Source: Psychroserpens luteolus
Lineage (GTDB): Bacteria; Bacteroidota; Bacteroidia; Flavobacteriales; Flavobacteriaceae
Length of the DNA stretch: 64,000 nt
NCBI RefSeq assembly: GCF_021032705.1
Contig: NZ_JAHVXI010000004.1
Span: forward strand, 186,001 to 250,000
Reading direction: 5' to 3'
Part shown: piece after piece, positions 1-64,000 of the stretch
Layout: each line of letters begins with the position of its first letter
How positions within the stretch are numbered: position 1 is the stretch's first letter
The notes under the pieces: generated by a model
Seen by the model: the letters and a program-made list of their open reading frames with translations, nothing else
The model's database searches: none
What the model was told of the DNA's origin: nothing
Made by a program: the position numbers and the translations under genes

Positions 1-75
1 CAGCTCAGCAAATACCGTTTTACCGAAGGCATTCAATTTAAAGATCCTTACGGAAGTTATATAAGAGGGATTTAA
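1..75 (+). CDS. C-terminal end of an unidentified protein (possibly VOC/glyoxalase-like)
   Basis: Only the last 24 codons are in the window. The frame is open from base 1 to a TAA at 73-75 and ends FKDPYGSYIRGI. A 'kDPyGnyi' ending is common in glyoxalase/VOC-fold dioxygenase-like proteins, so that family is a guess. The stop abuts the stop of the convergent YdeI-like gene at 76, with no bases between and no room for a terminator. Confidence 0.4.
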   Translation, partial: QLSKYRFTEGIQFKDPYGSYIRGI

Positions 76-639
76 CTACCAAGTATCTCTACTTTTAATA
101 TTTGCTTCACAAAGTTTTATAATCTCTGCGATTCTTTTTTGTCGCGTCACCTCACGTTTTGCCTGATTTAACCAGTATAGATAACCTTTTCTATATGAAG
201 GCGCGAAGTTTTTAAAATTTTCAAAGGCCTTAGAGTTTTTATCAAATTCTAACTGCAACTCGGTAGGCACGATTCCTTTTTCTACGTTGTCTAATGCTGT
301 CCAACTGCCATTCTTTTTAGCTATTTTTATACTATTTAATCCACTTTCATGAATTAGATTTTTAGCAGAAAGTTCTTTAATGTGTCTTTTGTTTAAGGCG
401 CTCCAAACACTTTTAGGTTTTCTCGGACAAAAATATTGCCTGCGTTTTCCATTACCAAGACTTTTAACAGTAGAATCAATCCAACCATAACAAAGCGCTA
501 CTTTAACGGCTTCTTCCCATCGCATCGAAGCCTCTTTGTTTTCAACTTTATAAAAAATTAAGTAGATGCCTGTTGAAGAATTGTGGTTCTCAAGGAGCCA
601 ATTACGCCATTCTATGTCTGTTTTGAAGTAGTATTCCAT
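76..639 (-). CDS. YdeI/OmpD-associated family protein
   Basis: This 187-residue cytoplasmic protein has no signal peptide. The N-terminal half carries the family pattern: a WRNWLLENH start, then EEAVKVALCYGWIDS, then the basic stretch RRQYFCPRKPKSVWSALNK. The C-terminal half has the 'FAPSYRKGYLYWLNQAKREVTRQKRI' type of ending in which basic and aromatic residues alternate, typical of the OmdA/YdeI C-terminal domain. Length fits the family (about 190). The biochemical role of the family is not settled; links to peptide or bacteriocin resistance rest on old genetic work. It is single-gene, convergent with the partial gene at the left edge, and followed upstream by a long regulatory region that serves the next gene. 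Confidence 0.8.
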   Translation of the reverse strand: MEYYFKTDIEWRNWLLENHNSSTGIYLIFYKVENKEASMRWEEAVKVALCYGWIDSTVKSLGNGKRRQYFCPRKPKSVWSALNKRHIKELSAKNLIHESGLNSIKIAKKNGSWTALDNVEKGIVPTELQLEFDKNSKAFENFKNFAPSYRKGYLYWLNQAKREVTRQKRIAEIIKLCEANIKSRDTW

Positions 640-844
640 GGTTTTTTAAAGACTTTACTTACAATTTTAACGTATCAAAATCGCTAAAACATTGATTATG
701 TTGTTTTTACGATTTTTGGGTTTTTATAGGCTTAGTGCTGTTTTTTAGCGATTTTTTTAACATTTATGTGTATTTCGTCGAATATTTTGTGCATTTAATC
801 GATTTATTCTGTATACTTGTATTGCGTAAGTTTACATTTACGCC
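640..844. promoter_or_regulatory. Upstream control region of the 1404-residue surface protein
   Basis: This gene-free stretch lies before the conserved leader. It contains a 24-base element at 779-802 of the form CGA, TATTTT, TGCAT, TAA, CGA, in which the two CGA triplets are 21 bases apart. Twenty of the 24 bases match the element at 5594-5617 before the paralogous gene. A further copy of the half-site (ATTTCGTCGA) is at 772-781. Further upstream, AT-rich sequence carries ACGATTTTT and TTTTTTAGCGAT patches. A -7-like box TACATTTA lies at 833-840, close to the Bacteroidota consensus TAnnTTTG, and would start transcription near 845. No convincing -33 TTG at 19 bases was found. Confidence 0.55.
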
Positions 845-1187
845 GTTATTGAAATTGTGATTTATATCACTTTTAAATATTTGGCCCCAAGCCTATGAAA
901 CAAAAATACCTATTTAATGTAGTTCATACTACAGCGTTATGTTCTTTTCTTTCCAAGTCTGTTCAGCAGATAATTTTAGGATCGTTTTGATACATGTCGT
1001 AATACCCAAATTGGTAATACACTTTCATAATATTTATTCAATATCTAATTAATCCAAAATACTTTTCATAGCTAGAAAGTATTTCCCTCATAGTGCTATG
1101 TGTTAGCTATAGTTAACACTGCATAACCTAATTAAACTAAAAATAAGGGATTTACTATGGTGCAATGCACCTTAAAAATTATTATGT
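845..1187 (+). promoter_or_regulatory. Long conserved 5' leader (copy A)
   Basis: This is a 343-base untranslated leader before the 1404-residue surface protein. It starts at the predicted transcription start. Block 1 (845-915) and block 2 (1021-1090) match blocks at 5659-5727 and 5729-5800 before the 265-residue paralogue, including an identical TTGGCCCCAAGCCTATGAAA. Copy A has about 106 extra bases between the blocks (916-1021). Hairpins seen: ATACTTT/AAAGTAT at 1059-1065/1076-1082, followed in both copies by a YCCCTCA motif, and GGTGC/GCACC at 1159-1163/1167-1171, ending 16 bases before the ATG. The function is unknown; a cis-acting RNA that controls translation or stability is inference. 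Confidence 0.65.
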
Positions 1188-4100
1188 ATGAAAGCTATTA
1201 AGAATTTTGGTAGACCCGCTATTACCAAATTATGTATTTTAATTATCTTCTTTTTGTTCAATACCATTACTGTATTTGGACAAGTGGTGAGTGAACAAGC
1301 ATATGAAGCTCCAGAAACTTCTGTTGTCATCTCAACTTCACCTGGTAATGTGAGTACACAATTACAACTATGGATGAAGGCAGATGCTTCAACAAGTACA
1401 ACTACAAATAATCAACGTGTGAATACTTGGGGAGATAATTCTTCAAACGCGTTTAGTATTGTAAAGGGATCAACTAACGGTCCTACCTATATAACAGATG
1501 CTATTAATTTTAATCCAGCACTACGATTTACAAGAAGTGGTGGAGAGTATATGAAAATAGCAACAGCTTCTATCGCAGGAACAGGTTTAGATATAACACC
1601 ATCTCCTGATGCTGCCATAACAAATCCTTCAAGTATGTCAATCTTTGCGGCTTTTTTAACCGATCAAAGTGGTGCAGGAACAATATTATCAAGAGCAACT
1701 GGGAGTAGTAGAAGTTATCAATTATGGTTAGGAGATAGAGATCGTGTAGTGCATTATACACTAGGAAGAACTTCAGGAACCAGCCAATCAGATCCCAATA
1801 GTGGAATTAACTACGGAATTACACATGCTAGAAATGATCCAAAAATTTCATCTTTAGTTGTTGATATTAGTGGAGCCTCACTAGCAAATGATCCTAATGA
1901 AGCATCAGGGAAAATAAAGAAATATGTAAACGGATACCTCGATCCATTAACAACTTACACAGATGGTGATGCTGGTTTTGGTACTGGAGAAACCACAGAT
2001 AAAGATGTTATCATTGGTGGAAGAAGAAATAATAGCAATACAGATATTGGTAATTTATTACAAGGAAGAGTTGCCGAAATCATTGTTTATGACAGAGCAT
2101 TAACAGCAGCTGAAAGACAAAAGGTTGAAACTTATATGGCCATTAAGTATGGCATTACTCTTGGCTATAATGATGAATACTACAGATGGGAAAACTCACC
2201 AAACCATACAACTACTTTTGGATATTCTGGAACTAGTAATGATTATGTGCTTTCTAATGGAACTTATGCTTGGACTGGATCGGATAACTCCGGATTTGGA
2301 TATAATGTTTTTGGTATAGCAAGAGATGATGACTCTGGTTTATTACAATTAAAATCTAAGAGTGTTCATGTTGCAGAAATAACTAAGGAAACCTCAGTAT
2401 TAACTATAGAAGATGAATCTAATTCTATTTCTAATGATAGAGATTATTTATTGGTTGGAAATAATGGAGCAGCAATTCAGTTGCAATCTTCAGTAGTTCC
2501 TGAGAGAGTATCTTCTACCATTGGTAGAATTTGGAAAGCTAGAGAAAGTTCTAATGATGTTGGTACTATTAGATTGGATTTTGATTTAAGTCAATGGAGT
2601 ATATCTGGTAGTACAGATCTAGAATTGATTATTTCAAGCAATAGTGACCTAACTAATTATAAAAATATTACTGGAACATATAATGCCACGACTAAAACCG
2701 TAAGCTTTACTGGATTGAATTTAGAAGATGGCGACTATTTCACCTTAGCGAAATTAGTAGAAATGAATGATTCATATCATTTCAATTTTGATGGTGTGTC
2801 TAACTATGTTGACCTTGGCGATAACTACGATTTAAATACTGGTAGTTTTACAATGTCTGCTTGGGTAAAAAGAACAAGTGGCACAAACAGATCTATCATC
2901 TCTAAGAGGACAAGTAATAATGCCGAAGGCTATGATTTTAAAATTGCTAACAATGGAAAATTTCAGGTGACATGGAGAGATGCTACCTCAAGTTTGCAAT
3001 ATCTTATTTCGTCGGTTGTTATTCCAACTGGAGAGTGGCATCATTTAGCATTTACGTATAACGGAACTAAAGGGACGCTTTATGTAGATGGTGTTGCTGA
3101 TGGTTCTGGTGTTAAGCCGGCTCCAGCTGCATCTACATCGTCTTTTATGATTGGAGCTTCTGGAGAAACACCTGGTCGTTTTTTTAATGGAGATATTGAC
3201 GAAGTTAGGATATGGGATGTTGAACTGTCTGAGGACCAATTGCGATTTATAATGAATCAAGAAGTTGAACAATCTGGTAGTAATGTAGCAGGTTCATATT
3301 TTATATCACAAGGGATTACACCTACAAAAAATGATATTTCTGCCATACCATGGACAAACTTAAAAGGTTATTTTCCGTTTTCACATTTAAGAGGAAATTG
3401 CTTATTTAATAAATCATCACAAACCACACTAAATGGTAGATTATACAATACACCTAATAGTGCTATTGATACTCAAACGGCTCCATTACCTTACAAGTCT
3501 ACACAAAATGGAAGCTGGGAATCAAGTTCTTCTTGGGTGAATGGTTCAGGGCAAACAATTCCTGGAGCGACATCTATATCTAACGCTGCCATTTCAGTAG
3601 ATTGGAATATTGTCGAAACATCTCATAATTTAACAATGGATAATGCTTCTATTACTTCAAAAAATAGATCATTTCTAGCTTTGGTTGTGAATTCAAATAA
3701 AATTACAGTCGATGGAAATAATTCGACAAATACTGGATATGGTTTAACAGTAACTCATTATTTAAGATTAAATGGTGATATTGACTTACAAGGTGAATCA
3801 CAATTAATTCAATCTGAAGCTAGTGACTTGGAAGTTGCAAGTTCTGGGTCTGTGGAAAAAGATCAGCAAGGAACTAGAGATATGTTTACCTATAATTATT
3901 GGTCATCACCAGTGGGTGTGTCGAGTACGACAGCTAATAATACCAACTATTCTTTGACTAGTGTATTTAGAGACGGAACAAACTCTTCATCACCATTAAG
4001 CATAAACTTTATTACAAATTCATACGATGGTACGTCTGGATCACCAATTGGTATTGCAGATTACTGGGTATGGAAATTTGCAAATCAACCAGACGATAAC

Positions 4101-5402
4101 TATTCTGCATGGCAGCATGTAAGAAGTACAGGAACTTTAAAACCAGGTGAAGGTTTCACAATGAAAGGTGTTGCCAATACTTCTGGTAATGTATCACAAG
4201 AGCAAAATTATGTTCTTAACGGAAAACCAAATAATGGAGATATCACATTGCCAATTAGTGCAGGAAACGATTATCTAGTTGGTAATCCTTATGCTTCTGC
4301 TATTGATGCACATGCCTTTATTCTAGATAATGCACCAACAATTGAAGGTGCAGGGAATACAACAGGTACGATCTATTTTTGGGAACATTGGGGTGGAGGA
4401 TCTCATATTTTAGCCGAATATCAAGGCGGTTATGCAACCTATAATTTAGCAGGAGCTGTTCCGGCAGCAGCTTATGGTACTGCTGATGAAGATGTAGATC
4501 AAAGTAATTTAATAGGTACTAAATTACCTGGGCGATATATTCCAGTTGGACAAGGGTTCTTTGTCGTTGGTGAAAATACTGGAACGATTAGATTTAAAAA
4601 TAGTCAGCGCGTATTTATGAGTGAAGCCACAAGCGCTTCAACATTTATGCGTAATGCCGCACCTAATCAGATTTCCGAAGATAGTGAAACTGAAACTGAG
4701 CCAGAGACTGAAGGTGGCTTAAGAATGAAGATTGGATTAAAATTTAATTCTTCTGGAACCTATACAAGAAAGATATTGGTAACTGCCGATGAGAATGCTA
4801 CTATGGATTATGATTGGGGATACGATGCTGAATTATATGATATCCAAGCAGATGATATGTATTGGTTAATAGCTGAAGGTAAATATGTGATTCAAGGTAT
4901 TAATAGTATGACCATTGAAACAGTTCTCCCTTTAGGGGTTAACGTTAACGATACTGGATCTAATACAATTTCGATTGATAAATTGGAAAACATACCTGAG
5001 GATATGGATATCTTTTTACATGATATCGAACTTGGATTGTATCATAATTTAAAAGAAGGAGACTATGAGGTAACCTTATCTTCGGGTATACATTTGAGTC
5101 GTTTTGAGCTTGTGTTTAATAATCAAGATACATTAGGAGTTGAAACAGCAGAGTTAGATGATGATACCATACAGGTTATTTATGATGGCGAAGCTGATGT
5201 TATTTCTGTACTAAACCCTAAACATTTAATTATTGATAGCATAGAACTGTTTACCATTCTTGGTCAGTCTGTATATGCATCAGATGATTTTGTAAATGAA
5301 AGTGAAATTAAAATAAAAACAGGTACATTAAGTGCTGGAGCTTATATTGTAAAAGTCGAAACCGAAACTGGAGGTTTCTCAACAAAAGTTATAGTTAATT
5401 AG
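1188..5402 (+). CDS. Large secreted LamG-type surface protein with T9SS sorting domain
   Basis: The protein has 1404 residues. A signal peptide ends near FGQ (residue 32). Residues about 50-330 form a concanavalin-like jelly-roll module (LQLWMKADAS start, 'AEIIVYDRALTAAERQKVE' end), followed by a region typical of these adhesin-like proteins to about 525. A LamG/pentraxin-type domain follows at about 530-690 (FNFDGVSNYVDLG, EWHHLAFTYNG, GDIDEVRIWD). The stretch 690-1165 is a beta-rich surface-protein region. After a short acidic linker (ETETEPETE), residues about 1177-1404 match almost the whole mature 265-residue protein encoded next door. The last 70 residues are a type A T9SS sorting domain (LGQSVY, GAYIVKV, TKVIVN). 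It is probably displayed on the cell surface and may bind carbohydrate or act in adhesion; this is inference. The ATG follows the structured leader. Confidence 0.85.
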   Translation: MKAIKNFGRPAITKLCILIIFFLFNTITVFGQVVSEQAYEAPETSVVISTSPGNVSTQLQLWMKADASTSTTTNNQRVNTWGDNSSNAFSIVKGSTNGPTYITDAINFNPALRFTRSGGEYMKIATASIAGTGLDITPSPDAAITNPSSMSIFAAFLTDQSGAGTILSRATGSSRSYQLWLGDRDRVVHYTLGRTSGTSQSDPNSGINYGITHARNDPKISSLVVDISGASLANDPNEASGKIKKYVNGYLDPLTTYTDGDAGFGTGETTDKDVIIGGRRNNSNTDIGNLLQGRVAEIIVYDRALTAAERQKVETYMAIKYGITLGYNDEYYRWENSPNHTTTFGYSGTSNDYVLSNGTYAWTGSDNSGFGYNVFGIARDDDSGLLQLKSKSVHVAEITKETSVLTIEDESNSISNDRDYLLVGNNGAAIQLQSSVVPERVSSTIGRIWKARESSNDVGTIRLDFDLSQWSISGSTDLELIISSNSDLTNYKNITGTYNATTKTVSFTGLNLEDGDYFTLAKLVEMNDSYHFNFDGVSNYVDLGDNYDLNTGSFTMSAWVKRTSGTNRSIISKRTSNNAEGYDFKIANNGKFQVTWRDATSSLQYLISSVVIPTGEWHHLAFTYNGTKGTLYVDGVADGSGVKPAPAASTSSFMIGASGETPGRFFNGDIDEVRIWDVELSEDQLRFIMNQEVEQSGSNVAGSYFISQGITPTKNDISAIPWTNLKGYFPFSHLRGNCLFNKSSQTTLNGRLYNTPNSAIDTQTAPLPYKSTQNGSWESSSSWVNGSGQTIPGATSISNAAISVDWNIVETSHNLTMDNASITSKNRSFLALVVNSNKITVDGNNSTNTGYGLTVTHYLRLNGDIDLQGESQLIQSEASDLEVASSGSVEKDQQGTRDMFTYNYWSSPVGVSSTTANNTNYSLTSVFRDGTNSSSPLSINFITNSYDGTSGSPIGIADYWVWKFANQPDDNYSAWQHVRSTGTLKPGEGFTMKGVANTSGNVSQEQNYVLNGKPNNGDITLPISAGNDYLVGNPYASAIDAHAFILDNAPTIEGAGNTTGTIYFWEHWGGGSHILAEYQGGYATYNLAGAVPAAAYGTADEDVDQSNLIGTKLPGRYIPVGQGFFVVGENTGTIRFKNSQRVFMSEATSASTFMRNAAPNQISEDSETETEPETEGGLRMKIGLKFNSSGTYTRKILVTADENATMDYDWGYDAELYDIQADDMYWLIAEGKYVIQGINSMTIETVLPLGVNVNDTGSNTISIDKLENIPEDMDIFLHDIELGLYHNLKEGDYEVTLSSGIHLSRFELVFNNQDTLGVETAELDDDTIQVIYDGEADVISVLNPKHLIIDSIELFTILGQSVYASDDFVNESEIKIKTGTLSAGAYIVKVETETGGFSTKVIVN

Positions 5403-5429
5403 ATAGTTTTTTGAATTTTATGTCAACTT

Positions 5430-5459
5430 AAAGATCACCTTTTTTGGTGGTCTTTTTGT
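5430..5459 (+). terminator. Rho-independent terminator
   Basis: An AAAGATCACC...GGTGGTCTTT stem with a T-rich loop and a following TTTTTG run lies 28 bases after the stop of the large surface protein. It separates this gene from its downstream paralogue, so the two are transcribed independently. Confidence 0.85.
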
Positions 5460-5658
5460 TTTTACTGAATACTATGTTCGTTATGTGCGAAATTTCGATG
5501 ATTTTTAAGCTATGTATTCTGATATTCAATCATTTATATGTTGTTAAATAAATGTCACTTAATCGATATTTTATGCAATTTCAATCATTATAACGAGTAT
5601 TTTATGCATCTAAACGAGTATTTCACAGCACCTCATATTGCCGTTCTATATTTGAACT
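5460..5658 (+). promoter_or_regulatory. Upstream control region of the 265-residue surface protein
   Basis: This region has two copies of a CGA-TATTTTATGCA type element. One is at 5564-5587, a partial match. The other, at 5594-5617, matches 20 of 24 bases with 779-802 before the upstream paralogue. In the second copy the CGA triplets are 21 bases apart, and a third CGAGTATTTCA half-site follows. A perfect -7 box TATATTTG is at 5647-5654, placing the start near 5660, where the conserved leader begins. The two-turn spacing of direct repeats is what LytTR-type or other response regulators often bind; which regulator acts here is not visible. Confidence 0.6.
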
Positions 5659-5905
5659 GTTATTGAAATTGTGTGTTACATACAATTAAATATTTGGCCC
5701 CAAGCCTATGAAATAAAATACCTATTTGACTTTCATAATATTTCTTTCAATTTCAAATTAATCCAAAATACTTTTCGTAATAGCGAAGTATTCTCCCTCA
5801 ATGTGTAAATACTAAATGTCAATTTAGTTCGCGCACAACATTTAATAAAAAAACAAGAGAATTTAACTAAGCAATGATGTAAGGCATCATTAAAAACCTA
5901 CTATT
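5659..5905 (+). promoter_or_regulatory. Long conserved 5' leader (copy B)
   Basis: This 247-base leader is related to 845-1187 but lacks the 106-base middle insert. Block 1 is 5659-5727 and block 2 is 5729-5800. The hairpin ATACTT/AAGTAT (5768-5773/5786-5791) sits where copy A has ATACTTT/AAAGTAT. Just before the start codon, AATGATG/CATCATT (5873-5879/5885-5891) takes the place of the GGTGC/GCACC stem of copy A. The stem sequence differs but the position relative to the ATG is the same (14 against 16 bases), which suggests that the structure is kept. The sequence between 5801 and 5872 has diverged. Confidence 0.65.
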
Positions 5906-6703
5906 ATGAAAACGATTACAAATTTTCAAATTTCAAAAACAACAAGAGTATCTGCTTTACTTTTTTGTATTGCATTAATGTGTTCAAATTTTGTATTTGC
6001 TAATACGCCTAACGATCCAGACCTAAGAAAGAAAATAGGTTTACAACTTAATTCTGCTGGAACTTACGAAAGAGAAATATTAGTTGTAGAAGATGAAAAT
6101 GCAACAGAAGGATACGATGCAGATTATGACACTGCAATTGACAATATACAATCTGATGATATGTATTGGTTAATTGATCAAGGAAAATATATTAACCAAG
6201 CTATTGGTGAAATTAACGAAGAGACTGTAATTGCTTTAGGCATTCACACAAATACAAGTGGAATAAACACAATTTCAATTAACAAATTGGAAAATATTCC
6301 AAACGCAATGAAGATTTTTGTTCACGATATTCAAACAGGTATATATCACAGTATTAAGGATGGTGCATACGAAGTTAATCTTCCAGCTGGTCTTTACTTA
6401 AACCGTTTTGAAATTGTATTCATGCAACCAGAGACATTAAGTACGACAGATTTTGATGCAGATAAATCATTAGATATAATGTTTGATACATCTGCAGATC
6501 AAATTAAGATATTAAACAATGCAAATTTAAAAATAGATACTGTTGAAGTATACTCTATCCTTGGACAATCTGTTCACAGATCGAATGCTTCAAACGCAAA
6601 TAACGAATTAAGTATAAACACTAATACAATGACAACTGGTGCTTATGTTGTGATTGTAAAAGCTGAAAACGGTATTAACTCGAAAAAGATTTTAGTTAAT
6701 TAG
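5906..6703 (+). CDS. Secreted T9SS protein, paralogue of the C-terminal module of the 1404-residue protein
   Basis: This 265-residue protein has a signal peptide of about 33 residues (ALLFCIALMCSNFVFA). From LRKKIGL (about residue 40) to the C-terminus it aligns without large gaps to residues about 1177-1404 of the upstream gene, and roughly half the positions are identical by eye. Shared words include DDMYWLI, KLENIP and YHS/YHN. It ends in a type A T9SS sorting domain (ILGQSVHR, TGAYVVIVKA, SKKILVN). There is no LamG or other N-terminal module, so the protein is in effect the sorting module with its adjoining beta domain alone. Function unknown; it may be an anchor or partner of the larger protein. 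It has its own promoter and leader. Confidence 0.8.
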   Translation: MKTITNFQISKTTRVSALLFCIALMCSNFVFANTPNDPDLRKKIGLQLNSAGTYEREILVVEDENATEGYDADYDTAIDNIQSDDMYWLIDQGKYINQAIGEINEETVIALGIHTNTSGINTISINKLENIPNAMKIFVHDIQTGIYHSIKDGAYEVNLPAGLYLNRFEIVFMQPETLSTTDFDADKSLDIMFDTSADQIKILNNANLKIDTVEVYSILGQSVHRSNASNANNELSINTNTMTTGAYVVIVKAENGINSKKILVN

Positions 6704-6727
6704 TTAGTTTTTTTATTTTAAGTCATC

Positions 6728-6756
6728 AAAAAGGCTATCCTAATGGGTAGCCTTTT
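6728..6756 (+). terminator. Rho-independent terminator
   Basis: An AAAAGGCTATCC/GGGTAGCCTTTT stem with a TAAT loop, followed by a T run, lies 25 bases after the stop of the 265-residue gene. It sits between convergent genes and could also work for the M28 peptidase gene on the other strand. Confidence 0.85.
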
Positions 6757-6789
6757 TGTATATCATACAGTATTAAAATATCTATTATT

Positions 6790-8136
6790 TTATCTCATGA
6801 TCTTATTAGGAAACACAACAACGCTTTCAAAACCATCAGCATCAACAGCAGCAACGCCAAAGTAAAAATTATCTATAACGATGCCATCCAAAGTAAACTC
6901 GGTGACATTACCTACATATCTGCTATGATCCCAAGTTGGAGATGTGGTATCTCTCCAGTAGATCTTATAACCTTTGGCACCATCAACGGCATTCCATTTT
7001 AGTTTTACCGAGGCTTCTACAATTCCGCCGATTTCAACAGTTGATGGAGCAGGAGGTGCCCAAGCTAAGCTTGCCATATTGATAGCATTTACAGCAGTCA
7101 ATTTTTTAGCATACCCAAAATTTACATGCTCAAACGTATCGCCATAAGCAACACCATTTTCGGTGCGAATATCTTGATGTTGCTGGGTATAATTTTCATG
7201 GGCTTCCATAATTCTAATACCAGGATAACCGAGATCATTAAAAGGTCTGTGATGTCCACCACGACCAAAACGGTCTAGTCGATAAACCATCATAGGATTC
7301 ATCTCTGGCATGTATGTTTTTACAGTATTATGTACATAACGCGCTAGCTGACGCGAAGTACCATCAACTTCACCACCAAAAAAACGACGACCTCGTGCTT
7401 GACGTGCTAATATCTCAGGATCTGTTTCGGCAGTGGTAATAGGTTCAGAAAAAATTCGGAATGTTCGATTATCAATTACGCCATCTACACCTTCAATATT
7501 ACCAATCATATCATTATTTAAAACACCAATAATGTCCCAACCTTGCTCTTTGGCATAGGCTGCTAATCCAGCACCACCAAATAAACCCTGTTCTTCACCA
7601 GATAGACCTACATAAACGATACTACTTTCAAATTGATATTTAGATAACACGCGGGCAGCTTCAATAGCTCCAGCCATCCCAGAAGCGTTGTCATTAGCAC
7701 CTGGAGCATCTGTAGTGAAATCCATAGTGTTACTAGCACGTGAGTCGATATCGCCACTCATAATAACGTAACGGTTAGGATATTTGGTCCCTTTTTGAAT
7801 GGCAACCACATTAACCACCCAAGCATCTTTTGGTACACGACGATTACCTTCTTTGGTGACAAAATCTTTTTGGTAAAATACATTCAGGCAGTTATTACAA
7901 CCTTTTGAAATGGTTTCAAATTCATTCTTTATCCATCGTCTTGCAGCACCAATACCTCTTGTGTCACTAATGGTGTCACTAAAGGTGTTACGAGTACCAA
8001 AATCGGCAAGAGTTTTAACATCCTGTCTTAGACGTTCTTCGGAAACCGCATCAATAATGTCGTAAATATTTGGGCTGGTTTGCGCGAATGTAAATGTACA
8101 ATAGGTTAAAAACGCTAGGGTTATTAATCGTTTCAT
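6790..8136 (-). CDS. Secreted M28 family metallopeptidase with C-terminal fibronectin III-like domain
   Basis: The protein has 448 residues when started at the ATG at 8136, which gives a clean signal peptide (MKRLITLAFLTYCTFTFAQ). The longer frame from 8199 runs into the upstream gene and spoils it. M28 motifs are GANDNASG (zinc Asp), SGEEQGLFG (catalytic and zinc Glu) and a C-terminal HENYTQQHQD His. The first metal motif reads SGDIDSR where most M28 enzymes have HxD, so the usual His is an Asp. Residues about 360-448 look like a fibronectin type III domain (SVKLKWNAVDGAKGYKIYWR). It probably hydrolyses N-terminal residues of peptides outside the cytoplasm. It is last in an operon with the CBM9-like lipoprotein (17-base gap) and the DUF6265 gene. 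Confidence 0.85.
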   Translation of the reverse strand: MKRLITLAFLTYCTFTFAQTSPNIYDIIDAVSEERLRQDVKTLADFGTRNTFSDTISDTRGIGAARRWIKNEFETISKGCNNCLNVFYQKDFVTKEGNRRVPKDAWVVNVVAIQKGTKYPNRYVIMSGDIDSRASNTMDFTTDAPGANDNASGMAGAIEAARVLSKYQFESSIVYVGLSGEEQGLFGGAGLAAYAKEQGWDIIGVLNNDMIGNIEGVDGVIDNRTFRIFSEPITTAETDPEILARQARGRRFFGGEVDGTSRQLARYVHNTVKTYMPEMNPMMVYRLDRFGRGGHHRPFNDLGYPGIRIMEAHENYTQQHQDIRTENGVAYGDTFEHVNFGYAKKLTAVNAINMASLAWAPPAPSTVEIGGIVEASVKLKWNAVDGAKGYKIYWRDTTSPTWDHSRYVGNVTEFTLDGIVIDNFYFGVAAVDADGFESVVVFPNKIMR

Positions 8137-8153
8137 AGTATTTTTAGTTGCTT

Positions 8154-8915
8154 TTATTTTGTGAGTAATAAAGTTCCGAAAATATCTGCATCTATCCAAC
8201 CTCGGTTTTTATCGTCACCTTCGACAGCGATAGATCCAATAAAATTCTCACGATTTGCACTAGTGTCATTATCACAGTATGCTAATGCAAAGCCAACTTT
8301 TTTATTGGGTTTTAAGGTAATAGATGTATGAACACCATCATCAGTATAGGTGTCATCGTACAATAATATTTTAACTTCCCATATAGAGATATCTCCTTTA
8401 GTTTCTCTTTTGGATTCTATATGCGAATTATAGAGTTTGCCTTTTTCCGAAGTAGACATATCCACAACATTTCCATCTAGTGCAATATGATACGCAAAGG
8501 CATTGTGAGTAAATTGATGATCTCCGCCACTATTGTTTTCGTCAATAAAAATCTCTAAACAGTCATCGTCCCACCATGCTTTGAGAGGGTCTGGTTCTTT
8601 ATCTAAAAGGACATCATCTGTTATTTCGGCTAAGAGATAAAGTGCCTCATTGGTCCAAGTGAGTTTGTAACGACCAGAAAAGTCGTTTTCAGAATATGAG
8701 GAGCCCAACCATAATTGATCAATGGGATACCAATTTGCATTCTCCCAAGCATTTTCATCAGCCTTACCATCTAATACGATATTGGTTTTGGATTTTTTGA
8801 TGTTTAAAAGTTGATGTTCTGGTTTCATTGTAACGCTATTGGTTGCCTTGTTTGAATTTTGCTTACAGCTAAATACAATTACAATGAGAACTACTAAACA
8901 CGAAACCTTTCTCAT
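8154..8915 (-). CDS. Lipoprotein with CBM9-like sugar-binding domain
   Basis: This 253-residue protein has a lipoprotein signal (VLIVIVFSC, Cys about 17). After a short linker comes a beta-sandwich of the family 9 carbohydrate-binding type: VLDGKADENAWENANW at the start, ALYLLAEITDD, the DDDCLEIFIDENN motif, and a GFALAYCDND/DIFGTLLL ending. Such domains occur alone in Bacteroidota outer-membrane lipoproteins. The ligand cannot be read from the sequence. Its start overlaps the stop of the DUF6265 gene by 4 bases (ATGA), so the two are translationally coupled. Confidence 0.8.
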   Translation of the reverse strand: MRKVSCLVVLIVIVFSCKQNSNKATNSVTMKPEHQLLNIKKSKTNIVLDGKADENAWENANWYPIDQLWLGSSYSENDFSGRYKLTWTNEALYLLAEITDDVLLDKEPDPLKAWWDDDCLEIFIDENNSGGDHQFTHNAFAYHIALDGNVVDMSTSEKGKLYNSHIESKRETKGDISIWEVKILLYDDTYTDDGVHTSITLKPNKKVGFALAYCDNDTSANRENFIGSIAVEGDDKNRGWIDADIFGTLLLTK

Positions 8916-9400
8916 CGACTTTTCTTATAATTAAATTTTACGATCTCAACTTCTCCTTTATCATTTTTAATGTCGACATAGACGTTCATTTCGGTATCGC
9001 TTACTTTTTCAAAACTCATACCTTCAAAAATCACTTGAGTTGGTGTGATTTTTTTTAATGGAAAATCAACAGTTTCATTTTTGGTTTCCCATCCTTTGAG
9101 ATCATTATCAAAATGTTTTAACTGAAGAACCAATGAATTTTCTACTTCTCTAATGATTTCAATTTCATAGAAAGATACCTTTCCATCATTAATCAATTTA
9201 AAAGTAGCCATCATAGAACCTCCAGAGGGTTCACTCCAATTTTCTTCTGTTTGGCCACCAAAGGCTTCACCTTTCCAATTGCCTGAAATCCATTTGATGT
9301 TTTCAAGCTTTGGAGCAAGAGAGTCTGTTGTAGCTTTTGTTACAGTTTGAGAAAACCCTAAAAAGCTAATGCAAAAAACGAGTATAAATATGTATTTCAT
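8912..9400 (-). CDS. DUF6265 family secreted protein
   Basis: The start chosen is the ATG at 9400, which gives 162 residues with a signal peptide (MKYIFILVFCISFLGFSQ). The longer frame to 9472 overlaps the promoter. The mature part has the family pattern LENIKWISGNWKGEAFGG...EENWSEPSGGSMMATFKL, a small lipocalin-like beta barrel. Function unknown. A -7-like box TATATTTG on the minus strand at 9470-9477 would give a leader of about 65 bases. It is the first gene of the three-gene operon that continues with the CBM9-like lipoprotein and the M28 peptidase. Confidence 0.75.
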   Translation of the reverse strand: MKYIFILVFCISFLGFSQTVTKATTDSLAPKLENIKWISGNWKGEAFGGQTEENWSEPSGGSMMATFKLINDGKVSFYEIEIIREVENSLVLQLKHFDNDLKGWETKNETVDFPLKKITPTQVIFEGMSFEKVSDTEMNVYVDIKNDKGEVEIVKFNYKKSR

Positions 9401-9492
9401 TTTAAATCTTTTAATTAAACACCTTATTACTATAACGTTTGTAAGATGCATAATGTGGACATTTTTGCTCAAATATAGATCAATTGATCGTG

Positions 9493-10776
9493 TTATTGAA
9501 TAAAAGTCACTTTAACAATCTTTCCATTTTCAACTTCATAAATTGCTACCGCATTAAAAACTTGTCCATTAGCTGTGACTTGTTCTTCGTCAATAACTTT
9601 GTTACCAATCACAATACGTTTTTTTATATAAGCCCTTAAATCTGGAACGCGATCAAACCAGTCTTTATAACCTTTTCGCATTGCTTCTTTTCCTTCTGTA
9701 CTTAAGGTGTTTGGATAATTGTAAAGTTTTATATCATCTGCATAGTCAGCCATAAACGCATCAATATCTCTTGCATTGTAGGCTTCCAAATTTCTTTGAA
9801 CAATGGCTTCGACCTTAGAGGTTGCGGTGTTACTTTCAGTTGTAGACTCTTCAGATTCGTTGGTTTGAGTTTGTGTTGTTTCTTCAGTAGTTTTTGTATC
9901 TGTTACAGTGGTGTTAGTAATATCTCCAGCGATTAATAGCTTCGTGCCTTCAGGATTTACAGCCAAACGTGTAATTTTAGTAATGCCGTTTGCAGTTAAA
10001 TCGGCAACTTTTTTCCAGTTATTATCTTTTTGTAAAGTTAATTTATACAATACACTATCTTTTCCAGAAAGAATGGTTTTACTATCTAACCAACAAATAT
10101 CTTCAACACCTGTCATCGTATTAGCAATCACTTTTGTGGCACCAGAAATTGGATTTAATGACTTTATTTGCCATTGGTTTTCATTGTCTTTGGAAATGTA
10201 ACTCACTAGGTTTGAATTTGGAATCTTATGAAATGAACGTCCAACATTTAATTGATATTTTCGACTTTTACCTTCTTCTAAGTTTGTCGTATATAAATTT
10301 AAATTGTCCTCTTCGATAACTGCTGATACGATAGTTTGTTCATCATACCAGGTGTAATAAGCAACTACTAGATCTTGGATGAGTTCATTAGAATCACCAT
10401 TACTCATATTGTATGCATAGAGGCGTTGTTTACCATCTTTATCTAAACGTACTGCAGAGACTTCATTTTTATTTGGAATTTTAAGTGGTGTGTATTCACC
10501 ACCTTCTGTGAAATTGAGCCAAGATTTAGAATCATAGCGCATATCATATTTGGCAATATCGGTTTGACCATTTCTAGTCGAAGCAAATAAAATGTAGCGA
10601 TCATTTAGAAATGAAGGCTGATTATCGTAGCCTTCATTATTTGATAAATTCTTGGCATTTTTTATTTCAATTTTTGAACTATTCGCTTCTAAATCGAATA
10701 GAAAAACTTCGGTATTCGCTTGAGAATATAATGCTAAGGTTGTTAGAAATAGGAGTAGAGTAACTAAAGATTTCAT
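9493..10776 (-). CDS. Secreted TolB-like propeller fused to an NTF2-like (SnoaL) domain
   Basis: The ATG at 10776 gives 427 residues and a signal peptide (SLVTLLLFLTTLALYSQ); the longer frame from 10839 is not needed. Residues about 25-290 contain repeated 'DNQPSF...ILFASTRNGQTDIAKYD' WD40/PD40-type blades. A low-complexity Thr/Glu/Ser linker (about 290-325) joins them to a C-terminal NTF2/SnoaL-like domain (VQRNLEAYNARDIDAFMADYADD, EEQVTANGQVFNAVAIYEVENGKIVKV). Each half has a known fold, but the joint function is unknown. The gene is divergent from blaI, and the two promoters share about 100 bases. Confidence 0.75.
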   Translation of the reverse strand: MKSLVTLLLFLTTLALYSQANTEVFLFDLEANSSKIEIKNAKNLSNNEGYDNQPSFLNDRYILFASTRNGQTDIAKYDMRYDSKSWLNFTEGGEYTPLKIPNKNEVSAVRLDKDGKQRLYAYNMSNGDSNELIQDLVVAYYTWYDEQTIVSAVIEEDNLNLYTTNLEEGKSRKYQLNVGRSFHKIPNSNLVSYISKDNENQWQIKSLNPISGATKVIANTMTGVEDICWLDSKTILSGKDSVLYKLTLQKDNNWKKVADLTANGITKITRLAVNPEGTKLLIAGDITNTTVTDTKTTEETTQTQTNESEESTTESNTATSKVEAIVQRNLEAYNARDIDAFMADYADDIKLYNYPNTLSTEGKEAMRKGYKDWFDRVPDLRAYIKKRIVIGNKVIDEEQVTANGQVFNAVAIYEVENGKIVKVTFIQ

Positions 10777-10831
10777 GAGTAATGATTTAGCATAAAGATA
10801 TAAAAGTTTTGATAGGCATTTTATAAAAAAC

Positions 10832-10866
10832 TTGTACAATCAAATTTTATTACTACATTTGTAGTA
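10832..10866 (+). promoter_or_regulatory. blaI promoter with overlapping BlaI/MecI-type operator
   Basis: TTG at 10832-10834, a 19-base spacer and TACATTTG at 10854-10861 match the Bacteroidota promoter consensus exactly. The palindrome TACTACATTTGTAGTA (10851-10866) covers the -7 box. It carries the TACA/TGTA core of MecI/BlaI operators. Bound repressor would block the -7 element, which implies autorepression of the blaI-M56 operon. Confidence 0.75.
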
Positions 10867-10880
10867 TTAAAACTATAATT

Positions 10881-11261
10881 GTGGATATAAAACAGTTAAA
10901 TAAATCGGAATTACAAATCATGAAATATCTATGGATTTTAAAAAAGGGATTCATGAAAGATATCGTTGAACAATTCCCAGCGCCTAGACCTGCATATACT
11001 ACTATTTCTACTCTTTTAAAGCGTATGTGCGATAAAGGTTATATTGGTTTTGAGCGTTTAGGAAGAGACAAACAGTATTATCCAATTTTAAAGAAAAATG
11101 ATTATTTCTCTAAGCAGGTCAATGGTATGATTCAGCATTTTTTTAATGATTCAAAATCTCAGTTTGCATCATTCTTTACAAAAAATGCAGATTTATCTGT
11201 AACAGAATTAGAGGAATTGCAAGAGTTATTACAGCAAAAAATTAATCAAAAAAAGAAATAA
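10881..11261 (+). CDS. BlaI/MecI/CopY family transcriptional repressor
   Basis: The protein has 126 residues and starts with GTG. The winged-helix domain covers residues about 5-75 (LNKSELQIMKYLWILKKGFMKDI, PAYTTISTLLKRMCDKGYI). The C-terminal dimerisation helix is residues 80-120. In BlaR/MecR systems the repressor is cleaved or released when the membrane M56 peptidase is activated. The partner gene begins at the base after the stop, and the operator palindrome lies 15 bases upstream of the start codon. Both facts fit a BlaI-type switch. Target genes beyond the operon are unknown. Confidence 0.92.
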   Translation: MDIKQLNKSELQIMKYLWILKKGFMKDIVEQFPAPRPAYTTISTLLKRMCDKGYIGFERLGRDKQYYPILKKNDYFSKQVNGMIQHFFNDSKSQFASFFTKNADLSVTELEELQELLQQKINQKKK

Positions 11262-12692
11262 ATGATCGACTACTTATTCTATACATTGGTGAGTTTAGGC
11301 GGTTCCTTTTTGGTGTACCATTTTGTTCTAAAACAGCAAAAGACCTTTCAGTTTAATCGTGCTTATCTGCTTATAACTTTAATATTATGCTTGTTAGCAC
11401 CACTAATGGAAATTGAGATATTAGATACAGTACCAAGCATCACAGAGCTATCCATACAGCATTCAGAAAATAATGCGATTGCTCATCAAGCTATGAATGG
11501 TGTGACCGTATCTGAAATTAAAAAACCAGACCATACAATATATGATATGATTTGGTATGTGTATTTAGCTATTTCGTTATGCTTTGTATTTAGATTCATA
11601 AAAAATCTAGTGAGTATCATTACACTTACAAGACAAGATCATGTACGCCATGCTAATCTTAAATTAATAGAAGGAAATGAAAGTAAAAATCCCTCAAGTT
11701 TTTTTAATTATTTGTTTATCAATTCAGACAGTCTAGAGGATGACTATTATTCAAATTCTATGATTCAACATGAGGTTGTCCATTGTAATCATTGGCATAG
11801 TTTAGATGTGCTCTTTATAGAGTTTGTCTTATGTGTATTGTGGTTTAATCCTTTTGTTTGGTTGTATAAAAAGGCGATTACACAAAATCATGAATTTATA
11901 GCCGATCATTTTACTATAAAGTCGGGTATAGATATCGACACATATTCTCAACTCATCATTGGGTCTAATCCTACGGAATACCGCGTTCCTTTTACTAGCG
12001 GATTTAATTTCATTCAAATCAAAAACAGAATTATTATGTTACATCAATCAAAATCATCAGTTTTCAAACGTACATTAAAGGTTACAACTGCTTTACTTTT
12101 ATTTTCTGGAATTTTTATGCTTAGTTCATTTAAAGATTTAAAAAAGCCTATAGTTGTTGTTATAGATGCCGCACATGGTGGTAGTGATCCAGGACAATTA
12201 AACGAAAAAGGACATTTAAATGAAAAGGATATTGTTCTAAATATTTCTAATGCTTTGGCACAATATAGTAATGAGGATATCAAGATCATTACGTTAAGAG
12301 ATGAGGATAAGTTCTTGTCTTTAAATGATAGAGTCAAGTTTATTAATGCTCAAAAGCCAGATTTATTGATCAGCCTTCACTGTAATGGCTATAAGGATAA
12401 GTCGGAAAATGGTGTCGAAGCTTTTTATTATTCTAAAAATGAATATGAGAAAAAATCATATGACTACAGTGAAATCTTGATCAAAAATCAATTGAAATCA
12501 TTTTCTGATCGAGGTGTTGTAAAGCAAGCAAGCTTTTATATACTTAAAAATAGTAATTGTCCAGCTGTACTATTAGAACTCGGTTTCATTACTAATGAAA
12601 GAGACAGAGCAATCTTAACTGATAAAAACCATCAAAAAATTATAGCTAAATCAATTTATAAAAGTTTAGAAGATATTAGAGGGCGTAATTAG
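11262..12692 (+). CDS. BlaR1-type M56 membrane peptidase fused to an N-acetylmuramoyl-L-alanine amidase
   Basis: The protein has 476 residues. Membrane segments lie near residues 3-20, 32-50 and 95-115, followed by the cytoplasm-facing peptidase with HEVVH (H170, H174) and NHEFIAD, then a segment at about 188-208. The last membrane segment (about 269-288) leads into residues 294-475, an Amidase_3 domain with all expected catalytic and metal motifs: VIDAAHGG, an ELN-type Glu (NEKDIVLN), SLHCN and LELGFI. In BlaR1 and MecR1 this outer position holds a penicillin-binding sensor domain. Here a peptidoglycan-cleaving or -binding domain takes its place, so the inferred signal is cell-wall related. 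It is co-transcribed with blaI. Confidence 0.85.
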   Translation: MIDYLFYTLVSLGGSFLVYHFVLKQQKTFQFNRAYLLITLILCLLAPLMEIEILDTVPSITELSIQHSENNAIAHQAMNGVTVSEIKKPDHTIYDMIWYVYLAISLCFVFRFIKNLVSIITLTRQDHVRHANLKLIEGNESKNPSSFFNYLFINSDSLEDDYYSNSMIQHEVVHCNHWHSLDVLFIEFVLCVLWFNPFVWLYKKAITQNHEFIADHFTIKSGIDIDTYSQLIIGSNPTEYRVPFTSGFNFIQIKNRIIMLHQSKSSVFKRTLKVTTALLLFSGIFMLSSFKDLKKPIVVVIDAAHGGSDPGQLNEKGHLNEKDIVLNISNALAQYSNEDIKIITLRDEDKFLSLNDRVKFINAQKPDLLISLHCNGYKDKSENGVEAFYYSKNEYEKKSYDYSEILIKNQLKSFSDRGVVKQASFYILKNSNCPAVLLELGFITNERDRAILTDKNHQKIIAKSIYKSLEDIRGRN

Positions 12693-12711
12693 TTTTAATA
12701 AATAACAATTG

Positions 12712-12742
12712 AAAAAAAGCCAATCCCACAAGTGGATTGGCT
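12712..12742 (-). terminator. Terminator of the beta-oxidation operon
   Basis: An AGCCAATCC/GGATTGGCT stem with a 7-base loop (12719-12742) is followed on the minus strand by seven T (12712-12718). The plus-strand side has no T run, so it mainly serves the operon that ends at 12868, although it also lies 26 bases after the M56-amidase stop. Bases 12743-12867 hold no gene that I can support. Confidence 0.8.
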
Positions 12743-12867
12743 CTCCATGTTTAGAAAATTTGAATTAGTCTCAATTTTGCTAACATTAATTGTCTAATTA
12801 AGCACAGAACTCCATGTTATCGTTCATAATGTACTTAAGTCGACATCTCAAACTAAAAAAAAAATCT

Positions 12868-14676
12868 TTAAAAACAGTATTTGTTTTCTGCTTTAACTTT
12901 TTCTGCAATTTCATTGCGTAAGTCTACAATGTCTGGATAGTTTTGGTACTTTGTAAAACGTTTAAGTCCCATTAACATCATACGTTGTTCATCTCCTTCT
13001 GCAAATGAAATAATACTTTCTTTTCCTTTTCCTTCTACAATACTTACGGCATTGTATAAGTATAATTTAGACATGGCAATTTGTACTTTTTGAGCGGCTT
13101 CACCAAAGCGTTTCGCATTTTTCTCGGTTCTTAAAATCGTAGACTCAGCCATATAGATTTCGATTAAGATATCAGCAGCTGCAATTAATAACTGTTGATG
13201 CTCTTCTAAATCTTGTCCGAATTTTTGAACAGCAGCACCAGCAACCATTAAGAATACTTTTTTAAGTTTGGCGATCATTGCTTTTTCTTCAGAAAACAAC
13301 TCAGAATAATCAGGAGTTTCAAACGAAGGAATCCCCATTAATTCTTCCTGTACTTTCATTGCTGGACCTAAAAGGTCAACATGACCACGCATAGCTTTCT
13401 TCACAAGCATTCCAACTGAGAGCATACGGTTAATTTCGTTTGTTCCTTCATAGATACGTGCAATACGAGCATCTCTCCAGGCTGCTTCCATTGGTGTTTC
13501 TTCAGAGAATCCCATTCCACCAAAGATTTGGATACCTTCATCGGCGCAATTTTGAACATCTTCAGAAACAGCAACTTTTAAGATAGAACATTCAATAGCA
13601 TATTCTTCAACGCCTTTCAATTCTGCTTCTTGATGTGTATTTCCTGAGGCTTCACGAATGGCGATACGATCTTCAATGTTTTTTGCAGCTCTATATGTTG
13701 CAGATTCTCCAGCATAAGCACTAGTTGCCATTTGTGCAAGTTTTGTTTTGATGGCTCCAAAATCTGCAATAGGTGTTTTAAACTGCTTACGTTCGTTGGC
13801 ATAGTTTACTGCAGTTGTAAGAATGCGTCGTTGTGAATCTAAACAAGCAGCAGCTAATTTAATACGACCAACATTTAATGCATTCATAGCAATTTTAAAT
13901 CCTTCACCACGACCAGCTAACATGTTTTCTACAGGAACAACAGTATCATTAAAAAATACTTGACGTGTAGAACTTGCACGAATACCTAATTTATGTTCTT
14001 CTTCTCCTAAAGTAATTCCATTAGGTTTTTCTCCATCATATTCAACAATAAATCCGGTAATATTTTTATCATCTTCTATACGTGCAAATACAATCATAAC
14101 ACTACAAAAACCTGCGTTTGATATCCACATTTTTTGTCCGTTGATTTTATAGGATTTACCATCTGCTGATAATTCGGCTGTCGTTTTACCAGAGTTGGCA
14201 TCAGATCCAGCTCCAGGTTCGGTTAAACAGTAAGCACCAAACCATTCACCAGAAGCTAATTTTGGTACATATTTTTGCTTTTGTTCTTCTGTTCCATAGA
14301 GTGTAATTGGCATTGTTCCAATTCCAGTATGTGCACCAAAGGCTGTACTAAAAGAACCTGTACCACTAGAAATATAGTCACAGGTTAAGCACGTAGATAC
14401 AAACCCCATTCCCAATCCACCATAAGCTTCAGGAACAGCAACACCTAAAAACCCGAGTTGCCCAGCTTTTACCATGCATTCTTCAGTTAAGGCATAATCT
14501 TTTGCTTCAAAACGTGCCTTATGTGCTATAATTTCGCGGTCATTAAACTCCATAACCGCTTCTTTCATCATTTTTTGTTCTTCTGAAAAATCTTCAGGTG
14601 TAAATACATCCTCACATTTGGTTTCTTTTACCAAAAATTGGCCTCCTCTTAAGATATCTTTTTCTGTTGTTTCCAT
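12868..14676 (-). CDS. Acyl-CoA dehydrogenase (long, VLCAD-like form)
   Basis: This 602-residue flavoenzyme introduces the trans-2 double bond into acyl-CoA, the first step of beta-oxidation. Seen: N-terminal helical domain (EQKMMKEAVMEFNDREI), flavin-contact motifs YCLTEPGAGSDA and KMWISNAGF, the catalytic Glu in YEGTNEINR (E410) and FGGMGF. A C-terminal extension of about 150 residues is like that of membrane-associated very-long-chain dehydrogenases. Length agrees with other Bacteroidota homologues. It is the last gene of the operon marR, HCDH/ECH, thiolase, dehydrogenase, with a 27-base gap to the thiolase and a strong terminator after it. Confidence 0.93.
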   Translation of the reverse strand: METTEKDILRGGQFLVKETKCEDVFTPEDFSEEQKMMKEAVMEFNDREIIAHKARFEAKDYALTEECMVKAGQLGFLGVAVPEAYGGLGMGFVSTCLTCDYISSGTGSFSTAFGAHTGIGTMPITLYGTEEQKQKYVPKLASGEWFGAYCLTEPGAGSDANSGKTTAELSADGKSYKINGQKMWISNAGFCSVMIVFARIEDDKNITGFIVEYDGEKPNGITLGEEEHKLGIRASSTRQVFFNDTVVPVENMLAGRGEGFKIAMNALNVGRIKLAAACLDSQRRILTTAVNYANERKQFKTPIADFGAIKTKLAQMATSAYAGESATYRAAKNIEDRIAIREASGNTHQEAELKGVEEYAIECSILKVAVSEDVQNCADEGIQIFGGMGFSEETPMEAAWRDARIARIYEGTNEINRMLSVGMLVKKAMRGHVDLLGPAMKVQEELMGIPSFETPDYSELFSEEKAMIAKLKKVFLMVAGAAVQKFGQDLEEHQQLLIAAADILIEIYMAESTILRTEKNAKRFGEAAQKVQIAMSKLYLYNAVSIVEGKGKESIISFAEGDEQRMMLMGLKRFTKYQNYPDIVDLRNEIAEKVKAENKYCF

Positions 14677-14703
14677 TGCTATATTTTTGTTTTGTTCTTT
14701 CTG

Positions 14704-15894
14704 TTAGTTTAAAAATTCGAAGATACCACAGGCGCCTTGACCTGTTCCCACACACATGGTTACGGCACCATATTTTCCTTTCATGTCGCGCTTACGCATT
14801 TCATCAAATAACTGTACCGATAGTTTGGCACCTGTGCACCCAAGTGGATGCCCTAGAGCGATTGCACCTCCATTAACATTAATAATGTCTGGATTTAAAT
14901 CTAATTCTCTAATAACTGCTAATGATTGCGAAGCAAAGGCTTCGTTGAGCTCGATTAATTCTAAATCTGATTGTTGTAATCCTGCTTGTTTCAATGCTTT
15001 TGGGATGGCTTTTACAGGGCCAATTCCCATGATACGAGGTTCTACTCCAGCAGCAGCATAGTTTACTAAACGTGCAATAGGTTCAATATTTAATTCTTTA
15101 ACCATATCCTCACTCATCACCATAACAAAGGCAGCACCATCACTCATTTGAGATGAGTTACCTGCCGTTACACTTCCTCCAGCAGCAAAAACTGCTCTTA
15201 GTTTGGCTAAGGCTTCTTTATTGGTTCCTTTTCTCGGACCTTCATCTTTAGTTACAGTGTAAGACTTTGTTGCTTTTTTTCCATTCTCATCAATATAAGT
15301 TTGATCAACTGTAATAGGAACGATTTGATCTTGAAAACGATTTTCGGCTTGTGCTCGTAATGCTTTCATATGAGAGTTGTATGCAAACTCATCTTGATCT
15401 TCACGAGATACTTTAAATTGATTAGCAACAGCCTCTGCTGTATTTCCCATTCCCCAATAATATTCTTCATGGCCAGCTTTAACAGTATCATAATTTAATT
15501 CTGGTTTGAATCCAGTCATAGGAACAGAACTCATACTTTCTGATCCTCCAGCAATAATACAATCTGCCATTCCAGCTTGGATCTTAGCTGTTGCAATACC
15601 AATAGTTTCAATTCCTGAAGAACAAAAACGGTTCACAGTTACACCAGGTACATCGACACTGTTTAATCCAATTAAAGAAATAAATCGAGCCATGTTTAGA
15701 CCTTGTGAACCTTCAGGCATTGCATTACCTACAATAACATCATCAATTCTTGAGACATCTAGATTAGGTAATTCTTTCATCATATGCTGAATGGTTTCAG
15801 CACCTAACTCATCGGCTCTTTTAAAACGGAACACGCCTTTTGGTGCTTTACCAACTGCTGTTCTATATGCTTTTACTATATATGCTTGTTTCAT
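14704..15894 (-). CDS. fadA: Acetyl-CoA acyltransferase (3-ketoacyl-CoA thiolase)
   Basis: The protein has 396 residues. It cleaves 3-ketoacyl-CoA to acetyl-CoA and a shortened acyl-CoA, the last step of beta-oxidation. Thiolase motifs are complete: nucleophilic Cys in VNRFCSSGIETI (near residue 90), NEAFASQ, GGAIALGHPLGCTGA with the catalytic His, and CVGTGQGACGIFEF with the second Cys. It starts 4 bases after the end of the HCDH/ECH gene, so the two are probably coupled, as in fadBA. FadA is the functional name; an AtoB/PhaA biosynthetic thiolase is less likely given the neighbours. Confidence 0.92.
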   Translation of the reverse strand: MKQAYIVKAYRTAVGKAPKGVFRFKRADELGAETIQHMMKELPNLDVSRIDDVIVGNAMPEGSQGLNMARFISLIGLNSVDVPGVTVNRFCSSGIETIGIATAKIQAGMADCIIAGGSESMSSVPMTGFKPELNYDTVKAGHEEYYWGMGNTAEAVANQFKVSREDQDEFAYNSHMKALRAQAENRFQDQIVPITVDQTYIDENGKKATKSYTVTKDEGPRKGTNKEALAKLRAVFAAGGSVTAGNSSQMSDGAAFVMVMSEDMVKELNIEPIARLVNYAAAGVEPRIMGIGPVKAIPKALKQAGLQQSDLELIELNEAFASQSLAVIRELDLNPDIINVNGGAIALGHPLGCTGAKLSVQLFDEMRKRDMKGKYGAVTMCVGTGQGACGIFEFLN

Positions 15895-15898
15895 TGTC

Positions 15899-18307
15899 TT
15901 AGTTTCTTAAAGGTTTTCCTTTGGTTAACATGTGTTGGATTCGTTCTAAGGTTTTACGTTCAGTACATAATGAAAGGAATGCTTCACGTTCTAAATCCAA
16001 TAAATATTGTTCTGTAACCAACGTTGGTTCAGATAGATCTCCACCAGCCATCACGTATGCTAATTTATTAGCTATTTTTTGGTCGTGTTCACTAATGTAG
16101 TGACTCGCTTCCATAGCATCTGTTCCTACCAAGAACATACCTAAGGCTTGTTTTCCAAGTACTTTTATATCCTTGCGTTTTACAGGTTGTGTATAACCAG
16201 CATCAGCGAGTAACTTAGCGTGAGCTTTTGCAGTCGCAATTTGTCTATCCTTATTAACAACGACGATATCTTTTCCTTTTTGAAGTACACCTAAATCAAA
16301 TGCTTCATAAGCTGAGGTTGCAACTTTAGCCATACCAATAGTCAAGAAATATTCTTGTAGTACATTTAGCTCAACATCACCTTTTCTAAATGTGTCTTGA
16401 GCTCTTAAAGCCATTTCTTTAGAGCCTCCACCGCCAGGAATAACACCAACACCAAACTCTACAAGTCCGATATAAGTTTCAGCGGCTGCAACAACTTTAT
16501 CTGCGTGCATTGATAACTCACATCCACCACCTAATGTCATGCCATGAGGAGCAGAAATGGTTGGAATAGAGGAGTAGCGCATACGCATCATGGTATCTTG
16601 GAAATATTTGATAGCCATATTCAATTCGTCATATTCTTGCTCGGCTGCCATCATGAAAATCATTCCAATGTTGGCGCCAACTGAAAAATTAGCCGCTTGA
16701 TTTCCTACCACTAAACCAGCAAAATCTTTTTCGGCTAGATCTATAGCTTTATTTAATCCAGCTAAAACATCACCACCAATCGTATTCATTTTAGATTGGA
16801 ATTCTACATTAAGAATACCATCACCTAGATCTTCAACAACAACACCTGAGTTTTTAAACACTTCATTAGATGCTCTAATATTGTCTAAAATGATAAAGCT
16901 ATCTTGACCAGGAATTTTTTCTTGAGATTTTTTCGGAATGTCATATGCATAAGTGGCACCAGCTTTAACACTGTAGAATGATGTACTTCCCGAAGCTAAC
17001 ATGTCATTTACCCAAGCATTAGGTTCTAGTCCTTCGGCTTTCATGATCTCAATTCCCTTTTCTACACCAATAGCATCCCAAATTTGAAAAGGTCCATGTT
17101 CCCATCCAAACCCAGCTTTCATGGCATCATCTATTTTATATAGATCATCTGTAATTTCAGGAATACGATTTGACACATAGGCAAATAATGCAGCAAAGCT
17201 TTTACGGTAAAATTCACCAGCTTTATCTTTTCCTTTGACTAATACTTTAAAACGGTCAACAACCTTATCGATAGATTTTGTTAGCTCTAAAGTGGCAAAT
17301 TTTGCTTTTTGAGCAGAACGGTATTCTAATGTATTAAGGTCTAGAGATAATATTTCTTTTTTACCTTCAGCAGATACATTTTTTTTATAGAAACCTTGTT
17401 TCGTTTTACTACCTAACCATTTATTTTCCATCATAGTGTTGATGAAATCTGGCAATTGGAACAATTCATGACGTTCGTCATTTGGACAGTTTTCTCTAAT
17501 CCCATTGGCTACATGAACTAAGGTGTCTAAACCAACAACATCAACAGTACGGAAGGTTGCCGATTTTGGACGACCTATTACAGGGCCTGATAATTTATCT
17601 ACGTCTTCGATAGTGAGATCTAAATCTTTTACTGCATGAAATAGACTCATGATACTAAAGATTCCAATTCTATTTCCAATAAATGCTGGTGTGTCTTTGG
17701 CAACAACTGATGTCTTTCCAAGGAATTGTTCACCATAGCCATTTAAAAAATCTAAAACGGATGCATCTGTTTTAGGTCCTGGAATGATTTCAAATAATTT
17801 TAAGTATCGTGCAGGATTAAAGAAGTGTGTTCCACAAAAATGCTTTTGGAAATCATCGCTTCGTCCTTCACTCATAAATTTAATAGGAATACCTGATGTA
17901 TTTGATGTAATTAATGTTCCAGGTGTTCTATGTTGCTCTAGTTTTTCAAACACTTGCTGTTTGATATCTAAACGCTCAACAACAACTTCCATAATCCAAT
18001 CTACATCTTTTACTTTTGCAATATCATCTTCTAGGTTTCCAGTAGTGATTCTATTTTTAAAAGATGGATGATAAAGAGGTGCAGGTTTTGATTTTATTGA
18101 AGCAGTTAAGGCATCATTAACCAATCTATTTCTTACGACCTTATCTTCTAAAGTTAAGCCTTTAGCTTTTTCTTTATCATTTAGTTCTCTAGGAACGATG
18201 TCTAATAGTAAGACATCAACACCAATATTAGCAAAATGACAAGCGATACCGCTTCCCATAATTCCCGAACCAATAATGGCAATTTTTTTAATTCTACGTT
18301 TACTCAT
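15899..18307 (-). CDS. 3-hydroxyacyl-CoA dehydrogenase / enoyl-CoA hydratase fusion
   Basis: The protein has 802 residues. The N-terminal Rossmann domain (IAIIGSGIMGSGIACHFAN) binds NAD, and the HCDH C-terminal domains follow (GTHFFNPARYLKLFEIIPG, KDTPAFIGNRIG, about 1-440). A crotonase/enoyl-CoA hydratase domain is at about 490-720 (GLVVGNQAANFSVGANIG, SAPHGMTLGGGCELSMHAD). The order is the reverse of E. coli FadB, where the hydratase comes first, and is usual in Bacteroidota and some other groups. It hydrates 2-enoyl-CoA and oxidises the 3-hydroxy product. It is second in the operon, 1 base after the MarR gene. Confidence 0.92.
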   Translation of the reverse strand: MSKRRIKKIAIIGSGIMGSGIACHFANIGVDVLLLDIVPRELNDKEKAKGLTLEDKVVRNRLVNDALTASIKSKPAPLYHPSFKNRITTGNLEDDIAKVKDVDWIMEVVVERLDIKQQVFEKLEQHRTPGTLITSNTSGIPIKFMSEGRSDDFQKHFCGTHFFNPARYLKLFEIIPGPKTDASVLDFLNGYGEQFLGKTSVVAKDTPAFIGNRIGIFSIMSLFHAVKDLDLTIEDVDKLSGPVIGRPKSATFRTVDVVGLDTLVHVANGIRENCPNDERHELFQLPDFINTMMENKWLGSKTKQGFYKKNVSAEGKKEILSLDLNTLEYRSAQKAKFATLELTKSIDKVVDRFKVLVKGKDKAGEFYRKSFAALFAYVSNRIPEITDDLYKIDDAMKAGFGWEHGPFQIWDAIGVEKGIEIMKAEGLEPNAWVNDMLASGSTSFYSVKAGATYAYDIPKKSQEKIPGQDSFIILDNIRASNEVFKNSGVVVEDLGDGILNVEFQSKMNTIGGDVLAGLNKAIDLAEKDFAGLVVGNQAANFSVGANIGMIFMMAAEQEYDELNMAIKYFQDTMMRMRYSSIPTISAPHGMTLGGGCELSMHADKVVAAAETYIGLVEFGVGVIPGGGGSKEMALRAQDTFRKGDVELNVLQEYFLTIGMAKVATSAYEAFDLGVLQKGKDIVVVNKDRQIATAKAHAKLLADAGYTQPVKRKDIKVLGKQALGMFLVGTDAMEASHYISEHDQKIANKLAYVMAGGDLSEPTLVTEQYLLDLEREAFLSLCTERKTLERIQHMLTKGKPLRN

Positions 18308-18308
18308 C

Positions 18309-18764
18309 TTATTTTAAAATGTGTTCTTTTTGGTTGTATATCTGTTTGTTGGAAATCATATTATTAATGACTTCAGCCACTTTATAAAAATTGGCTAGCT
18401 CTTCTTCCGAAACATTATCTCTAATTGTTTCGTTAAATGTGAGTACTTTTTCTCTTGAATAAGCTCTCTTTTCTCTACCAAATTCTGTGAGGTGAATTAA
18501 GACACCACGACCATCTTCAGGATTAGGTTTTCTTGTAATTAACCCTTTTTCTTCCATGGTTTTAAGTGTGCGTGATAAACTCGTAGCTTCCATTCCCATT
18601 TTTGGGCCAAGAGAAGTGGAAGGTGTCCCATTTTCAGGATCAATACTTAGTAAAGCGAAACCTGTGGCCATCGTGGTGTCAAATTGAGATGCTTCTTCAT
18701 TATACATCTTATTGACCGCTAACCAAGTGGTTCTAAGTACATAGTCAATCGTTTTATCCTTCAT
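18309..18764 (-). CDS. MarR family transcriptional regulator of the beta-oxidation operon
   Basis: The protein has 151 residues from the ATG at 18764. A TTG start at 18785 is possible in frame, but it lies inside the -7 promoter box (TATATTTG at 18783-18790), so it was not chosen. The winged helix covers about residues 45-105 (TSLGPKMGMEATSLSRTLKTMEEKGLITRKPNPEDGRG). The flanking helices form the dimer interface. It is the first gene of the operon that continues with HCDH/ECH, thiolase and dehydrogenase, and two palindromes lie at its promoter. A repressor relieved by acyl-CoA or a fatty acid would fit, but the ligand is inference. Confidence 0.88.
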   Translation of the reverse strand: MKDKTIDYVLRTTWLAVNKMYNEEASQFDTTMATGFALLSIDPENGTPSTSLGPKMGMEATSLSRTLKTMEEKGLITRKPNPEDGRGVLIHLTEFGREKRAYSREKVLTFNETIRDNVSEEELANFYKVAEVINNMISNKQIYNQKEHILK

Positions 18765-18782
18765 AATTTGAATTTTGGAATC

Positions 18783-18844
18783 CAAATATACTAAAAAATA
18801 CTATGCACGCATAGTAATTGTGAAAAAATTATGCATGCATAGTA
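18783..18844 (-). promoter_or_regulatory. Beta-oxidation operon promoter with two MarR-type operators
   Basis: A minus-strand -7 box TATATTTG lies at 18783-18790. Two palindromes lie immediately upstream: TACTATGCACGCATAGTA at 18799-18816 and ATTATGCATGCATAGT at 18828-18843. Their centres are 28 bases apart and they share the ACTATGC/GCATAGT arms. The first covers the spacer and -33 region, so bound protein would block the polymerase. The most likely ligand is the MarR protein encoded just downstream. Confidence 0.8.
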
Positions 18845-18877
18845 TCTTGAATACGTATTCAAAATGATATGAAAAGT

Positions 18878-19885
18878 CTATACGTTAATATCTAAAATTT
18901 CTTTTCTTGATTTAATGCCAAGTTTAGCGTAGATATTACTTGCGTGCGACTTAACAGTGCTTAAACCAATATTCAATTCGTCGGAAATCTCCTTATTTGA
19001 TTTTCCGTCTTTTATTAGTGAGAAAATTTTTCGTTCTTGAACACTTAATGATCGTAGTTTATTTGACTTTCTAACCACGAAAAGATAATAACTCAATACT
19101 ATTCCACCAAGAAAACAGACCAAGCCAATAGAAATATTCATATAAGACTTTTCTTCTTTTGGAAGCGGTAAACTGTTTCTAAACTCTTTAAAATAGGTTG
19201 ATGAATTTCCTTCCCATTTTATAAGGTAGTCGGTATAAAACTGTTTATTAATGTCATAGTTAGTTTCATACTTACTTTTATAAAGAGCATAGAGCGATAC
19301 TAATGCATTAGAAGAGGTGTCGGCAACAAATCGAAGTTTTTCATTAATTCCCTTAGTAATGAATTCACGCTTAAGATAGGTCTCTTCGACACTTGTACTA
19401 TCAACAAAGCGTGCTATTTTATTAATTTCAGAAAGCGCAAAATTTGGCAGATCTCCTTCAATTTCAGCGAGATAAAAAGGCGTCTGACTTTTGTTTTTGC
19501 TTACATAGATATTAGAGCTTTTTTTGGTGATAAGAAACATATGGTTTTCATCTTTTCCACCAATAATAAGAGAAGCTGGAGGTGCGTTCTTTTTTGCAAT
19601 ATGAACTCGATATAAATGTTCTTTCTCAGGTAAAAATGACGTGTCAAATTTAAAGTTACCATTAGTATCAATATCTGCAACAGACACAATCATGGAGTTA
19701 GACATCGTAAACATTTTATTAAACGACGGAATCAATGATAAATAGACTTTCTTGCTCCAAGTAGAATCTAATTGAATAGAACCTTTAATAGTATAATGCT
19801 CTTGTTCACTTTGTGATGAACATAATAAACAAGAGCAAATTATAAATATAAGAGATGTGTGCTTTAATAGGCTGGTTTTAAGCAT
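18878..19885 (-). CDS. Membrane-spanning LuxR-type regulator with an extracytoplasmic domain
   Basis: The protein has 335 residues. An N-terminal hydrophobic signal (LIFIICSCLLCSS) is followed by about 220 residues outside the cytoplasm that begin with a YTIKGSIQLDS beta segment, which resembles DUF4369-like domains. One membrane helix is at about 250-270 (IGLVCFLGGIVLSYYLFVV). A C-terminal LuxR/GerE helix-turn-helix (275-335: LSVQERKIFSLIKDGKSNKEISDELNIGLSTVKSHASNIYAKLGI) would be cytoplasmic. The layout suggests a one-protein sensor-regulator. It follows the gene of a small secreted protein by 12 bases, so the two are probably co-transcribed. Signal and targets unknown. Confidence 0.8.
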   Translation of the reverse strand: MLKTSLLKHTSLIFIICSCLLCSSQSEQEHYTIKGSIQLDSTWSKKVYLSLIPSFNKMFTMSNSMIVSVADIDTNGNFKFDTSFLPEKEHLYRVHIAKKNAPPASLIIGGKDENHMFLITKKSSNIYVSKNKSQTPFYLAEIEGDLPNFALSEINKIARFVDSTSVEETYLKREFITKGINEKLRFVADTSSNALVSLYALYKSKYETNYDINKQFYTDYLIKWEGNSSTYFKEFRNSLPLPKEEKSYMNISIGLVCFLGGIVLSYYLFVVRKSNKLRSLSVQERKIFSLIKDGKSNKEISDELNIGLSTVKSHASNIYAKLGIKSRKEILDINV

Positions 19886-19897
19886 TAATATACAAGT

Positions 19898-20320
19898 TTA
19901 CATTTGTTGTGAAGATTGAATTTCTACACGACCAGTAGCATTTATCGGAATAAAAACAATTTTCCAGTTTCCTTTTTGTGGTTTGTTTATGTATTTATTG
20001 ATTTGACCAGTAACCCCATCTTTGAGCATGCTGAATAAAGATCCGTCATCCTCTGACTCTATACTTTCTACTGAAAATTCGCCTTGTTTTTCATCTGAAG
20101 GGTCATAAATCACAATAGAAACGCTCCCTTTTTTTACTGCACAATTAATAAAAAGTTGCAATGCAGTTGTATTTTCAGAGAGTTTGATATTGACGCTTTG
20201 AGTTTTAGAAGACGCCTTAAATCCAAGATTTCTAGTCGTTTTAAATTCTGTTTGTGCTAGAGCTCCAAAACTTAAGAAAAGTGTGAAGATGATTACTGTA
20301 ATAGATTTTGAAAATTTCAT
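19898..20320 (-). CDS. Small secreted protein of unknown function, partner of the membrane LuxR regulator
   Basis: The protein has 140 residues with a clear signal peptide (SITVIIFTLFLSFGALAQ). The mature part is about 120 residues, with predicted beta strands (SVNIKLSENTTALQLFINCAVKKGSVSIVIYDPSDE) and a C-terminal GNWKIVFIPINATGRVEIQSS segment; this resembles a small beta-sandwich. I do not recognise a family. It is the first gene of a pair with the membrane LuxR-type regulator, so it may supply or modulate the signal that the regulator's outer domain senses (inference). Confidence 0.7.
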   Translation of the reverse strand: MKFSKSITVIIFTLFLSFGALAQTEFKTTRNLGFKASSKTQSVNIKLSENTTALQLFINCAVKKGSVSIVIYDPSDEKQGEFSVESIESEDDGSLFSMLKDGVTGQINKYINKPQKGNWKIVFIPINATGRVEIQSSQQM

Positions 20321-20346
20321 AATATTCGTTTTTTAGATTAATACCG

Positions 20347-20377
20347 CAAATGTATATCTAAAGCACTTCCGTCTCAA
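20347..20377 (-). promoter_or_regulatory. Promoter of the secreted protein/LuxR regulator pair
   Basis: On the minus strand TTG (20375-20377), a 20-base spacer and TACATTTG (20347-20354) fit the Bacteroidota consensus. Transcription would start near 20340, about 20 bases before the start codon at 20320. Confidence 0.6.
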
Positions 20378-20441
20378 GTTTATAAGGTTGAAAAACGGTC
20401 TAATAAAGTAGTAATAATGGTTGTAACCCTTTAAAAACAGG

Positions 20442-22217
20442 CTATTGTCTGTATATTTTATCATAAAGGTCTTGATAGATTCCTTTTATAACATCACGTT
20501 TCATTTTCATTGTAGGTGTTAAATGCCCTCCATCTATAGACCAAACATCGGGAGTGAGTTCGAAACGTTTGATCTGTTCCCATTTTCCGAAGTTTTTATT
20601 ATACTTATTGATTTCCTTTTGAATGCGTTTGATGACAATATCTGAGGTTGCAATCTCCTCATCTGATGTCCCAATTTTATGGTCTTTGTGATCTATCCAA
20701 TCTCGAATAAAATCAAAATTTGGTTGTATAATTGCCGCAGGCATTTTTTCACTTTCACCAACAACCATTATTTGTTCAATGAAAAGCGATTGCTTCATGT
20801 CGTTTTCTAGGAGTGGCGGAATCACATATTTTCCACCAGAGGTTTTAAACATCTCTTTTTTACGCCCTGTAATCTTTAAAAACCCGTCTTGATCTATTTC
20901 GCCTTTGTCACCTGTATGAAAGTAATCACCAGTCATAACGCTAGCTGTTTTGTCTGGGTCTTTGTAGTATCCTTTCATAACATTAGGACCTTTGATTAAA
21001 ATTTCTCCATCTTCAGCAATTTTAACTTCTACGTTTTTAATCACTTTTCCTACAGTTCCTATCTTAAATAAATTATTGGCATACATTTCTACAGAAACTA
21101 CGGGAGATGTTTCAGTTAAACCATAACCTTGCATGACTTTCATTCCTGCAGCAGAAAAAATTCTAGATAATCTTGGTTGTAGCGGTGCACTTCCCGATAC
21201 CATAGTAGATAATTCGCCGCCTAATGCTGCTCGCCACTTACTAAAAATTAATTTACTAGCAATCTTAAGTTTAAACTCGTACCAAGCCCCATTTTTACCA
21301 TAAGGTTCCCATTGTTCACCTAATTTCACAGCCCAAAAGAATAAGCCTTTCTTAATTCCTGAAAGATCTTCTCCTTTTAGCATGATCTTATCGAAAACTT
21401 TTTCAAGTAGTCGTGGAACTACACTCATTAAATTGGGTTTTATCTCTTTAGCGTTATCGCCAATTTTGTCAATACCTTCAGCAAAATATATTGTAGTACC
21501 AGCATATTGATAGATATAAATAAGAACACGTTCAAAAATATGGCATATCGGTAAAAAGCTAAGTACTCGTGTTTGACTACCGCTAGTTATTGGTAATCGT
21601 TCAGAAGCATCTAATGCATTACTCGTAATGTTGTGGTGAGTAAGCATGACACCTTTAGGTTTTCCTGTAGTACCAGAGGTATATATTATAGTGGCAAGAT
21701 CGTGAGGGTCGACATTATCTTTTCTAGCTTCAACATCAGGTTGTGTGCTTTCGTCTTTTCCAAGTTCAAAAAGTTCAGAATAATGTTTACAACCTTCAAT
21801 ATGATCAAAAGAATACACATCTTTTAATTTCGTATTTGCTTGGACTTTTCTAACTTTTTCTAAAACTTCAATATCCGAAACAAAGCAATATGTAGATTCA
21901 CTATGATTGAGAACATATTCATAATCTTCGGCACAAATAGTTGGGTAAATTGGAATGTTTTGAGCTCCAGTTTGGAGGATTCCGACATCCATAATATTCC
22001 ATTCGGTTCTATTTGTTGTTGAAATAACAGCAATCTTATCATTTTTTTGAATCCCAAGTTTTAGTAAAGCCCTACTTACTGCATTAGCTTTATCTAAGTA
22101 ATCTTTTGTCGATGTTTTAATCCATTTTCCATCATATTTTGTTGCTAATGCTGCATCTAAATTATGAACCTCTAGTTGATAGTATGGAAAATCAAATAAT
22201 CTTGTTATTTCTGTCAT
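20442..22217 (-). CDS. fadD: Long-chain acyl-CoA synthetase (AMP-forming)
   Basis: The start at 22217 gives 591 residues (MTEITRLFDFPYYQ); the frame to 22304 adds an unlikely hydrophobic tail and crosses a terminator. Motifs of the adenylate-forming family: P-loop YTSGTTGKPKGVMLTH, GYGLTETSPVV, and GDYFHTGDKGEID with GRKKEMFKTSGGKYV. It activates free fatty acids with ATP and CoA at the inner membrane and feeds the beta-oxidation enzymes encoded 2 kb downstream. It is transcribed as a single gene in the same direction. The gene symbol reflects function, not orthology to E. coli fadD. Confidence 0.9.
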   Translation of the reverse strand: MTEITRLFDFPYYQLEVHNLDAALATKYDGKWIKTSTKDYLDKANAVSRALLKLGIQKNDKIAVISTTNRTEWNIMDVGILQTGAQNIPIYPTICAEDYEYVLNHSESTYCFVSDIEVLEKVRKVQANTKLKDVYSFDHIEGCKHYSELFELGKDESTQPDVEARKDNVDPHDLATIIYTSGTTGKPKGVMLTHHNITSNALDASERLPITSGSQTRVLSFLPICHIFERVLIYIYQYAGTTIYFAEGIDKIGDNAKEIKPNLMSVVPRLLEKVFDKIMLKGEDLSGIKKGLFFWAVKLGEQWEPYGKNGAWYEFKLKIASKLIFSKWRAALGGELSTMVSGSAPLQPRLSRIFSAAGMKVMQGYGLTETSPVVSVEMYANNLFKIGTVGKVIKNVEVKIAEDGEILIKGPNVMKGYYKDPDKTASVMTGDYFHTGDKGEIDQDGFLKITGRKKEMFKTSGGKYVIPPLLENDMKQSLFIEQIMVVGESEKMPAAIIQPNFDFIRDWIDHKDHKIGTSDEEIATSDIVIKRIQKEINKYNKNFGKWEQIKRFELTPDVWSIDGGHLTPTMKMKRDVIKGIYQDLYDKIYRQ

Positions 22218-22282
22218 TATGTTTGATAAGATTGTAGTATTGCAAAATATGAAATTAAAAGTGAATTTCAAATGTGTAAATG

Positions 22283-22312
22283 AAAAAAGGAGCTGCAATG
22301 ACACAACTCCTT
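22283..22312 (-). terminator. Terminator of the AraC-type regulator gene
   Basis: Read on the minus strand, a GGAGTTG/CAGCTCC stem, lengthened by flanking A/T pairs, is followed by six T (22283-22288). It lies 156 bases after the AraC-type stop and just before the predicted start of the acyl-CoA synthetase transcript. Nothing else is visible in 22313-22468. Confidence 0.75.
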
Positions 22313-22468
22313 AATTTATTGAATTTTAACTAAAATGAAATAGTCAAGTCTTTTTACTACAAATAACTAAAAACTAATAAACCCTTACTATTAATTTTAC
22401 AAACTGACTTACATTTCAGAAAGTAAATTTATAATTTATAAATAGTATAATGGTGTAAAAAATCGTAA

Positions 22469-23272
22469 CTAATTATTTTTAAAAACTGCTTTTAATAATG
22501 GATAATCTTTTTTGAAATAGGATTTAGGAGTTTCATTCATAAATAACTTGAAATCTTTAGAAAAATGAGACCGATCGTAATAGTCAAACATAAACATAAG
22601 ATCCTTTATAGCAATCTCTTGATTTTCATATTTCCGCATTAGTTTTAAAAAACGGTACAGTCTCACATATTTTCCAGGTGTTAGCCCTACAATTTTTTTG
22701 AACTGAGTTTCCAGTGTTTTTTGAGACATATTAATATGCTCCAAAATGCTATGAACACTTAAAAGGCCTTCTTTGTTTTTTATGAGATCTATAGCTATAT
22801 CAATACTTTTGGTAGTTTTATTTGTTGTGAGATCTAGTTTAGAAAAGAAATCATCTAAACGTTTAACCATATCTTCTGGATCAGAAAAATTCTCAAATAG
22901 AGGTTTCATTTTAGAATATAATTCTGGATGAAAATCTAATAACGACATATGCTTATCCTGTAATTTGGAAATGTCTGTGTTTAAAATTTTGAATAGTGCA
23001 GTGGGATGAAAGCTAACTCCAAACGACATGGCTTTAGATAAACAATGTAATTGGTAAGATCTAAAAAATTGCCCGCTAATTGTAATATCAGAAATACGCA
23101 TTTCCTTTGTATTCAAAACTGCTTTTTGATCGCCATAAAAAATGTTCGTCAAGTGCGTAAGTCCGATAGGTAATACAGTAGATTGAAATGGAACAGCATC
23201 TTCAGAAAAAGACAATTGGTAATATTCCTCTATGAGATGAGGAACTTTGTTTTCATAATAATTCAGCGTCAT
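22469..23272 (-). CDS. AraC family transcriptional regulator
   Basis: The protein has 267 residues. The N-terminal domain (1-150; RSYQLHCLSKAMSFGVSFHPTALFKIL) resembles the DUF6597-type cupin-like sensor found with this class. The C-terminal part carries two helix-turn-helix motifs (VHSILEHINMSQKTLETQFKKIVGLTPGKYVRLYRFLKLM, then FDYYDRSHFSKDFKLFMNETPKSYFKK), diagnostic for AraC/XylS proteins. It is a single gene between purL and fadD, both transcribed in the same direction but separated by gaps. Ligand and targets unknown; control of fadD is possible but nothing in the sequence proves it. Confidence 0.88.
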   Translation of the reverse strand: MTLNYYENKVPHLIEEYYQLSFSEDAVPFQSTVLPIGLTHLTNIFYGDQKAVLNTKEMRISDITISGQFFRSYQLHCLSKAMSFGVSFHPTALFKILNTDISKLQDKHMSLLDFHPELYSKMKPLFENFSDPEDMVKRLDDFFSKLDLTTNKTTKSIDIAIDLIKNKEGLLSVHSILEHINMSQKTLETQFKKIVGLTPGKYVRLYRFLKLMRKYENQEIAIKDLMFMFDYYDRSHFSKDFKLFMNETPKSYFKKDYPLLKAVFKNN

Positions 23273-23354
23273 TGATCAGGATTAATTGTAGGTAAAGTAA
23301 TACATTAATCTGAATTAAGAAAGCAATGGGCTAAATTTTAAATCTAAATTATAA

Positions 23355-26300
23355 TTATTTGTTTTCTACCCATGTTCTAGCATTTACAAACGCTTCAATC
23401 CAAGGCGATACATCATCTTGCCTGTTTTCTGGATAATGAGCCCAATTCCATTGAAATGTCGAACGTTCAATATGTGGCATCATCACTAAATGACGTCCAG
23501 TTTTATCACACATCATTGCCGTATTATAATCTGATCCATTTGGATTTGAAGGATATGCATCGTAGCCATATTTTGCAACAATGTTGTAATCTTCCTCGCG
23601 ATTAGGAAGATTAAATTTTCCTTCACCATGACTAATCCAGACACCCAAAGTTGCATCTTTCAAAGTGGATAGCATTACAGAGTTATTCTCTTGAACAGTA
23701 ACTGATGTAAATGCACTTTCATGTTTTTTAGAATCGTTGTGTAGCATTTTGCCATGTGTATCGTGCTCAGGATTAATTAATTCTAATTCCATGAATAATT
23801 GACAACCATTACAGATGCCAACCGACAGTGTGTCTTCTCTTTCAAAGAAATTTTTAATGGCTTTATTTGCATTGTCGTTATATTTGATGGCTCCAGCCCA
23901 ACCTTTTGCAGATCCTAAAACATCACTGTTAGAAAAACCACCAACAGCACCAAGAAACTGAATATCTTCGAGTGTTTCGCGCCCAGAAATTAAATCGGTC
24001 ATATGGACGTCTTTAACATCAAAGCCAGCCAAATACATGGCATTAGCCATTTCACGCTCTGAGTTACTTCCTTTTTCACGAAGAATTGCCGCTTTAGGTC
24101 TAGGTTTGGTTGCATCTATAATGGGTAACTGTCCGGTAAATTGCTTCGGAAACGTATAGGTTAATGGTTGCTTCGAATAGTTTTTAAAACGTGCTTCGGC
24201 CAAGTCATTTGCGGTTTGTTTTTGATCCAATAAGAAAGAAGTCTTATACCACATATCTCGTAATCTGGATACGGTCATTGTAAATACTTCATTATTATTT
24301 ATAATACCTAGAACATCTGCATCAGTAACTTTTCCAATATTGAAAAATTCGATATTAGCTTCTGAAAGGATGTGTTCTATAGACTGGTCTTTAGCTTGAA
24401 ATACGATACCAGAATTCTCAGCAAATAATAGTTTAAGAGAATCTTTTTCCCCTAAAGCAGTAAGGTCTAATTCTGCTCCTAAATTGGTGTCGGCAAAACA
24501 TAATTCCAATAATGTTGTAATTAAACCACCAGAAGCCACATCATGTCCCGCTACAATTTGCTGATCTTTAATTAATTGTTGAATTGTATTGAAAACAGTC
24601 TTTACATACAAGGCATCTTGTACATTTGGAACATCATTTCCAATCTTATTTAAAATTTGGGCAAAAGAACTTCCGCCCAATTTAAAATGGTCTTGAGATA
24701 AATTAATGTAATAGATTTCTCCAGCGTTTTTATTAAACACAGGCTCAACTACATTTTTAATAGTATTGCAATTCGCTGCCGCAGAAATAATAACAGTTCC
24801 TGGAGAGATTACTTCCTCGTTTGGATATTTTTGCTTCATCGATAATGAATCTTTTCCTGTAGGAACATTAATTCCTAAATCGATAGCAAACTCTGAAATT
24901 GCTTTTACAGCTTTGTATAATCTCGCATCTTCACCTTCATTTTTACATGGCCACATCCAGTTGGCAGATAATGAGACGCTTTTCAAACCATCTTTTAAGG
25001 GAGCCCAAATAATATTGGTTAATGCTTCGGTAATGCTATTTCTACTTCCCGCTTCTGGATTGATTAGTCCCGAAATAGGCGAGTGGCCAATTGATGTGGC
25101 AATACCTTCTTTTCCATTATAATCTAAAGCCATGACACCAACATTATTTAATGGTAGTTGTAATGGTCCAGTACATTGTTGCTTGGCAACTTTTCCACCT
25201 ACACAACGATCTACTTTGTTGGTCAGCCAGTCTTTACAAGCGACGGCTTCAAGCTGTAAAACTTGATCCAGGTAACTATAAAACTCGTCAGGATTATAAG
25301 CGACATCGCTGTAAGTTCTATGTAAAGACACATCAGTCATTATCGTTTTTGGAGAACTACCGAACATATCTTCCAATGCTAAATCCATTGGTTTATTACC
25401 TTTAGTTTCTGATTTAAAGCAAAAATGTTTATCATCTGTTACATTTCCGACGGTATATAATGGAGAACGTTCACGTTCAGCAATTTTACTGATATGATCT
25501 AAGTGTTTTTCAGCAATTAATAATCCCATGCGTTCTTGAGATTCGTTTCCAATAATTTCTTTATCAGAAAGTGTAGGATCACCTACAGGTAATTTATCTA
25601 AGTCTATACATCCGCCTGTGTCTTCAATTAATTCACTTAAGCAATTAAGGTGTCCACCAGCACCATGATCATGAATAGAAATGATATGGTTGTTTTCACT
25701 TTCTACCATACCGCGTACCACATTGGCTGCACGTTTTTGCATTTCAGGATTTGAACGTTGTACTGCATTAAGTTCAATTCCTGTAGAAAATTCTCCTGTA
25801 TCTGCACTAGATACAGCAGCACCTCCCATTCCGATGCGATAATTTTCACCACCTAATACTACAATTTTGTCACCAGATTCAGGTATGGCTTTAATAGCTT
25901 GGTCTAATTTTCCGTAGCCTATACCACCAGCTTGCATAATCACTTTATCAAAACCTAACTTTCTGGCATCCTCTTCATGTTCGAAAGTAAGTACAGAACC
26001 ACAAATAAGGGGTTGCCCAAATTTGTTTCCAAAATCTGAAGCACCATTACTCGCTTTAATCAAAATATCCATTGGTGTTTGATAGAGCCAAGGTCTAGCT
26101 TCTAGTTTTTGCTCCCAAGGACGATTCTCTTCTAAACGCGAATATGATGTCATATAAACAGCTGTTCCAGCTAAGGGTAATGAGCCTTTTCCTCCAGCAA
26201 GTCGATCGCGGATTTCACCACCAGATCCTGTAGCTGCACCATTAAAAGGTTCTACGGTTGTAGGGAAATTATGTGTCTCAGCTTTAAGAGAAATAACAGA

Positions 26301-27017
26301 TTCAAACGATTTGGTTTCATAAAAATCAGGAACATCTGCGCGCTTAGGAGCAAACTGTTCTACTTTAGGTCCTTTAATGAAAGCAACATTATCTTTGTAG
26401 GCCGAAACAATATCGTTTGGATTTTGCTTAGACGTCTCTTTAATCATTTTAAAAAGTGATGTAGATTTTTCTTCTCCGTCAATCACAAAGGTGCCATTGA
26501 AAATTTTATGACGACAATGTTCACTATTCACTTGTGAAAATCCAAAAACTTCTGAGTCGGTTAGAGGACGTCCTATTTTTTTGGAGACACCTTCAAGATA
26601 TTCTATTTCTTCGTCATTTAAAGCTAAACCTTCTTGTTGGTTATAAGCAGAAATATCTTCAATGTTTAATATGTCTTCAGGTTGTATATCGATGGTGAAC
26701 GACTCTTGATTTAATCCGTTATATTTTTCGGAAATCATTGGGTCATACCCTTTAAAATCTTTTGAGCAGGCTTCAAACTCTTCAATACGAATAATGCCTT
26801 TTATTCCCATATTTTGAGTAATCTCAACAGCATTGGTACTCCAAGGTGTAATCATTGCTGCACGAGGACCAACAAAAAAAGCATCGAGAGATGCTTGTTC
26901 TAGTTTAGGTTGGTCGCCAAATAGCCACGTTAATTTAGCTATGGTTTCAATTGATAATTCTTTTGTTGCTTGAACAGCAAATACCTTGCTGTTTTGGTTT
27001 CCGAAGAAATGAATCAT
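23355..27017 (-). CDS. purL: Phosphoribosylformylglycinamidine synthase (large single-chain form)
   Basis: The protein has 1220 residues from the ATG at 27017 (MIHFFGNQNSKVFAV). It makes FGAM from FGAR, ATP and glutamine in purine synthesis. Order: N-terminal domain, linker (LTDSEVFGFSQVNSEHCRHKIFNG), two PurM-like ATP-binding halves (KAETHNFPTTVEPFNGAATGSGG; DVASGGLITTLLELCFA), and a C-terminal class I glutaminase from about 960 with nucleophile Cys1069 in VGICNGCQ and HGEGKFNLP. This is the fused form of proteobacteria and Bacteroidota, unlike the separate PurL/PurQ/PurS of Gram-positives. It is a single gene. A minus-strand TAAATTTG at 27050-27057 may be its -7 box. Confidence 0.95.
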   Translation of the reverse strand: MIHFFGNQNSKVFAVQATKELSIETIAKLTWLFGDQPKLEQASLDAFFVGPRAAMITPWSTNAVEITQNMGIKGIIRIEEFEACSKDFKGYDPMISEKYNGLNQESFTIDIQPEDILNIEDISAYNQQEGLALNDEEIEYLEGVSKKIGRPLTDSEVFGFSQVNSEHCRHKIFNGTFVIDGEEKSTSLFKMIKETSKQNPNDIVSAYKDNVAFIKGPKVEQFAPKRADVPDFYETKSFESVISLKAETHNFPTTVEPFNGAATGSGGEIRDRLAGGKGSLPLAGTAVYMTSYSRLEENRPWEQKLEARPWLYQTPMDILIKASNGASDFGNKFGQPLICGSVLTFEHEEDARKLGFDKVIMQAGGIGYGKLDQAIKAIPESGDKIVVLGGENYRIGMGGAAVSSADTGEFSTGIELNAVQRSNPEMQKRAANVVRGMVESENNHIISIHDHGAGGHLNCLSELIEDTGGCIDLDKLPVGDPTLSDKEIIGNESQERMGLLIAEKHLDHISKIAERERSPLYTVGNVTDDKHFCFKSETKGNKPMDLALEDMFGSSPKTIMTDVSLHRTYSDVAYNPDEFYSYLDQVLQLEAVACKDWLTNKVDRCVGGKVAKQQCTGPLQLPLNNVGVMALDYNGKEGIATSIGHSPISGLINPEAGSRNSITEALTNIIWAPLKDGLKSVSLSANWMWPCKNEGEDARLYKAVKAISEFAIDLGINVPTGKDSLSMKQKYPNEEVISPGTVIISAAANCNTIKNVVEPVFNKNAGEIYYINLSQDHFKLGGSSFAQILNKIGNDVPNVQDALYVKTVFNTIQQLIKDQQIVAGHDVASGGLITTLLELCFADTNLGAELDLTALGEKDSLKLLFAENSGIVFQAKDQSIEHILSEANIEFFNIGKVTDADVLGIINNNEVFTMTVSRLRDMWYKTSFLLDQKQTANDLAEARFKNYSKQPLTYTFPKQFTGQLPIIDATKPRPKAAILREKGSNSEREMANAMYLAGFDVKDVHMTDLISGRETLEDIQFLGAVGGFSNSDVLGSAKGWAGAIKYNDNANKAIKNFFEREDTLSVGICNGCQLFMELELINPEHDTHGKMLHNDSKKHESAFTSVTVQENNSVMLSTLKDATLGVWISHGEGKFNLPNREEDYNIVAKYGYDAYPSNPNGSDYNTAMMCDKTGRHLVMMPHIERSTFQWNWAHYPENRQDDVSPWIEAFVNARTWVENK

Positions 27018-27184
27018 TATTTCGTATTTTGTGTTGTTTTTTGAAAGCACAAATTTACACTTTTTCAGTGTAACTTATTTAGATAATAGCATTGAAAATT
27101 TTGAGTTATCCACCAATTAATTCACAATCAATACTGTGTTTATTGTTCTTATTTTTTTACTTTTAGATAACTTAAACCAATTCT

Positions 27185-28288
27185 ATGTATACAAGACGGA
27201 TATTTCCTGTTAAAGGCGTTATTAAATGGACGCGTCGTCATATTTTTTTATTCTTTATTCTTTCCACTATTCCAGTAGTTTTATTTGATGTTGTTGGACT
27301 TAAATGGCTTCATGTGCCTTGGTTACCTTTAGGAGTTATGGGTACAGCCGTAGCATTTATTGTTAGTTTTAAAAATAACGCATCGTATGATAGGCTATGG
27401 GAAGCGCGTAAAATTTGGGGAGGCATTGTTAATGCATCGCGTTCATGGACAATCATGGTCAAAGATTTTATTAATAATGATCATACCAAAGAACCTTTAT
27501 CTGATGAGAAATTGCACACCATTCATAAAGAGTTAGTGCATCGTCATGTGGCATGGTTAACAGCATTACGTTATCAATTAAGAGCAGATAAACCTTGGGA
27601 GCAACATTTGAAGGCGGGAAAGTCTAATCGAGAATTTAGAGAGAAGCATTATCTTGTTTGTGAAGATACCATTCCTATTGAAGACGTTATTAAAGATTAT
27701 ATTTCTGAAAATGAATACAACGAAGTATTTGCTAAAGGTAATAGAGCTTCACAGCTATTAGGTATTCAATCTAGACGCTTAAAAGAACTAAAGCAAAATG
27801 ATTTAATCGAAGACTTTAGACATATGGAATTATCAAATATGTTGGTGGAGTTTTATGCGTTACAAGGAAAAAGTGAACGTATAAAGAACTTCCCTTATCC
27901 AAGACAATTTGCAACACTCAACTATATGTTTGTTTGGCTCTTTATTATTTTGTTGCCTTTCGGAATTATGGAAGGATTTGAAGATATAGGACAACACATT
28001 GTGACAGATTTGGAAGGACATGCAACTCATACATCTACGTTACATAGAATACAAGAATTTATTGCTCAGCATTTTGTTTGGTTTTCTATTCCGTTTAGTA
28101 CACTTTTAGCTTGGGTATTTCATACAATGGAAGCTATAGGAGAAAATACTGAAAATCCTTTTGAAGGTGGGCCAAATGATGTGCCAATAACTAATATGAG
28201 TCGTGGTATTGAAATAGATATTAGACAGCTCATTGATGATACTAATATTCCTGAACCTTACGAATGGAAAAATGATATTATCATGTAA
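27185..28288 (+). CDS. Bestrophin family ion channel
   Basis: This 367-residue inner-membrane protein has membrane segments near residues 17-40 and 45-65, then the signature ASYDRLWEARKIWGGIVNASRSW that follows the second segment in bacterial bestrophins (RFP-TM/UPF0187). A helical cytoplasmic middle region follows, then two more membrane segments at about 240-265 and 295-320, and a C-terminal FEGGPNDVPITNMSRGIEIDIRQLI tail. Bacterial homologues form pentameric channels for small ions. The gene is divergent from purL and has a strong terminator. Confidence 0.88.
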   Translation: MYTRRIFPVKGVIKWTRRHIFLFFILSTIPVVLFDVVGLKWLHVPWLPLGVMGTAVAFIVSFKNNASYDRLWEARKIWGGIVNASRSWTIMVKDFINNDHTKEPLSDEKLHTIHKELVHRHVAWLTALRYQLRADKPWEQHLKAGKSNREFREKHYLVCEDTIPIEDVIKDYISENEYNEVFAKGNRASQLLGIQSRRLKELKQNDLIEDFRHMELSNMLVEFYALQGKSERIKNFPYPRQFATLNYMFVWLFIILLPFGIMEGFEDIGQHIVTDLEGHATHTSTLHRIQEFIAQHFVWFSIPFSTLLAWVFHTMEAIGENTENPFEGGPNDVPITNMSRGIEIDIRQLIDDTNIPEPYEWKNDIIM

Positions 28289-28321
28289 AAAAAAGCGACT
28301 CCTGAGAGTCGCTTTTTTTTT
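28287..28321 (+). terminator. Bidirectional terminator
   Basis: An AAAAGCGACTC/GAGTCGCTTTT stem with a CTGA loop is flanked by an A run and a T run. It starts at the bestrophin stop and lies between convergent genes, so it can serve both strands. Confidence 0.9.
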
Positions 28322-28337
28322 AGTATATAAACAAATA

Positions 28338-29477
28338 TTATTGTCTAATTAACTTTTTTGTAATACTTCCTTTAGATGAATTTAACTTCACTAGGTAAAC
28401 ACCTTTTGATAATTCCGAAATATTTAATTTCTTTTGGTTTGAAGTTATTTGTCCAATCTTCACTTTCTTACCTAAAATATCATATACTTCTACGGCAAGG
28501 TCTTGGTTAGAATCAATATTAACTTCATTACCATTTGCTGGATTAGGATACATCTTTATAACATCTACCGTTTCAAATTCCTCAACAGATAATGAATTTT
28601 GCCAAATATCTTGAACATATTGTGGGTTATCTATAAAAGGATTTCTATTATTTTGCTGAGCAAAAATGGCATTATTTCTATCAATTTCTCTTTGAGAAAC
28701 AGGATCATTAGTATGCCAATCATATAAAATATCTAAAAAGGGTTGATCAATGGCTTGATTCGTTGAGCCATCAAACATCACATAGTTAAATCCATTCATT
28801 TGATCTTCGTAACGGGTTACAAAGAAAAAATACATTCTAGCGATATCTCCTTTAAATTCATCAATAGGTTCAAAAACATCCCCTGTATATCCAGCAGAAA
28901 CTCCAGAATTAAGATTATCTCCTCTTAGAGTTCCGTTAGAATATTCATCATGTTGATTTGATGTGTTAACAAAACTATATGGTAAGTTACCTCTTTGCGC
29001 ATTTACGTATTTATCAGATGGAACCACAAAATGTGCATCATTTCTCATAGGAGATGCACTACTAAAAGAAGACTGAGGAACAGTGTGTTCTCTATTATAA
29101 CGTTGGCCTTCAGCTGTTCCCATAGTACCGTCATCTTGGTTAATACCATATGTGTATTCATAACTATCAGGTAAGTTTGTACTCGTGTTATCTGGGTTTT
29201 GTATCACTCTTTCAGAGTACATGTCTAATAGTGTACCATTATTTTCAAAGTACAAATCAACATCAGAGTTTTGGAACGTTGTGTATAAAGCAGAATACCC
29301 TAAGTCAAGAGCAAGATATTCGTTTGTTAGTCCGTCATTATTGTTGTCAATAATATCTTTTAACTGAGATTTTAAAGTAAATCCGGTTCCAGTAGCCGAA
29401 TCATAATATCCGGCAGGAGCTTGGGCATAGGTTGTTGCCGCAATTAATAATGTAAAAATTAAGTAAAACTGTTTCAT
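28338..29477 (-). CDS. Secreted endonuclease I (EndA/NucM-like) with T9SS sorting domain
   Basis: The protein has 379 residues. A signal peptide (MKQFYLIFTLLIAATTYAQ) precedes a mature endonuclease I domain (about 25-285) with the His-metal motif RYNREHTVPQSSF, then MRNDAHFVVPSDKYVNAQRGNLPY and GDIARMYFF. Residues 300-379 form a type A T9SS sorting domain (MYPNPANGNEVNI, DILGKKV, KGVYLVKL, KKLIRQ). It probably degrades extracellular DNA or RNA for nutrients or defence. It starts 11 bases after the RsmB-type gene stop, so co-transcription is possible. Confidence 0.9.
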   Translation of the reverse strand: MKQFYLIFTLLIAATTYAQAPAGYYDSATGTGFTLKSQLKDIIDNNNDGLTNEYLALDLGYSALYTTFQNSDVDLYFENNGTLLDMYSERVIQNPDNTSTNLPDSYEYTYGINQDDGTMGTAEGQRYNREHTVPQSSFSSASPMRNDAHFVVPSDKYVNAQRGNLPYSFVNTSNQHDEYSNGTLRGDNLNSGVSAGYTGDVFEPIDEFKGDIARMYFFFVTRYEDQMNGFNYVMFDGSTNQAIDQPFLDILYDWHTNDPVSQREIDRNNAIFAQQNNRNPFIDNPQYVQDIWQNSLSVEEFETVDVIKMYPNPANGNEVNIDSNQDLAVEVYDILGKKVKIGQITSNQKKLNISELSKGVYLVKLNSSKGSITKKLIRQ

Positions 29478-29488
29478 TTATTTGGGTG

Positions 29489-30706
29489 TTATTTTTTCTT
29501 TTTTTCTAATAATGCCATATAAAATCCGTCATAGCCAGATTTGTGAGATAGTACACTTTTGTCTTTTACAAAGATAAAGTCTTTTCCTTGATCTGACGAT
29601 AAAAACGAATCAACTTGTTTTTTGTTTTCAGAAGGAAGTATAGAGCAGGTCGCGTATACAAGCTTTCCACCATCTTTAACAATCCTAGAATACTGTTGCA
29701 AAATCTCTTGTTGTGTTATTTTAATATTATCGATAAACTCAGGTTGTAATTTCCACTTGGCGTCTGGGTTTCGTCTAAGAACACCTAAGCCAGAGCAAGG
29801 TGCATCAATTAAAACGCGATCGGCTTTATCATATAACTTCTTAACAACTTTAGTAGATTCTATAGGTCTTGTTTCAATATTAAAAGCACCATTACGCTTA
29901 GCTCTACGTTTAAGTTCATGTAATTTATTGGCATAAATGTCTAAGGCAATAACCTGACCTTTATTTTCCATAAGTGAAGCCAAATGCAATGCTTTTCCTC
30001 CTGCACCTGCACAGGTGTCTACCACTCGCATTCCAGGTTTAACATTCAAAAATTCTGCTACTAATTGCGATGATGCATCTTGAACTTCAAAAAAGCCATT
30101 TTTAAATGACTCCGTTTGAAATACGTTTGCTCTCTCTCTTAGTTTAAGCGCATTTGGATAGCCTTTAATTGATTCTGTCTCTATATTGTCGTCAAATAAG
30201 AGTGCTTGTAATTTCTCCTTTGTAGTTTTGAGTGTGTTTACTCTTAAGATCACATCGGCTTGCTGGTTAAGCGCGGCGATTTCTTTAGTCCAAATAGACT
30301 CGCCTAATTCTTTAGCGCCTAATTCATCCAACCAATCTGGGATAGATTCTTTAAATTTTCTTGTTTGAGATAATTCATCAAAACGACCTTTGATTTTTCG
30401 TTGAGGCGTATTTTCAAAATATTTCCAATCAGGTAATTTGATACCTCTTAAGGTTGCCCAGACTGCAAAAATGCGCCATAAATTATCGCGATCGTAAGGC
30501 GCTTTAACTTCGGCAATTTCTGCATATAATCGTTTCCAACGTACTATGTCGTAGGTTGTTTCGGCAACAAAGGCACGATCACGACTTCCCCAACGTTTAT
30601 CACGTTTAAGTAGTTGTTGAATGACTTTATCTGCATATTTGCCTTCATTGAAGATGAGTGTTAACCCATCAATAACCGCAAAGCATAAGTTTCTGTGTAA
30701 ACGCAT
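29489..30706 (-). CDS. RsmB/NOP family RNA (cytosine-5) methyltransferase
   Basis: The protein has 405 residues. The C-terminal two thirds form the Rossmann SAM-dependent domain: DTCAGAGGKALHLASLM (SAM-binding motif I), DAPCSGLGVLRRNPDAKW (motif IV with the Pro-Cys pair) and YATCSILPSENKKQVDSFL (motif VI with the catalytic Cys). An N-terminal helical part of about 140 residues precedes it. The family methylates C5 of cytosine in 16S rRNA or tRNA; the exact target here cannot be read. No ribosomal genes are adjacent. Confidence 0.88.
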   Translation of the reverse strand: MRLHRNLCFAVIDGLTLIFNEGKYADKVIQQLLKRDKRWGSRDRAFVAETTYDIVRWKRLYAEIAEVKAPYDRDNLWRIFAVWATLRGIKLPDWKYFENTPQRKIKGRFDELSQTRKFKESIPDWLDELGAKELGESIWTKEIAALNQQADVILRVNTLKTTKEKLQALLFDDNIETESIKGYPNALKLRERANVFQTESFKNGFFEVQDASSQLVAEFLNVKPGMRVVDTCAGAGGKALHLASLMENKGQVIALDIYANKLHELKRRAKRNGAFNIETRPIESTKVVKKLYDKADRVLIDAPCSGLGVLRRNPDAKWKLQPEFIDNIKITQQEILQQYSRIVKDGGKLVYATCSILPSENKKQVDSFLSSDQGKDFIFVKDKSVLSHKSGYDGFYMALLEKKKK

Positions 30707-30831
30707 TATAAAAAATTAAGCATGCAAAGGTACGTTAAAAGTTTATAAGTTTTTACCTTTATTTTGAAGTGTTATTTTAAAATGGACTTTACACTTACTA
30801 TTTTCAATTTCACATAAAATAAGACGTTAAT

Positions 30832-30866
30832 ATGAAAGGCTTCATGATTATGTCATGAAGCTTTTT
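30832..30866 (+). promoter_or_regulatory. Terminator-like hairpin with an embedded 8-codon reading frame before the Ycf48-like gene
   Basis: A GCTTCATGA/TCATGAAGC stem (TTATG loop) is followed by a TTTTTTATTTTT run, as in a plus-strand intrinsic terminator. It ends about 25 bases before the start codon at 30891. ATG at 30832 begins the frame MKGFMIMS, which stops with TGA at 30856-30858 within the hairpin's 3' arm. No plus-strand gene ends here, so the hairpin either attenuates the downstream gene or ends a short RNA. Confidence 0.5.
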
Positions 30867-30890
30867 TATTTTTATAGAAATTTGATACTT

Positions 30891-32021
30891 ATGAAAAAAG
30901 TGCTACTCCTTTTAATAGGTCCGATTTTAATCATTTCTATATATGGTTTCGGATTAAATAGACAGAATAAGAAAATACATCAATTAGATAAAAAGCAATT
31001 TACTAAGGTAGAGATCGAAACGATTGTTCAAGATTCGATGTTGAATGTTAGAGCCATTGAATTAGTTGATGGTTTAGAAGGTCTAGCATTTTTAACATCA
31101 AAAGGTGAATTTGGTGCTATAGGTCCAAAAGGGGTTTTTGAGTTTTTAGCTAATGAGGAGTTATATGCATCTAAAAATTATGATATTGTATTTCCTATTT
31201 CATTAACATATGATTCAATTGTTCCCAATTTTAGGGCGTTGTCGGCAACAGAGAAACATGGCTATGGTATTAGTATTGGTTCCCCTGCACTAATCTATAA
31301 ACTCAATATTGAAGAAGATAAGATTAAGGTTGTTTATAAAGAAGAGCATCCTAAAGCGTTTTATGATTCTATGGAGTTTTGGAATGATCAAGAGGGTATT
31401 GCTATAGGAGATCCAACTGATGATTGTATGAGTGTGATTATCACACGTGATGGTGGGAATACATGGACCAAGTTATCCTGTGATGATATACCAAAAGCGA
31501 AAGAGGGAGAAGCTGCTTTTGCTGCAAGTGATACAAATATTGCAATAGTAGGAGATAAGGTATGGGTAGCTACAGGTGGAAAGTCGAGTCGCATTTTATA
31601 TTCGGCAGATAAAGGAAAAACTTGGGATGTTTTTGAAACGCCTATTGTTCAAGGTTTGGAAACTACAGGAATGTATTCTATTGATTTTTATGATGAGAAC
31701 AATGGTTTTGCTATAGGCGGTGATTATACAAAACCAGCCGATAGTAGTGCTAATAAAATTAGAACACAAGATGGCGGAAAAACTTGGCAATTAGTAGCTA
31801 AAAATCAATCACCTGGTTACAGAAGTTGTGTTAAATATATACCTAATAGTAACGGTAAAGCACTAGTTGCTGTAGGATTTAAGGGGATTGATTACTCAAG
31901 CGATTATGGAAATACTTGGACTCATTTAAGCGATGAAGGGTTTTACACGATTCGATTTTTAAATGATAGTGTGGCTTATGCTGCGGGACGTGGTCGTGTG
32001 TCTAAGTTGACCTTTAAATAA
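30891..32021 (+). CDS. Ycf48-like/BNR-repeat propeller protein
   Basis: The ATG at 30891 gives 376 residues with an N-terminal membrane anchor or signal (KKVLLLLIGPILIISIYGFGL). The longer frame from 30855 would cross the hairpin. Repeated BNR/Asp-box motifs (ITRDGGNTWTKL, SADKGKTWDVF, TQDGGKTWQLV, SSDYGNTWTHL) define a six- to seven-bladed propeller like Ycf48 and 'oxidoreductase' annotations in Bacteroidota. Ycf48 helps photosystem II assembly in cyanobacteria, which cannot apply here; the role is probably in envelope protein or glycan binding. It is a single gene, convergent with the Spy-like gene. Confidence 0.78.
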   Translation: MKKVLLLLIGPILIISIYGFGLNRQNKKIHQLDKKQFTKVEIETIVQDSMLNVRAIELVDGLEGLAFLTSKGEFGAIGPKGVFEFLANEELYASKNYDIVFPISLTYDSIVPNFRALSATEKHGYGISIGSPALIYKLNIEEDKIKVVYKEEHPKAFYDSMEFWNDQEGIAIGDPTDDCMSVIITRDGGNTWTKLSCDDIPKAKEGEAAFAASDTNIAIVGDKVWVATGGKSSRILYSADKGKTWDVFETPIVQGLETTGMYSIDFYDENNGFAIGGDYTKPADSSANKIRTQDGGKTWQLVAKNQSPGYRSCVKYIPNSNGKALVAVGFKGIDYSSDYGNTWTHLSDEGFYTIRFLNDSVAYAAGRGRVSKLTFK

Positions 32022-32046
32022 AAAAGAAGCCTGTTTAGGCTTCTTG
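32018..32046 (-). terminator. Terminator of the ECF sigma operon
   Basis: An AAGAAGCC/GGCTTCTT stem (32024-32045, loop TGTTTA) is followed on the minus strand by a run of T (the A run at 32018-32023). It lies just after the stop at 32051 and between convergent genes. Confidence 0.8.
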
Positions 32047-32050
32047 AATG

Positions 32051-32500
32051 TTAAGGTGTATTCTTTTTAAATTTTTCACGTCGTTTTTTCAACTCTCTTA
32101 GCATTTGAGCTTTAAACTGTTCTTCTACTACTTTAAGCAAGATGATTTTTTTAGCAGGTATCACCTTCAGTAAATCGTTTACTTGTTTGGTTTGTAGATT
32201 GTGCTTTCTGTTTTCAAGACCGATTAAGTCTTTAAGTAGTTTATTGGCTTCAGCATCTGTTAAGGCATCAAAATCTAAGCCTCTGCGTATACTTTGTGCT
32301 TCTTTTCTTAAGACTTCCTTTTTTTCTTCTATAGCATTATATACTGGCCAAAACTTCTCAGCTTCATCCGATGTAAGTTCTAGTTTTTCAGTGATGAATG
32401 CTACTTTTAGTGCTTTTAATCGCTCTTGTCGTTCTTTTCTTTGTCCGAACGCACTAAGTGTTAATGCGATAAACAATACAGTTATAAGTGTTCTTTTCAT
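32051..32500 (-). CDS. Spy/CpxP-like periplasmic protein ('sensor of ECF-type sigma factor')
   Basis: This 149-residue protein has a signal peptide (RTLITVLFIALTLSAFGQ). The mature part is almost all charged helix (RKERQERLKALKVAFITEKLELTSDEAEKFWPVYNAIEEKKEVLRKEA), with the 'LTxxEAekFWPvYn' pattern of Bacteroidota Spy/LTXXQ-like proteins. These are helical, chaperone-like periplasmic proteins encoded next to ECF sigma factors. It is the third gene of the operon with the sigma factor and the putative anti-sigma protein (5-base gap), so it probably reports on or buffers envelope stress. Confidence 0.78.
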   Translation of the reverse strand: MKRTLITVLFIALTLSAFGQRKERQERLKALKVAFITEKLELTSDEAEKFWPVYNAIEEKKEVLRKEAQSIRRGLDFDALTDAEANKLLKDLIGLENRKHNLQTKQVNDLLKVIPAKKIILLKVVEEQFKAQMLRELKKRREKFKKNTP

Positions 32501-32505
32501 AATAA

Positions 32506-33006
32506 TTATTCTATAATCAGGTCTTCAAGTTCTACATTATCTAACAGATAAGTTTCTATTGAATTTTCAGATATATCGTTTTCTATAAAATTGTCTTTGT
32601 TTAATTCGTCTTCCGTTAAAAGCGATGCTAATTCGTAGGTTGAATACTCTTCTACCTCTATATAGTTTTCTATAGACGCGGTGTCGAGATTTTCCCAAGT
32701 TACATTTTCACCATTGTTGAAAAATACATTAAACATTAAGATTAAAGATGCAGCAATAGCAGCGGTATACATTATTTTTTTCCAACTCACTAACGACACA
32801 ACTTTTGAGTCATTTTCCGAAGAGATCTTATTCAATATGTCTTTTTCTATTGAATCAAAATAGGATTCGGGAACATCAAAACCAGATTGGTCAATTTTAT
32901 CTATTAACTTCACTTCATTAAGAATTTGCTCTTCTACTTGAGAAAAGTAATCCTTAGGTGTTTTAAACCCTGAAGTTTTAATAGTATCTAATTTTTTCTG
33001 TTTCAT
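32506..33006 (-). CDS. Putative anti-sigma protein with a tandem 'GF..P..YF' motif and one membrane helix
   Basis: This 166-residue protein has no signal peptide. Its N-terminal cytoplasmic part contains two copies of a motif: SGFKTPKDYFSQVEEQIL (about 11-28) and SGFDVPESYFDSIEKDIL (about 41-58). One membrane helix follows at about 80-98 (IMYTAAIAASLILMFNVFF). The C-terminal 65 residues are outside and very acidic (YIEVEEYSTYELASLL, NVELEDLIIE). There is no zinc-binding HxxxCxxC motif. The position between the ECF sigma gene (30-base gap) and the Spy-like gene suggests an anti-sigma role; this is inference from context and topology. Confidence 0.7.
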   Translation of the reverse strand: MKQKKLDTIKTSGFKTPKDYFSQVEEQILNEVKLIDKIDQSGFDVPESYFDSIEKDILNKISSENDSKVVSLVSWKKIMYTAAIAASLILMFNVFFNNGENVTWENLDTASIENYIEVEEYSTYELASLLTEDELNKDNFIENDISENSIETYLLDNVELEDLIIE

Positions 33007-33036
33007 AATTATAAGACTCTTAAGTCTGTAATTGGT

Positions 33037-33579
33037 TTAATCTTGGGTTAAAAAGGCTTCTATTTTTTTTACTGCAATATGGTAAGATGCTTTAAGCGCA
33101 CCTTCACTAGTTTCTAAAATATCAGACATCTCTTTGTATTTTATATCCTGAAAATATTTCATATTAAAAACCATTTGCTGTTTTTCTGGCAAGGTCGCAA
33201 TTGCTTGCTGCAATTTATACTGAATGGCATCACCTTCAAAGTAAACATCTGCTTTTATGTTATTAACCAAATGTTGATGTGTTTCTTCATTAGCTATATT
33301 TAGACGTTTTGCATTTCTGTTAATATGAGTGATAGACTCATTAGTAGCAATACGATACATCCAAGAATACAGTTTACTATCTCCTTTAAAGTTATGGATA
33401 TTTTTAAAGATTTTGATAAATGTGTTTTGCAATACGTCGTCGGCATCGTCATGGGATTTTACGATATGGCGTATATGCCAGTACAGACGTTCCTTATAGA
33501 GCTTTAAAAGTTCTTTAAAGGCGGCTTCTTTAGTAGATGAGTTTGATAAGCGCTGTATAAAATCTTGTTCGTTATCCAA
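33037..33579 (-). CDS. ECF RNA polymerase sigma factor
   Basis: The protein has 180 residues. Region 2 is seen in LYWHIRHIVKSHDDADDVLQNTFIKIFKNIHNFKGDSKLYSWMYRIATNESITHI. Region 4 is at about 120-178 (LPEKQQMVFNMKYFQDIKYKEMSDILETSEGALKASYHIAVKKI). A short linker without extra domains matches the group 4 form. It heads an operon with the tandem-motif membrane protein and the Spy-like protein, an arrangement common in Bacteroidota. It is probably an envelope-stress regulon that also controls itself. The upstream region carries the same 21-base-spaced TCG boxes as the two surface-protein genes. Confidence 0.92.
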   Translation of the reverse strand: MDNEQDFIQRLSNSSTKEAAFKELLKLYKERLYWHIRHIVKSHDDADDVLQNTFIKIFKNIHNFKGDSKLYSWMYRIATNESITHINRNAKRLNIANEETHQHLVNNIKADVYFEGDAIQYKLQQAIATLPEKQQMVFNMKYFQDIKYKEMSDILETSEGALKASYHIAVKKIEAFLTQD

Positions 33580-33680
33580 TAAAACTATTTTTTATTTAGA
33601 CGTTTCAATGTAATGAAAGTTTAATGAAAAAAAATATTTTTTTTAAAACATTGAAGTTCAATAGTTTAAATAAAATATCA

Positions 33681-33715
33681 TCGATAAAGTGTAAAAAAAT
33701 AGCGATGAAATGCAT
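33681..33715 (-). promoter_or_regulatory. 21-base-spaced TCG boxes upstream of the ECF sigma gene
   Basis: Read on the minus strand, TGCATTTCATCG (rev 33703-33714) is followed by TTTATCGATGATATTTT, and the two TCG triplets are 21 bases apart. The half-site ATTTCATCG matches the ATTTCGTCGA and ATTTAATCGA boxes at 772-802, and the spacing is the same. The sites lie about 100-135 bases before the start codon at 33579. The bound regulator is unknown. The rest of 33580-33808 is AT-rich with no gene that I can support. Confidence 0.4.
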
Positions 33716-33808
33716 TTTTTTCTTGCATACTACATTTATTTCATCTATGTTTGTCAAAGCCTAACCTACTTTAATATTACCATTGTCCCCAAATATGGTA
33801 ATAGAAAC

Positions 33809-33840
33809 GAAAAGGATGCAATTTGTATTGCATCCTTTTC
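33809..33840. terminator. Strong stem-loop terminator
   Basis: A perfect 14-base stem GAAAAGGATGCAAT/ATTGCATCCTTTTC has a TTGT loop. It lies 36 bases after the stop of the ABC exporter gene (minus strand). A T-rich tail also follows on the plus strand (TGTTTTTTG), where no gene ends, so orientation is not certain. Confidence 0.75.
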
Positions 33841-33875
33841 TGTTTTTTGTTTTTATTTTCTTCGGAAATTGTTAC

Positions 33876-35702
33876 TTATTCAAAACTTTGCATATCAACT
33901 AATTTCTTATAAACACCTTGTTTAGCTATGAGCTCATCATGAGTGCCTTGTTCGGCTATTTCACCTCTATGCATTACAATGATCTCGTCGGCATTTTGAA
34001 TCGTTGATAATCTGTGAGCAATAACAATCGACGTTCGGTTTTTCATCATATTTTCCAGAGCAACCTGAACTAAGCGTTCACTTTCAGTATCAAGAGCAGA
34101 CGTTGCTTCGTCTAAAATCATGATAGGTGGATTTTTTAAAACTGCTCTTGCAATGCTTAGACGTTGCTGTTGGCCGCCAGAAAGTTTTCCTCCAGATTCT
34201 CCAACACTATGATCGATTCCTTGAGGTAAGTCTTTTACAAATTCCCAGGCGTTGGCTATTTTGAGAGCTTCAATAATATCATCATCTGTTGCCTCTTCTT
34301 TTCCAACAAGAAGATTGTTTTTTATAGTATCATTAAACAAAATAGAATCCTGATTAACCAAACCAAGAAGACTTCTTAGGGATGCTTTTGAAAGGTCTTT
34401 AATGTTATTGCCATCAATTAGGATTTCTCCTTCAGTAACATCATAAAAGCGGGTTACTAAATTGGCAATGGTTGATTTTCCACTTCCAGATTGACCAACT
34501 AATGCTATGGTCTTTCCTTTTGGTATATTAATGCTAAAGTTTTTAAGTACAAGTTCCTCTTCATACTTAAATGATATATTGTTTACTGAAATCTTATCTT
34601 CAAAATCAGATTTTAGTATCGGATTTTCAATTTCAGTAATTGTATTTTCAGTTTCTAAAAATTCTAGAATTCTATTAGCAGCACCATCACCTCTTTTAAC
34701 ACTATAACTTGCTTTGGCAATTGCTTTTGCAGGTGTAAGGATATTATAAGCTAGTGTGATGTAGCCCACAAAAAAACTGGCCTCCATAGTTTTGTCTACA
34801 AAGACTAAATATCCGCCATAAACCAATAGCGTGCCAATGACTATGATACCTAATAATTCACTTAAAGGTGATGCTAAATTTTGTCTGTTTAATACACTAT
34901 TTGAGTATTTATAAAAACGGTCATTACTAGATTCGAATTTTCTAGCGAACATTTTTTCTACATTAAAAGCCTTGATAATTCTAAGTCCGCTCATTGTTTC
35001 TTCTAATACAGAGAGAAACACACCTTGTTCATTTTGTACTTTTAAGGATCCTTTTTTAAGAGATTTACCAATTCTGGAAATAATAAATCCAGATATAGGA
35101 ATAAAGACAAGAACAAACAGTGTTAGTTTTAAACTCAAGATGAGCATGGTAATTAACGAAAATAGTATAGTCAAAGGTTCTCTTACAATCATTTCTAAAA
35201 TCGCCAAGAAAGAGTTTCTCACTTCATTTACATCTGCACTTACACGTGAAATGGTATCACCTTTAGATTTTTCAGAATAGAACGCCAACGGCAATGACAC
35301 AATTTTGTCATACAAGGTATTTCTTATATCCTTTAGAATACCATTGCGTAAAAAAGTAATGAAATACATCGCCAGATAATTAGCTATGTTTTTTAGGAAG
35401 AACATTGTAATAATGATGCCTACCATTAGCATCAATACTTTAAATTCTCCATGTTTTTCTATACTATCTACAATGAAATAATTGAGATAATTTTCACCAT
35501 AATCCTTTAACTCTGAAATGCCTTTATAGATTGGTTTTTCAGTAACGACTCTTTGATCATTGAAAATAACCTTAAAAACAGGAATAAGCGCCACAAACGA
35601 CAGTGTGCTAAAAAGTGCATATAAGACGTTAAAAAAGATATTTAAATAGGCATATCTCTTATAAGGTAACGCAAATGGTATGAGTTTTTTAATGTAATCC
35701 AT
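33876..35702 (-). CDS. MsbA-like ABC exporter (fused permease and ATPase)
   Basis: The protein has 608 residues. Six membrane helices in residues 1-320 form a type IV ABC exporter domain. The nucleotide-binding domain (about 360-600) is complete: Walker A GQSGSGKST, Q-loop GLVNQDSILFND, signature LSGGQQQRLSIARAV, Walker B PIMILDEATSALD and H-loop IVIAHRLST. It would act as a homodimer. The closest known group is MsbA (lipid A flippase), but drug or other lipid export cannot be excluded. Its ATG overlaps the stop of the phosphohexomutase gene by one base (TAATG), so the two are coupled. Confidence 0.88.
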   Translation of the reverse strand: MDYIKKLIPFALPYKRYAYLNIFFNVLYALFSTLSFVALIPVFKVIFNDQRVVTEKPIYKGISELKDYGENYLNYFIVDSIEKHGEFKVLMLMVGIIITMFFLKNIANYLAMYFITFLRNGILKDIRNTLYDKIVSLPLAFYSEKSKGDTISRVSADVNEVRNSFLAILEMIVREPLTILFSLITMLILSLKLTLFVLVFIPISGFIISRIGKSLKKGSLKVQNEQGVFLSVLEETMSGLRIIKAFNVEKMFARKFESSNDRFYKYSNSVLNRQNLASPLSELLGIIVIGTLLVYGGYLVFVDKTMEASFFVGYITLAYNILTPAKAIAKASYSVKRGDGAANRILEFLETENTITEIENPILKSDFEDKISVNNISFKYEEELVLKNFSINIPKGKTIALVGQSGSGKSTIANLVTRFYDVTEGEILIDGNNIKDLSKASLRSLLGLVNQDSILFNDTIKNNLLVGKEEATDDDIIEALKIANAWEFVKDLPQGIDHSVGESGGKLSGGQQQRLSIARAVLKNPPIMILDEATSALDTESERLVQVALENMMKNRTSIVIAHRLSTIQNADEIIVMHRGEIAEQGTHDELIAKQGVYKKLVDMQSFE

Positions 35703-37432
35703 TAACTGAGTTTCATATCTTTTAAGATGGCATCAATACGAGCTTCCAATTTTTGTTCCGTAGGCTTAAATGCTGCCATATTGTCTAAGCTTGTATTAAC
35801 ACTAATATAGAATTTTATCTTAGGTTCTGTTCCACTTGGGCGCAGCGCAATTTTACTACCATCTTCGGTATAATAAATAAGGACATTAGATTTAGGAACG
35901 TCTAGCGCAGTTTCTTCTCCAGTACTTATGTGTTTAATAGTTGACAATTGGTAGTCTTCAATACGTACTACTTTTGAACCATTCACCTCTTTTAACGGAT
36001 TTTGACGTGCATCGATCATCATTTGTTTAATCTCTTGTGCACCTTCAATTCCTTTTTTAGTGAATGATACTAAACGTTCTTTATAAAACCCATGTTCGAT
36101 ATACAAGTCGATTAGTTCTTTATACATACTAATCCCTTTGGCTTTTGCCTGAGCCGCAATTTCACAAGCTAAGAGGGTTGATGTTACAGCATCCTTGTCT
36201 CTAACAAAATCACCTACCATGAATCCAAAACTTTCTTCACCACCTCCAATAAAATCAACATCAGGGAAGTCTTTGATCATTTTTGCTATCCATTTAAAAC
36301 CTGTAAGTCCAATTTTACATTCGACACCATAGGCGTTGGTTAAAACAGACATCATTGGAGTTGATACAATTGTTGAACCCACAAACTGATTCCCATTTAT
36401 ACGACCAGAATCTCTCCATTGTTTTAATAAAAAGTTGGTCATTAAAATCATGGTCTGGTTTCCATTGAGAATCACCAATTCATTGTCTAGATTTCTAACA
36501 ACGACACCAAGACGGTCACAATCAGGATCTGTACCTACTACAATATCACCATCTACTTTCTCTGCCAGTTCTATAGCCATTTTTAAGGCTTCTGGTTCTT
36601 CAGGATTTGGAGATTTGACTGTAGGGAAATCACCATTAGGTTCACGTTGCTCTTCAACGATATGAACATTAGTATATCCTGCGCGTTCAAGAGTGTCTGG
36701 TATTGCTGTTATTGATGTGCCATGCAAAGACGTAAAGACAATGTTTAAGTGTTCTTTCGCTTCTTTTGTTGTATTGAAACTACCATTTTTGACAGCATTA
36801 TCAATAAATACATCATCAACAGCTTTTCCTATATATTCAATATTTTGGTCATTAGCTTCAAATTTTATTTCGGCATAATCCAAACGATTTATTTCGGCAA
36901 TAATCTCAGCGTCTTGAGGAGGAACGAGTTGTCCGCCATCTTGCCAATAGACCTTGTAACCATTATATTCAGGAGGATTATGAGATGCAGTTAATACAAT
37001 TCCACAATGACAGCCTAAATGTTTGAGCGCAAATGATAATTCAGGTGTTGGACGCAAATCTTCAAAAAGATAAACATGTATTCCATTAGCTGAAAATACA
37101 TCGGCCACAACTTTTGCTAATGATTTACTATTATGTCTGCAATCATATGCTATAGCAACCTTTAACGTTTCCGAAGGAAATTGCACTTTAAGATAATTGC
37201 TCAGCCCTTGCGTGTTTTTACCAAGTGTGAATTTATTTATACGATTGGTACCAATTCCCATGACGCCTCGCATTCCGCCAGTTCCAAATTCGAGATCTTT
37301 GTAGAAGCTCTCTTTTAATTCGGTTGGGTTATTTGCTATTAAATCTTTTATAAAATTTTGAGTCTCTTGATCAAAAGTTGGTGTTAACCATGTGTTGACA
37401 CGTTCTAATAGTTGAGGTTCAATATGTATCAT
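35702..37432 (-). CDS. Phosphoglucomutase/phosphomannomutase family enzyme
   Basis: The 576-residue protein interconverts hexose 1- and 6-phosphates. Catalytic phosphoserine loop [13 protein letters not shown] (near residue 145), metal loop [10 protein letters not shown], sugar loop GGGEESFG and C-terminal phosphate loop [12 protein letters not shown] are all present. Length fits the long PgcA-type form of Firmicutes and Bacteroidota rather than the 450-residue GlmM or ManB. Glucose 1-phosphate supply for cell-surface sugars is the likely role. It is co-transcribed with the ABC exporter. Confidence 0.9.
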
Positions 37433-37507
37433 ATGTATTAATTATGCTGCAAAAATACGTAATTCAATAATTTTGAATGACTAAGGTTTCGATAATTTAG
37501 GCTGGTC

Positions 37508-38455
37508 TTAAAAATTAAGTTCTTGTTTTATCAAATAGCGACTTCTATCTCTTTTAGAACGTAAGATTAATTCGCCTAAAAATCCAGCCACGAAAAATTG
37601 AGAACCAAGAATCATTGTGGTGAGTGCTATGTAAAATTGTGGACGATCTGTAATTAATCGTCCCGAAGGATTTAAGAATAACTTATCAATTCCTAGATAA
37701 AACGCAAAAGCGAATCCTATCCCAAACATGATAACACCTAAAGCCCCGAACAGGTGCATTGGACGTTTTCCAAAGCGGGATAAAAACCAAATGGTTATTA
37801 AGTCTAAAAAACCATTAATAAAACGATCCATACCAAATTTAGTCTCTCCGTATTTTCTGGCCTGATGCTGTACTACTTTTTCACCAATATTAGTAAACCC
37901 TGCATTTTTGGCTAGTACAGGAATGTAACGATGCATCTCTCCATTAACATCAATGTTTTTAACAACGCTTTTATTGTAAGCTTTAAGTCCGCAATTGAAA
38001 TCGTTAAGTTTAACACCAGAGGTTCTTCGAGCTGCCCAATTGAATAACTTAGAAGGAATATTTTTTGCGATTACAGAATCATAGCGTTTCTTTTTCCATC
38101 CAGATACCAAATCAAATTTCTCGACAACGATCATATTGTATAGTTCTGGAATTTCTTCAGGATTATCTTGTAAATCTGCGTCCATTGTAATTACAACGTC
38201 ACCTTCTGCTTTAGCAAATCCAGCATGGAGTGCTTGTGATTTTCCGAAGTTTTTTAAAAAACGTATCCCTTTAACATTGCTGTCTTTTTGAGATAATTGC
38301 ATAATAGTTGACCAAGATTCATCTGTGCTACCATCATCAATAAAAATGATTTCATAAGAAAAACGATTGGATTGCATGACTTTTGCAATCCAATCGTGTA
38401 ATTCGGTTAATGACTCTTGCTCATTAAGTAGTGGTATGACTACTGATATGTTCAT
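37508..38455 (-). CDS. Family 2 glycosyltransferase (DPM1/ArnC-like)
   Basis: This 315-residue protein has an N-terminal GT-A domain that begins ISVVIPLLNEQESLTELHDW, with IIFIDDGSTDESW and the DxD-type metal motif TMDADLQDNPEEI. Two C-terminal membrane helices are near 236-256 and 273-293. This is the layout of polyprenyl-phosphate sugar transferases that load a sugar onto undecaprenyl phosphate at the inner membrane. The sugar cannot be told. It lies 43 bases after the DUF4199 gene in the same direction, an arrangement seen often in Flavobacteriaceae. Confidence 0.88.
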   Translation of the reverse strand: MNISVVIPLLNEQESLTELHDWIAKVMQSNRFSYEIIFIDDGSTDESWSTIMQLSQKDSNVKGIRFLKNFGKSQALHAGFAKAEGDVVITMDADLQDNPEEIPELYNMIVVEKFDLVSGWKKKRYDSVIAKNIPSKLFNWAARRTSGVKLNDFNCGLKAYNKSVVKNIDVNGEMHRYIPVLAKNAGFTNIGEKVVQHQARKYGETKFGMDRFINGFLDLITIWFLSRFGKRPMHLFGALGVIMFGIGFAFAFYLGIDKLFLNPSGRLITDRPQFYIALTTMILGSQFFVAGFLGELILRSKRDRSRYLIKQELNF

Positions 38456-38498
38456 GTAGTGATTTTGAATGTTTAAAGTTCAAAAATACTGAAATTAT

Positions 38499-39032
38499 TT
38501 AAGCTTCATTTGGGTCTTTTTTCTTCATGATTAAAGACACAATTAATCCTATAACAATAAAGAATACTAAACTTTGCGCTAAAGATCTTAATTGTGTTGC
38601 AGGTGCAAACATGTCTTGACCTTCCATTTCTGCTATAGCTTCGTTAATATCACTCTGTGGTGCTCCAAAACCTTCCATGAAATCTCTAGTTTTAGTTATG
38701 ACCATTTCTTTTATATAATCTGCAGTATCAGGATCAATGTAATTATAAAGAATAACTGTCGTAATTGTGCTAATAGTTACTGCTATGGCAATAGGAATGA
38801 AATAAGCAGTAAACGCTTGTTTGAACGACATAAACCCTCCTAATATACTTTTTGCTTTTGCACTAGAGATCACACCTACCGCTATAATTGTTAATGGAAT
38901 AACTAGAATATTTATCCAAAAATTGACTACCATTTCCACATTAATGACATAGCATAAAACAGTATATAAAACAAGGGCTAAAGCTAAGTATATGCCATAG
39001 TTAATCGATGACGATTTAATTGATTTTTCCAT
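38499..39032 (-). CDS. DUF4199 family membrane protein
   Basis: The protein has 177 residues with four predicted membrane helices (about 12-30, 36-55, 72-95, 148-170). The middle soluble part reads DTADYIKEMVITKTRDFMEGFGAP, with the 'MekMGA/FGAP' turn of DUF4199 proteins. It ends in a short basic KKKDPNEA tail. The function of the family is unknown. It is the first gene before the GT2 gene, with a minor gap, so a role in polyprenyl-sugar or envelope metabolism is possible by context only. Confidence 0.8.
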   Translation of the reverse strand: MEKSIKSSSINYGIYLALALVLYTVLCYVINVEMVVNFWINILVIPLTIIAVGVISSAKAKSILGGFMSFKQAFTAYFIPIAIAVTISTITTVILYNYIDPDTADYIKEMVITKTRDFMEGFGAPQSDINEAIAEMEGQDMFAPATQLRSLAQSLVFFIVIGLIVSLIMKKKDPNEA

Positions 39033-39126
39033 AATTGTTAGTTGATTATTTAGTGATTACGTTAGTTAGTATCTATATGTTTATATTTGTTACAAATATC
39101 TTCCAAATAAAAAAAGAAATAAATTA

Positions 39127-39156
39127 TTGGTAATTTACAAAAATTACTTAAATTTG
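39127..39156 (+). promoter_or_regulatory. rpmE2 promoter
   Basis: TTG (39127-39129), a 19-base spacer and TAAATTTG (39149-39156) form a full Bacteroidota consensus promoter. Transcription would start near 39162, about 32 bases before the ATG. Confidence 0.8.
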
Positions 39157-39193
39157 CACCTCCAAAATAGTAAGGATTTTAAAGTTTAAAGAG

Positions 39194-39445
39194 ATGAAAA
39201 AAGGAATACATCCAGAAAATTATAGATTAGTAGCATTCAAAGATATGTCTAACGACGACGTGTTTTTAACTAAATCTACTGCTGAGACTAGTGAAACAAT
39301 TGAAGTTGATGGTGTTGAGTATCCAGTAATTAAATTGGAAATTTCTAGAACGTCTCACCCATATTATACTGGTAAATCTAAATTAGTAGATACAGCAGGA
39401 CGTATTGATAAGTTTAAAAACAAATACGCTAAGTTTAAAAAATAA
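39194..39445 (+). CDS. rpmE2: 50S ribosomal protein L31, type B
   Basis: This 83-residue protein of the large ribosomal subunit has the L31 pattern MKKGIHPENYRLVAFKDMSND, then SRTSHPYYTGKSKLVDTAGRIDKFKNKYAKF. It lacks the CxxC pairs that bind zinc in type A L31, so it is the zinc-independent type B, which is usual in Bacteroidota. It is a single gene with a consensus promoter and a strong terminator. Confidence 0.97.
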   Translation: MKKGIHPENYRLVAFKDMSNDDVFLTKSTAETSETIEVDGVEYPVIKLEISRTSHPYYTGKSKLVDTAGRIDKFKNKYAKFKK

Positions 39446-39465
39446 GCTTAAGCTATATGATATAG

Positions 39466-39499
39466 AAAGCCTTCAGGATTTGTCCCGAAGGCTTTTTTG
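39466..39499 (+). terminator. rpmE2 terminator
   Basis: An AAAGCCTTC/GAAGGCTTT stem encloses an inner GGA/TCC pair and is followed by TTTTTTG. It starts 21 bases after the L31 stop. Confidence 0.9.
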
Positions 39500-39543
39500 T
39501 TTTATATAATTGATTTACTTTTAACATCTAACTACTAATTATC

Positions 39544-40719
39544 ATGAATTATATTCTTTTTGATGGTCCATCACGTCCTAATTTATTGCCTTTTACTTTT
39601 ACAAGGCCAGTAGCAGATATTAGAGTAGGCATACTTACCATTAGAGAAAAATGGGAAAAACATTTAGGCTTTACCATTACGACATTAACCGAAGAGTATT
39701 TGTCTGAAAAGTATCCAATGGTTGAAATGGATGAAAATGTCATGATAAATGCATCCTATTTGCCTAATAAAGAATTGGTGGCTATTATTAAAGGTTTAGA
39801 AGAGAACCAAGCTGTATTTCAAAATGAGGATGTTATCGCATTTTTTTCAAAAGATACTCAAGATGAAATTAATTTTGAAACTTATGAAGCTATAGAGTAT
39901 AATGAGCCCGTTTTGAAAATTGAACATACTTGGGATATTTTTGCAACTAACGGTGATGCTATTCAAGCCGATTTTGATCTGTTAATACGAGATCGTCAAT
40001 CACAACCCATACCAAGTTCTAATCAAGCTCTTGGTGCACAAAACATTTTTATTGAAGAAGGAGCCAAACTTGAATTTGTAACATTAAATGCTAATTCTGG
40101 TCCTATTTATATTGGCAAAGATGCCGAAATTATGGAAGGTAGCATCATTAGAGGTCCTTTTGCTTTATGTGATCATTCTACTGTAAAGTTAGGTGCTAAG
40201 ATTTACGGACCTACTACTGTTGGACCTCATAGTAAAGTAGGTGGTGAAGTTAATAACTCAGTTATTTTTGGATATTCAAATAAAGGTCATGATGGATTCT
40301 TGGGTAATTCGGTGTTAGGCGAATGGTGTAATCTCGGCGCAGATACCAATAACTCAAATTTAAAGAATAACTATGCCGAAGTCAGACTTTGGGATTATCA
40401 AACAGAAGGTTTTGCAAGAACAGGATTGCAGTTTTGTGGGCTTATGATGGGTGATCATAGTAAATGTGGAATCAATACCATGTTTAATACTGGTACAGTT
40501 GTTGGAGTAAGTGCTAATATCTTCGGAAGTGGATTTCCAAGAAACTTCATTCCTAGTTTTTCATGGGGAGGACATTCTGGTTTTACAACATATGTGACCA
40601 AAAAAGCGTTTGAAGTTGCTGAAGTTGTTATGAAGCGGCGAAACATTGATTTTTCTGAAGTTGATAAAACCATTTTGGAACATGTTTTTGAAGAGACAAA
40701 AAAATGGAGAAAAAGCTAA
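39544..40719 (+). CDS. GlmU-like protein (nucleotidyltransferase-like N-terminus, left-handed beta helix C-terminus)
   Basis: The protein has 391 residues. The N-terminal half begins MNYILFDGPSRPNLLPFTFTRPVADIRVG, a shape found in the Bacteroidota 'GlmU family' that lacks the LAAGxGTRM loop of true pyrophosphorylases. The C-terminal half (about 170-380) has hexapeptide repeats (IYIGKDAEIMEGSIIRGPFALCDHSTVKLGAKIYGPTTVGPHSKVG) as in acyl- or acetyltransferases. It may take part in UDP-GlcNAc or other sugar nucleotide synthesis. Whether the N-terminal half is active is uncertain. It lies upstream of the PD40 protein gene with a 17-base gap. Confidence 0.82.
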   Translation: MNYILFDGPSRPNLLPFTFTRPVADIRVGILTIREKWEKHLGFTITTLTEEYLSEKYPMVEMDENVMINASYLPNKELVAIIKGLEENQAVFQNEDVIAFFSKDTQDEINFETYEAIEYNEPVLKIEHTWDIFATNGDAIQADFDLLIRDRQSQPIPSSNQALGAQNIFIEEGAKLEFVTLNANSGPIYIGKDAEIMEGSIIRGPFALCDHSTVKLGAKIYGPTTVGPHSKVGGEVNNSVIFGYSNKGHDGFLGNSVLGEWCNLGADTNNSNLKNNYAEVRLWDYQTEGFARTGLQFCGLMMGDHSKCGINTMFNTGTVVGVSANIFGSGFPRNFIPSFSWGGHSGFTTYVTKKAFEVAEVVMKRRNIDFSEVDKTILEHVFEETKKWRKS

Positions 40720-40736
40720 TATTAAATTATAGAAAC

Positions 40737-41636
40737 ATGAAGTTTATTTGCAGTATCATTTTAGTATTGACAATTAATTTCGGGTTTGCCCAAACCTACA
40801 CAATTAAAAACCTAAAGATTAACGACGATAAAAGTCAATATGGTGTCGTTTTTTATAAAGGAGATAAGGTATACTATACCTCTTATATGCTTGATAACAG
40901 AAATAGAGCAAGACGAGATCACGACAAACGATTAATCTATACAATGTTTGAAGCTGAAAAAACTAAAGATGGTGAAATTATCAACTCTAAACAGTTTATT
41001 AAATCTGAAGATTTTGTTTTTAATACCTCAAGTGCAGGTTTTAGTCCTGATGGTAAGTATATGTATATCACGACAAATTTCATGAAACGTGGTAAATCTT
41101 ATAAGCGAAAATTAAAATCAATTAATCTAAATATTCAACGTGGTGAATATATAGAAGGTCGTGGTTGGACCAATTTTGAACCCTTGCCATTTTGTGATCC
41201 AAAATATAATTATGGACATGCAGTATTAAGTCCAGACGGATCTACAATATATTTTACATCAAATGCACATGGCGCTCATGGACAAACAGATCTTTTTAAA
41301 GTGAAAATATTAGGTGATGATAAATATGGAGAGGTTGAAAATTTAGGTAAAAAGATCAATTCACCACGCAAAGATATGTTTCCATTTGTGAGCAAGGATA
41401 ATATACTATACTTTGCATCAGATCGTGTTGGTGGTGTTGGTGGATTGGATATCTACAGCTATGATCTAAAAGGAGATCCAGAAACTGAAGAGCCTCAATT
41501 GTTACCAAAACCTATCAATAGCAGAAGTGATGATTTTTGTTATATTATTAATGAAAGTAAGACCGAAGGTTACTTTTCATCACGACGACCTAAAGGAAAA
41601 GGGGAAGATGATATTTATTATTTCACGATAAACTAG
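40737..41636 (+). CDS. Secreted PD40 (TolB-like) propeller protein
   Basis: The start at 40737 gives 299 residues with a signal peptide (FICSIILVLTINFGFAQ); a start at 40704 would overlap the GlmU-like gene and break the signal. The mature part has PD40 blades: GFSPDGKYMYITTNF, AVLSPDGSTIYFTSNAHGAHGQTDLFKV, FPFVSKDNILYFASDRVGGVGGLDIYSYD, and YFSSRRPKGKGEDDIYYF. Such repeats are the front part of OmpA-family PD40 proteins in Bacteroidota, but no OmpA domain follows here. Probably a periplasmic or outer-membrane binding protein. Confidence 0.8.
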   Translation: MKFICSIILVLTINFGFAQTYTIKNLKINDDKSQYGVVFYKGDKVYYTSYMLDNRNRARRDHDKRLIYTMFEAEKTKDGEIINSKQFIKSEDFVFNTSSAGFSPDGKYMYITTNFMKRGKSYKRKLKSINLNIQRGEYIEGRGWTNFEPLPFCDPKYNYGHAVLSPDGSTIYFTSNAHGAHGQTDLFKVKILGDDKYGEVENLGKKINSPRKDMFPFVSKDNILYFASDRVGGVGGLDIYSYDLKGDPETEEPQLLPKPINSRSDDFCYIINESKTEGYFSSRRPKGKGEDDIYYFTIN

Positions 41637-41684
41637 GTTTATTTCCTTAGTTTTGGTGTACTAACCATTAATTTAAATAAAACC

Positions 41685-42017
41685 ATGCTAGAAATTCTAC
41701 TCATAATATTCATTGGAAGAAGTTTTTTTAGATTAGCAGAAGAACACAATCAAAACAAGTGGGTTTTTGCAATTCTAGGCGTTGTAGCTTACTATGCAGC
41801 TGCATTGATTGGTGGTGTCCTTTTAGGAATTGCAGATGAAATTTTTGGATTAGGTATTGACTGGGAAAATACGTTATTATTGACAATAATAGCTTTGCCA
41901 ATAGCACTTGGCGCTGTATATCTTTTATATTCGCTTTTGAAGAAAACCTGGAAAAAAAATGTTGTTATCGACACAAATGAAATTAAGGATATCGGTAAAA
42001 GCTCAGATAATATATAA
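41685..42017 (+). CDS. Small membrane protein of unknown function
   Basis: The protein has 110 residues. Three hydrophobic segments are visible: 1-12 (LEILLIIFIG), about 26-48 (WVFAILGVVAYYAAALIGGVLLG) and about 63-86 (LLLTIIALPIALGAVYLLYSLL). A charged C-terminal tail (KKTWKKNVVIDTNEIKDIG) follows. I do not recognise a family. It follows the PD40 gene by 48 bases on the same strand and is convergent with the peptide-binding lipoprotein gene, 5 bases apart. Confidence 0.65.
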   Translation: MLEILLIIFIGRSFFRLAEEHNQNKWVFAILGVVAYYAAALIGGVLLGIADEIFGLGIDWENTLLLTIIALPIALGAVYLLYSLLKKTWKKNVVIDTNEIKDIGKSSDNI

Positions 42018-42022
42018 TATCC

Positions 42023-43627
42023 CTATTTATTTTTTTTAACGCGTTTTAGGTCTAATAAATTAATTGGATTTATTCCTAACCCAGTTACGTTTTTTCTTGT
42101 AAACCTCACCACTTCATCATAAAACAAAGGAACAACAGGTGTGTTTGCCATTACTAGACTGTCCATTTTTGTATACAATGCTTCACGCACTTTGGTATCT
42201 GTTATGGTAAAAGCACTTTGATACCATTCATCAAATGTCTGACTTGTAAAATGTGTATAGTTTGGGCCATTAGGCGCAAAATTCTTACTTGAATAGAGTG
42301 ATAAATAATTTTCGGCATCCGGATAATCGGCAACCCAACTCGCTCTAAACATATCTAATTTGCCATTAGCCTTTGCGTCTTTTAATGTTGCAGCTGGAAC
42401 GACATCTACATTAACTGTTATTCCAATTTTTTGTAATTCTCGTTGGATGTATTCACAAAAGCTTAAATAATTACTAGTCGTTGTAATTGTAATCTCTGGG
42501 CTATTGATTCCAGTATCTGTTTTAAATTGCTGTACCAATTGCTTTGCTTTTTCAGGCTGAAAACTAAATCCTATAGCTTCACTATATCCTGGTAAACCTT
42601 TTGGAATAAAACCACCATGAGCAGGAATACCAATGCCATTGCGTAAATAGGTCATCATTTTTTGTTTGTCGAATCCATAATTTATGGCTTGACGTAAGGT
42701 TAGCGATTGCATTTCGGGAATTTCTGAATCCATAAAAAACGCCAAATATTCAGTATTTAAATAAGGTCCTCGAATCATATTCACATCTGGCTCGTAGCTA
42801 TCACGTAAATTACCGCTTGCAGTTAAAATCTCATCTTTATATGAGGCATCCAACCCAGACACAAAATCAATGTTTCCTTGAGCAAATTGTAGAAATTCAC
42901 TCTGCTTATCTGGTAAAAAAGTTATTGCAACAGCTTCCAAATATGGTAATTGATCTCCATTGATATCTGTTTCGAAATACTGATCATTTCTTCGGAAAAC
43001 GAGCTTCAAATTTTCTTCCCAACGTTTTAGTTTAAATGGACCTGTTCCAATTGGATTGGCTCTAAAATCGCTATTATAGTATGTTACAATTTCTTTTGGT
43101 ACCACAGAACAGTATTTCATTGTAAGCTTTCCAATAAAAGAAGGATCTGGAGATTTTAAAATAATCCTCAAAGAATCATTTTTTGCCTCAATATTCCAGA
43201 GATTATTAACCACCCAACTGCCTGGAGAAGCCGTTTTACTATCGCATAATCTAAATAAACTATATTCAAAATCGTTAGCGGTTACGGTTCGTGTAGAATC
43301 TTTTCCAAATAATTGATGAGGATGAAATGTAACATCGTCTCGAAGTGCAAACGTATAAGTGAGTGCATCTTCGGAAATCGTCCAGTCTTTTGCAATACAG
43401 GGCTGAACGTTTAAATTCTCATCCATTTGAACCAAACCGTTAAACAACTGATTGATGGCCCAAATATCAGCATTGTCTTTAGCAAAAGCTGGATCTAAAG
43501 ACCCGATGTTTTTGTGCTCATTATATCTAAATACGAGATGGTCTTTTGTTGAATTCGTATTATTTCCGCATGAAAAAAACAGGGAAATAACTGAAAGCAG
43601 AAAAAGTATGTATTTAAAGTTGTTCAT
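42023..43627 (-). CDS. ABC transporter substrate-binding lipoprotein (family 5, peptide type)
   Basis: This 534-residue lipoprotein has signal and lipobox in LSVISLFFSCGNN (Cys about 20). It shows the SBP_bac_5 pattern: GSLDPAFAKDNADIWAINQLFNGLVQMD, AKDWTISEDALTYTFALRDDVTFH, NPIGTGPFKLKRW, LRQAINYGFDKQKMM, DMFRASWVADYPDAENYLSLY and PVVPLFYDEVVRF. Relatives bind oligopeptides, dipeptides or nickel. It is the last gene of a three-gene cluster with an unrecognised membrane protein (3-base gap) and an ABC ATPase. Standard DppB/DppC-type permeases are absent from the cluster. Confidence 0.9.
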   Translation of the reverse strand: MNNFKYILFLLSVISLFFSCGNNTNSTKDHLVFRYNEHKNIGSLDPAFAKDNADIWAINQLFNGLVQMDENLNVQPCIAKDWTISEDALTYTFALRDDVTFHPHQLFGKDSTRTVTANDFEYSLFRLCDSKTASPGSWVVNNLWNIEAKNDSLRIILKSPDPSFIGKLTMKYCSVVPKEIVTYYNSDFRANPIGTGPFKLKRWEENLKLVFRRNDQYFETDINGDQLPYLEAVAITFLPDKQSEFLQFAQGNIDFVSGLDASYKDEILTASGNLRDSYEPDVNMIRGPYLNTEYLAFFMDSEIPEMQSLTLRQAINYGFDKQKMMTYLRNGIGIPAHGGFIPKGLPGYSEAIGFSFQPEKAKQLVQQFKTDTGINSPEITITTTSNYLSFCEYIQRELQKIGITVNVDVVPAATLKDAKANGKLDMFRASWVADYPDAENYLSLYSSKNFAPNGPNYTHFTSQTFDEWYQSAFTITDTKVREALYTKMDSLVMANTPVVPLFYDEVVRFTRKNVTGLGINPINLLDLKRVKKNK

Positions 43628-43630
43628 AGA

Positions 43631-45415
43631 TTAACCTTCAGGTAGTGATTTCCATTTCTTTATGACTTTCGAATATAAAAAGATAAATATAAGCGCAATT
43701 GTAAACAGCACAAAACTCCAATTCTCTTCGAGAGCACCCAGTATAGTAGGACATTGAAGACTTTGTTTATGCAAAAAGATATCCATATCACAGGCGTCAT
43801 TTTGATGCATTGAAATGATAGCAAGAATTAAAAAAACATATAAGGCAAAACCGAAAATTGATATATTCACACAAATAGCCACGATGAGTTTTTTGACTTT
43901 ATCAATAAAAAATATTGGAATGGCTAAAATTAACGAGCCCAGGAAAAATCCAAAATACGACATGAAATAAATAGCTTCATTATCACTACCTCGCACAGCA
44001 TAAAATAGTAATACCGTCATTAATATGACGAAAAGCGTAAGTAATCCAACAGTGATAATGCTAAATAATAATGGTTTTAGCCCTGTAATTCTAAACATAA
44101 AGATGATAATAGCCAAAATAAATGTAAACCACATCGAAAAATGAATACTCTCCATAAAAGGGTTGCTACTCTTGACATATTCAATATTTCTAAATACATT
44201 TTCTAAGGCATCGTTATCATAATGGAAGTCAGATAAGTGATCTTCATAAAACTTTTGAATTTCCGTTTGTTCCAACGAGACCGGACTCACATAATCATAA
44301 TCATCTTTAGGAGTATTTCTAATAAAGTGTTTGACCTCAAAATCATCTTCGGGATGATAAACCATCTCGAGCCATTGCTCTGCAGATAGGTTATGATCAA
44401 TTTTATAATGGTTTGAAAACCTTAAAAAGTCTTCCAATAAAGTTTTGATTTCTAAACGATTGTTGCGTTTAAGAAGTTCATAATTTCTTTGGTTTCTCAA
44501 TTGATGTCGTATCGAAAACTCTGGCCTATTATAATAATTATCATAATCATAACTTCGATAATTATTGTAACTAAATAAGTGAAAGTCATCATTAAGCGTG
44601 TCATTTATAGATACATAAAATGTCGAAGACATATTATAGTAACTAGGTTTCGCCGATTTTAGAAACGAGCTATAATCAACGACAGAATCTTTAAAGTAGT
44701 AAATTTCTGTAGGGCCTTTCGTTTTACTAAACACAAAATTGGCATAGGTACTATCAGATTCTAGCGAAATACCACGATTGTTAAGCTTTGGGACTTCTTT
44801 TGTGGACAAGGTATAAAATTGAAAAGATTCATCTAAAAAGTTAATGTGAGACTTCTCGTAATCGATAAATTTTTCGCGATCTTCACAATACAACTCATAA
44901 AATGGTTTTGGGAAACGTCGTTTGTCTATAGTGTAATCGGAAACACTTTCCGACAGAAACATGTTAACATCATTAGCAATTTCTATTTCTTTATTAATTT
45001 GATCATCTTGGTAAGACGTGGCAATATAAGTTTTCATGCCATACTCATAGGATAAGTTAAATGTCGTACACGAAAAAATGATTAACAAATAACATAAAAA
45101 TTGCCCAAAAAGATTAGATCGACTAATAGGGTAGAAATTTTTAAATGCATTGTTTTTGAACATATAGATGAGCCAAAACACAATGAGTAATAACGAAATT
45201 ATTGATGACAAAAAAACAGTGCCATTCTCAAAGAAGATGTAATCTATAAACGGCTCTTGGAGAATCTTAGGATTGGTCAGCGTGAAAAACCCTATGATAA
45301 AAAATAGAAGATGCAACAAGAATGCGGTGAGCAACATCCAAACGAGTCTTGTATTCCATACGGTTGGAAAACGTTCCAGTAAATATTGATTGGTTTTATA
45401 TATAAATGCTTTCAT
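43631..45415 (-). CDS. Large membrane protein, probable permease subunit of the ABC cluster
   Basis: The protein has 594 residues and I do not recognise its family. Three membrane segments come first (about 26-47, 68-90, 104-122). A soluble region of some 300 residues (125-425) with many Tyr, Asn and Asp follows, then five hydrophobic segments (about 433-452, 458-483, 489-509, 514-537, 573-591). The shape resembles ABC permeases with a large external loop. It sits 3 bases before the binding-protein gene and 10 bases after the ATPase gene, so all three are almost surely co-transcribed. No DppB/C-type EAA loop could be found by eye. Confidence 0.65.
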   Translation of the reverse strand: MKAFIYKTNQYLLERFPTVWNTRLVWMLLTAFLLHLLFFIIGFFTLTNPKILQEPFIDYIFFENGTVFLSSIISLLLIVFWLIYMFKNNAFKNFYPISRSNLFGQFLCYLLIIFSCTTFNLSYEYGMKTYIATSYQDDQINKEIEIANDVNMFLSESVSDYTIDKRRFPKPFYELYCEDREKFIDYEKSHINFLDESFQFYTLSTKEVPKLNNRGISLESDSTYANFVFSKTKGPTEIYYFKDSVVDYSSFLKSAKPSYYNMSSTFYVSINDTLNDDFHLFSYNNYRSYDYDNYYNRPEFSIRHQLRNQRNYELLKRNNRLEIKTLLEDFLRFSNHYKIDHNLSAEQWLEMVYHPEDDFEVKHFIRNTPKDDYDYVSPVSLEQTEIQKFYEDHLSDFHYDNDALENVFRNIEYVKSSNPFMESIHFSMWFTFILAIIIFMFRITGLKPLLFSIITVGLLTLFVILMTVLLFYAVRGSDNEAIYFMSYFGFFLGSLILAIPIFFIDKVKKLIVAICVNISIFGFALYVFLILAIISMHQNDACDMDIFLHKQSLQCPTILGALEENWSFVLFTIALIFIFLYSKVIKKWKSLPEG

Positions 45416-45425
45416 CTAAAATGGA

Positions 45426-46577
45426 TTATGAAACGAAGAATCGTCTGGTAGATTTACTTATGTTTCTGGTGTAGGTGACATCAATTTGATGTTTTCCCAA
45501 TAATTCTAATACTGAAGAGAAGGTGGTATCGTCCTTAAAATAGGCTACATAAATCCCACCATTATAAATCAGTTTCTCTAGTTGGAGATCTTTAAAAATT
45601 GATAGCAAAGTATCACGTTTAGCCTCACAATCAATCTCTACTATAAGTTGATTCTTTTCATCGGCAATAGTGGTTTTATTGTCTTTGTACTTACCATCTT
45701 TTAAATAAATAACTTTATCCGAAATTTTTTCAACCTCATACAATTGCTGTGAGCTTAAAATAAGAGCAATCGGATTATTTATAGAATTGCACATTGATTT
45801 TAAGTCTTCTAAAATCACTTGTTGTGCCAATACATCCAAATTTGCTAAAGGCTCGTCTAATAGCAATAATTCTGGCTGTCTCAATAAAGTCCTAGCCAAC
45901 TCAAAACGCATTTTATATCCAGATGACAGTTCATTCCATTTTAAATGTTTATAATTCCATAACCCAAAACGAGCGATCATCATTAGTACTCGAGTTTCAT
46001 TTTCCTCAGGAGGAATACCGTAATTAGACAATACAAACTTAAGATTGTCCTTTAGGCTACCATACCATTTTTGTGTGCGTTGTGGTATGTACACTAAGTT
46101 GGTTCTTAAATCATAATCTGAATTATAGATCGTATCAAATCTAAAATCTAGATGACCTTCATCGTACTTAAGTTCCTTTGCTAAAAGACGTAATAATGTG
46201 GTTTTACCATTTCCGTTTTCGCCAACCAACCCATAGACTTCGCCTTTATGAATCTTTACAGAGATTGGTCCAAGTTTAAAACGATTATAACCATAGCTTT
46301 TTGTCAATTGTTCACCAATAACCACTGGATTATTTGTTTCATATTCAGAAATTGGAACTTTCGAAATGCGCTCTAAAATAGAGAGTGACTTTTCTATAAG
46401 TTCATCTTCTTTCTCTGGAAACTGTTCTTTCCAATCGGTAAGCATAATCACTTCTCGATAAATATCTAGATCTTGTGTATCGATCGCACAATCCATTAGT
46501 TTTCGGTACCCAAGGACTGTATCTTTATTTTTAAAAAATGAAATAACCTCCTTTATTCTAGCTTCGGCTTTAGACAT
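45426..46577 (-). CDS. ABC transporter ATPase with an N-terminal extension and altered H-loop
   Basis: The protein has 383 residues. A helical N-terminal extension (about 1-85: AEARIKEVISFFKNKDTVLGYRKLMDCAID) precedes a single nucleotide-binding domain with Walker A GENGNGKTT, signature LSSGYKMRFELAR and Walker B ELLLLDEPLANLD. The switch position reads ILSSQQLYEVE, where most ABC proteins have His (SSHxxxE). About 70 further residues follow after the domain. The domain class is that of ABC-2 or lipid-type exporters rather than Dpp importers, which is odd beside a family 5 binding protein. First gene of the cluster. Confidence 0.82.
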   Translation of the reverse strand: MSKAEARIKEVISFFKNKDTVLGYRKLMDCAIDTQDLDIYREVIMLTDWKEQFPEKEDELIEKSLSILERISKVPISEYETNNPVVIGEQLTKSYGYNRFKLGPISVKIHKGEVYGLVGENGNGKTTLLRLLAKELKYDEGHLDFRFDTIYNSDYDLRTNLVYIPQRTQKWYGSLKDNLKFVLSNYGIPPEENETRVLMMIARFGLWNYKHLKWNELSSGYKMRFELARTLLRQPELLLLDEPLANLDVLAQQVILEDLKSMCNSINNPIALILSSQQLYEVEKISDKVIYLKDGKYKDNKTTIADEKNQLIVEIDCEAKRDTLLSIFKDLQLEKLIYNGGIYVAYFKDDTTFSSVLELLGKHQIDVTYTRNISKSTRRFFVS

Positions 46578-46622
46578 ATATCTGTAAATTATTGGTTTTT
46601 AAGCTCAGAGATTGTTGAGAAA

Positions 46623-46653
46623 TTGTGAGAAGTCTAACAATTACGTAAATTTG
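46623..46653 (+). promoter_or_regulatory. mtaB promoter
   Basis: TTG (46623-46625), a 20-base spacer and TAAATTTG (46646-46653) match the consensus. The start would be near 46659, about 64 bases before the ATG. The region is shared with the divergent ABC ATPase gene. Confidence 0.75.
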
Positions 46654-46722
46654 CGCACTCTAAAATTAGAAACGAGTAAATATAAATAGATTTCTCAGCT
46701 AAAGGAAATACGAGATCATTAT

Positions 46723-48048
46723 ATGAATAAAAAAGTTGCATTTTATACATTGGGTTGTAAACTCAATTTTTCTGAAACCTCTACGATTGCTAGGAATTTT
46801 TCTTCGGAAGGATTTGAGCGTGTCGATTTTAAAGAGAAAGCAGATATATATGTCATTAATACCTGCTCTGTTACTGAAAATGCTGATAAACGTTTTAAGT
46901 CTATAGTCAAACAAGCTCAAAAAATAAATCCGGAAGCCTTTGTGGCAGCGGTAGGATGTTATGCACAATTAAAACCTCAAGAGTTGGCAGATGTTGAAGG
47001 TGTAGATTTGGTACTTGGTGCTACTGAAAAATTTAAAATTACCGACTATCTCAATGATCTGTCTAAAAATGATATGGGAGAAGTGCATAGCTGCGAAATA
47101 CAAGACGCAGATTTCTATGTAGGTAGTTATTCGTTTGGAGATCGTACACGTGCCTTTTTAAAAGTACAAGATGGTTGTGATTATAAGTGTACCTACTGTA
47201 CAATTCCTTTGGCACGCGGAATTTCCAGAAGTGATACTTTAGAGAATGTACTTCAAAATGCTAAAGAGATTTCGGCAAAGAATATCAAGGAAATTGTGTT
47301 GACAGGTGTTAATATTGGAGACTACGGAAAAGGGGAGTTTGGCAATAAAAAACACGAACATACTTTTTATGAACTCGTTCAGGCTTTGGACAATGTAAAA
47401 GGTATTGAGCGTTTACGCATCTCTTCTATAGAACCTAATTTATTGAAAAATGAAACTATAGACTTTGTTTCTAATAGTAAAACCTTTGTACCACATTTTC
47501 ATATTCCGTTACAAAGTGGAAGTAACGAGCTTCTCAAGTTGATGCGTCGTCGTTACATGAAAGAATTATATGTGGATCGCGTGACCAAGATTAAAGAGGT
47601 AATGCCACATGCTTGTATTGGTGTAGATGTCATTGTTGGTTTTCCAGGAGAAACAGATGAATTGTTCTTAGAGACCTATAATTTCTTAAATGAACTCGAT
47701 ATCTCTTACTTGCACGTATTTACCTATTCAGAACGTGATAATACAGTTGCAGCGTCTTTAGGTGGTGTTGTGCCAAAAAAAGTAAGAGCTAAGCGCAGTA
47801 AAATGCTTCGCGGACTTTCAGCTAAAAAAAGAAGAGCGTTTTATGAAAGTCAGATAGGGACTTCTCGTACAGTTCTCTTTGAAGGTGAAAATAAAGAAGG
47901 TTATATCCAAGGATTCACTGAAAACTATGTTAAAGTGAAAGCCCCTTGGAATCCTGAATTGGTTAATACTCTACAAGACGTAACATTAACTGAAATTGAT
48001 GATGATGGTTTAGTGCGTTTTGAGTTTATAAAACAACTAACAATTTAG
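46723..48048 (+). CDS. mtaB: tRNA t6A37 methylthiotransferase MtaB
   Basis: The 441-residue radical SAM enzyme adds a methylthio group to t6A at position 37 of tRNAs. The N-terminal UPF0004 domain (KVAFYTLGCKLNFSETS, INTCSVTENADKR, VGCYAQ) carries three Cys for one cluster. The radical SAM motif is DGCDYKCTYC (C152, C156, C159), followed by IPLARGISRS. A C-terminal TRAM-like part has GTSRTVLFEG and GFTENYVKVK. The LGCKLN and RSD patterns fit MtaB rather than MiaB or RimO. It has its own consensus promoter and is convergent with the next gene (3 bases). Confidence 0.93.
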   Translation: MNKKVAFYTLGCKLNFSETSTIARNFSSEGFERVDFKEKADIYVINTCSVTENADKRFKSIVKQAQKINPEAFVAAVGCYAQLKPQELADVEGVDLVLGATEKFKITDYLNDLSKNDMGEVHSCEIQDADFYVGSYSFGDRTRAFLKVQDGCDYKCTYCTIPLARGISRSDTLENVLQNAKEISAKNIKEIVLTGVNIGDYGKGEFGNKKHEHTFYELVQALDNVKGIERLRISSIEPNLLKNETIDFVSNSKTFVPHFHIPLQSGSNELLKLMRRRYMKELYVDRVTKIKEVMPHACIGVDVIVGFPGETDELFLETYNFLNELDISYLHVFTYSERDNTVAASLGGVVPKKVRAKRSKMLRGLSAKKRRAFYESQIGTSRTVLFEGENKEGYIQGFTENYVKVKAPWNPELVNTLQDVTLTEIDDDGLVRFEFIKQLTI

Positions 48049-48051
48049 AGC

Positions 48052-48759
48052 TTACGAATTTAAAAGCTGGAATAAAGAGGTTCCAGCACGAATTCCTTTT
48101 ACAGGTAATCCATTTGGCGCGTTTGTAATGCCATAGGTACTCGGAACCATTTCTAAGTTGTATTGAATAGCACTATTACTAAATTCAAAAGTGCATCCAG
48201 GATTAGTTCCGCTATTCACTACCGAACCAGAAACTAAATCCATTTGCTCAGCAAAAAGTGCAATTTTCTCATTTGGTCTCATCCAAATATTTGCTTGAGG
48301 TGTAGCATTAAATGCGCAAAAAGGCGCATACCTTCCATTTACTTTTGCTGCCAATCCAACAGTTAAGTCGCTGGTTCCAGCAGCTCTCGCATTAAATACT
48401 GAGATTGCTCCAGCAGGTCCGTTTGGAGTTGTACTGAAACTTCCATCATAGTTGAACGTTACAGCAGTTCCTAATGGAACTTCTGTAGATAGTGCTTCCA
48501 TTTGTATGGTTGTGTTTAATCCTATGTTTGCCCTATTATAAACATATACTTTATACAACGGTTCATAATCTATCTCTACACGTCCAAACATGTCGATATA
48601 AGGTTCGGCAAACCAAGCAGGTAAACCAGCGGTGATTTGATTGGGGCCAGAAGCTCCTTTAAACCCAAATAATTTATATTGGTTTGCTTGTAAATACCGA
48701 AGTATGCTTTGTTGCGATTGTGATGAGAAATCAAAATCAATTTTGTAGATAGTTCCCAT
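48052..48759 (-). CDS. Unrecognised beta-rich cytoplasmic protein
   Basis: The protein has 235 residues and I cannot place it in a family. It has no signal peptide, lipobox or membrane helix. The N-terminus (TIYKIDFDFSSQSQQSILRYL) is followed by short strands rich in Asn, Ala, Gly and Tyr, for example KVYVYNRANIGLNTTIQME and GLAAKVNGRYAPFCAFN. Two Cys (in PFCAFN and NPGCTFEF) are far apart. Codon use looks like that of its neighbours, so it appears to be a real gene. It is single: convergent with mtaB (3 bases) and preceded by about 100 bases without a clear promoter match. Confidence 0.65.
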   Translation of the reverse strand: MGTIYKIDFDFSSQSQQSILRYLQANQYKLFGFKGASGPNQITAGLPAWFAEPYIDMFGRVEIDYEPLYKVYVYNRANIGLNTTIQMEALSTEVPLGTAVTFNYDGSFSTTPNGPAGAISVFNARAAGTSDLTVGLAAKVNGRYAPFCAFNATPQANIWMRPNEKIALFAEQMDLVSGSVVNSGTNPGCTFEFSNSAIQYNLEMVPSTYGITNAPNGLPVKGIRAGTSLFQLLNS

Positions 48760-48871
48760 GATTTTATCTTAAAAGTTAGATAGATAAATATAATGGACTC
48801 TGTTATTTAGGCTTAGCGTATAACCCTGTGTTTATTAAAACAGGTAGAAATACGAGCTATTTTAAGGACGA

Positions 48872-48901
48872 ATAAAAAAGCCAAAACATTTGTTTTGGCT
48901 T
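48872..48901 (-). terminator. Terminator of the small GNAT-like gene
   Basis: An AGCCAAAAC/GTTTTGGCT stem (48879-48900, loop ATTT) is followed on the minus strand by six T (48873-48878 read in reverse). It lies just after the stop at 48907. Confidence 0.85.
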
Positions 48902-48906
48902 CTATC

Positions 48907-49203
48907 TTATATTCTAATACCTACAGGTAGCATCTTTTTATATTTTCGATGTCGCCTTATAAATTTTGCGATTTCTGGACTTGTTGGCACAACACTTATG
49001 TTGCGTTCTGCTATGTTCTCAAAAACGAGTGTTAAAAACTCCTCTTCAAATTCATCGTTTGTTATACCGTCTGGAATGATAAGTTTTGTTAAAAAGATTT
49101 TTCGATCTTGTAAAGAATACTCAATTTTGGCAAGTTCACCGTCTACTTTTAATTCGAATTGGCGTAAAAAGTCATTGTCTGTTAATTCAGCAGCATCAAT
49201 CAT
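48907..49203 (-). CDS. Small GNAT-like acetyltransferase domain protein (YidJ/Acetyltransf_CG type)
   Basis: The 98-residue protein has the short GNAT variant: an AKIEYSLQDRKIFLTKLIIPDG strand pair, then DEFEEEFLTLVFENIAERNISVVPTSPEIAKFIRRHRKYKKML. Proteins of this kind (GCN5-related, PF14542 type) lack the long N-terminal strands of normal GNATs, and their substrates are unknown. It is a single gene, divergent from the hydrolase gene. A 20-base palindrome lies in its leader, and a -7 box TAAATTTG is on the minus strand at 49268-49275. Confidence 0.75.
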   Translation of the reverse strand: MIDAAELTDNDFLRQFELKVDGELAKIEYSLQDRKIFLTKLIIPDGITNDEFEEEFLTLVFENIAERNISVVPTSPEIAKFIRRHRKYKKMLPVGIRI

Positions 49204-49239
49204 AATAATTTGTATTTAATTCAATGGTCGGTAGGGTGG

Positions 49240-49259
49240 AACTATACTTTTGTATAGTT
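49240..49259. promoter_or_regulatory. 20-base palindrome between divergent genes
   Basis: AACTATAC/GTATAGTT arms flank a TTTT centre. It lies 36 bases before the GNAT-like start and just downstream of that gene's predicted -7 box (49268-49275), so it could be an operator or a 5' leader hairpin. Confidence 0.4.
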
Positions 49260-49319
49260 TTGTAGTGCAAATTTACGAAAAATATCACACATATTAAAGC
49301 GTCTTTATTTTAAACACTT

Positions 49320-49982
49320 ATGCAGCAAGAAATTATACATGTATATCTTATGCCAGGAATGGCAGCCAACCCAACGATATTTGAACATATAAAACTCCCA
49401 GAAGAGCAATTTGAGGTACATTGGTTAGAATGGATGATTCCTCATAAAAAAGAATCTCTGGAGTCTTATGCCAAACGTATGATTGCAAATATTAAGCATG
49501 AAGACATTGTGTTATTGGGAGTGTCTTTTGGTGGTATTCTAGTCCAAGAGATGAGTAAGTATATGAGTTTGCGAAAGCTGTTCGTCGTATCTAGCGTAAA
49601 ATCAAAACATGAGTTGCCTAAACGTATGAAGCTTATGAAGTATACCAAGGCCTACAAGCTATTACCCACGCAATTGGTTGGTAATATTGACTTTTTAGCA
49701 AAATACGCGTTTGGTGAAACGATTACTAAGCGTATTGAATTATATAAAAAGTATTTATCGGTAAGTGATAAGCAATATTTAGACTGGGCTATTGAAAATG
49801 TAATCGAATGGAATCAAGAAGTGCCCAATGAAAAAGCTATTTATATCCATGGGGATAAAGATGCTGTTTTTCCACATTCATGTGCAGGCGATTGTATTGT
49901 TATTAAAGGCGGATCTCATATTATGGTCATCAATAAGTATAAATGGTTTAACGAAAATTTACCAAAACTAATTTTAGACTAG
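49320..49982 (+). CDS. Alpha/beta hydrolase
   Basis: This 220-residue cytoplasmic protein begins with an HVYLMPGMAANPTIFEHI strand and oxyanion turn. The nucleophile elbow is GVSFGG (Ser near 70), and an acid and a catalytic His are in YIHGDKDAVFPHSC and IKGGSHIMVINK. Together they give a Ser-Asp-His triad of the alpha/beta hydrolase fold. The substrate is unknown. It is followed 68 bases later by the lytic transglycosylase gene on the same strand, and the two could share a transcript. Confidence 0.82.
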   Translation: MQQEIIHVYLMPGMAANPTIFEHIKLPEEQFEVHWLEWMIPHKKESLESYAKRMIANIKHEDIVLLGVSFGGILVQEMSKYMSLRKLFVVSSVKSKHELPKRMKLMKYTKAYKLLPTQLVGNIDFLAKYAFGETITKRIELYKKYLSVSDKQYLDWAIENVIEWNQEVPNEKAIYIHGDKDAVFPHSCAGDCIVIKGGSHIMVINKYKWFNENLPKLILD

Positions 49983-50050
49983 CTTGAAACCAACGATTTA
50001 ATTTTATACATTTGACTAGCAGTCGATTAAATGACTGTTCCCTAAATAAA

Positions 50051-50998
50051 ATGAATATGACAATGATTAAGAATATTTTAGCAACAATTGGCCTTATCTG
50101 TGTTTCTGGGCTGTTTATATTTGCAGTTCAGGCAGAAAAATCACCTTCAGATCAAGAGGTAGTCGAGCCTACTAAAGTGATTAACGATTATAACGTATAT
50201 GCCATTTCTGTGCCTGACGATTTGAATTTTGCAGGGGAAGAGATGCCTTTACAAGATCCTGATATATTAGAACGAATGGATAGAGAATTACTTGTCAATA
50301 CCTATTGGCAATCTAATGGTCTATTAATGTTTAAACGTGCCGAGAAGTATTTTCCAATCATCGAACCTATCTTAAAAAAGAATGGAATTCCTGAAGATTT
50401 TAAGTATTTAGCTGTTATTGAAAGTGGACTAACCAATGCTGTATCTCCTGCAGGAGCACGAGGTGTTTGGCAAATTATGAAAACAACAGGTAGAGAGAAT
50501 GGATTAGAGATTAATAGTAATGTTGATGAGCGTTATCATTTGGAAAAGGCTACAGAAGTGGCTTGTAAATACTTATTGAGATCTAAAAAGAACTTGGGAT
50601 CGTGGACATTGGCAGCAGCAGCATACAATGCAGGTAATGCAGGTGTTTCTAGACGATTAAAAGAGCAAGGTGTATCTAATTATTACGATTTATTGTTAGG
50701 TGAGGAGACAGGGCGTTATCTCTTTAGAATTGTAGCGCTTAAAGAGATTCTAAATCATCCTAAAAAATATGGTTTTAACTTTACTTCGGAAGATCTTTAC
50801 AAAACGATTCCAACCTACAAAGTGGAAGTAGATACTGTCGTTACCGACTTTACAAAATTTGCAGAGCGCTTCGGAATTAATTATAAAATATTGAAAATTC
50901 ACAATCCTTGGTTAAGAGAGCCTAAGCTTAACAATGCATCCAGAAAAAAGTATTTTATAGATATTCCTAAAGAAGGCTATTACTCAGTAAAGCCTTAA
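50051..50998 (+). CDS. Membrane-bound lytic murein transglycosylase (MltD-like SLT domain)
   Basis: The ATG at 50051 gives 315 residues with a signal peptide or anchor (ILATIGLICVSGLFIFAVQA); the longer frame from 50012 puts a polar tail before it. The SLT goose-type domain covers about 95-230: FKYLAVIESGLTNAVSPAGARGVWQIMKTTGRENG with catalytic Glu in IES, then AAAAYNAGNAGVSRRL and GRYLFRIVALKEIL. The C-terminal part YKVEVDTVVTDFTKFAERFGINYKILKIHNPWL looks like one degenerate LysM. It cleaves the glycan strands of peptidoglycan. Confidence 0.9.
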   Translation: MNMTMIKNILATIGLICVSGLFIFAVQAEKSPSDQEVVEPTKVINDYNVYAISVPDDLNFAGEEMPLQDPDILERMDRELLVNTYWQSNGLLMFKRAEKYFPIIEPILKKNGIPEDFKYLAVIESGLTNAVSPAGARGVWQIMKTTGRENGLEINSNVDERYHLEKATEVACKYLLRSKKNLGSWTLAAAAYNAGNAGVSRRLKEQGVSNYYDLLLGEETGRYLFRIVALKEILNHPKKYGFNFTSEDLYKTIPTYKVEVDTVVTDFTKFAERFGINYKILKIHNPWLREPKLNNASRKKYFIDIPKEGYYSVKP

Positions 50999-51014
50999 TG
51001 GATAGCCTTTGTAA

Positions 51015-51704
51015 TTAATTAAGAGTAGAAATAATAAGACCCTCGGAATTAGGCTCTTCTTTGAAAAGCAACCATTTGATCTTTTCATGGATTACGTTAA
51101 ATGCTACTTCAGATCTGTTTTCATCCTTAACTATAGTAAATTTCTTGTCAATTCGAACGAGTTGTTTTTCTTCTGAAATGTAGAAACATGCTGGCGCTCC
51201 AAAGGAGTGCTTAAATGTTGCAATAATGTGGTTTGAATTATTCTTGCGTTCATCAACATAGGTGATTATAACATTAGAATTATAGTTCTTAGAAAGCGCC
51301 TTAGCTTTAGTTTTTGTATCCCAAAACAAAATTATTATGTCAATTTGATCTTTATAGAGTTTTGACATTCGGTTAATTTCATTGATCTCTTCCAGATTAA
51401 TTTGTTCCCAAGAAGATTTAGTAATTAAAAGAAAAGGTTTGTCGAGAGCCGACGTTTTTAAGGAGCCCCCTTTTACTTTGTTTAGGGAGATATCTCTAAT
51501 ATAGCTATGCTTTAGGTAATTATTAAAAATAGAATCAAACAAAAACCCAGCATAAATGTTGTCACCATTTTGAATAGCAACCTCAGACTTAGTCCTATAT
51601 GCTTTTAAATGTTTGGCGATTTGGGTATCGAAGTATATTTTTTGCTGTTGAGGGAATGCTAAAAACATACATGCAAACATTAGTATACAACTATAAACTC
51701 GCAT
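51015..51704 (-). CDS. Secreted thioredoxin-fold protein without the catalytic cysteines
   Basis: The protein has 229 residues. A signal peptide (SCILMFACMFLAFPQ) is followed by about 75 residues of mixed sequence, then a TlpA-like region: DKPFLLITKSSWEQINLEEINEINRM, DIIILFWDTKTKAKAL and SFGAPACFYI, which includes the cis-Pro loop. At the position of the active-site WCxxC it reads WEQIN, so both Cys are missing. It is therefore not a disulfide exchanger and may be a binding or structural relative. It is a single gene behind a region with TCG-type boxes (51821). Confidence 0.65.
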   Translation of the reverse strand: MRVYSCILMFACMFLAFPQQQKIYFDTQIAKHLKAYRTKSEVAIQNGDNIYAGFLFDSIFNNYLKHSYIRDISLNKVKGGSLKTSALDKPFLLITKSSWEQINLEEINEINRMSKLYKDQIDIIILFWDTKTKAKALSKNYNSNVIITYVDERKNNSNHIIATFKHSFGAPACFYISEEKQLVRIDKKFTIVKDENRSEVAFNVIHEKIKWLLFKEEPNSEGLIISTLN

Positions 51705-51818
51705 GTCTAATCTTTTGTAGGTTAATAAGTTACAAATTTATTAAGCCTGCAAAATGGCATCAAAAAAAGTCGTTAAAAAGTCAAAATCGTGGAGAAACGA
51801 AGCGTTTTTTAGCAAAAC

Positions 51819-51836
51819 ATCGATGAAATACATCTG
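51819..51836 (-). promoter_or_regulatory. TCGA-type box upstream of the thioredoxin-fold gene
   Basis: Read on the minus strand, ATGTATTTCATCGATG (rev 51820-51835) matches the half-site ATTTCRTCG seen at 772-781 and rev 33703-33714. Further ACG/TCG triplets follow toward the gene, but not at an exact 21-base spacing. Regulator unknown. Confidence 0.3.
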
Positions 51837-51847
51837 AAAGAGAGGGT

Positions 51848-52408
51848 TTAACGTCGTCTCATATTACGATTTCCGTAGTGTTGCTTTGGACCTTGGGACT
51901 TTTTCATCCCATCTTTCATCATTTTAATTTGTTCGGTCAAGATTCCTCTTTTATCAAGTTTTTGAGCTTCATTGAGCAATTGTTTTGCTTCAATTGGTCG
52001 ACGCTTACTAAAGGCAATTCCGGCTAGGTTTAATTTTGCCATCGCTACGTCATGATCCATTGACAATCCTAAGCCTAGTGCTTTTTTAAAGTACTTTTCT
52101 GCTTCGTTCATATTGGTTTGTGATACCATAACACCATGAAGATAGTTATAGTATCCTTCCTGTTTTTTCACAAGAGCACTTGATGGATTTTTGATTTTAT
52201 TCAACCAATTTTTGGCACCTTCAAAATCTTGTTTCCTTAGTTTTAAAAAAGCCAGTAGGATAAACTCGTTTTTAAAATATAAAAAGATAAAAATAAGCGA
52301 TAGTAATATGTACATGATACCATTGCCAATGTAGCCTTCAATAAATTGATATACGGCATAAGCTATTATTAATCCAGCAATGACAAGTTTTATGTTTTTA
52401 TTGAACAT
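51848..52408 (-). CDS. TPR-containing membrane protein
   Basis: The protein has 186 residues. Two N-terminal membrane helices (about 8-24 and 28-48: LVIAGLIIAYAVYQFIEGYIG, IMYILLSLIFIFLYF) resemble a DUF2892-like hairpin. Two or three TPR-like repeats follow (KQDFEGAKNWLNKIK, NEAEKYFKKALGLGL, RRPIEAKQLLNEAQKL), then a basic tail (KQHYGNRNMRRR). It is probably an inner-membrane scaffold. Its first 11 bases overlap the end of the DUF6263 gene, so the two are translationally coupled. Confidence 0.75.
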   Translation of the reverse strand: MFNKNIKLVIAGLIIAYAVYQFIEGYIGNGIMYILLSLIFIFLYFKNEFILLAFLKLRKQDFEGAKNWLNKIKNPSSALVKKQEGYYNYLHGVMVSQTNMNEAEKYFKKALGLGLSMDHDVAMAKLNLAGIAFSKRRPIEAKQLLNEAQKLDKRGILTEQIKMMKDGMKKSQGPKQHYGNRNMRRR

Positions 52409-53297
52409 GTTTTTCTATTTTGTAAGTAACGTTTGTAGTAATTGATGTTGGTAACTTCATAGCATTCGTTTTATGCATGATGGAGTTGCCTGTTGCAACA
52501 GATTTGCTGGACATGGATTTCACAAATCCAGTTTCTAACGATGTAATAATAGTACTAGTCATATCTCCAGCCAAATTCATTTCGACATCTTCATCATTAG
52601 TTTTAAAGGTAATTGTACTAACTCCACTGATCATGACATCGTCTTTTTTTATGTCATCTAGTGTCCAAGTATTTTCAGCAGATAAATCACCTTCAAATGT
52701 ATTATTCCACGAATCCCCTTTCTTGGTTTCTGTAGAAGGGTAGATGTAGGTCATCTGTTCAAAACTTTTAGCGAGGCTTTCGTTGCTAAATTCTCCTCGC
52801 ATTCCTTCTTTCATAACTTCTTTTGTAAATTCATCAATATCACCAACAGCATTTACCATTTTATCAATTAAGGCCTCAGCACCTTCAATAGACTTAATTT
52901 TACCATTTTTATACATTTCCATAATAAGATCAGTATTGATGAGTTGGGCGAATATTCTTCCTTCAATGTCATCTTCAGCTACTGGATCTAAAGTATTTAC
53001 AGACATAATAGCGCCTGCAAGGTTAGATTTAGATTCCATTTTAAAACGGTCAAACTTAAATTTGATCGTATATAAACTATCATTGACAGCTTCAATTGTA
53101 AATGTGAAATCACCTTCTATAAGATTGGTCATCTCATGTTTTTGACCATTCATGTCTTGTACAATATCCTGATTAGCAGTTTGCTGCACCTTAAATTGAT
53201 CTCCTATTTTGAGATTATAAACTAAGTTGGTTTGTGCAGTTGAGACGTTTATAATCACCAAAAATGCGACTAAAAACCGTAATATATTAAACTTCAT
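52398..53297 (-). CDS. DUF6263 family secreted protein
   Basis: The protein has 299 residues with a signal peptide (ILRFLVAFLVIINVSTAQ). The mature part has the family pattern NLVYNLKIGDQFKVQQTANQDIVQDMNGQ, a run of antiparallel beta strands (FTIEAVNDSLYTIKFKFDRFKM) and a YPSTETKKGDSWNNTFEG turn. It is related to proteins annotated only as DUF6263; function unknown, probably periplasmic. It is the first gene of the pair with the TPR membrane protein. Confidence 0.75.
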   Translation of the reverse strand: MKFNILRFLVAFLVIINVSTAQTNLVYNLKIGDQFKVQQTANQDIVQDMNGQKHEMTNLIEGDFTFTIEAVNDSLYTIKFKFDRFKMESKSNLAGAIMSVNTLDPVAEDDIEGRIFAQLINTDLIMEMYKNGKIKSIEGAEALIDKMVNAVGDIDEFTKEVMKEGMRGEFSNESLAKSFEQMTYIYPSTETKKGDSWNNTFEGDLSAENTWTLDDIKKDDVMISGVSTITFKTNDEDVEMNLAGDMTSTIITSLETGFVKSMSSKSVATGNSIMHKTNAMKLPTSITTNVTYKIEKHVQ

Positions 53298-53398
53298 TTT
53301 GTTCCTCTTTTTTCGATTTACAAAGAAACTAATTTTTTGTCAATTTGTTGCTAGAATATAAGCTGATATAAATATCTAAAATAATTTTATATTTAGAT

Positions 53399-53428
53399 TT
53401 GTCAAAGTAAAAACTCTTTGTATATTTG
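53399..53428 (+). promoter_or_regulatory. rpmH promoter
   Basis: TTG (53399-53401), a 19-base spacer and TATATTTG (53421-53428) are an exact Bacteroidota consensus promoter. The start would be near 53434, giving a leader of about 60 bases. Confidence 0.82.
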
Positions 53429-53492
53429 CACCCAGTTTTGAGACAGCTCTCAATTTATAAAAAAGAATATTAGTTTATAAAAATATAAGACA

Positions 53493-53654
53493 ATGCCAAA
53501 AAGAACGTTTCAACCGTCAAAAAGAAAGAGAAGGAACAAGCACGGTTTCAGAGAAAGAATGGCTTCTGTAAACGGAAGAAAAGTTTTAGCACGTAGAAGA
53601 GCTAAAGGAAGAAAGAAATTGTCTGTATCATCTGAAACAAGACATAAAAGATAA
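53493..53654 (+). CDS. rpmH: 50S ribosomal protein L34
   Basis: The protein has 53 residues and is very basic: [19 protein letters not shown], then [20 protein letters not shown] and [14 protein letters not shown]. The TFQPSxRKRxxxHGFRxRM pattern identifies L34 without doubt. It has a consensus promoter and its own terminator. The dnaA/rnpA genes, often beside rpmH in other phyla, are not adjacent; carB follows instead. Confidence 0.97.
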
Positions 53655-53678
53655 TGATTAACAATTGTTAATATTTTA

Positions 53679-53710
53679 AGGGTGTTACTTAGGTGTAACA
53701 CCTTTTTTTG
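53679..53710 (+). terminator. rpmH terminator
   Basis: A GGTGTTAC/GTAACACC stem (53681-53688/53695-53702) with a TTAGGT loop is followed by seven T. It lies 26 bases after the L34 stop and 43 bases before carB. Confidence 0.9.
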
Positions 53711-53752
53711 TACCTATATGTTACCTATTTTTGAACACTTAAAAAACCAAAA

Positions 53753-56605
53753 ATGCCAAAGAACGAAAAATTAAAGTCTATTCTAATTATAGGTTCAGGA
53801 CCTATAATTATCGGTCAAGCATGTGAGTTTGATTATTCTGGAACACAAGCCTTACGCTCGCTTCGCGAAGATGGAATTGAAACTATACTTATCAATTCTA
53901 ACCCTGCTACAATTATGACAGATCCAACCATGGCTGACCATGTGTATCTGTTACCATTAACTACCAAATCAATTATTAAAGTATTAAAAGAGCATCCACA
54001 AATTGATGCTGTTTTACCAACAATGGGAGGGCAAACAGCTTTGAATTTATGTATTGAAGCTGATGAAAAAGGAATTTGGTCTGATTTTGATGTTGATATC
54101 ATAGGTGTTGATATCGATGCCATTAACATAACTGAAGATCGTGAACAATTTAGAGAGTTAATGCTTAAGATAGGTGTTGGTATGGCACCTCAAGCTACAG
54201 CTAATTCTTATTTAAAAGGAAAAGAAATTGCACAAGAATTTGGATTTCCTTTAGTGATTAGAGCATCCTATACTTTAGGAGGAGCTGGTGCATCTTTTGT
54301 ATATAAAGAAGAAGATTTTGATGAGTTGTTAACTCGCGGGTTGGAGGTGTCTCCAATACACGAAGTGATGATAGATAAGGCTTTAATTGGTTGGAAAGAA
54401 TATGAGCTTGAGCTTTTAAGAGATAAAAATGATAATGTCGTTATTATCTGTACTATCGAAAACATGGATCCAATGGGTATACATACTGGAGATTCTATTA
54501 CAGTGGCTCCAGCGATGACACTTTCGGATAAAACATTCCAGAAAATGCGTGATATGGCAATACATATGATGCGTAGTATTGGTGATTTTGCTGGTGGATG
54601 TAATGTGCAGTTTGCAGTAAGTCCAGACGATAAAGAAGATATTATTGCTATTGAAATCAATCCACGTGTATCACGTTCTTCTGCGTTGGCAAGTAAAGCA
54701 ACAGGATATCCTATTGCTAAAGTTGCTGCAAAATTGGCTATTGGATATACATTAGATGAGTTAAGTAATCAAATTACTGGTTCAACGTCGGCGTTGTTTG
54801 AACCAACATTAGATTATGTAGTCGTTAAGATTCCACGTTGGAACTTTGATAAATTTGAAGGCTCAGACAGACGCTTAGGTCTTCAAATGAAAGCTGTTGG
54901 TGAGGTTATGGCGATAGGGCGTTCATTTCAAGAGGCATTGCATAAAGCCACGCAATCCTTGGAAATTAAACGTAATGGCTTAGGTGCTGACGGAAAAGGA
55001 TATAAAGATTACCAACAGATTATTGATAAACTCACTTATGCTAGTTGGGATCGCGTGTTTGCCATTTATGATGCGATTCAAATGGGAATTCCGCTAAGTA
55101 GAATTCATGAAATTACTAAAATTGATATGTGGTTCTTAAAACAGTATGAAGAACTGTATCACTTAGAAAAAGAGATTTCAACATTTACTATAGATACTAT
55201 TGAGCGTGACTTACTACTTGAAGCTAAGCAAAAAGGATATGGTGATCGTCAAATTGCTCATATGCTTAAATGCTTAGAAAGTCAAGTGTATAATAAAAGA
55301 GACGAATTCAATATTAATCGTGTTTATAAATTAGTGGATACTTGTGCTGCTGAGTTCAAGGCACAAACACCATATTACTATTCTACCTTCGAAAATGAAG
55401 TTGAAACACCAAATGGAAAGAAATTTTCAGCTAATGAAAGTGTTGTTTCTGATAAAAAGAAAATCATTGTTCTAGGATCTGGTCCAAATCGAATCGGACA
55501 AGGGATTGAGTTTGATTATTGTTGTGTTCATGGTGTATTGGCAAGTGCTGAGTGTGGTTACGAAACAATTATGATTAACTGTAACCCTGAAACGGTTTCA
55601 ACAGATTTTGATATTGCTGATAAATTGTATTTTGAACCTGTATTTTGGGAACATATCTACGATATTATTCGTCATGAAAAACCAGAAGGTGTTATTGTTC
55701 AGTTAGGTGGTCAAACTGCATTAAAATTGGCAGAAAAACTAGACAGATATGGCATTAAAATTATTGGAACAACTTATCAGTCTTTAGATTTGGCTGAAGA
55801 TAGAGGAAGTTTTTCAACACTACTTAAAGAAAATAACATTCCTTATCCAGAATTTGATACGGCTTCAACTGCCGACGAAGCTCTAGCAGTTGCTGATAAA
55901 TTGGACTTCCCGATTTTAGTGAGACCATCATATGTACTTGGAGGTCAAGGGATGAAGATTGTCATTAATAGAAAGGAATTAGAAGAGCATGTCGTTGATT
56001 TACTTCGAAAAATGCCTGATAATAAACTATTACTAGATCACTATTTAGATGGTGCTATTGAAGCAGAAGCTGATGCCATTTGCGATGGTGAAAATGTATA
56101 CATCATTGGTATTATGGAACATATTGAGCCTTGTGGTATCCATTCTGGAGATAGTAATGCAACATTACCCCCTTTTAATTTAGGAGAGTTTGTGATGCAA
56201 CAAATTAAAGATCATACCAAAAAGATTGCATTAGCATTAAACACTGTTGGGTTAATTAATATTCAATTTGCAGTAAAAGATGATATGGTATATATTATTG
56301 AAGCGAATCCAAGAGCATCGAGAACAGTGCCTTTTATTGCAAAAGCTTATGGTGAACCTTATGTAAATTATGCGACTAAAGTTATGCTAGGTGAGAAAAA
56401 AGTTACCGATTTTGATTTTAAACCGCATTTGGAAGGTTATGCTATTAAACAACCAGTATTTTCATTTAATAAGTTTCCTAACGTGAATAAAAAATTAGGG
56501 CCAGAGATGAAGAGTACAGGAGAAAGTATCCTATTTATTGATAGTTTAAAAGATGATGAGTTTTACAACTTGTATTCGAGACGTAAAATGTATTTGAGTA
56601 AATAA
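53753..56605 (+). CDS. carB: Carbamoyl-phosphate synthase large subunit, short form
   Basis: The 950-residue enzyme makes carbamoyl phosphate for pyrimidine and arginine synthesis from bicarbonate, ATP and the ammonia supplied by CarA. Two homologous ATP-grasp halves are seen, each with IxxxGSGPxxIGQxxEFDY (start and about 570) and NPRxSRSSALASKATG / NPRASRTVPFIAKAYG. An oligomerisation region lies between them (about 400-550). The chain ends soon after the second ATP-grasp domain, so the C-terminal MGS-like domain that binds UMP and ornithine in E. coli (about 120 residues) is missing; this is usual in Flavobacteriia. carA is not adjacent. Confidence 0.94.
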   Translation: MPKNEKLKSILIIGSGPIIIGQACEFDYSGTQALRSLREDGIETILINSNPATIMTDPTMADHVYLLPLTTKSIIKVLKEHPQIDAVLPTMGGQTALNLCIEADEKGIWSDFDVDIIGVDIDAINITEDREQFRELMLKIGVGMAPQATANSYLKGKEIAQEFGFPLVIRASYTLGGAGASFVYKEEDFDELLTRGLEVSPIHEVMIDKALIGWKEYELELLRDKNDNVVIICTIENMDPMGIHTGDSITVAPAMTLSDKTFQKMRDMAIHMMRSIGDFAGGCNVQFAVSPDDKEDIIAIEINPRVSRSSALASKATGYPIAKVAAKLAIGYTLDELSNQITGSTSALFEPTLDYVVVKIPRWNFDKFEGSDRRLGLQMKAVGEVMAIGRSFQEALHKATQSLEIKRNGLGADGKGYKDYQQIIDKLTYASWDRVFAIYDAIQMGIPLSRIHEITKIDMWFLKQYEELYHLEKEISTFTIDTIERDLLLEAKQKGYGDRQIAHMLKCLESQVYNKRDEFNINRVYKLVDTCAAEFKAQTPYYYSTFENEVETPNGKKFSANESVVSDKKKIIVLGSGPNRIGQGIEFDYCCVHGVLASAECGYETIMINCNPETVSTDFDIADKLYFEPVFWEHIYDIIRHEKPEGVIVQLGGQTALKLAEKLDRYGIKIIGTTYQSLDLAEDRGSFSTLLKENNIPYPEFDTASTADEALAVADKLDFPILVRPSYVLGGQGMKIVINRKELEEHVVDLLRKMPDNKLLLDHYLDGAIEAEADAICDGENVYIIGIMEHIEPCGIHSGDSNATLPPFNLGEFVMQQIKDHTKKIALALNTVGLINIQFAVKDDMVYIIEANPRASRTVPFIAKAYGEPYVNYATKVMLGEKKVTDFDFKPHLEGYAIKQPVFSFNKFPNVNKKLGPEMKSTGESILFIDSLKDDEFYNLYSRRKMYLSK

Positions 56606-56749
56606 GTTATTTTTTTTCGATAAACGGCTTGTCTTAATCGCCTTTTAATTACTATTTTAGCTTAAAATTTGAAAAATTGCTAATGTTGGAATCATTTTTG
56701 TTAATCTTATATAAGACTAGCAGTAGATTTTAATTGAAAAGATAAACGT

Positions 56750-57619
56750 ATGAAAACAAAACTACTTTTTTTATCCTTATTACTAACATCTTCAATTGCT
56801 TTGTCTCAAGTTATGGCAGGTCAAGTAGATGACTTCGAGGATGGAACAACTCAAAATTGGGCCATTGGTGGAGCAGCAGGGCCTGACGATATGCCTATGA
56901 ATGTTAGTGATGGAGGCCCAAATGGTGCTGGTGATAATTTCTTGACATATTCATCAAACGGGATGAATGGAATGGTTGCAAGTAAGATGGTTATATTCAA
57001 TGCAGGCGGTTCGTCTCAATGGGGATCAAACTATATTTCTGAAGGAATCATTGCTATCAAAATGGATGTTAATGTTACAATTAATGATTTAAATTTAAGA
57101 GTGGCATTCCAAGGTAGTGGAACAAGAATTTGTACAACTAATGCTGTGGCTGTTGCGGCAGGTTCTGGTTGGACATCAATAACAATTCCTATTTCTACAA
57201 CTGATTTTACCGTTATTTCTGGTTCATCCTCTGTTAGTGATGCCTTATCAAATGTAAATGCAATGCGTATTTTAAGCAATGATACTCCTGCATGGAGTAC
57301 TGCGGTTAATGCAATTGAAGCAACAATAGGAATAGACAATATCACAGCATCTACTACGTTAAGTACTCAAGATGTTCAAATTCAAAATGATTTTGAGATT
57401 TCTCCTAATCCAGCATCTTCTAAATTAAACATCAAATTATCTAATGTTTTAGACAATGCAAATGTAGCTGTTTACAATGTTTTAGGTAAAAAAGTATATT
57501 CTAAAAGTTTAAGCGCCTTAGAATCGTCAATAGATGTATCTAATTGGAATTCAGGAGTATATTTGGTGAGAGTGTCAAATGAGAAACAAACGATAACCAA
57601 ACGCTTTGTGAAGCAATAA
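56750..57619 (+). CDS. Secreted beta-sandwich protein with T9SS sorting domain
   Basis: The protein has 289 residues with a signal peptide (LLFLSLLLTSSIALSQ). The mature part (about 22-205) begins AGQVDDFEDGTTQNWAIGG and looks like a carbohydrate-binding or laminin-type jelly roll with Asn/Gly-rich turns. Residues 210-289 form a type A T9SS sorting domain (ISPNPASSKLNIKL, NVLGKKVYS, NSGVYLVRV, TKRFVKQ). This domain is very like those of the two lamin-tail-like proteins at 57750 and 60517. Probably anchored on the surface or released; ligand unknown. Confidence 0.78.
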   Translation: MKTKLLFLSLLLTSSIALSQVMAGQVDDFEDGTTQNWAIGGAAGPDDMPMNVSDGGPNGAGDNFLTYSSNGMNGMVASKMVIFNAGGSSQWGSNYISEGIIAIKMDVNVTINDLNLRVAFQGSGTRICTTNAVAVAAGSGWTSITIPISTTDFTVISGSSSVSDALSNVNAMRILSNDTPAWSTAVNAIEATIGIDNITASTTLSTQDVQIQNDFEISPNPASSKLNIKLSNVLDNANVAVYNVLGKKVYSKSLSALESSIDVSNWNSGVYLVRVSNEKQTITKRFVKQ

Positions 57620-57635
57620 GCCTTAAAAAAAATAT

Positions 57636-57673
57636 AAAAAGACCCATTAATTTTTAATTAATGGGTCTTTTTA
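57636..57673 (+). terminator. Rho-independent terminator
   Basis: A 12-base stem GACCCATTAATT/AATTAATGGGTC, lengthened by AAAAA/TTTTT, has a TTT loop. It lies after the stop of the secreted T9SS protein gene. Confidence 0.92.
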
Positions 57674-57749
57674 TTTTGTTAATTTTTCGAAAACCAATTG
57701 AAAAAATCACTAACTTGTTGAAGCCTAACTCATTTATAATTGAAATATT

Positions 57750-58523
57750 ATGAGAAAAAAATACACTTTTTATCTACTTATTCTGCTTTTTTGTTTTGGA
57801 TTCTCTATTCAAAATGCTAATGCTCAATTTAGAATTGTTGAGGTAGATCCTGCTACAGAAAGAGTAAAAATCAAAAATTTTGGTGCTACTACTGAAGATA
57901 TCTCTGCATATAGACTTTGTGCTAGGTTTTCTTACAATGCATTGAGTAGTATGACCTTATTAAGTGGTGATCTCGTTAATTTTGCACCAAATGCGGAAGT
58001 AGAGGTTACCGTATCGTTTTCAAATGGTAATGTTTTAACAGATGCCTCTTCTGATTTGGGATTATATCTACCAACAGGAGGCTTTGGTGTAGCTGCGAAT
58101 ATGATTGATTTCACACAATGGGGAGCTGGTGGTATTGGTAGAGAAGCTCAAGCTGTAGCTAATGGTTTTTGGACTGCAGGAACATTTATTAATGTAGCAG
58201 CTCCTTATGAATTCACTGGAGGGTCGGCAGATGCAGGAGTGACATTTTGGGATACATTACTTGGAGTAGATGACTTTGACGAGATCAATAAATTCACAAT
58301 TTCGCCTAATCCTGCTTCATTGAACCTTAATATAGAAATTCCTGGTAGCGTTGAAAATGCAACGCTTAGAGTGTTTGATTTACTAGGTAAAAAAGTTATT
58401 GAAAAAGAAATAAGTGGTATTCAAAACTTATCTATAGATGTTAGTAAATGGAATACTGGCGTTTATATTGTTAGAGTTACAAGCGATGATGTTACCCAAA
58501 CCAAACGATTTATCAAGCAATAA
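57750..58523 (+). CDS. Lamin-tail-like secreted protein with T9SS sorting domain (paralogue 1)
   Basis: The protein has 257 residues with a signal peptide (YLLILLFCFGFSIQNANAQ). Residues 27-165 resemble the lamin-tail fold (RIVEVDPATERVKIKNFGATTEDISAYRLC, DFTQWGAGGIGRE). Residues 175-257 form a type A T9SS sorting domain (ISPNPASLNLNIEI, DLLGKKV, NTGVYIVRV, TKRFIKQ). It aligns over its whole length with the protein at 60517-61281 on the other strand. The two flank the DUF5777, cytochrome and YceI operon. Function unknown; a surface binding protein is likely. Confidence 0.8.
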   Translation: MRKKYTFYLLILLFCFGFSIQNANAQFRIVEVDPATERVKIKNFGATTEDISAYRLCARFSYNALSSMTLLSGDLVNFAPNAEVEVTVSFSNGNVLTDASSDLGLYLPTGGFGVAANMIDFTQWGAGGIGREAQAVANGFWTAGTFINVAAPYEFTGGSADAGVTFWDTLLGVDDFDEINKFTISPNPASLNLNIEIPGSVENATLRVFDLLGKKVIEKEISGIQNLSIDVSKWNTGVYIVRVTSDDVTQTKRFIKQ

Positions 58524-58551
58524 ATATGACCAACTAAAATATTTATGAATA

Positions 58552-58583
58552 GGCCATCCTAAACCGATGGTCTTTATTTTTTG
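58552..58583 (+). terminator. Terminator of the lamin-tail-like gene
   Basis: A GGCCATC/GATGGTC stem (one G-T pair, loop CTAAACC) is followed by TTTATTTTTTG. It overlaps the stop of the convergent YceI gene. Confidence 0.75.
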
Positions 58584-59110
58584 TTTAGCTCAAATTCAAA
58601 AGATACCATTACATCCTCCGCAATTTTATTCCTCACAATTTTTGGGATATCAATGTCAAAGTCTGATGCTTTGGCAATAAACTTCCCACTCATAATTATG
58701 GTATTCTCTTTAATATTGATAGTTATTGCTAGATCTTTCAAGGCTTTCGTTTTTCCGTGAAAAGTTAAAGAGCCTTCAATATTATAAGTAGAAGTGTCTT
58801 TTTTCAAATCGAAATCATCAATTTTTCCTTTAAAAGTTGCTTTAGGAAATTGATCAGACTCTGCGTAATTTTCATTGAAATGTTCTTCCATTAGTGCATT
58901 CTTAAACCGAAACCCTTTAACTAAGGCCAAAGCTGCAAACTCTCCATTTTCAGTGTTAATAATTGCGGTTACCGAATTATTCTTTGCAGCGACTTCCTCA
59001 AAAGCAGGTACAGAGGCTTCAAAATTGATAACTCCAGTTTTTGTGATAAACTTATTTTGTGCTGTCATATGTATACAGACAAAAGCAACTAGATATATGA
59101 TTTTTTTCAT
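58574..59110 (-). CDS. YceI family periplasmic protein
   Basis: The protein has 178 residues with a short signal peptide (IIYLVAFVCIHMTAQ). It is an eight-stranded lipocalin-like barrel with the pattern VINFEASVPAFEEVAAKNNSVTAI, FPKATFKGKIDDFDL, YNIEGSLTFHGKTKAL and MSGKFIAKASDFDIDIP. YceI proteins bind isoprenoid chains such as quinone precursors. It is the third gene of the operon that starts with the DUF5777 barrel and the haem lipoprotein (18-base gap), which suggests an electron or lipid carrier role. Confidence 0.9.
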   Translation of the reverse strand: MKKIIYLVAFVCIHMTAQNKFITKTGVINFEASVPAFEEVAAKNNSVTAIINTENGEFAALALVKGFRFKNALMEEHFNENYAESDQFPKATFKGKIDDFDLKKDTSTYNIEGSLTFHGKTKALKDLAITINIKENTIIMSGKFIAKASDFDIDIPKIVRNKIAEDVMVSFEFELNKK

Positions 59111-59128
59111 TTTATAATAGATTTATGT

Positions 59129-59491
59129 TTATTCTTCAAGTAATCCGTCGGCTTCCCATTGCACGACGAGGTCTATAAGGTTTTGTGGTAAACGTGGTCC
59201 TCCAAAAGGCATTAAAAAACCTTGATCATTAGACGAAATGCGATCAATTAAACCATTGTTTTCAACAGCATTTTTTACGTTGTCAAAGGTGACCAATGAA
59301 ATTGGAGCGCCATTTATTGGAGGATCACTATGACAGGATATGCAGTTATTGTCAATAATAGATTTTACATTATCAATATAGGTCACTGTTGTAGGAATTG
59401 GTGTAGCATCTATCAAGTCCTCTTCACTTGTATTACTGCAACCAAAGCATATTAAAATGTATATAATGCAAAGTTTATGTGGATATTTCAT
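59129..59491 (-). CDS. c-type haem lipoprotein
   Basis: The protein has 120 residues. A lipoprotein signal with lipobox CFGCSN (Cys about 18) is followed by one haem-binding CISCH motif (about residues 52-56) and a Met in LMPFGG (about 93-98) that could be the sixth ligand. Length and the single motif fit small class I cytochromes or Planctomycete-type cytochrome C domains. It is probably anchored in the outer or inner membrane and passes electrons. It is the middle gene between the DUF5777 barrel and YceI. Confidence 0.85.
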   Translation of the reverse strand: MKYPHKLCIIYILICFGCSNTSEEDLIDATPIPTTVTYIDNVKSIIDNNCISCHSDPPINGAPISLVTFDNVKNAVENNGLIDRISSNDQGFLMPFGGPRLPQNLIDLVVQWEADGLLEE

Positions 59492-59509
59492 TTGTTTAAT
59501 TTTTTTAGT

Positions 59510-60358
59510 TTAAAATACACGACTAAGGTTAAAGCCAAAATAAATATTGCCATCGGTCCAATCACCTGTAGCTTGCCCTAAAAATCCATTAGCGTTCATG
59601 GCTTGAGCATTTGAGAAATGCATTTGAAATACATGTCCTCCTGTTTCCAAGTCAAAGCCAATAGATAACGGATTCTTGAAAGGTGAATTATCTGCTCTGT
59701 TAAGATGCCAGCCATAATCAGCATTAATAGACCAGCGTTTTGATAGTTTATAGCGCGTTCCTAAACCTAAAGCGAACTGGGAATTATCCTGATTATTTTG
59801 CTGTACATAATTATCATGAAAGAACGTAGGTACCAACTCTACTGAAAAGTTGGTATTTACTTTACGAGATATAATAAGTTGCGTTGTATATCCTAAACGG
59901 TCTATAAATTCTAACTTTGGTAAATTATCTTTTTCAAGACCTGTATTAATAAGAATAGCATTAAACCCAACAATTGTAAAAGGAAATCCATTTTCCTGTT
60001 GCCTTAATAATCTATACTTGACAGAGGCTTGGTAAATTTTTTGAAAAGAGCTACGTGAAACACCAACATTAAAACCATCTGAAATGCCATAGACAAAGTT
60101 TAGTCGTGTTACTGCGTCATCTAAGCCAAAAAAGCTGTCAAACCCGTTTTCAATACTTCCAAATCTATGTGATACAATAAGTGTAAATTCTTGTTTTGCT
60201 ACAAGTTTTGTAGATTCAAAATTCACAACTTTTAAACCTTTAAATGCTGCTGTAGCGTAGTCATTATTAGTATCTTCAGTATCAATTTCATTTAGTAAAT
60301 CATCTTGAGCTACCGTTAAAATTGGCACAAGGAATAGTAGTATGAATAAATTTTTCAT
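59510..60358 (-). CDS. DUF5777 family outer-membrane beta-barrel protein
   Basis: The ATG at 60358 gives 282 residues with a signal peptide (NLFILLFLVPILTVAQ); the frame from 60364 would start with TTG. The mature chain has the DUF5777 pattern KLVAKQEFTLIVSHRFGSIENGFDSFFGLDDA, then alternating strands with aromatic girdles (NFSVELVPTFFHDNY, YGWHLNR) and a final strand FGFNLSRVF ending in Phe, as in outer-membrane barrels. It is the first gene of the operon with the haem lipoprotein and YceI. It is probably a barrel for an oxidised or reduced substrate. Confidence 0.82.
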   Translation of the reverse strand: MKNLFILLFLVPILTVAQDDLLNEIDTEDTNNDYATAAFKGLKVVNFESTKLVAKQEFTLIVSHRFGSIENGFDSFFGLDDAVTRLNFVYGISDGFNVGVSRSSFQKIYQASVKYRLLRQQENGFPFTIVGFNAILINTGLEKDNLPKLEFIDRLGYTTQLIISRKVNTNFSVELVPTFFHDNYVQQNNQDNSQFALGLGTRYKLSKRWSINADYGWHLNRADNSPFKNPLSIGFDLETGGHVFQMHFSNAQAMNANGFLGQATGDWTDGNIYFGFNLSRVF

Positions 60359-60475
60359 AGTCAATTGTTTAAAATATTACGTTGGTGTTGTTGGCCTGTT
60401 TTAGTTTTTAATGCATCGTATTCCAGCACCTAAAAGTGTCGAATTACTAAGAATCCATAGCATGATATTTTATTT

Positions 60476-60504
60476 AAAGCCAAATACGTGATGCATTTGG
60501 CTTT
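60476..60504 (-). terminator. Terminator of the lamin-tail-like gene (paralogue 2)
   Basis: An AAAGCCAAAT/ATTTGGCTTT stem with a 9-base loop lies 13 bases after the stop at 60517. The T run on the minus strand is weak (TAAATA), so efficiency is uncertain. Confidence 0.6.
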
Positions 60505-60516
60505 ACGATTATTGCT

Positions 60517-61281
60517 TTATTGTTTGATAAAGCGTTTTGTTTCTGTTTTATCTCCGTTTGAAAGCTTAATAAGGTACAGTCCACTGTTCCAGTTAGAGAC
60601 ATCAATTTGAGATAAGTTTTCAGTTCCTAAAGTTTCAGCTACAATCTGCTTTCCTAGAATATCAAACACCTGATATGTTAAGCCAGAAGCTCCAGAAGTG
60701 AGTTCTATATGTAAAATAGAGCTTGTTGGATTTGGGAACACGTCAAAACTAGACGTTTCAAAATCGTCTACGCTTAAAAGCGTATCCCAAAAATTTACAC
60801 CAAAATCTGTTGCAGTTCCGGTAAATGCATATGGAGGGTTTACATTTACAAAAGTTCCAGCAGTCCAAATTCCCTTTGAGACAGCTACATTCTCGCGTCC
60901 GAGACCTCCAGCTCCCCATTGCATGAAATCAACCATACTTGTAGGTTGTGAAAAATTACCTGTAGGAAGATATAACCCTAAGTCGGCAGCAGAGGTACTT
61001 AAGCTTAAAAAGTTTGGTGCAGATACTGTTACTTCTGCATTTGCAGCTAAGTTTAACGAACCACTAACTACAGTAGTTTGGCTGGATAAGGTTCTATAAG
61101 AGAAAAGTGAGCACAATCTATAAGATGCAATATCGACTGTTGAGCCACCAAAATTTTTCATGGTAACTGTATCTCCAGCAGGATCTACCGATAAAATTTT
61201 AATTTGGGCATAAGTTTGCTGAGCTATAAACACTGAGAATAGAAGTGTGAAAATAGTTGTAAAAAAGTAATTTGTTTTCAT
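60517..61281 (-). CDS. Lamin-tail-like secreted protein with T9SS sorting domain (paralogue 2)
   Basis: The protein has 254 residues with a signal peptide (IFTLLFSVFIAQQTYAQ). It aligns along its whole length with the product of 57750-58523: KILSVDPAGDTVTMKNFGGSTVDIASYRLCSLFSYRTLS, DLGLYLPTGNF, DFMQWGAGGLGRE, GIWTAGTFVNV and NFWDTLLSVDDFE all have close counterparts there. The sorting domain ends NSGLYLIKL, TKRFIKQ. It starts 23 bases after the OB-fold gene stop, so the two may be co-transcribed. It may have arisen by inverted duplication around the haem lipoprotein operon. Confidence 0.8.
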   Translation of the reverse strand: MKTNYFFTTIFTLLFSVFIAQQTYAQIKILSVDPAGDTVTMKNFGGSTVDIASYRLCSLFSYRTLSSQTTVVSGSLNLAANAEVTVSAPNFLSLSTSAADLGLYLPTGNFSQPTSMVDFMQWGAGGLGRENVAVSKGIWTAGTFVNVNPPYAFTGTATDFGVNFWDTLLSVDDFETSSFDVFPNPTSSILHIELTSGASGLTYQVFDILGKQIVAETLGTENLSQIDVSNWNSGLYLIKLSNGDKTETKRFIKQ

Positions 61282-61304
61282 AATAATTTATTGTTAGTGA
61301 TTTA

Positions 61305-61685
61305 TTAATTTAAAATGCTGCATTGGTCTAATTTAACTTGCTCTAAAAGATCGTCGTAACCAATAACACGTCCTTTTATTCTTATTTTAGAATCTACTTT
61401 AACCGCGTTTTGAATATTATTTGTAAACTGACAAAACACTTTGTCATCTAATGTGATTGAAGTATTATCGCTCTCAGAAATTTTACCAGCAACCTCAATG
61501 GTAGTATTGAGGTATTTAGTTTCAGCTTCTGTAGGGTTTTTTGAAAAACTCGAAGTAATATCTTCACTAGTTATTTCATATTTGGTAACCTCATTTTCTA
61601 TGTCTCTATGATCTTGGTAGATGTAATTATAGCCTATTATAATTCCAATAATTAAGATGATGAGAATGATAATTCGTTTGCGCAT
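61305..61685 (-). CDS. OB-fold (tRNA_anti-like) membrane-anchored protein
   Basis: The protein has 126 residues. An N-terminal membrane anchor (IIILIILIIGIIIGYNYIY) is followed by a linker and an OB-type small barrel: TSSFSKNPTEAETKYLNTTIEVAGKISESDN, SITLDDKVFCQF, KIRIKGRVIGYDDLLEQVKLDQC. The pattern matches the tRNA_anti-like family of Bacteroidota, which has the OB fold but no known nucleic acid role. Envelope-located, function unknown. Confidence 0.75.
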   Translation of the reverse strand: MRKRIIILIILIIGIIIGYNYIYQDHRDIENEVTKYEITSEDITSSFSKNPTEAETKYLNTTIEVAGKISESDNTSITLDDKVFCQFTNNIQNAVKVDSKIRIKGRVIGYDDLLEQVKLDQCSILN

Positions 61686-61711
61686 GGTTACTTTTTTTGA
61701 TTGGGTATAAA

Positions 61712-61739
61712 CTGCTTCAACAGGTATGAGTTAAAGCAG
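61712..61739 (-). terminator. Stem-loop after the repeat lipoprotein gene
   Basis: A CTGCTTCAAC/GTTAAAGCAG stem of ten pairs (one G-U) with an 8-base loop lies 72 bases after the stop at 61811. The T run on the minus strand is short, so it may be a weak terminator or a 3' end stabiliser. Confidence 0.5.
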
Positions 61740-61810
61740 CTTAATCTTAACAATTTATAATCCCTAATTATGAATCATCACCCTTTTAATTTTTCTTTTT
61801 CAGTTATATA

Positions 61811-62887
61811 TTAATTACAAGTATTTCTATACCGTAACCGATCTTCTTCATTAAGTCTAAGATCGATTTTATTTAATCCATTATCATTAATTATCTCTTG
61901 AAGACTCCAATTATTATTACAAAATGTGAGTGCAGGAATATTGATAAGAACTGACATGTTATTTCCTGTGCCTACAGTAGACCAAGTGCCATTTGCCGAA
62001 GTCATATTCCAAAACACAGTAATTGTACCGTCTTCAAAGAAATTGAAATCGTAGCCATCATATACATCATTGTAATCTATATTATCTTGTCTTACTTTAT
62101 CCGTATACCAATTTTGGCAACCTGTTAGAAAGTCTTCTAATAATTCTTGAGTGCAGTGATTGCAGTCGTCATCATTATAGTCATAATCATCATCCTCATC
62201 ACATGAGTTTTGTTCATTAGTAATTATGTTTTCAAGTTCGGTTAATGAGTTTATTGTCATTTGCGAATCATCAGAAAGCACAACCGAAATCGGAAAATCA
62301 ATACTCGTAATATCATCTGGAGTTATAGCTTCAATATAATCATAGAGTTCATTGTCGTTAGTCAATGTTTCTGTAGAAATTAACTCGTTAAGCGGATTGA
62401 ATTTTGAAGCCGTAAATGGATACACAAAATCGATACACTCAATATCGTTATCGCTTATATTTTCGCCATTACAATTGCTCGCGTTGGCATTTAATTCACT
62501 CATAGAATTAATAGAAACTTCAGTATAATCTGAATTAACTATAGTAATAGGAAAATTAATTTCTAACGCGTCTATGTCATCATAATCCTCATCAAAAATG
62601 GTTTCAACTAAATAATAGTCATTCTCATTAGTGATTTCTACGTTTATTGAATTTGCTGTTACGTTAACTGGTAATTTGATATTAAAACAATTAGCGAGAT
62701 CTAAAATATTATCGTTAGAACCGTCATTTGAAGCTGTTCGTTGTAACAAATTAGCGACTAAAGAATTTGGTTGTAAAACATCTTCTGGAGGAGTTTCAAT
62801 AAACTCCGTCTCTTCTTTTCTACATGATGTTAATGTCATCATTGAAGAAAAAATAAAAACGAATATGAATCTAATTGTTGCTTTCAT
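61811..62887 (-). CDS. Lipoprotein with internal repeats and an Asp/Cys-rich patch
   Basis: The protein has 358 residues. The lipoprotein signal has lipobox LTSC (Cys about 22). At least two long repeats are visible: LEINFPITIVNSDYTEVSIN-SMSEL and SIDFPISVVLSDDSQMTIN-SLTEL, each with a following Cys. A degenerate first copy is in NCFNIKLPVNVTANSINVEI. Between the second repeat and the C-terminal domain lies CDEDDDYDYNDDDCNHC, a run rich in Asp with three Cys and a His that could bind metal. The last 120 residues (FLTGCQNWYTDKVRQDN...NFFEDGTITVFWNMTSANGTW) form a lipocalin-like 'W-T' domain. The gene is divergent from the ECF sigma gene. Function unknown. Confidence 0.72.
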   Translation of the reverse strand: MKATIRFIFVFIFSSMMTLTSCRKEETEFIETPPEDVLQPNSLVANLLQRTASNDGSNDNILDLANCFNIKLPVNVTANSINVEITNENDYYLVETIFDEDYDDIDALEINFPITIVNSDYTEVSINSMSELNANASNCNGENISDNDIECIDFVYPFTASKFNPLNELISTETLTNDNELYDYIEAITPDDITSIDFPISVVLSDDSQMTINSLTELENIITNEQNSCDEDDDYDYNDDDCNHCTQELLEDFLTGCQNWYTDKVRQDNIDYNDVYDGYDFNFFEDGTITVFWNMTSANGTWSTVGTGNNMSVLINIPALTFCNNNWSLQEIINDNGLNKIDLRLNEEDRLRYRNTCN

Positions 62888-63001
62888 AATTTTGCATTTG
62901 TATATTTCTAATGCAATTTAATATATAACAACTCAAGTTTGAAAACTCCTGAGATTTTAAAATAAATTTTTATTTACCTTTAAAAACTAAAATAAAACTC
63001 C

Positions 63002-63526
63002 TTGTCTAGAGATCTTAACGAAGACATCTGTGAAGCTAAAGTTTTTGAGTATGTGTATAATACATATTCAAAAGATCTGCATGATTTCTTGTATTATAAA
63101 TATGGAGAACAATTTAATCCAAGTGATAAAGCTCAAGACGCTTTTATTAAACTTTGGGATAACTGTAAAAAGGTAACTCTAAGTAAAGCCAAATCATTTT
63201 TATTTACTGTTGCTAATAATATGGTACTTAATGATATTAAACATCAAAAAGTGGTGCTCAATCATCAAAAAAATGCTCCAAAAGCACATACAAATGAGAC
63301 ACCAGAATTTGTTTTAGAGCAGGAACAATTTCTTCAGCGTTATAAAAAGGTATTGGAAAGTTTAACCGAAGAGCAGCGTGTTGCTTTTTTATTAAATAAA
63401 GTCGAAGGAAAGAAACATAGTGAAATTGCCGATTTTCTCGGTGTTACTAGAAAAGTGGTCGAATATCGTATTTATAGTGCTTTCAATATATTGAAAAAGG
63501 AATTAGAAGGATTTAAAATAAAATAA
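63002..63526 (+). CDS. ECF RNA polymerase sigma factor of a sigma/FecR pair
   Basis: The protein has 174 residues. Start: TTG at 63002, as a TAA lies three codons upstream in frame and no ATG or GTG follows within the first part of region 2. Region 2 is YNTYSKDLHDFLYYKYGEQFNPSDKAQDAFIKLWDNCKKVTLSKAKSFLFTVANNMVLNDIK. Region 4 is ESLTEEQRVAFLLNKVEGKKHSEIADFLGVTRKVVEYRIYSAFNILKKE. The anti-sigma FecR-like gene follows after 46 bases. Such pairs usually control TonB-dependent receptors, but none is in view. The target could also be the divergent repeat lipoprotein. Confidence 0.9.
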   Translation: MSRDLNEDICEAKVFEYVYNTYSKDLHDFLYYKYGEQFNPSDKAQDAFIKLWDNCKKVTLSKAKSFLFTVANNMVLNDIKHQKVVLNHQKNAPKAHTNETPEFVLEQEQFLQRYKKVLESLTEEQRVAFLLNKVEGKKHSEIADFLGVTRKVVEYRIYSAFNILKKELEGFKIK

Positions 63527-63572
63527 TAAGGAAAAATAGAAATGAAGTTGTTATATAAGTGTAAATAGATTT

Positions 63573-64000
63573 ATGAATAAAGAAGACAACATCAAAAAGT
63601 GGTTAAATGATGAATTAACTCCTGCCGAAAGACAAGCTTTTGAGCAAGGAGATGATTTTGCATTGCATCAAGCTATTTTAGATGGTGCGAAACATTTTAA
63701 GGCATCTAACTTTTCGGAACCAGAATCTTTCAATGATTTTAAATCAACTTATGATGCTAAACGTACTAAAACTAAAAAGTTAAATTGGTTTAAACCAATG
63801 TTAAGAATAGCTAGTGTTTTGGTCATTGCTTTTGGTGCTTATTTTACATTTTTTTACAACTATCCTACACGTATACAAACTTTGGCGAGTGAGCAAACTA
63901 TCATAGAGCTTCCAGACCAATCAGAGGTTATATTAAATTCGGGTTCTCAAATAGAATACAATGAAAAAACCTGGAATACTAATAGGCGCTTAACTTTAGA
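63573..64000 (+). CDS. FecR-like anti-sigma factor (partial, cut by the window edge)
   Basis: The first 142 codons are present and the reading frame is open to the right edge. The N-terminus (NKEDNIKKWLNDELTPAERQAFEQGDDFA) is the cytoplasmic sigma-binding helical part. A membrane helix is at about 77-95 (MLRIASVLVIAFGAYFTFF). The FecR domain then begins with QTIIELPDQSEVILNSGSQIEYNEKTW. It partners the ECF sigma factor just upstream. Confidence 0.85.
   Translation, partial: MNKEDNIKKWLNDELTPAERQAFEQGDDFALHQAILDGAKHFKASNFSEPESFNDFKSTYDAKRTKTKKLNWFKPMLRIASVLVIAFGAYFTFFYNYPTRIQTLASEQTIIELPDQSEVILNSGSQIEYNEKTWNTNRRLTL

Follow-up and report, generated by a model that had tools for sequence, protein, structure and literature searches.

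A structured 5′ leader RNA shared by two tandem T9SS surface-protein genes of Psychroserpens-type Flavobacteriaceae, and a possible start-codon switch

Two tandem genes, here called A and B, lie in the 64-kb stretch of a Psychroserpens-type Flavobacteriaceae genome that we analyzed as a whole (the window), and each is preceded by a long leader whose character as a structured RNA is well supported by comparison among related genomes. Judged from sequence, these leaders appear to form a cis-regulatory RNA family that is new, though of a general kind already known. We further propose, with a probability of about 0.45, that the leader is a cis-acting mRNA element that would control translation of its own surface-protein gene by means of a two-state switch at the start codon. 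The earlier note on this DNA had offered an RNA switch, a thermosensor and a protein-binding site as possible functions; among these, the start-codon switch seems to be the best-fitting reading.

Gene A (1188-5402, forward strand, as are all features below) encodes 1404 amino acids with a LamG domain and a T9SS sorting domain. Gene B (5906-6703) encodes 265 amino acids, also carries a T9SS sorting domain and is paralogous to the C-terminal portion of gene A. A terminator-like site lies behind gene A at 5430-5455 (one found versus 0.1 expected in shuffles), and therefore gene B probably forms its own transcription unit. The gene-B protein is almost wholly one domain that terminates many large T9SS-type proteins, and 6-17 matches occur in each of the 23 genus genomes.

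In F. psychrophilum, the −7 box TAnnTTTG is reported to lie at −12 to −5, and the median length of the 5′ untranslated region is given as 24 bases (PMC9723704). The boxes that the earlier note had used to place transcription were confirmed, in the form TAnnTTTR, at 833-840 (TACATTTA, gene A) and at 5647-5654 (TATATTTG, gene B), and by the box rule of that report the predicted +1 is position 845 for gene A and 5659 for gene B, exactly where helix P1 begins. The end of the box lay four bases 5′ of P1 in 21 of the 26 copies that we compared when read by script, and in 22 when the gene-A box of the window's own genome (G000_A) was read by eye. Counted from the predicted +1 to the base before the ATG, the leader of gene A occupies 845-1187 (343 bases) and that of gene B occupies 5659-5905 (247 bases); lengths of about 250-340 nt would be unusually long if the predicted starts are right. 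It had also been claimed that conservation begins at the predicted +1. This holds insofar as P1 begins there; however, a CGA-N18-CGA tandem upstream of the −7 boxes, at 779-802 and 5594-5617, is conserved as well. Of the 26 copies, 22 have the tandem ahead of their −7 box, versus 0.5% of base-shuffled controls, and the distance from one CGA to the next is 21 bases, or two helical turns. LytTR-type regulators use a similar spacing. The tandem is likely to be an activator site common to both genes.

When positions 5640-5905 were searched against their own genome, the blocks 845-915/5659-5727 and 1021-1090/5729-5800 were recovered at 89% (E 1.3e-17) and 86% (E 8.2e-14), which bears out their reported conservation; the next match had an E of 0.14. 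Comparison shows the following folded RNA from the predicted +1 onward: P1, P2, an arm composed of P3, P3a and P3b that contains conserved bases, the stretch TTAATCC, P4, the stretch CTCCCTC, P7 and the ATG. In leader A, the closing helix P1 pairs 845-852 with 1038-1045, and the P2 hairpin at 857-870 pairs 857-861 with 866-870. P3 (875-880 with 1030-1035) is followed by P3a (883-893, GGC/GCC around a conserved CCCAA loop) and P3b (894-900 with 1023-1029). Inside P3b lies an arm of about 105 nt (916-1020) with predicted hairpins of its own. The P4 hairpin (1058-1083) pairs 1058-1064 with 1077-1083 around a loop at 1063-1074, a purine segment AGGGA at 1146-1150 is a possible P6 partner of TCCCT at 1084-1088 (a pairing read by eye from alignments), and the P7 hairpin before the ATG occupies 1159-1171 (GGTGC/GCACC). 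In leader B, P1 pairs 5659-5666 with 5747-5754 and has two outer mismatches in this copy; P2 occupies 5668-5686 (5668-5675 with 5679-5686), and the arm spans 5688-5743, with P3 at 5688-5693 and 5738-5743, P3a at 5696-5706 and P3b at 5707-5713 and 5731-5737. P4 (5767-5792) pairs 5767-5773 with 5786-5792 around a loop at 5772-5783, and P7 lies at 5873-5891 (AATGATG/CATCATT). P6 of leader B, found with RNAalifold and in the alignment, joins ATTCTC at 5790-5795 to GAGAAT at 5857-5862 (overall 5790-5862) and competes with P4; by eye, it is broken in G011_B and G022_B. In most copies, AUGs are found inside helices P7 and P3b, and the bases conserved outside the helices are CCCAAGCC, TTAATC and CCCTC.

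Covariation supports helices P1, P2, P3, P4 and P7, as would generally be expected of a structured leader. In alignment A1, which covers 23 of 26 copies (22 distinct; without G006_A, G009_B and G018_B) and 37 pairs in six helices, 90.4% of the cells were paired, and 11 pairs, in 25 cells, were changed on both sides. The covariation score was 0.110 versus 0.066 in shuffles, none of 500 of which reached it, and versions of the structure slid along the alignment scored at most 0.057. Changes on both sides were present in P1, P2, P3 and P4; the variation in the three pairs of P3a consisted of G-U plus one unpaired cell, and P3b showed no covariation in A1, its sequence being conserved and the exceptions breaking the helix. 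P4 alone, in 27 rows, scored 0.080 versus 0.022 (1 of 500 shuffles). The earlier note had pointed to a hairpin before the ATG that changed its stem sequence and kept its pairing, and this was borne out across the group: P7 folds in 26/26 copies with a mean z of −3.9 (weakest G017_A, z −0.7) and has a covariation score of 0.191 versus 0.068 in shuffles (0 of 500), with three pairs altered on both sides, a number that 53 of the 500 shuffles also reached. Alignment A4 held 25 of 26 copies plus G015 and G150, and alignments A5 and A6 held 25 of 26, without G006_B. Because the sequences are related, all such counts from shuffles and permutations are optimistic and are not probabilities. Every one of the 26 leaders folds with a lower energy than its 30 shuffles do on average (z from −1.2 to −5.9, mean −3.8). 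Diverged copies were also seen by eye to keep a helix in place with other sequence, P1 in G009_B and both P2 and P4 in G015. Inexact matches to the P7 pattern occurred in all 23 genus genomes, often above the backward control, and an excess was also present in genomes without the leader (for G021, 20 versus 0 in the backward control); such matches may reflect composition, because the pattern is near-palindromic. We set aside the idea that the P7 hairpin is used genus-wide. Among the matches listed, the pattern occurred exactly at four places, all of them in these leaders.

Two copies of the leader occur in 13 of the 23 genus genomes, and all 26 are found at this locus, in sense and directly before gene A or gene B. 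The search for further copies with covarying stems that had been called for thus yielded them, and the claim of a long, structured leader on T9SS surface-protein genes now extends to 26 copies in 13 genomes with covarying helices. One further genome, G015, has a single diverged copy before its sole A gene. In G013, which lacks genes A and B, a weak, damaged remnant of the leader lies between the flanking genes (L116:1501-1599; G013:C3:82710-82808). The remaining eight genus genomes, one of which (G012) is 88% complete, contain only distant paralogues of the gene-B protein, at best 24-38% identical. A model built from seven B leaders (R1) recognized all 13 unseen A leaders, nine of them in two halves, which the extra arm separates, two whole and two in part. 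Across the 23 genus genomes, R1 matched 14 and a model of the P4 module (R2) matched 15; the G015 copy, which R1 missed, and that of G150 are matched by R2 by construction, both being rows of its alignment A4. In 349 genomes of the family, R1 found one convincing relative, G150, which belongs to another genus and carries its copy at the same locus, before a gene for a 1074-aa T9SS-type protein and beside the same YdeI-like gene. The TTAATC-P4-CCCTC module alone is recognizable there (L137, about 3098-3280). A second family match by R1, in G292, lies inside a 487-aa open reading frame and was set aside as chance. R2, with G150 among its rows, added nothing in 397 family genomes or in 395 order genomes; in large scans the filters are stricter, and weak matches are lost. 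When 146 genomes were searched at the DNA level, 55 matched at E ≤ 0.01, with strong matches in the 13 genus genomes; those outside the genus were short (best E 7e-5). The core pattern was found in 22 stretches of a named genome collection, 15 of them from this group, with P. algicola, P. burtonensis and Arcticiflavibacter luteus among the named records; the other seven come from other bacteria, one of them unclassified, and as R1 matched none of these at E ≤ 1 we took them as chance. We rejected a mobile or widespread repeat as a description of the element: once half matches belonging to a single copy are set aside, the genus scans show it no more than twice in any genome. Comparison with Rfam 15, including Flavo-1, as the earlier note had advised, assigned the leaders to no family: nothing in the window reached a gathering score, and the one and four matches of the two leaders up to E 5 were all far under the gathering scores and did not include Flavo-1. 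Searches of the available literature for riboswitch, untranslated-region or RNA-motif work on Psychroserpens returned none, and wider searches returned nothing on this element.

The domains of the leader are not uniformly kept. Most A copies have the arm corresponding to 916-1020, though a short one in G017_A, and so does G001_B, whereas 8/13 B copies lack it; G009_B and G018_B have lost most of the P2-P3 region and retain P1, P4 and P7; G150 lacks the 5′ domain, and the Arcticiflavibacter luteus copy lacks the P4 module. Because of these losses, no fixed aptamer is implied.

The P4 loop, TTTTC(A/G)TAATAG, is complementary to the start region, CTATTATGAAAA. The loop of leader B can pair in full with 5901-5912 (one G-U), and that of leader A is partially complementary to its start region, at −5.5 kcal/mol. 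Matched loop-start duplexes had a mean of −8.1 kcal/mol. When the loops were set against 35 other gene starts from the window, the mean was −3.6, or −5.0 for the nine among these that begin with ATGAAA; against the starts of other copies, the loops did nearly as well (mean −7.2). In 10,000 permutations, matching was as good in none overall and in six within A and within B. RNAalifold selected the loop-start pairing in both sets, 13 A rows and 11 B rows (without G009_B and G018_B). In the folding models, this pairing and P4 are mutually exclusive. At 37 °C, the modeled probability of the loop-start pairing was at least 0.77 in 23 of 26 copies, in which P4 was at most 0.22; G014_A, G017_A and G022_A fell short of this level. 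When modeled at 10 °C, 17 of 26 favored the pairing. Shuffling the 12 loop bases alone raised the mean openness of the start region from 0.40 to 0.56 (15 shuffles each). The anti-start 7-mers TTTCATA or TTTCGTA occurred 1.5 times per leader on average versus an expected 0.1, a figure for TTTCATA alone and so not quite like for like. Compared with whole shuffled leaders, the openness was 0.40 versus 0.48, and 31% of the shuffles were equally low on average; leader A of the window was more open than its shuffles (0.54 versus 0.35, every shuffle being more closed), and so was its near-twin, G006_A. Direct loop-start covariation is weak: two cells were changed on both sides, a number reached by 43 of 500 shuffles, with a score of 0.199 versus 0.168 (1 of 500). 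G017_A and G022_A have lost the loop sequence, and so, by eye, has G015_A; the genes behind the first two are the only two of the 26 that start with ATGGAA, but the loopless G015_A starts with ATGAAA.

We therefore offer the two-state switch as a tentative, partly supported proposal, because closure of the start region does not clearly exceed that in shuffles and the loop-start covariation is weak. In the first state, P4 would be formed and its loop kept off the start codon. In the second, the 3′ strand of P4 and the adjoining pyrimidines would pair with the downstream purine segment to form P6, and the released 5′ strand and loop (UUUUCAUAAUAG) would bind CUAUUAUGAAAA at the start codon, thereby preventing initiation. 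The 5′ domain might tip the balance when a ligand, a protein or a condition acts on it, and P7 may hide upstream AUGs and set the ribosome entry site. A more specific version, which we regard as unlikely, is a lineage-specific switch, sensing a ligand or protein, that would work by start-codon mimicry: CUAUGAAA in P3b would imitate the start and compete with two antisense elements, UUUCAUA in P3b and UUUUCAUAAUAG in the P4 loop, and P1-P3 would decide whether the second antisense covers the AUG. If true, this would suit a phylum that seldom uses Shine-Dalgarno sequences and would act on T9SS surface proteins.

The same leader could be a stability or insulation element, in which the 5′-terminal helix would protect the mRNA while P7 would hold the A-rich initiation site open, with no switching. 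The position of P1 at the predicted +1, the presence of P7 in 26/26 copies, the two B copies that drop most of P2-P3 and retain P1, P4 and P7, and the start of the window's own leader A, more open than in its shuffles, would all agree with such a role, which however does not account for why the P4 loop is complementary to the start, or for the conserved, unpaired TTAATCC and CTCCCTC; we consider it fairly unlikely. Those unpaired stretches, together with CCCAAGCC, might instead be bound by a protein that represses or activates translation and perhaps senses the export of surface proteins, in line with both genes being T9SS substrates by their sorting domains. A protein of this sort becomes quite unlikely in our estimate given that no candidate is linked to the leaders and that only two of them turned up in each genome. 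For an RNA thermometer, the loop-start helix, which is short, A/U-rich and able to cover the AUG, would melt on warming and free the start codon, and the genus name suggests cold-adapted hosts. However, 17 of 26 copies in the model retain this helix at either temperature, 10 or 37 °C, and G000_A, G006_A, G004_B, G001_B and G016_B run contrary to opening on warming, with P4 formed at 10 °C and the loop-start helix at 37 °C; we consider a thermometer very unlikely.

Two further readings seem scarcely probable. The resemblance of the leaders might merely go back to a recent duplication that took a gene together with its promoter, without any function at the RNA level, A and B being paralogous and the leaders homologous. 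However, a single branch (support 100/98) divides the A from the B proteins in a tree built on their common C-terminal domain from 25 rows (without G004_B, G016_B and the G018 A protein), which places the split before the divergence of these genomes; the fold has been retained in both copies, and together these points argue against a mere recent copy. The covariation of the helices across both copies likewise contradicts it, and where the genes have been lost (G013), only the damaged remnant of the leader is left. Transcription attenuation or a leader peptide is hardly more credible. A mini-ORF beginning ATG AAA lies in P3b of many copies and reads MKQKYLF in six A leaders, but its ATG has been lost in G001_B, G011_B, G014_B and G017_B, six copies keep the same bases across a stop at codon 3, and a terminator-like site was found in neither leader of the window. 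We rejected this possibility because the short ORF is not conserved and the window's two leaders have no such site.

A start-codon switch would bear on a particular feature of translation in this phylum. In Bacteroidota mRNAs, Shine-Dalgarno sequences are described as rare and start regions as normally little structured, AUG is underrepresented near the starts in Bacteroidetes, and in F. johnsoniae pairing is normally lower between −20 and +20 relative to starts, with structure tuning initiation (PMC6847099). Switching by hiding a Shine-Dalgarno sequence, a common mechanism of translational control, is therefore mostly unavailable. A conserved RNA with a loop complementary to the AUG, if it acts as proposed, would give a testable answer to how such genes can switch, and the compensatory changes and natural domain losses of the family are ready-made mutants. 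The literature searched on this theme, as far as its available text goes, describes no RNA-level control of T9SS cargo genes.

Translational riboswitches that sequester the start codon have two mutually exclusive helices, one of them over the start. Exclusive helices are also modeled here; however, the 5′ domain is missing in some of our copies. RNA thermometers place an A/U-rich helix over the start codon, and a similar helix is available here, but its temperature behavior in the model is inconsistent. Flavo-1 is likewise a structured RNA motif of Flavobacteriaceae inferred by comparison; it is described in either orientation and often outside transcribed regions (PMC9723704), whereas the present leaders stand in sense before gene A or B in 26 of 26 cases. 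Closer in kind are the structured 5′ regions of F. psychrophilum, also a member of the Flavobacteriaceae, some of which are without an Rfam match, as are our leaders; the genes named for them in the available text (pheA, hisG, ftsY, acsA, alaS and rimP) differ from ours in not encoding T9SS surface proteins (PMC9723704). Because 64 such leaders were found in F. psychrophilum (PMC9723704), structured leaders are a known kind of element in this family.
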